A DNA stretch of 16,602 nucleotides from Chloroflexota bacterium (GTDB lineage: Bacteria; Chloroflexota; UBA6077; JADZDV01): the NCBI GenBank assembly GCA_020850915.1, contig JADZDV010000015.1, positions 1-16,602 on the forward strand, read 5' to 3'. Under the pieces are notes generated by a model. That model was not told where the DNA came from and made no database searches. It worked only from the letters and a program-made list of their open reading frames with translations. Positions 1 to 16,602 of this stretch are shown here, piece after piece; the first letter of the stretch is position 1, and every line of letters begins with the position of its first letter. Position numbers and translations under genes: made by a program.

Positions 1-106
1 AAGGATAACGCAGTAGAAGACCGGCTGGCGGAGCCGGACCAGCCTCGTACGCGCGGGAACGGGTGCAGGGGCCGACTGACTCCGGGAGGGATGTCTGCAA
101 CGGCGC

Positions 107-209
107 GATCCTTCACTTCGTTAAGCGTGACAGGAGGGAACGTTCAGGACGGCAGATCGTTCGTTCACGATGAGAGCGCCCCTCCTGTCATCCTGAGAGG
201 CTGTGATCT
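107..209. repeat. Inverted pair of a REP-like dispersed repeat
   Basis: The left half (107-138) begins GATCCTTCACTTCG and ends TGACAGGAGGG. The right half (180-209) begins CCCTCCTGTCA and runs through TCCTGAG to GATCT. The inner 11 bases of the halves (128-138 and 180-190) are perfect reverse complements separated by 41 bases, and the outer parts match imperfectly. Related sequence in single copy occurs at 311-332 and, inverted, at 14371-14400. This paired arrangement resembles a REPIN or a small non-autonomous element; no transposase is nearby in the window. Confidence 0.55.
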
Positions 210-231
210 ATTGGCGAGGACACCCGAGCAC

Positions 232-278
232 ACACAACTCTTGTGGTCACGGGCGCAGCATCACCACAAGAGTTGTGT
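232..278. repeat. Perfect 16-bp inverted repeat, 15-base loop
   Basis: The arm at 232-247 (ACACAACTCTTGTGGT) is the exact reverse complement of 263-278, with a 15-base spacer between. As RNA it would form a strong hairpin. No T-run follows on either strand, so it is not a canonical intrinsic terminator, although it lies about 100 bases downstream of the minus-strand gene ending at 380 and could protect or end that transcript. It differs in sequence from the REP-like repeats around it. Confidence 0.7.
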
Positions 279-310
279 ACGAGCCCACCGCCCGGCAACA
301 GGATCACAAA

Positions 311-332
311 CTCTGAGCACAGCGAAGGATCT
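311..332 (+). repeat. Single copy of the REP-like repeat
   Basis: This copy reads CTGAGCAC followed by AGCGAAGGATC. The last 11 bases are shared exactly with the reverse complement of the copy at 14371-14400, and the tail GAAGGATC is shared with the inverted copy starting at 107. It lies about 50 bases beyond the stop codon of the minus-strand cell-wall hydrolase gene. Confidence 0.5.
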
Positions 333-379
333 CCACCCTTTTCGCGCTGATCTCGCTAGCACCTGTCAGCCTGCCAGCC

Positions 380-3300
380 TCAGGGCCGCGGCTGGGGCTG
401 GGGCTGGGCGGCGTCCTGGCCGATGAGCCCGGATTGGAGGTGGATCGGGCCGACGGGGAGGGTTTCCACGGTGGCCGTCTGGGGGCCGCTGCTGGGGCGG
501 CGGAGGACAGCGCGCTGGAAACGCTGGACGACGCTATCACCCATGACCACCGGCGTGGAGGCGGGCAGGCCGTAGAGTCGGATGCTGTCCGCTTCGCTCC
601 AGTTCGGGTAGCGGCTGACGTCCGGCGTGGCTCGGTAGAAGCTCTCGATGGCCGGGTCGGTCAGGAGCGCGAGGCGCCCAGTTCGGACCGTGTCCCAGTC
701 GCCGGTCGGCAGTTCGGGCGCCTGGGGCGGGATCTGGAACTGCGAGGTGAGCCAGTCGTCCTTGCCGGCGTCGTGGAGGATGTCAAAGGTGTTGGCCAGG
801 TTGGCCTGGTTGGTGGTCGGGTCCCACTGGAGCAGGGCGCTCTCAGTGGCCTGGTAGATCAGGCCGTCCAGGAGGCTGAAGCGATTAGAGACCGGCACGC
901 CGAGGAGTGGCGAGTCGCCCAGGGCGCGGAAGGCGCTGTAGAAGAACGCGGCAGCGTCGTTCGTGACGGACTGGCCGAGCAGGTGCTGGTCGCGGCGGAC
1001 GGCCGTGCGGGCGAAGAAACGGCCGCCGGAGACCGGGCTGGTCAGCAGGCTCGCGCCGGAGAGGGTGGTGCTATCGCCGCCGGGGGTTGTCCAGAAAACC
1101 GTCTGGTCGTCCTGGACAAGCTGCGCGGCCGGGCCGACGGCGGCCGGATCGCCGGGGTTGAAGGTGAAGGAGCGACCGTCCGCCAGGTCGAAGCCCTGGA
1201 TCGGTGAGCCAGCCGTGCTGGAGCAGCCCTGCCAGCTCACGAGGCTGCCGGAGACGACCGGCGCGGTGATGGTGCGCGCATCCGCGGGCAGCGGCGCCGG
1301 CAGGCCGGTGGCGAGATCCAGGCCGCGGAGGGGGGTGGCCGCGGCGCAGACGCCGTCCTGGGCGGGCTGGAGGTCGAGATGCTCGCGCCAGACGACTAGC
1401 AAGCCGGACAGCGATGGCTGACCTGCAGCGGCGCCCTGGGCGATCGTGGCGGTCTGGCGGCTGTTCAGGTCGAAGGCACGGAGGTCGGCCGGCTGCATGG
1501 TGAGCTCGGCGAGCGAGGCGCCCGCGGCGGCATCCGGCCACTCCGACCAGACGACTGTCGAGCCGGAGATGGTGGGCCAGGCGCGGAAGCCTGGCGCCGA
1601 GGCGACGACGAACCGCTCGCCGCTAGCGAGGTCCGCGGCCCGGACCAGCGTGCCGTCGGTTGTGGTCTCCGTCCAGACGACCACCTGGCCGTCAATGGCC
1701 GGCTGGCCGTAGCGGCCGAGCTGATCGGTGAGCTGCCTGATGTTGCCCGTCGTCAGGTCCTGGATGAGGAGCGTCGAGAGGGCCTGGCCCTGGTCGGAGG
1801 CGGCGCCGGCCTGGCTCTCGAGCCAGACGAGGTTGTTGCCGGAGAGGGCCGGGGCGGTCTGGAAGGTAGAGCCATCAGCACCAGCCTTGAAGTGCTGGCC
1901 TGTTTGGAGCGCCAGGCCATCCAGGCGCGGGCGGCCGCTGGAGAGATCGGACCAGACGACGCGGCCTCCGTTGACGGCGGGGGCGCCGAACACCTGGCCG
2001 CTGGGGACGCGAACGCGGATCAGATCGCGGCTGTCCGCCAGGTGAGGGGCGCTCTCTATGGGGATGCCGAGGCGGTAGAAGACGTCGGGATCGATGCGCT
2101 CGCCGGTGGAGAGGCGCTCGAAGCCGAGGTGGAGGTGCGGGAAGCCCTCGGTACCCTGGGCGCCGAGCATGCCGAGCTTCTGGCCGGCGTTCACGCAGGT
2201 GCCCGTGGTCAGACCGTAGGCGAGGGCATCCATGTGCATGACGCGGGCACGCAGGTCCAGCGAGGCGTTCTCGAGCCAGATGCCGTTGGGACCGCCCGCG
2301 GGATCGGAGGTGAGGACGACGCGGCCGGAGAAGGGAGCGAAGACGGGGCTGCCGCGCCCGTTGTTGGCGGTGCCCGGGATGATGATGTCCCAGGCGAGGT
2401 GCTCGGTGCCCAAGCTCGCCACCCCGCCGGCGCCGCGGATCTCAAGGGCGAGGTCCAGGCCGTAGTCGCCGCGGAAGCCGAAGCTGATGTTCTGCTGCCC
2501 GAGCGGCGCGGCGAGGGGCGAGAGCAGCTTCAGCAGATGGGAGTTGTCTGTGATGGCGCGGTGGTAGTCGAGGGCGGCCTGGAAGCGGCGGACGTACTCG
2601 AAGCCGGTCACGTTGCCGTCGCTGGCGCCGGTCACGTTGCCGGCGCCGTCGATGGCGCCGAAGTAGGCCGCGGCGATCTGGGCTTCCTGGCTGTAGCTGC
2701 GCTGCAGGCGGGCGACCAGCTCGGCGCCCCGGAGCAGGTTGGTGCGGACGTCAAAGGGGTTGTCGCCAGGCTGGAACTTGTCCGGCATGAGCTGCATGAG
2801 GCCCATGGCGCCAGCCGGCGAGACGGCGCGCTCGCCAGAGCCCTCGACGTCGATCAGCGAGGCCATGATGGTCGGATCGGCACCCGCGGCCCTGGCGGCG
2901 GCCTCGATGAGGCTGGAGTAGTAGTTCGAGCCGCTGCACGCGCCCGTCCAGGGGGTGGCGCCGTCCGGCCAGAAGATGGCGCTGGTGGCGGACTCCCAGG
3001 TGCGTGGCTGGCCGATGGCGAGCGGCCTGCCGTTTTGCCTGGCCGCCTGCCTCGCCAACTGGTCCGCCGACAGCGTCGGCTCCGGCGTCGTGATCGGCAC
3101 GGCCTCGAGGGTTGGGATGAGGATTGGCACGGACTGCATGGTCGGCCGCGGTCCGATCGTCGGCGGCGGGGTGGGCACGGTCGGCGTCGCGGTGGCAGTC
3201 GGAGCGACAGGCTTGCTGCTGCTCGAGTGGTTGTTGCTCACGGAGCGGTTGTCGTTGCTGTTGGAGTTGCTGTTGTTAGACTTCGAGCCTGAGCCCTGAC

Positions 3301-3568
3301 TGCCCGAGCTCTGGCCGGGGCTCGGCGTGGCAGTCGGGGGCGGCGGGGCCTTGGTGGGCGTCGGCGCGCCGCCGCGGCTGGAGAGGTTCGACCTGCCGTC
3401 GTTGGGACTGGATGACTGAGCGGCTCTAGGAGTGGGTGTGGGTTGCGAGGGGCTGGCCAGTGCGGGCGCGGACGGCGGAGGCAGCACGGCGAGCGCGGCG
3501 CTGAGCAGGAGACTCAGGCTGGCGAGGCGAATCCAGAAGTGAGATCGCAACGACGACTCCGAAAACAT
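380..3568 (-). CDS. Secreted lytic transglycosylase / M23 peptidase / beta-propeller protein
   Basis: The protein has 1062 residues and probably cuts both the glycan strands and the peptide bridges of peptidoglycan outside the membrane. In order, it shows: a signal peptide (about 1-39: basic start, hydrophobic LASLSLLLSAALAVL, then ALA-S); a Pro/Thr/Ser/Asn-rich linker (40-165); and an SLT-type transglycosylase domain (about 213-340) with candidate catalytic Glu242 in VEGSG and the motif SPAGAMGLMQLMP. Next comes an M23 domain (about 360-500) with HLAWD (H390, D394) and HLH (H478, H480), so its zinc ligands look intact. Repeats of the form 'PAVSG..VVW' (about 520-820) suggest a TolB-like propeller. 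The C-terminal part (about 850-1062) contains LGVPVSNRF and VVQRFQRAVL, a pattern I associate with Chloroflexi secreted proteins. The ATG start fits the signal peptide, though no strong Shine-Dalgarno sequence precedes it. The gene appears monocistronic. Domain identities are firm; the biological target is inferred. Confidence 0.9.
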   Translation of the reverse strand: MFSESSLRSHFWIRLASLSLLLSAALAVLPPPSAPALASPSQPTPTPRAAQSSSPNDGRSNLSSRGGAPTPTKAPPPPTATPSPGQSSGSQGSGSKSNNSNSNSNDNRSVSNNHSSSSKPVAPTATATPTVPTPPPTIGPRPTMQSVPILIPTLEAVPITTPEPTLSADQLARQAARQNGRPLAIGQPRTWESATSAIFWPDGATPWTGACSGSNYYSSLIEAAARAAGADPTIMASLIDVEGSGERAVSPAGAMGLMQLMPDKFQPGDNPFDVRTNLLRGAELVARLQRSYSQEAQIAAAYFGAIDGAGNVTGASDGNVTGFEYVRRFQAALDYHRAITDNSHLLKLLSPLAAPLGQQNISFGFRGDYGLDLALEIRGAGGVASLGTEHLAWDIIIPGTANNGRGSPVFAPFSGRVVLTSDPAGGPNGIWLENASLDLRARVMHMDALAYGLTTGTCVNAGQKLGMLGAQGTEGFPHLHLGFERLSTGERIDPDVFYRLGIPIESAPHLADSRDLIRVRVPSGQVFGAPAVNGGRVVWSDLSSGRPRLDGLALQTGQHFKAGADGSTFQTAPALSGNNLVWLESQAGAASDQGQALSTLLIQDLTTGNIRQLTDQLGRYGQPAIDGQVVVWTETTTDGTLVRAADLASGERFVVASAPGFRAWPTISGSTVVWSEWPDAAAGASLAELTMQPADLRAFDLNSRQTATIAQGAAAGQPSLSGLLVVWREHLDLQPAQDGVCAAATPLRGLDLATGLPAPLPADARTITAPVVSGSLVSWQGCSSTAGSPIQGFDLADGRSFTFNPGDPAAVGPAAQLVQDDQTVFWTTPGGDSTTLSGASLLTSPVSGGRFFARTAVRRDQHLLGQSVTNDAAAFFYSAFRALGDSPLLGVPVSNRFSLLDGLIYQATESALLQWDPTTNQANLANTFDILHDAGKDDWLTSQFQIPPQAPELPTGDWDTVRTGRLALLTDPAIESFYRATPDVSRYPNWSEADSIRLYGLPASTPVVMGDSVVQRFQRAVLRRPSSGPQTATVETLPVGPIHLQSGLIGQDAAQPQPQPRP

Positions 3569-3881
3569 GCAGGACGGCGCGACACCAGGTACTAGCGGCG
3601 GGACACGACCCTACAGAGGGTAAGGGTAGACCGTTGAGATTGGCAAGCGAGGTCGTGACGCGGCCGTTGAGGAAGGGAAACTGGACTCTGACAGCGGAAA
3701 CGACTCAACCGTCCCTCTACCATTCCCCCGGGCGACGGTCTCACAGCCTTCAACGTACCAAGGTGACGCGTGGTCGCGTAAGAGTGCGCCCGCGGGTTCT
3801 TTCGCGCACTCATCGTAGCGCCGGCCGGGGCGCGTCTGTGCTGACACGTGTCCCGAGATGCGGAGGGCGATTGTCCCACCG
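3569..3881. other. Spacer with a hairpin, no intact gene
   Basis: This stretch separates the start of the cell-wall hydrolase gene (3568, minus) from the SDR remnant ending at 3882. Frames on both strands are short and lack coding character. It should carry the promoter of the hydrolase gene, but I see no convincing -35/-10 pair. A hairpin at 3782-3811 is listed separately. Confidence 0.5.
3782..3811 (-). other. 8-bp stem-loop downstream of the M24 operon
   Basis: GAGTGCGC at 3782-3789 is the exact reverse complement of 3804-3811, with a 14-base loop. It lies about 140 bases downstream of the minus-strand M24-fold gene, so it could end that transcript. Neither side has a T-run, so it does not meet the rule for an intrinsic terminator. 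Confidence 0.3.
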
Positions 3882-3948
3882 TCAGTCGAGCCCGTGGTCG
3901 CCCGCGACGAGGATGTTCTGGCCGGTGACGAAGTCCGAGGGTGACGCG
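3882..3948 (-). pseudogene. C-terminal remnant of a short-chain dehydrogenase (SDR)
   Basis: Immediately after the stop codon of the M24-fold gene, in another frame on the same strand, the DNA reads SASPSDFVTGQNILVAGD followed by HGLD and a TGA stop at 3882-3884. SDF-VTGQ-N-I-L-V-x-G is the usual last strand of classical SDR enzymes (commonly SDFVTGQxLxVDGG). Nothing upstream in this frame looks like the rest of an SDR, because that space is occupied by the M24-fold gene. About 22 codons therefore remain of a lost gene, which suggests a past deletion or gene-replacement junction near 3949. Too short to be functional alone. Confidence 0.6.
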
Positions 3949-5109
3949 CTACCGCGCCGTGACGGTGAAGCGGCGTGGGTAGCGGTGCATCGGCTCGCAG
4001 CCGGTGGCAGTGATGCGCATCAGGTGACCGAGCTGCACGCCCGCTTTCTCGTCCAGGGTGATGACGTTCGGCTGGACGACGACCGTCATGTTCTCCTGGA
4101 AGGTGAAGTCAGGCACGGGCTCGTGCAGGGTGGCGCGGTTGCGCAGGACTGGCGGGAGGTAGCCGCCGCCGTAACCGTGGAGCAGGTCGTCATAGATCGT
4201 GAAGCCCTCGTCTTCGATGAACTGGACGGCGTCCACCACCTGGTGCGCCGTGGCGCCGGGCTTCAGCACGTCGGCGACGGCGGTGAAAGCGCGCTCACAG
4301 AGGTCGTACAACTGCTGGTACAGGGGCGGCGGATCCTCGGCGACGGCGTACGGCCGGAGGATCTGGGCGGGATAGCCCCAGTAGCTGGCGCTCACCTCGG
4401 TGATCAGGATGTCGCCGGCCTGGATGCTCCGCGCGGCGCTGTATTGCGACGGCACGCAGATCTCCGGGCGGTGCATTGAGGTGGTCGTCATGTAGTGGAT
4501 CTCGTTGGTGGCCCAGTCGCCGAGGTAGGTGTTCTCGACGATGCGGGGCAGGTCGCGCTCGTCGAGGCCCGGCCGGAGCTCGCGCTCGATCGCCTCCATG
4601 CCGCGGTCGGTCAGCTCGGCGGCGCGGAGCATTCGCTCGATCTCCTCCTGGCCCTTCACCAGGCGGCACCGGACGAAGCCGCGCGTCCAGTTGACCAGGG
4701 CGATGCCCGGTAGCTCCTGGCGGAGAAGGTCCACCTCGTACCAGGGGACGTCGCCCACGAGACCGAGGCGGGCGGTCTCCAGCTTGCGGGCCTTCAGTTC
4801 GGCGATGAGCGTGACCGCGCTGTTGGGGCCGCCCCAGCGGACGTCGGCGATGGAGGCGAGGCGGCGGGCCATCGGCACATGGTTGTAGAGCTGGAGGAGA
4901 AGGGTGGGCTCACCTTCGATCGGGAAGACGAGGTGGGCCTTGCCGGTAACCAGGAAATTCGAAAGGTAGGGGACGGAGACGGCCTCGCGGCCGCGGGTGC
5001 CGAAGACGACGATGGCGTCGAGGTTGTCCCGCGCCATGGCGGCGCGAACGATCCGGTAGCGGCGCGCGTACTCGGCCTCGGTGAAGCGAGGGAAAGAGGC
5101 GTCTGGCAT
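3949..5109 (-). CDS. M24 (creatinase/prolidase-fold) protein lacking most metal ligands
   Basis: With this start the protein has 386 residues and two parts: an N-terminal creatinase-type domain (about 10-150) and a pita-bread M24 domain (about 155-380). In active M24 peptidases five ligands (D, D, H, E, E) bind two metals. Here the expected positions read E238 (ITEVSASYWGY), Q249 (PAQILRPY), H311 (LHGYGGGYLPP), Q346 (VVVQPN) and a non-acidic residue near 359-361 (VQLGHLMR). It is probably not a standard aminopeptidase P; a metal-free creatinase-like hydrolase or a binding protein is possible, and the substrate is unknown. I chose ATG at 5109 because GAGAAGG lies just upstream and family similarity begins there. 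The frame extends to an ATG at 5196 (or GTG at 5199) that overlaps the stop of the upstream MDR gene, but without a Shine-Dalgarno sequence. It is the last gene of a three-gene operon. Confidence 0.85.
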   Translation of the reverse strand: MPDASFPRFTEAEYARRYRIVRAAMARDNLDAIVVFGTRGREAVSVPYLSNFLVTGKAHLVFPIEGEPTLLLQLYNHVPMARRLASIADVRWGGPNSAVTLIAELKARKLETARLGLVGDVPWYEVDLLRQELPGIALVNWTRGFVRCRLVKGQEEIERMLRAAELTDRGMEAIERELRPGLDERDLPRIVENTYLGDWATNEIHYMTTTSMHRPEICVPSQYSAARSIQAGDILITEVSASYWGYPAQILRPYAVAEDPPPLYQQLYDLCERAFTAVADVLKPGATAHQVVDAVQFIEDEGFTIYDDLLHGYGGGYLPPVLRNRATLHEPVPDFTFQENMTVVVQPNVITLDEKAGVQLGHLMRITATGCEPMHRYPRRFTVTAR

Positions 5110-5195
5110 GCTAACCTTCTCGGTCTGTGGTCTGGAAGGCGGGCAACGGGTCGGGAGCGAGAGGCGAGCGCGTACGCGGCGCCCGCGGGGAGTCA

Positions 5196-6152
5196 TCACG
5201 GGATGAGGGCGACCTTGCCGAAGACCGCGCGGTCGGACAGGAGCTGCTGGGCCTCGCCAGCCCTGGAGAGCGGGAGGGTCCGATCGACGACCGGCTTGAC
5301 CCTGCCGCTGGCCAGCAGCGGCAGGACCTGCTCGCGAAAGCTGGGAACGCTGCGAGCGTGTTCGAGCGGGTCGGCCATAGCGAAGCCGTGGACCTCGACG
5401 CAGTTGCGGATGAAGTCCCAGAGGTTCAGGTGGAGGTCCGCGCCGCTCGGGCCGCCAAAGCAGACCAGTCGACCGCGGGGCGCCAGCGCCGTGAGGCTAC
5501 CGGCGAACGTGGCCTGACCGACGCCCTCGACGACGACGTCCACGCCGCGGCCGTCGGTCAGCTCGCGCACCTTCTGGGACCAGGAGGCGTCGCGGTAGCT
5601 GACCGTTTCGTCGGCGCCGATCTCGTGGGCCTGGGCGAGCTTCTCGGGGCTGCCGGCGGTGGCGATGACGCGTGCGCCCAGCACTCTTGCAAGCTGGATG
5701 GCGGAGGAGCCGATGCCGCTGCCGCCGGCCTGGACGAGCACGGTCTCGCCGGGCTGGAGGCGGGCGCGCGTGGTGAGGGCGTGCCAGGCAGTGATGAAGC
5801 CGACGTTGGCGACCCCGGCCTCGGCGTCCGAGAGGTTGTCCGGCGCGGGGTAGAGCAGGTCCGTCTGGGTGACGACCAGCTCGGCGTAGCCACCGCCGGG
5901 GACGCGGCCGAAGACGCGCTGCCCGGTCTTCCAGGGGCCGGCCGCCGTGACCACCTCGCCGCAGACCTCCAGACCGGGTGTCCAGGGCGGGTCGCCGCGT
6001 CCGCCGCCCTCGCGCTGCATGACGTCGGCGTAGTTGACGCCGGCCGCTCTGACGCGCAAGAGCGCCTGGCCCTCGCCGGCCACGGGATCCGGCGCGTCTT
6101 CATACGTCAGGACGTCCGGCCCGCCGGGCTGGTAGTAGCGTACGGCCTTCAT
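5196..6152 (-). CDS. Zinc-free MDR oxidoreductase, quinone oxidoreductase-like
   Basis: This 318-residue protein belongs to the medium-chain dehydrogenase/reductase superfamily, quinone oxidoreductase branch. The N-terminal GroES-like domain (1-120) begins MKAVRYYQPGGPDVLTYEDAP and contains the typical AAGVNYADVMQREG. The Rossmann domain has the nucleotide-binding AGGSGIGSSAIQLA motif (about 142-155), followed by DVVVEGVG and GRLVCFGG. The structural-zinc cysteine cluster of alcohol dehydrogenases is absent, as expected for an NADPH-dependent quinone or enone reductase. Length is normal for the family. The ATG at 6152 has a strong AAGGAGG seven bases upstream. It is 38 bases downstream of the zinc-ribbon gene and just upstream of the M24-fold gene, so the three are probably co-transcribed. 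The substrate cannot be read from sequence. Confidence 0.92.
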   Translation of the reverse strand: MKAVRYYQPGGPDVLTYEDAPDPVAGEGQALLRVRAAGVNYADVMQREGGGRGDPPWTPGLEVCGEVVTAAGPWKTGQRVFGRVPGGGYAELVVTQTDLLYPAPDNLSDAEAGVANVGFITAWHALTTRARLQPGETVLVQAGGSGIGSSAIQLARVLGARVIATAGSPEKLAQAHEIGADETVSYRDASWSQKVRELTDGRGVDVVVEGVGQATFAGSLTALAPRGRLVCFGGPSGADLHLNLWDFIRNCVEVHGFAMADPLEHARSVPSFREQVLPLLASGRVKPVVDRTLPLSRAGEAQQLLSDRAVFGKVALIP

Positions 6153-6190
6153 CGAGTGCCTCCTTTGCTCGCGGGCTGTCGTGACGGCGC

Positions 6191-6433
6191 TTACTCGAGC
6201 GCCGAGGTCCGCTCAGGGTGCGGCGCTGGCGCGGGGGCGCTGCCGAAGTAGTCCCACCAGTAGGTGTCGCTGCAGAGCATACAGCGGAGCAGGAGAAGCC
6301 GCCCCTGGTCGCGGGGTCGGGAGGCGCTGGGCGTGCCGCCGGGCTGGGTGGAGATGGTAGTCGAGCCAGCGACCGGCCCGCCCTCGAGGGCATAGGACTG
6401 CTCGCACCTGGGGCATCCGCGGGGATACGTCAT
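6191..6433 (-). CDS. Small four-cysteine zinc-ribbon protein
   Basis: The 80-residue product has two cysteine pairs, CPRC (C7, C10) and CMLC (C51, C54), separated by a flexible Gly/Ser/Pro-rich segment. This is the layout of a zinc ribbon in which four cysteines bind one zinc. The aromatic stretch DTYWWDYFG follows the second pair, and the tail is Pro/Ala-rich. I do not recognise a named family. It is the first gene of a probable operon (38-base gap to the MDR oxidoreductase) and diverges from cutA across a 39-base gap, so the two promoters must be very close or overlap. The start at 6433 lacks a clear Shine-Dalgarno sequence. The conserved-looking Cys pairs and operon spacing support a real gene; function unknown. 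Confidence 0.65.
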   Translation of the reverse strand: MTYPRGCPRCEQSYALEGGPVAGSTTISTQPGGTPSASRPRDQGRLLLLRCMLCSDTYWWDYFGSAPAPAPHPERTSALE

Positions 6434-6472
6434 GGCCAGGGATAGGATACTTCATCGCGGAGGAGGCGCAGG

Positions 6473-6799
6473 ATGGCCCAGGAGATCGTGGAGGTCCGCA
6501 CGACCATCGATAGCAAGGAAGGGGCGGAGGTGCTGGCACGTGCTCTGGTGGAGGCGCGCGCCGCCGCCTGCGCCCAGGTTGTCGGTCCGATCCAGAGCTG
6601 CTACCGCTGGGAGGGCGCCCTGGAGACGGCGGAGGAGTGGCTGGTCCTGGTGAAGACCCGCCGGGACCGGTTGGGCGCCGTTGAAGCGGTCATCGCCGAG
6701 CGACATCCGTACGAGGTGCCGGAGCTGATCGCGCTGCCGGTGGTGTGGGGGACGGCAGCGTATGCGCGGTGGGTGGAGGAGGAGACGGGAGCAGTGTGA
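6473..6799 (+). CDS. Divalent-cation tolerance protein CutA
   Basis: The 108-residue protein matches CutA in length and throughout its sequence: ALVEARAAACAQVVGPIQSCYRWEG near residues 22-46, EEWLVLVKTRRDR (53-65), and HPYEVPELIALPV (77-89) followed by YARWVEEE. CutA proteins form very stable trimers with a ferredoxin-like fold and are linked to tolerance of copper and other divalent metals, although the molecular function remains unclear. The ATG at 6473 is preceded by GGAGGAGGC at good spacing. It is transcribed alone and away from the zinc-ribbon gene. Confidence 0.95.
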   Translation: MAQEIVEVRTTIDSKEGAEVLARALVEARAAACAQVVGPIQSCYRWEGALETAEEWLVLVKTRRDRLGAVEAVIAERHPYEVPELIALPVVWGTAAYARWVEEETGAV

Positions 6800-6889
6800 G
6801 ACACCTTCGCCGCGCTGGGGGCCTGCCGTAGCTCGCTCACGCTGCCCACGGCGTCCCCGCTGCCTGGGACAAGTGCCGGGCGCCGCGTG

Positions 6890-7388
6890 GTCCCGGCGTT
6901 CATCATCGCCTGGGCGCCGAGCTCGATGGTCAGCTCGCCAGTCATCGGCAGACCGGCTTCGATCGCCTCCAGGACCTGGCGCGCCGTCGCGCCGTCACGC
7001 CGTAGCGACGGACGCGGTGCATGCGCGCCAAGGCCACGTCCACCGCCCCGCTCACGCACAGCGCCGCGATGGCCACCAGTTAGCGCGCCGTCGCCGGGAG
7101 CTGGCCGTTCGGCTGGACGCCGCCGTCTGGGGAGAGCCGGTTGCAGTCAGCCGCGGTCCGCCCGGCGAGGACCGGATCGACCTCGACGATAGACGGCCGC
7201 TCAGGAAGCTGGCTCTGACCAGTATCCCCAGCCTGGGCCTCCGGCGGGCCCGCGCCCGGGTGCAGCTCCGGGACGTCCAACGACAGCCAGGGTGGGACCC
7301 GCATGGTTGTGCGAGCAGCGTCCGCGGGTCTTACCGCGGCTCTGGTCGAGCCAGCCGTCCGCGGCGCCATCGCGCCTCGAGCGCCCAC
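6890..7388 (-). pseudogene. Decayed carboxymuconolactone decarboxylase-like gene
   Basis: One minus-strand frame has coding-like third-position GC bias on both sides of a TAA at 7080-7082. Downstream of the stop it reads LVAIAALCVSGAVDVALARM followed by HRVRRYGVTARQVLEAIEAG, and upstream VDPVLAGRTAADCNRL and QLPATAR. This resembles the CMD/AhpD family, where a Glu normally sits in '(T/K)RELIAIA', exactly where the stop falls, so a GAA-to-TAA change is plausible. The CxxC of catalytic AhpD-type members is absent (AVDV), while the following His is present. Past MMNAG (about 6892) the similarity ends, and the frame then runs antisense through cutA with no natural end. The 5' boundary is uncertain (ATG at 7304 or GTG at 7388). 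Family assignment is from pattern only. Confidence 0.4.
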
Positions 7389-7435
7389 GCCATCGCCGGC
7401 TGACGCCGCGTCGACGACCGACTGGTACTGCCGCG

Positions 7436-7924
7436 TCAGCCCACCCTGACCAGCTCGGTGTCGTAGCGGGCCATCAGCTCGACCAGGGCCGCGGGATCCG
7501 GCGGGCCTGCCGTCCAGATCCGCGAGGCCTCCTCGAGAAACCGCAGTTGGTAGGACGTCATCGTCAGCAGGAGCCGCACCGGCTCCGTGCTTGCATTCGC
7601 GAACCGGTGGGGGGTGCCGGCCGGGATCATCACGAAGCTGCCCGGACCGTAGCGCCCTTGCTCGCCACCGGCCAGCACGTCCAGCTCACCCTCCAGCACG
7701 TACCAGCTCTCGCCGCCTCGGCGATGAATGTGGGGTGGCGGCGACGCCGCCCCGGCCGGCACCGCGATCTCCATGATCACCACCTGCTCGGCGGTGCGCT
7801 CGCCGTTCTCCTTGACCGTCAAACGCATCTGGCCGATGTTGAAGCCCGCGCCCTCGCCCGGATGCAGGGCGACAGCCTCGCTCTGCCCGTGCCGCCGGAC
7901 CGCCGCGCCGAATGGAACCGTCAT
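7436..7924 (-). CDS. Cupin-domain protein
   Basis: The 162-residue protein has one beta-barrel cupin domain with both motifs intact. Motif 1 is HIH (H65, H67) with E72 in HIHRRGGESWYVLEGE. Motif 2 is GSFVMIPAGTPHRFAN, with H106. These three histidines and one glutamate would bind a single divalent metal. The protein could be a small dioxygenase, isomerase or binding protein; the substrate is unknown. The C-terminal 40 residues are helical and outside the barrel. The start at 7924 is chosen because GGGAGG lies upstream; an in-frame ATG at 7978 would place the start inside the putative operator. The gene diverges from a TetR-family regulator, which probably represses it. Confidence 0.88.
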   Translation of the reverse strand: MTVPFGAAVRRHGQSEAVALHPGEGAGFNIGQMRLTVKENGERTAEQVVIMEIAVPAGAASPPPHIHRRGGESWYVLEGELDVLAGGEQGRYGPGSFVMIPAGTPHRFANASTEPVRLLLTMTSYQLRFLEEASRIWTAGPPDPAALVELMARYDTELVRVG

Positions 7925-7945
7925 GAGCCGACCCTCCCGTGCTGG

Positions 7946-7994
7946 TGTATACTGGAGATCATCTCTAGAGTGGAACACTAGAGTTAAACTCTAG
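7946..7994. promoter_or_regulatory. Divergent cupin/TetR promoter-operator region
   Basis: For the cupin gene (minus strand) a promoter TTCCAC-18-TATACA lies at 7946-7975. Three copies of a CTAGAGT box overlap or flank it: direct copies at 7965-7971 and 7978-7984, and an inverted copy at 7988-7994. The last two form a perfect 7-bp palindrome around TAA (7978-7994). The first copy lies within the self-complementary CTCTAGAG (7963-7970). TetR-family dimers bind such palindromes, so this is the likely operator for autoregulation and cupin control. Binding itself is inferred. Confidence 0.6.
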
Positions 7995-8010
7995 ACTGAG
8001 AGTACAGCGA

Positions 8011-8652
8011 ATGAATCAGCCTGTCAAGGGGGGCGGGGCGCGGGCGCGCCAGCGCGAGCGGTCGGACGCCACGCGCCGCCGGATCCGTGAGGCGGCGCTG
8101 CGCCTGTTTGTGGAGCACGGCTACCGGGCCACGACCATTGACAGCATCGCCGCCGAGGCGGGCGTCGCCGTCCAGACGGTCTACTTCGTGTTTGGCAACA
8201 AGCGCGCCCTGCTCTCCGAGATCCTCGACGTCGCCATTGCCGGGGACGACGCCCCCAGTCCGCTCCTCGGCCGGCCCTGGGTCGCGGAGCTTCGCCAGGA
8301 GGGCGACCCGGTTCTGGCCGTGCGCCTGCTCGCCCGGCAGGCCGCCGAGATCGTGGACCGCCAGGCCTCGCTCTTCCACGTCGTGCGCGGCGCGGCCGCT
8401 GTCGATCCAGAGGTTGAGGCGCTGCTCCACGAGTACAGGGAGCGCCGGCTCGCCACGCTGATCGCGCTGCTCCAGGTGCTGGCCGATCGAGGGGCGCTGG
8501 CCCCCGGGCTGGATGTCACGCGGGCGGCCGAGATCGTCTTCGCGCTCACCAGCCACGAGGTGCACCAGCTCCTCGTGGTCGGCCGCGGGTGGCCGGTGAG
8601 TGTGTGGGCGACGTGGCTGGAGGGGCTGCTGATCGCTCAGCTCCTGCCCTGA
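8011..8652 (+). CDS. TetR/AcrR-family transcriptional regulator
   Basis: The 213-residue protein begins with a basic tail, then a TetR helix-turn-helix domain (about 20-66): RRRIREAALRLFVEHGYRAT, TIDSIAAEAGVAVQTVYFVF and GNKRALLSEILD. The remaining 145 residues form the variable all-helical ligand-binding and dimer domain, so the ligand cannot be inferred. The length is typical. The gene faces away from the cupin gene across a palindromic region (7963-7994), and its start lies only 16 bases beyond the last box, consistent with autorepression. The Shine-Dalgarno sequence is weak (GAGAG). Confidence 0.92.
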   Translation: MNQPVKGGGARARQRERSDATRRRIREAALRLFVEHGYRATTIDSIAAEAGVAVQTVYFVFGNKRALLSEILDVAIAGDDAPSPLLGRPWVAELRQEGDPVLAVRLLARQAAEIVDRQASLFHVVRGAAAVDPEVEALLHEYRERRLATLIALLQVLADRGALAPGLDVTRAAEIVFALTSHEVHQLLVVGRGWPVSVWATWLEGLLIAQLLP

Positions 8653-8663
8653 CCCCTCGATCG

Positions 8664-9040
8664 CTCGCCTGGCATGCAGCGCGCTTCGCTCTGGCCTTCA
8701 TTCCGAGTCTGGCGCTTCCAGGGCCTGGCCGGCCAACGACGGTCCCGAACGGCTACGGCTTCCTGTTCGGCATCGTTGCGCTCACCAATTGCTTGACTTC
8801 GTCCACGTGGTCGTCGGCATCCCTGGCATAGCCGCCTGCCGGAGCCGTGGTGCCTCACAGCTCTACGCTCGCGGTCTCGCCATCTTCTCTGTCATCCTGA
8901 CCGCCATGGGCTTCATCCGCGGCCTGAGCACGTTCTTCGGCGCCATCCCGCTCCTCGGCGCGGAGATCGGCCTCCACACCACGGCGGCTCTTGTTCCGCT
9001 CGCTTCGGCTGGGCCTACCACGCCCCCTCTTCGAGCGTGG
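8664..9040 (+). pseudogene. Frameshifted DUF4383-type membrane-protein gene
   Basis: Three frames in succession give one recognisable DUF4383-like membrane protein. The first frame ends NGYGFLFGIVALTN. The second continues LDFVHVVVGIPGIAACRSRG, then YARGLAIFSVILTAMGFIRG and LSTFFGAIPLLGAEIGLHTT. The third gives ARFGWAYHAPSS. The breaks are near 8790 and 8996, and each looks like loss of one base; restoring a base at the first would give NWLDFVHVV, matching the family's conserved Asn and histidine region. No clear start codon remains, and the last frame has no timely stop. The gene follows the TetR gene in the same direction. Two frameshifts favour decay, but sequencing error is possible. Confidence 0.6.
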
Positions 9041-9187
9041 CCCTGTCCGGCTGTAGCTCATCTTCGACGGCGCACTCGTCACACGCCAGCTTACGGTCCG
9101 GGGTAGGGGCGCCCACCCCGAGCTACTCCGTGCTGCCGCGGTCCGGTCGTCACGTCCTGCACAGCCCCTCCGCCGCGCGGCGGGTCC

Positions 9188-10219
9188 TCATGAACCGCTC
9201 GGCCCAGCTCCGAACGTTTCGAACGTCGCCGCGGGATCGTTGGCTGACTGGTGCCCCGCCATGACTACCACGTACCGCAGCAGGTAGCCACCAACCAGTG
9301 TGAGCAGCGAGCCCAGAATCGTTGTCGGCCGTGACGCCCCTTTCCCTCGCACGACGCTCAGCATCCGCGGGGCCAGCGGCGCCAGCAAGCCTATGCCCAG
9401 GACGCCGAAGCGGTAGAGACGACCGAGCGACCCGCGCCGCAGCGGTTGCGCCACCGTCGGACCGAGGGTCGCCTCGTGCCCCAGCAATAGGCTGAGCTCC
9501 ATGATCTGCGCGAAGGTGTCCAGGTTCTCGAGTCGCCGCGGCAAACGCGCGCTGGTCCCCGGCAGCAGCGAGAGCACCAGGGCGATCGCCGCCGCGGCGC
9601 TGGAAACGGCCGAACTGAGGAACAGCGGCCCCATCAGCCTGGCGTTGCGCGTCCAGAACGGCACGGCCGTTGCCGCCAGCAGCACCCCCGTATAGCCGCC
9701 CACAAAGGACGACGGCCCTAGCCCCAGCGTCGCCAGCGCCCGCACCGGCAGCGCCCGGAGCAGCCGCTCCAGCCTCCCGGCCCCCAGCAGCCCGTCCTCT
9801 GCCGCCTGGACGAGCGCCATCAGCGTGCTGAACGCCCCGAACACCGTCAAACCCCAGGTCCCCGCGGACATCGGCGAGCGCAGCTTGAACACTCGCAGCA
9901 TGTTGAGGAACCGCTCCGGTCGTCCCAGGTCCAGGATCAGCAGGAGCGGGCACGGCAGCAGCGTCGCCAGCGAGAGGTAGCGCCCCAGCCGCGCGATCCG
10001 TTTGTTCCCCGGTCCGCCCAGAACGTCCGCGATGTTCGCCACGAGGGAGCTGGCGCTCGACAGCCCGCCCAGGTAGAAGTAGGTGACGATCAGCCACTTC
10101 CAGTGCGGCGCGTGGATCGGCGGCAGGCTGTAATAGCTGTCGCGGGCCTCGTCCCCGGCCGAGCGCGCCCTGTTGCGCTTCGTCTCCCACCGTCGCTCGT
10201 AGGCGCCATCTACGCTCAT
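9188..10219 (-). CDS. NrfD-type membrane subunit of formate dehydrogenase
   Basis: The 343-residue protein is a polytopic membrane protein of the NrfD/PsrC family. It has a cytoplasmic-looking polar start (1-38), the family's first helix after HAPHWKWLIVTYFYLGGLSS (about 37-62), the conserved ILDLGRPERFLNML segment (95-108), and further hydrophobic stretches near 82-95, 120-140, 160-178, 195-210, 250-272 and 300-320. NrfD subunits bind quinone and pass electrons between the membrane pool and a four-cluster ferredoxin-like partner. Here it replaces the b-type cytochrome (FdnI) of E. coli FDH-N. It is the third gene of the operon, 15 bases after fdhB, with GAGG upstream of its ATG. Family clear; direction of electron flow inferred. 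Confidence 0.88.
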   Translation of the reverse strand: MSVDGAYERRWETKRNRARSAGDEARDSYYSLPPIHAPHWKWLIVTYFYLGGLSSASSLVANIADVLGGPGNKRIARLGRYLSLATLLPCPLLLILDLGRPERFLNMLRVFKLRSPMSAGTWGLTVFGAFSTLMALVQAAEDGLLGAGRLERLLRALPVRALATLGLGPSSFVGGYTGVLLAATAVPFWTRNARLMGPLFLSSAVSSAAAAIALVLSLLPGTSARLPRRLENLDTFAQIMELSLLLGHEATLGPTVAQPLRRGSLGRLYRFGVLGIGLLAPLAPRMLSVVRGKGASRPTTILGSLLTLVGGYLLRYVVVMAGHQSANDPAATFETFGAGPSGS

Positions 10220-10234
10220 CGGTCCGCCTCTATG

Positions 10235-11083
10235 TCACCGTTCCCGCAGGGCGAAGACCGCCGCGAGCCCCAGCGCCGCGGCTGCCACGATGGTCGAGAC
10301 GGACGCCCCGAACACCTTGCGTTGCGGCAGCTCCGGCCGGCTCGGCAGGTTGTAGACCTCCGGCGGCGCCGTCAGGATGAAGCAGGCGTTCAGCCCATCG
10401 ATGTCGCCCGTCCCTCCGACGGCTCGATCGCCGTAGATGTACGCTCCGTCCACCCCCCGGATCCGCAGGGTCTCCACCCGCTGCTCCGCCCGCGCCATCA
10501 GCTCCTCGACCGGCCCGAACTGGATCGAGTCGGTTGGACAGGCTTTGGCGCAGGCTGGCTCCAGGCCGTCCTTCAGCCGGTCGTAACAGAGGGTGCACTT
10601 GTGCGCCTTGCCGTCGATCCCGCTCAGGGCGGGCACCCCGAACGGGCAGGCCGGCAGGCAGTAGCCGCAGCCGTTGCAGACGTCCTGCTGGATCACCACC
10701 GTGTCAAACTCGGTCCGCACGATCGCCCCGGTCGGGCAGGCCTGCATGCAGCCCGCGTTCACGCAGTGCTTGCAGACGTCGCTCATCATCAGCCAGTTGC
10801 TCTGGAACGGCTGAAGCGCTTGCGGTCGCCGGCCTTCGTCGTCGGCGATCCGCTCCACGAAGGCGACGTGACGCCAGGTCGCCGCCCCGAGGTCCCCGGT
10901 GTTGTCGTAGCTGAAGCCGGTGAAGCCGACGTTGTCCATCGGCAACTGGTTCCACTGCTTGCAGGCCACCTCGCACGCCTTGCAGCCGATGCAGAGGGTC
11001 GTGTCGGTCAGGAAGCCCATCGCGCCGGTCGTCGCGCCGGTCGTCGCGACGCGGCCGTCCTGGCTCAGCGTCCCGCTGTCCAT
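10235..11083 (-). CDS. Formate dehydrogenase iron-sulfur subunit FdhB
   Basis: The 282-residue protein has sixteen cysteines in four groups, enough for four [4Fe-4S] clusters: C31/34/37/41, C104/107/112/116, C136/139/142/146 and C163/166/178/182. Motifs such as CIGCKACEVACKQWN, CNGCGYCLPACPFG and CTLCYDRLKDGLEPACAKAC are close to E. coli FdnH. A C-terminal hydrophobic helix (about 258-278) resembles the FdnH membrane anchor. It relays electrons from FdhA to the NrfD-type subunit. Its start overlaps the end of fdhA by 19 bases (11065-11083), and AGGAG precedes the ATG, so translation is probably coupled. No export signal is present, as is normal for this subunit. Confidence 0.95.
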   Translation of the reverse strand: MDSGTLSQDGRVATTGATTGAMGFLTDTTLCIGCKACEVACKQWNQLPMDNVGFTGFSYDNTGDLGAATWRHVAFVERIADDEGRRPQALQPFQSNWLMMSDVCKHCVNAGCMQACPTGAIVRTEFDTVVIQQDVCNGCGYCLPACPFGVPALSGIDGKAHKCTLCYDRLKDGLEPACAKACPTDSIQFGPVEELMARAEQRVETLRIRGVDGAYIYGDRAVGGTGDIDGLNACFILTAPPEVYNLPSRPELPQRKVFGASVSTIVAAAALGLAAVFALRER

Positions 11084-14000
11084 GCGGCTCCTCGCCGGCC
11101 GCCAGAGCGGCTCCTTCGAATGGTGCAGGTGAACGACTTCGCCTCGTGGATCCGCGAGTTCGGGTCTTGGATCAGCGCGGCCAGGTCATTCGCGATCGCC
11201 CCCCTCGCCAGGCCGCCGAAGCCGAAGTGCCACGGCATCCCCACCTGGTGGACCGTCCTGCCGTCTACGGTCAGCGGCTGCATCCGGTCCGTCACCAGGG
11301 CGCGCGTCTCCACCTCGGCGCGCAGCGTCGAGACGACCACGTAGTCGCCGTTCTGAATACCGTGCCGGGCCGCCAGCTCCGGGCTGATCTCCACGAACCC
11401 CTCTGGCTGCAGCTCCGCCAGCCACGGTACCCAGCGGCTCATCCCGCCGGCTGTGTGGTGCTCGGTCAACCGATACGTTGTGATGACGTAGGGGAAACGC
11501 TCATCCCCGATCTGGTGGTAGCGGTTGTCGGCGCGCGGAAAGCTGGGCGCCACGGGATTTCGCGTCACCTCCGGGTAGAGCAGGCTCTCCAGCGGCGATT
11601 CCCACGGCTCGTAGTGCGTGGGCAGCGGCCCATCCCGCATGCCTGTCGGCACGAAGAGCCAGCCCTTGCCGTCCGCCTGGCGGACGAACGGTGAGTCGCC
11701 CCGGTGGGCAGCCAGTCCCGTCGCCCCTGGCGGCGGCACATAGTCTGGCGGCTTGGTCCTTGGGAAGTCCGGGACGTCGTGGCCGGTCCACTCTCCCCGC
11801 TCGGCGTCCCACCAGACCCACTGCTTCGCCTCGCTCCACGGCCGGCCGTCTGGTCGCGCGGAGGCGCGGTTGTAGAGAATCCGCCGGTTGCCAGGCCAGG
11901 CGAAGCCCCACTCCAGGCTCGCCCGACCGTCCGACTTGCGCGACCGCGCCAGGTTCTTCCCCGGCTCGGGCATGATCCCGGAGTAGATCCAGCAGCCGCA
12001 GGCGGTCGAGCCGTCGTCCTGGAGCGCTCCGTACCCCTCCACGAGCTGGCGGTCCGCCACCCTGTAGCCGTTGATCTCCGCTACCACCGCCTCCAGGTCC
12101 GGCTCCGCCAGCGGCCCCTTCGTTGGGTAGTCCCAGGTGAGCGCCTCGATCTGGCGCCCTTTCGGGCTGTCGTCCCCCGCGTACAGCTCCTTCAGCCGCT
12201 CGCCCAGGTGGTAGACGAAGTGCGCCTCGGAGCGGCAGTCGCCCGGCGGCTCCACGGCCCGGTCGTGCCATTGCACCAGGCGCTGAGTGTTGGTGAACGA
12301 GCCTTCTTTCTCGGCTGCGATCGCCCCCGGCAGAAAGAAGATCTCCGTCTTGATGTCCTGGGGCTTCACCGTGCCGTCGCGCACCTCCGGCGCGTCGTGC
12401 CAGAAGGCCGCCGTCTCGATGTCGTAGACGTCCCGCACCACCAGCCAGTCGAGCCTGGCCAGTGCCTCGCGCGCCAGCCGGGCATTCTGGCCGCCCACCG
12501 CGGGGTTCATCCCCATGCAGAACAGCCCCTTGATCAGGCCGTCCTTCATGTTCAACACCATCGCCTGGAAGGAGTGGTCGGCGTCGATCTGGGGCAGCAG
12601 GCTGAAGGCAAAGTCGTTCTCCGGCTGTGCCGCCTCCCCGTACCACGCCTTCAGCAGACTGACCAGGTAGTTCGGCAGGTCGTGCCAGATGCCCGTTTCC
12701 AGCTTCTCGAGGCCCAGGAAGCCGGCCAGCGTCGCATGCTGTTCGATCGTCGCGGACGGCATCGGGATGTACCCAGGCAGCAGGTTGTACAGGGTCGGGA
12801 TGTCCGTGCTGCCCTGGATGGTCGAATGGCCGCGCATCGCCATGATCCCGCCGCCCGGCCGGCCGATGTTCCCCAGCAGCAGTTGCAGCAACGCGCACGC
12901 CCCGATCATCTGCGACCCGGTCGTGTGCTGGGTCCACGCCACGGCGTAACAGAAGACGGTCGTTCGCTCCGGGTTCGAGTTGCTGGTGACTGCCTCGGCG
13001 ACCTTCAGGAACAGCTTGCGCGGCACGCCGCACACCCGCTCCACCATCTCCGGCGTGTAGCGGGCGTAGTGCCGCTTGACAATCTGGAACACGCACCGGG
13101 GATCCTGGAGCGTCGGGTCGGTCCTCGTCCCACCCCCGTCCTCGCGGGCGTACTGCCAACTCTCCACATCATAGACGCGCGCCTCAGGTCGGTAACCGGA
13201 GAACAGCCCGCCCAGGTCCTCCGCGTCCCGGTACCGCTCGTCGACGATCGTCGAGGCGTTGGTGTAGTGCTGGACGTACTCCTTGAAGTACTTCTCTTCC
13301 TGGATCGTGTAGTTGATCAGCGCCCCGAGGAGCAGCAGGTCACTGCCGGCCCGCAGCGGCACGTGGACGTCCGCCAGCGCCGACGTCCGCGAGAATCGCG
13401 GGTCGATGTGGATGACGGTTGCGCCGCGCTCTCTGGCTCGCATGACGAAGCGAAACCCGACCGGGTGGGACTCCGCCATGTTGGAGCCCATGATGACGAT
13501 GCAGTCGCTCTCCGCCAGGCTCTGCTGGGTCGAGGTCGCGCCGCCACGCCCGAGCCGCGCGCCCAGACCGGGCACGGTACTGGAGTGTCAAATGCGCGCC
13601 TGGTTCTCCACGGCGACGATCCCCAGCCCCGCGGTGAACAGCTTCTTGATCAGGTAGTTCTCTTCATTGTCCAGCGTGGCTCCGCCCAGATGGCCGATCG
13701 CCAGCGTCCGGTTAACCGGCCGCCCCTGCGCGGTCTGAGTCTGGTAGCTGGCATCGCGCGTCTGCTTCACGAGCTGCGCGATCCGCTCCATCGCCCACTC
13801 GAGCGGCCGCTCCTCCCAGTGGTCGGCGTACGGTGCGCGGTACTTGACCGTCGTCACCCGCGCGGGATTGACCATGAGCCCGTAGGTGGCCGCTCCCTTC
13901 GGACAGAGCGTCCCGCCGTTGATGGGGCTCGCCTCGTTGCCCTCGATGTCGATGACCAGCCCGTCCTGGCTGTACACGAGCTGCGAGCAGCCGACGGCGC

Positions 14001-14130
14001 AGTACGGGCAGACGCTCACGTCCACCTTCACGCCGCGAATCCTGGCGCGTGTCTCGCGAGTCTCCTTGCTGATCGGATTCGGCGTCAGACCCACGTACCG
14101 GCGGATCCCCAGCAGGTCTCCCAGTCCCAT
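11065..14130 (-). CDS. Selenocysteine formate dehydrogenase catalytic subunit FdhA
   Basis: Read through one in-frame UGA, this is a 1021-residue molybdenum/tungsten-bis-MGD enzyme that oxidises formate to CO2. The N-terminal part has the [4Fe-4S] motif CPYCAVGC with C76 in TLCPKGA. The UGA is codon 181 in ENQARI-U-HSSTVPGL, aligning with the selenocysteine of E. coli FdnG/FdoG (NQARVUH). After it come SDCIVIMGSNMAESHPVGFR, RHYARYTPEMVERVCG and MAMRGHSTIQGSTDIPTLYN, all close to FDH-N/O. Length is close to FdnG (1015, from memory). The chosen ATG has GAGGAGG upstream; the frame also extends to 14196. With either start I see no twin-arginine signal, unlike FdnG, so a cytoplasm-facing enzyme is possible. 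It is first in the fdhA-fdhB-nrfD operon. If UGA were not recoded, the enzyme would stop after 180 residues. Confidence 0.93.
13558..13590 (-). promoter_or_regulatory. UGA selenocysteine codon and bacterial SECIS hairpin in fdhA
   Basis: The UGA occupies 13590-13588 on the minus strand. A hairpin starting 14 bases after its first base has a 7-bp stem (CGUGCCC with GGGCGCG, one U-G pair) closing a GGUCU loop, at 13576-13558. The loop lies at bases 22-26 counted from the U of UGA. By my recall of the E. coli fdhF element its GGUCU loop is at the same place, and a U at position 17 is also shared. SelB recognises such a loop to deliver selenocysteyl-tRNA. No selA, selB, selC or selD gene is in the window. 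Confidence 0.85.
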
Positions 14131-14485
14131 CCGATTCGCCTCCTCGCCGCGCGACCACACCCGCGCCCCCGCCGCTCCGGCACGAAATGGACGCAACGCT
14201 CCAGCAGACCACTAGCAGTCGCTATTGTGCCAGCAACCCCACCCCCAGCGCGCCGGCCGAGGCGGCGATCGCCTGGATGGCTCCGCCAGATGAGGCGGGC
14301 GGCTGCTCGGGGCCGGAATCCCGCACGATGCCCGGTTGGTCCAGCGATCTCCGGCGGTCTCCTACAGCATGATCCTTCGCTGGCGCTCAGGGAGACAGGG
14401 GTGCCGCTCTTCACGCTTCCGTCCGTGTACTCTTTGGTCGAAATCCGTCCGGCGTGTCGAGCGGCCGGGCCAACGGGGGGTTGCG
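14131..14485. other. Divergent intergenic region between fdhA and the molybdenum hydroxylase gene
   Basis: This region must carry the promoters of two divergent operons, both encoding molybdenum-cofactor enzymes. I see no convincing -35/-10 pair. It holds a copy of the REP-like repeat (14371-14400) and an in-frame upstream extension of fdhA to 14196. It also contains a very short minus-strand frame of 34 codons (14222-14326, GTG start) ending in a hydrophobic stretch, which I do not call as a gene. Confidence 0.5.
14371..14400 (-). repeat. REP-like repeat copy
   Basis: On the minus strand this reads CCCTGTCTCC, CTGAGCGCC, AGCGAAGGATC. The final 11 bases match the copy at 311-332 exactly, and the CCTGTC and CCTGAG parts match the copy at 181-209. 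Four copies or half-copies in intergenic DNA at both ends of a 16-kb window point to a dispersed family. Confidence 0.5.
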
Positions 14486-16602
14486 ATGCCGCGGTACATC
14501 GGCGTCTCGGTGCGCCGGCCTGACGATGGGCGTCTCGTCACCGGGCGGGGGCGCTACCTGGACGACCTGCGCGTGCCCGGGATGCTCCATCTCGCGTTCA
14601 CCCGGAGCAGTCACGCCCACGCGCGGATTCTGGGTGTGGGTCTCGCCGCGGCACGCGCCGTCCCTGGCGTGGCCGCCGCCTTCTCCGCCGCCGAACTGGG
14701 CGATCTGGGCAACGTCCCCTGCATTCCTTTCCCGGCCGGCACGCCGGCCGCACCCTTTCCCCCCATGGCCCGTGATCGCGTCCGCTTCGTCGGCGACCTG
14801 CTCGCGGGCGTCGCGGCCGAGACGCGTTACCAGGCGGAGGACGGTGCCCGCGCGGTGGTGATCGACTATGATCCACTCCCCGTCGTCACGGACGCCCTGG
14901 CCGCCATTGCCGACGATGCCCCTCAGCTCCACACGTGCGCGCCCGGCAACGTGGCCTATCGTGCCGAGCTGCGCGGCGGCGACGTGGACACCGCCTTCGC
15001 TCGCGCGTCCCGTGTCGTCCGTGCCTCCGCCTACCACAGCCGTCTCGCGGCCATCGCCATGGAGCCGCGCGGCCTGGTCGCGATTCCCCAGGCCGATGGC
15101 GAGCTGCTCGTCTACATCTCTCACCAGGCGCCTCACCTCTTCCGCGCCCAGCTCGCCGACACCCTCGGACTCTCGGAGCACCGCATCCGGGTCGTCGTGC
15201 CGGACGTCGGCGGCGGCTTTGGCGTCAAGACGTTCGCCTATCGCGAGGACATCGTTGCCTGCCGTGTCGCCCTCCTGCTCGATCGCCCGGTCAAGTGGCA
15301 CGCCACACGCATCGAGGACGTTGTCGCCACCAACCAGGCGCGCGACCAGTACGACTGGATCGAGGGTGCCTTCGACCAGCAGAGCCGCCTGCTCGCCATC
15401 CGCACCCGCACCATCGCCAACCTCGGCGCCTACATGTTCGGCCGCGGTGCCCGTCCCCCCATGCGCGTGGCGGAGTACGCCAGCGGCGCCTATCGCGTCG
15501 GCGCCCAGGCCTCGGAAGTGGCCGTCGTCTACACCAACACTGGCCCCACCGCTCCCTACCGCGGAGCTGGCCGCCCTGAGGCCGCCTTCCTCGTCGAGCG
15601 CCTGATGGATACCGCCGCCCGCGAGCTGTCCATCGACCCCATCGAGCTGCGCCAGCGCAACTTCATCCCACCAGACGCCTTCCCCCACCGCACCCCGACC
15701 GGCACGCTCTATGACAGCGGCGACTACCCCCGCCTGCTGGAGACCGCCGTCAAAGCCGCCGACTATGACGCCTGGTGCGACGAGCGCGACCGCCGCCGCG
15801 CGGCCGGCGAGCTCGTCGGCATCGGCGTGGCCACCTTCATTGAGAATACGGCCGACGGCTGGGAGAGCGGCAGCGTCCGCGTCGCCCCGGACGGCTCGGT
15901 CACCGCCATCAGCGGCGCCAACGCGATGGGCCAGGGCATCACCACCGCCCTCGGCCAGATCGTGGCCGAGAAGCTCGGCGTCGAGTTCGAGCGCGTCCGC
16001 GTCCTCGTCGGCGATACCGCCGTTGTGGCAAACGGCGTCGGTAGCGTCGGCAGCCGCAGCACCGCCCTGGCCGGCACGGCCCTGGTTATGGCCTCGGACC
16101 GGGTGATCGAGCAGGCGCTCACCGTCGGCGCGCACCTGCTCGAGGCCCCGCTGGCAGACCTCGAGTACATTGAGGGCGCGGTCCAGGTGAAGGGCGCCCC
16201 GGACCGCGGTGCCAGCCTCAGCCAGCTCGCCCGCGCTGCGCACCCCGGTCTCGGCGGCAGCGTCCCCTTCGAACCGGGCCTGGCGGCCAGCGCCACGTTC
16301 CTCACCGAGGGCGAGGCGATCGCCGCCGGCGCCTACCTCGCCTTCGCCTCCGTCGATCGCGAGACGGGCCGGGTCGCCCTCGAGCGCCTCGTCGCCTGCG
16401 ACGACTCCGGCGTCATCGTCAACCCGATGCTGGCCGAGGCGCAGGTCATGGGCGCCATCGCCCAGGGGGTCGGCGAGGCGCTCGGCGAGCGGCTCGTCTA
16501 CGACGAGGCCGGACAGCTCGTGACTGCCTCCTTGCTGGACTACGCCGTCCCGATCGCCGCCGGCGTCCCAGACGCGACATTGAGCCACCTCGAGACGCCC
16601 AG
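14486..16602 (+). CDS. Xanthine dehydrogenase-family molybdopterin-binding subunit (3' truncated)
   Basis: The frame stays open from ATG 14486 to the window edge: 705 codons, the C-terminus is missing. It starts MPRYIGVSVRRPDDGRLVTG, the usual opening of the large subunit of CoxL/XdhA-type molybdenum hydroxylases, followed by GRYLDDLRVPGMLHLAF and RSSHAHARI. The first part (about 1-115) is the aldehyde oxidase a/b hammerhead domain. The cofactor-binding domain has DVGGGFGVK (240-248), APYRGAGRPEA near 358 and MGQGITTALGQ. It lacks the AYxCSFR loop of form I CO dehydrogenase and has YRGAGR instead, so it probably hydroxylates an aldehyde, purine or other heterocycle. The catalytic Glu expected in a GEGG-type motif lies beyond the window. 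A G-run (GGGGGG) six bases upstream may serve as ribosome-binding site. FAD and [2Fe-2S] subunits would be expected beside it but are not in view. Confidence 0.92.
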   Translation, partial: MPRYIGVSVRRPDDGRLVTGRGRYLDDLRVPGMLHLAFTRSSHAHARILGVGLAAARAVPGVAAAFSAAELGDLGNVPCIPFPAGTPAAPFPPMARDRVRFVGDLLAGVAAETRYQAEDGARAVVIDYDPLPVVTDALAAIADDAPQLHTCAPGNVAYRAELRGGDVDTAFARASRVVRASAYHSRLAAIAMEPRGLVAIPQADGELLVYISHQAPHLFRAQLADTLGLSEHRIRVVVPDVGGGFGVKTFAYREDIVACRVALLLDRPVKWHATRIEDVVATNQARDQYDWIEGAFDQQSRLLAIRTRTIANLGAYMFGRGARPPMRVAEYASGAYRVGAQASEVAVVYTNTGPTAPYRGAGRPEAAFLVERLMDTAARELSIDPIELRQRNFIPPDAFPHRTPTGTLYDSGDYPRLLETAVKAADYDAWCDERDRRRAAGELVGIGVATFIENTADGWESGSVRVAPDGSVTAISGANAMGQGITTALGQIVAEKLGVEFERVRVLVGDTAVVANGVGSVGSRSTALAGTALVMASDRVIEQALTVGAHLLEAPLADLEYIEGAVQVKGAPDRGASLSQLARAAHPGLGGSVPFEPGLAASATFLTEGEAIAAGAYLAFASVDRETGRVALERLVACDDSGVIVNPMLAEAQVMGAIAQGVGEALGERLVYDEAGQLVTASLLDYAVPIAAGVPDATLSHLETP

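Follow-up and report, generated by a model that had tools for sequence, protein, structure and literature searches.

Selenocysteine (Sec) formate dehydrogenases are the closest described counterparts of the locus considered here, and FdhA is given as the most widely distributed bacterial selenoprotein family in PMC13188914. The bacterial SECIS model set out there has an apical loop of 3-9 nt with at least one G in its first two positions, an upper stem of 4-16 bp, a UGA-to-loop distance of 16-37 nt and a minimum free energy (MFE) of at most -7.5 kcal/mol (PMC13188914). Changes from Sec to Cys in FdhA, some of them leaving remnant hairpins, have been described in PMC1794560, and PMC5330540, citing Mukai et al. 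2016, already describes Sec encoded by UAG in Geodermatophilaceae. Within a limited literature search, we found no paper devoted by title to the Sec formate dehydrogenase of Chloroflexi, Sphaerobacter or Thermomicrobia.

The stretch of DNA that we analyzed (the window, 16,602 nt, from a Chloroflexota bacterium) carries on its minus strand, at 11065..14130, a gene for a formate dehydrogenase alpha subunit (fdhA) of about 1021 residues with a single internal UGA. Read from an ATG at 14130, a start picked by eye, and with TGA taken as U, the frame has its only internal stop at codon 181 (13588..13590, minus strand; context ARI-U-HSST), and the next stop is codon 1022, which is itself a TGA. The product scores 1516.8 bits against the NCBIfam profile NF041513 (formate_DH_Act; cut-off 1400) and 1005.8 bits against TIGR01553 (FDH-N alpha; cut-off 814.2), the latter being a score of an N-type alpha subunit. 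It also matches the E. coli FdnG structure 1kqf_A at E=6e-228. In these alignments the UGA column falls on a non-standard residue X in both 1kqf and 1h0h, which we take to be selenocysteine, and the UGA-His of the window corresponds to the X-His of 1kqf, so that the active-site column is followed by His as in N-type enzymes. The two structures retain this His, and 1kqf also retains the RGHS Arg; these are catalytic residues. E. coli fdnG thus belongs to the same family by sequence, and has its Sec column and spacing in common with the window gene.

Two further subunit genes lie on the same strand. One is fdhB (10235..11083, minus strand), an open reading frame for a 4Fe-4S electron-transfer subunit with matches to Fer4_11 (80.3 bits) and to TIGR01582 (FDH-beta; 194.1 bits, under the cut-off of 334.7); provided that it starts at its first listed ATG, it overlaps the 3' end of fdhA by 19 nt. 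The other encodes an NrfD-type membrane anchor subunit (9188..10219, minus strand; PF03916, 117.5 bits, cut-off 25.8), whereas the membrane subunit FdnI of E. coli is a cytochrome b. A second difference concerns export: E. coli FdnG has a Tat signal, whereas none was seen by eye in the window FdhA or in its relatives L002-L005 (L numbers denote the loci compared). With no Tat signal visible, the window FdhA may be a cytoplasm-facing enzyme, although we hold this weakly. The homologue on a T. roseum plasmid (L001) does have a Tat signal, and the pairing at 9188-14130 of a Tat-less FdhA with an NrfD-type anchor, set against the Tat-bearing L001, possibly reflects two orientations within one family. 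Elsewhere, the window encodes a 1062-aa protein with lytic transglycosylase (SLT) and M23 peptidase domains (383-3568, minus strand) and, cut off by the end of the window, the start of a gene of the xanthine or aldehyde dehydrogenase type with molybdopterin binding (14486-16600, plus strand). A 939-aa open reading frame antisense to fdhA (11704-14523, plus strand) probably just mirrors G+C-rich coding sequence.

The internal UGA is followed by a hairpin. Counting the U of UGA as base 1, such that base p is window coordinate 13591-p on the minus strand, bases 15-21 (13576-13570) pair with bases 27-33 (13564-13558) in a 7-bp stem (hairpin 13558..13576, minus strand) around the apical loop GGUCU at bases 22-26 (13565..13569, minus strand). 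The initial annotation had placed codon and hairpin at 13558-13590 with this stem and loop, and its positions are exact. GGTCT occurs 39 times in the window, both strands counted, and the copy in this hairpin is the only one closed by at least six contiguous pairs. When the next 15 codons were resampled under the codon usage of the gene, 0.35% of 200,000 draws contained GGTCT with a stem of 7 bp or more. An Rfam scan of the window returned no match, the hairpin included. Fold stability alone proves nothing here because the DNA is G+C-rich: the 51 nt starting at the UGA have an MFE of -21.3 kcal/mol and no excess of stability over shuffles (z=+0.57). Folding the bases after the UGA, which had been proposed as a check on the hairpin, bore it out in part, since the MFE structure of the 51 nt has a shifted loop register, whereas the centroid contains the 7-bp stem and the MFE structure of bases 14-33, a stretch of our own choice, is the 7-bp hairpin at -12.4 kcal/mol. 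What carries weight here is the comparative evidence.

Measured against the published model, the hairpin of the window falls within the size limits (loop 5 nt, stem 7 bp), has G in the required part of its loop, GGUCU, lies at a UGA-to-loop distance inside the range (18 nt), and passes the energy limit with its -12.4 kcal/mol over bases 14-33, a value that depends on the stretch folded (PMC13188914). The same bases give only -5.7 kcal/mol in E. coli fdhF, the gene of formate dehydrogenase H, and -6.0 kcal/mol in fdnG, that is, true elements miss -7.5. The UGA of fdhF, its GGUCU at bases 22-26, and its U17, G23 and U24 are placed as in the window; its bases 14-33 fold with one unpaired stem base and a 4-nt loop, whereas in the window all 7 bp of the stem are contiguous and the loop has 5 nt, a difference that is real but small. 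The description of the element as E. coli-like holds for loop and spacing and not quite for the stem. The accompanying statement that the bacterial SECIS loop is GGUCU was too narrow: it is true of fdhF, the loop of fdnG, an FDH-N gene, is AGUCU, and the model in PMC13188914 is looser.

We compared the window gene with the best 80 of 594 confirmed stretches from a scan of genome contigs and with one T. roseum plasmid locus, giving 82 genes, none of them dropped, that sample those members of a larger family nearest to the window. At the site, 68 genes in this set from the best 80 of 594 have TGA, one has TAG, 12 have TGC and one has TGT; the alignment of homologues that had been suggested as a check hence yields a stop in 69/82 and Cys, the only other residue in the column, in 13/82, with the stem conserved alongside the stop. 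All 69 stop-bearing genes in the set have their loop at bases 22-26, and it reads GGUCU in 58, AGUCU in six and AGUUU in five. The 11 of 69 with AGUCU or AGUUU, where Ser replaces Gly, are L006, L007, L012, L016, L022, L030, L031, L047, L056, L066 and L068. The contiguous stem of the stop-bearing genes from the best 80 of 594 measures 4 bp in three, 6 in 28, 7 in 36 and 8 in two, and in the same register the 13 Cys genes form 0 bp (nine genes) or 2 bp (four genes). U24 is present in 69/69 stop-bearing and 0/13 Cys genes of this set, the median MFE of bases 14-33 is -11.4 versus -5.3 kcal/mol, and -7.5 kcal/mol or lower is reached by 68/69 and 1/13, respectively. U17, in contrast to U24, is no evidence for a SECIS, because its Val codon gives T in all 82 genes of the set from the best 80 of 594, all 13 Cys genes included.

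The spacing had been thought worth remarking so far from Proteobacteria. All 69 stop-bearing genes in the set from the best 80 of 594 share it, and those that carry a label in the tree come from 12 phyla (the tree gives none to the window, L001 and L035). Such spacing is to be expected; the hairpin sits within conserved coding sequence. Nearer to the window, the Sec FdhA proteins of L002-L005 are 64-75% identical to it and have the same UGA and the same GGUCU loop; their stems change outside the loop, with a U17-U31 mismatch in L004 and L005. L004, the closest relative among the matches listed, has just four contiguous pairs and, at -7.3 kcal/mol, is the lone stop-bearing gene that misses -7.5.

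Covariation was assessed in 52 distinct stop-bearing sequences for a 6-bp structure joining bases 16-21 with bases 27-32. This structure pairs in 99.0% of cells, compared with a mean of 89.6% after shuffling (0/500 shuffles as high, although the shuffles do not preserve kinship) and with 26.6-58.7% when it is slid out of register. The most telling pair is 18-30, which is C-G in 24 sequences, G-C in 21, U-A in four, G-U in two and U-G in one, is never unpaired among the 52, and is formed in 69/69 stop-bearing genes of the set from the best 80 of 594. Base 18 ends a Val codon and base 30 a Gly codon, both at synonymous positions, so the protein does not explain their match. Pairs 19-29 and 20-28 are invariant, and hence uninformative, and pair 17-31 is unpaired in 3/52. 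In a FastTree phylogeny the window FdhA pairs with L004 and forms a clade with L002, L003 and L005 at support 100, the four loci being labelled Chloroflexota or Thermomicrobiota. Only two changes between Sec and Cys are needed on this tree; Fisher tests of hairpin against codon, which ignore kinship, therefore overstate the evidence, and the association rests on about two independent events together with the covariation.

Could the UGA simply be a real stop, with fdhA a pseudogene or a split gene? The sel genes discussed below were seen in the genomes of relatives and those of the window's own genome are deduced from them, which leaves this explanation some room. However, a UGA stands at the same place in 68/82 genes of the set from the best 80 of 594, the hairpin behind it covaries at synonymous positions, and 840 further codons follow the UGA before the frame closes. 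We consider a real stop very unlikely, and read the codon instead as one for selenocysteine.

Such a reading calls for Sec machinery, which we sought in the genomes behind 50 of the 81 loci (stop at the site in 37, Cys in 13) and in 14 controls. Matches to selA over the cut-off were present in 35/37 stop genomes and 3/13 Cys genomes and, among the 14 controls, in E. coli alone. For selB, a bare E-value was useless, as 50/50 genomes and 14/14 controls match; over a curated cut-off, used in its place, selB was found in 28/37 stop genomes and 2/13 Cys genomes. In a search with stricter filters, tRNA-Sec scored at least 57 bits, a cut of our own set at a gap in the score list, in 32/50 genomes (29/37 stop, 3/13 Cys). 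The raw RF01852 tally was not used, as 37/50 genomes but also 5/14 controls exceed the gathering score; many RF01852 matches lie at 47-53 bits beside a stronger match in the same genome, and these are probably serine tRNAs. Stop genomes lacked a match to selA in 2/37 cases, to selB over the cut-off in 9/37 and to tRNA-Sec of at least 57 bits in 8/37, gaps that could stem from incompleteness of the genomes, divergence of the proteins or the strictness of the filters. Among the Cys genomes, selA and tRNA-Sec turned up in the same three. One of these is the genome of L052 (G033, Streptosporangium pseudovulgare; contigs C12 and C6), where a Cys fdhA occurs together with a second fdhA stretch that has one internal TGA and whose contig also carries selA and tRNA-Sec.

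Among the relatives nearest to the window, the genomes of L003 and L004 have selA, selB, tRNA-Sec(UCA) and selD, all matched over cut-off (selD was searched in 11 genomes). The genome of L002 has selA, selB and selD over cut-off and a best tRNA-Sec of 45.8 bits, below the cut-off; in that of L005, selA is present, neither selB nor selD exceeds its cut-off, and the tRNA match reaches just 48.1 bits. The best selD matches in the genomes of L002, L003, L004 and L023 contain one in-frame TGA each, and SelD may thus be a selenoprotein itself. Within the window, none of selA, selB, selC and selD was named among the 12 proteins scanned, and a tRNA scan found no tRNA. Judging from its relatives, the window organism would make selenoproteins with sel genes of its own, as the initial annotation had supposed.

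A natural control is offered by L074, from a Blastococcus metagenome-assembled genome, in which the fdhA site is TAG and the hairpin is kept (L074:431-463). Its genome contains two tRNA-Sec matches, and the one that was read (L118:1497-1592) has the anticodon CUA and the ARAGORN label tRNA-Pyl. Codon and anticodon have changed together, which fits Sec. L074 can be set beside the UAG-coded Sec of Geodermatophilaceae: its FdhA has the same hairpin as the window, with codon UAG and a tRNA-Sec anticodon CUA, in contrast to the UGA of the window. This locus also bears on a changed code, in which UGA would mean Trp or Cys, or on readthrough without Sec. That the genome with the UAG gene has a CUA tRNA-Sec match agrees with Sec rather than with a reassignment of UGA; moreover, fdhA itself terminates in TGA, selA and tRNA-Sec(UCA) occur in the genomes of L003 and L004, and we found no point in support of a changed code, which we regard as extremely improbable. 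A sequencing or assembly error, with TGA in place of the TGC or TGT of a Cys enzyme, might be suggested by Cys being the sole other residue in the column (13/82, set from the best 80 of 594), but the 13 Cys genes lack the U24 and the stem in register that the window has, and TGA also stands in its four nearest relatives among the matches listed (L002-L005), making such an error a negligible prospect. Nonsense mutation, sequencing error and code change were all considered, then, and each was rejected on the evidence against it.

We conclude that the fdhA UGA almost certainly encodes an active-site selenocysteine whose insertion the hairpin would direct. This agrees with the initial annotation, whose proposal of a Sec codon and a SECIS hairpin is supported by the X column of the structures, the loop and spacing in 69/69 stop-bearing genes of the set from the best 80 of 594, the covariation and the sel genes of relatives. 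To the codon, hairpin, conservation, covariation and co-occurrence of sel genes in relatives that we observed, established knowledge would add a mechanism: the elongation factor SelB would bind the SECIS hairpin, with its loop starting 18 nt past the UGA, and bring Sec-tRNA-Sec(UCA) to the UGA, where the ribosome would insert Sec rather than stop. Formate would then be oxidized by FdhA at a Mo or W centre, and electrons would pass from FdhA to FdhB and on to the NrfD-type membrane subunit.

It is tempting to speculate further that the SECIS of this lineage has kept G23 and U24 and lost the unpaired stem base of E. coli, that SelB here reads a different, bulge-free hairpin, and that replacing Sec by Cys erases the hairpin, a combination that we regard as possible but doubtful. 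The hairpin is gone in 13/13 Cys genes of the set from the best 80 of 594, representing about two events; a remnant hairpin in a Cys FdhA from elsewhere is described in PMC1794560.

It had also been predicted that ordinary annotation would break the gene in two. All but two of the 120 best protein matches listed extend over just 66-81% of the query, and the 20 of these 118 that were aligned have nothing upstream of the UGA site, as predicted; the NCBI record of T. roseum, in contrast, gives fdh as a single CDS spanning the stop. The present analysis thus fixes the correct reading of a gene whose relatives mostly stand shortened among the 120 best protein matches listed. It leaves knowledge of selenocysteine insertion unchanged, and the evidence supports a Sec formate dehydrogenase with a standard SECIS, an ordinary and well-known arrangement, here in a Thermomicrobia-like bacterium. 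Covariation at synonymous sites shows that the hairpin is under selection across many phyla.
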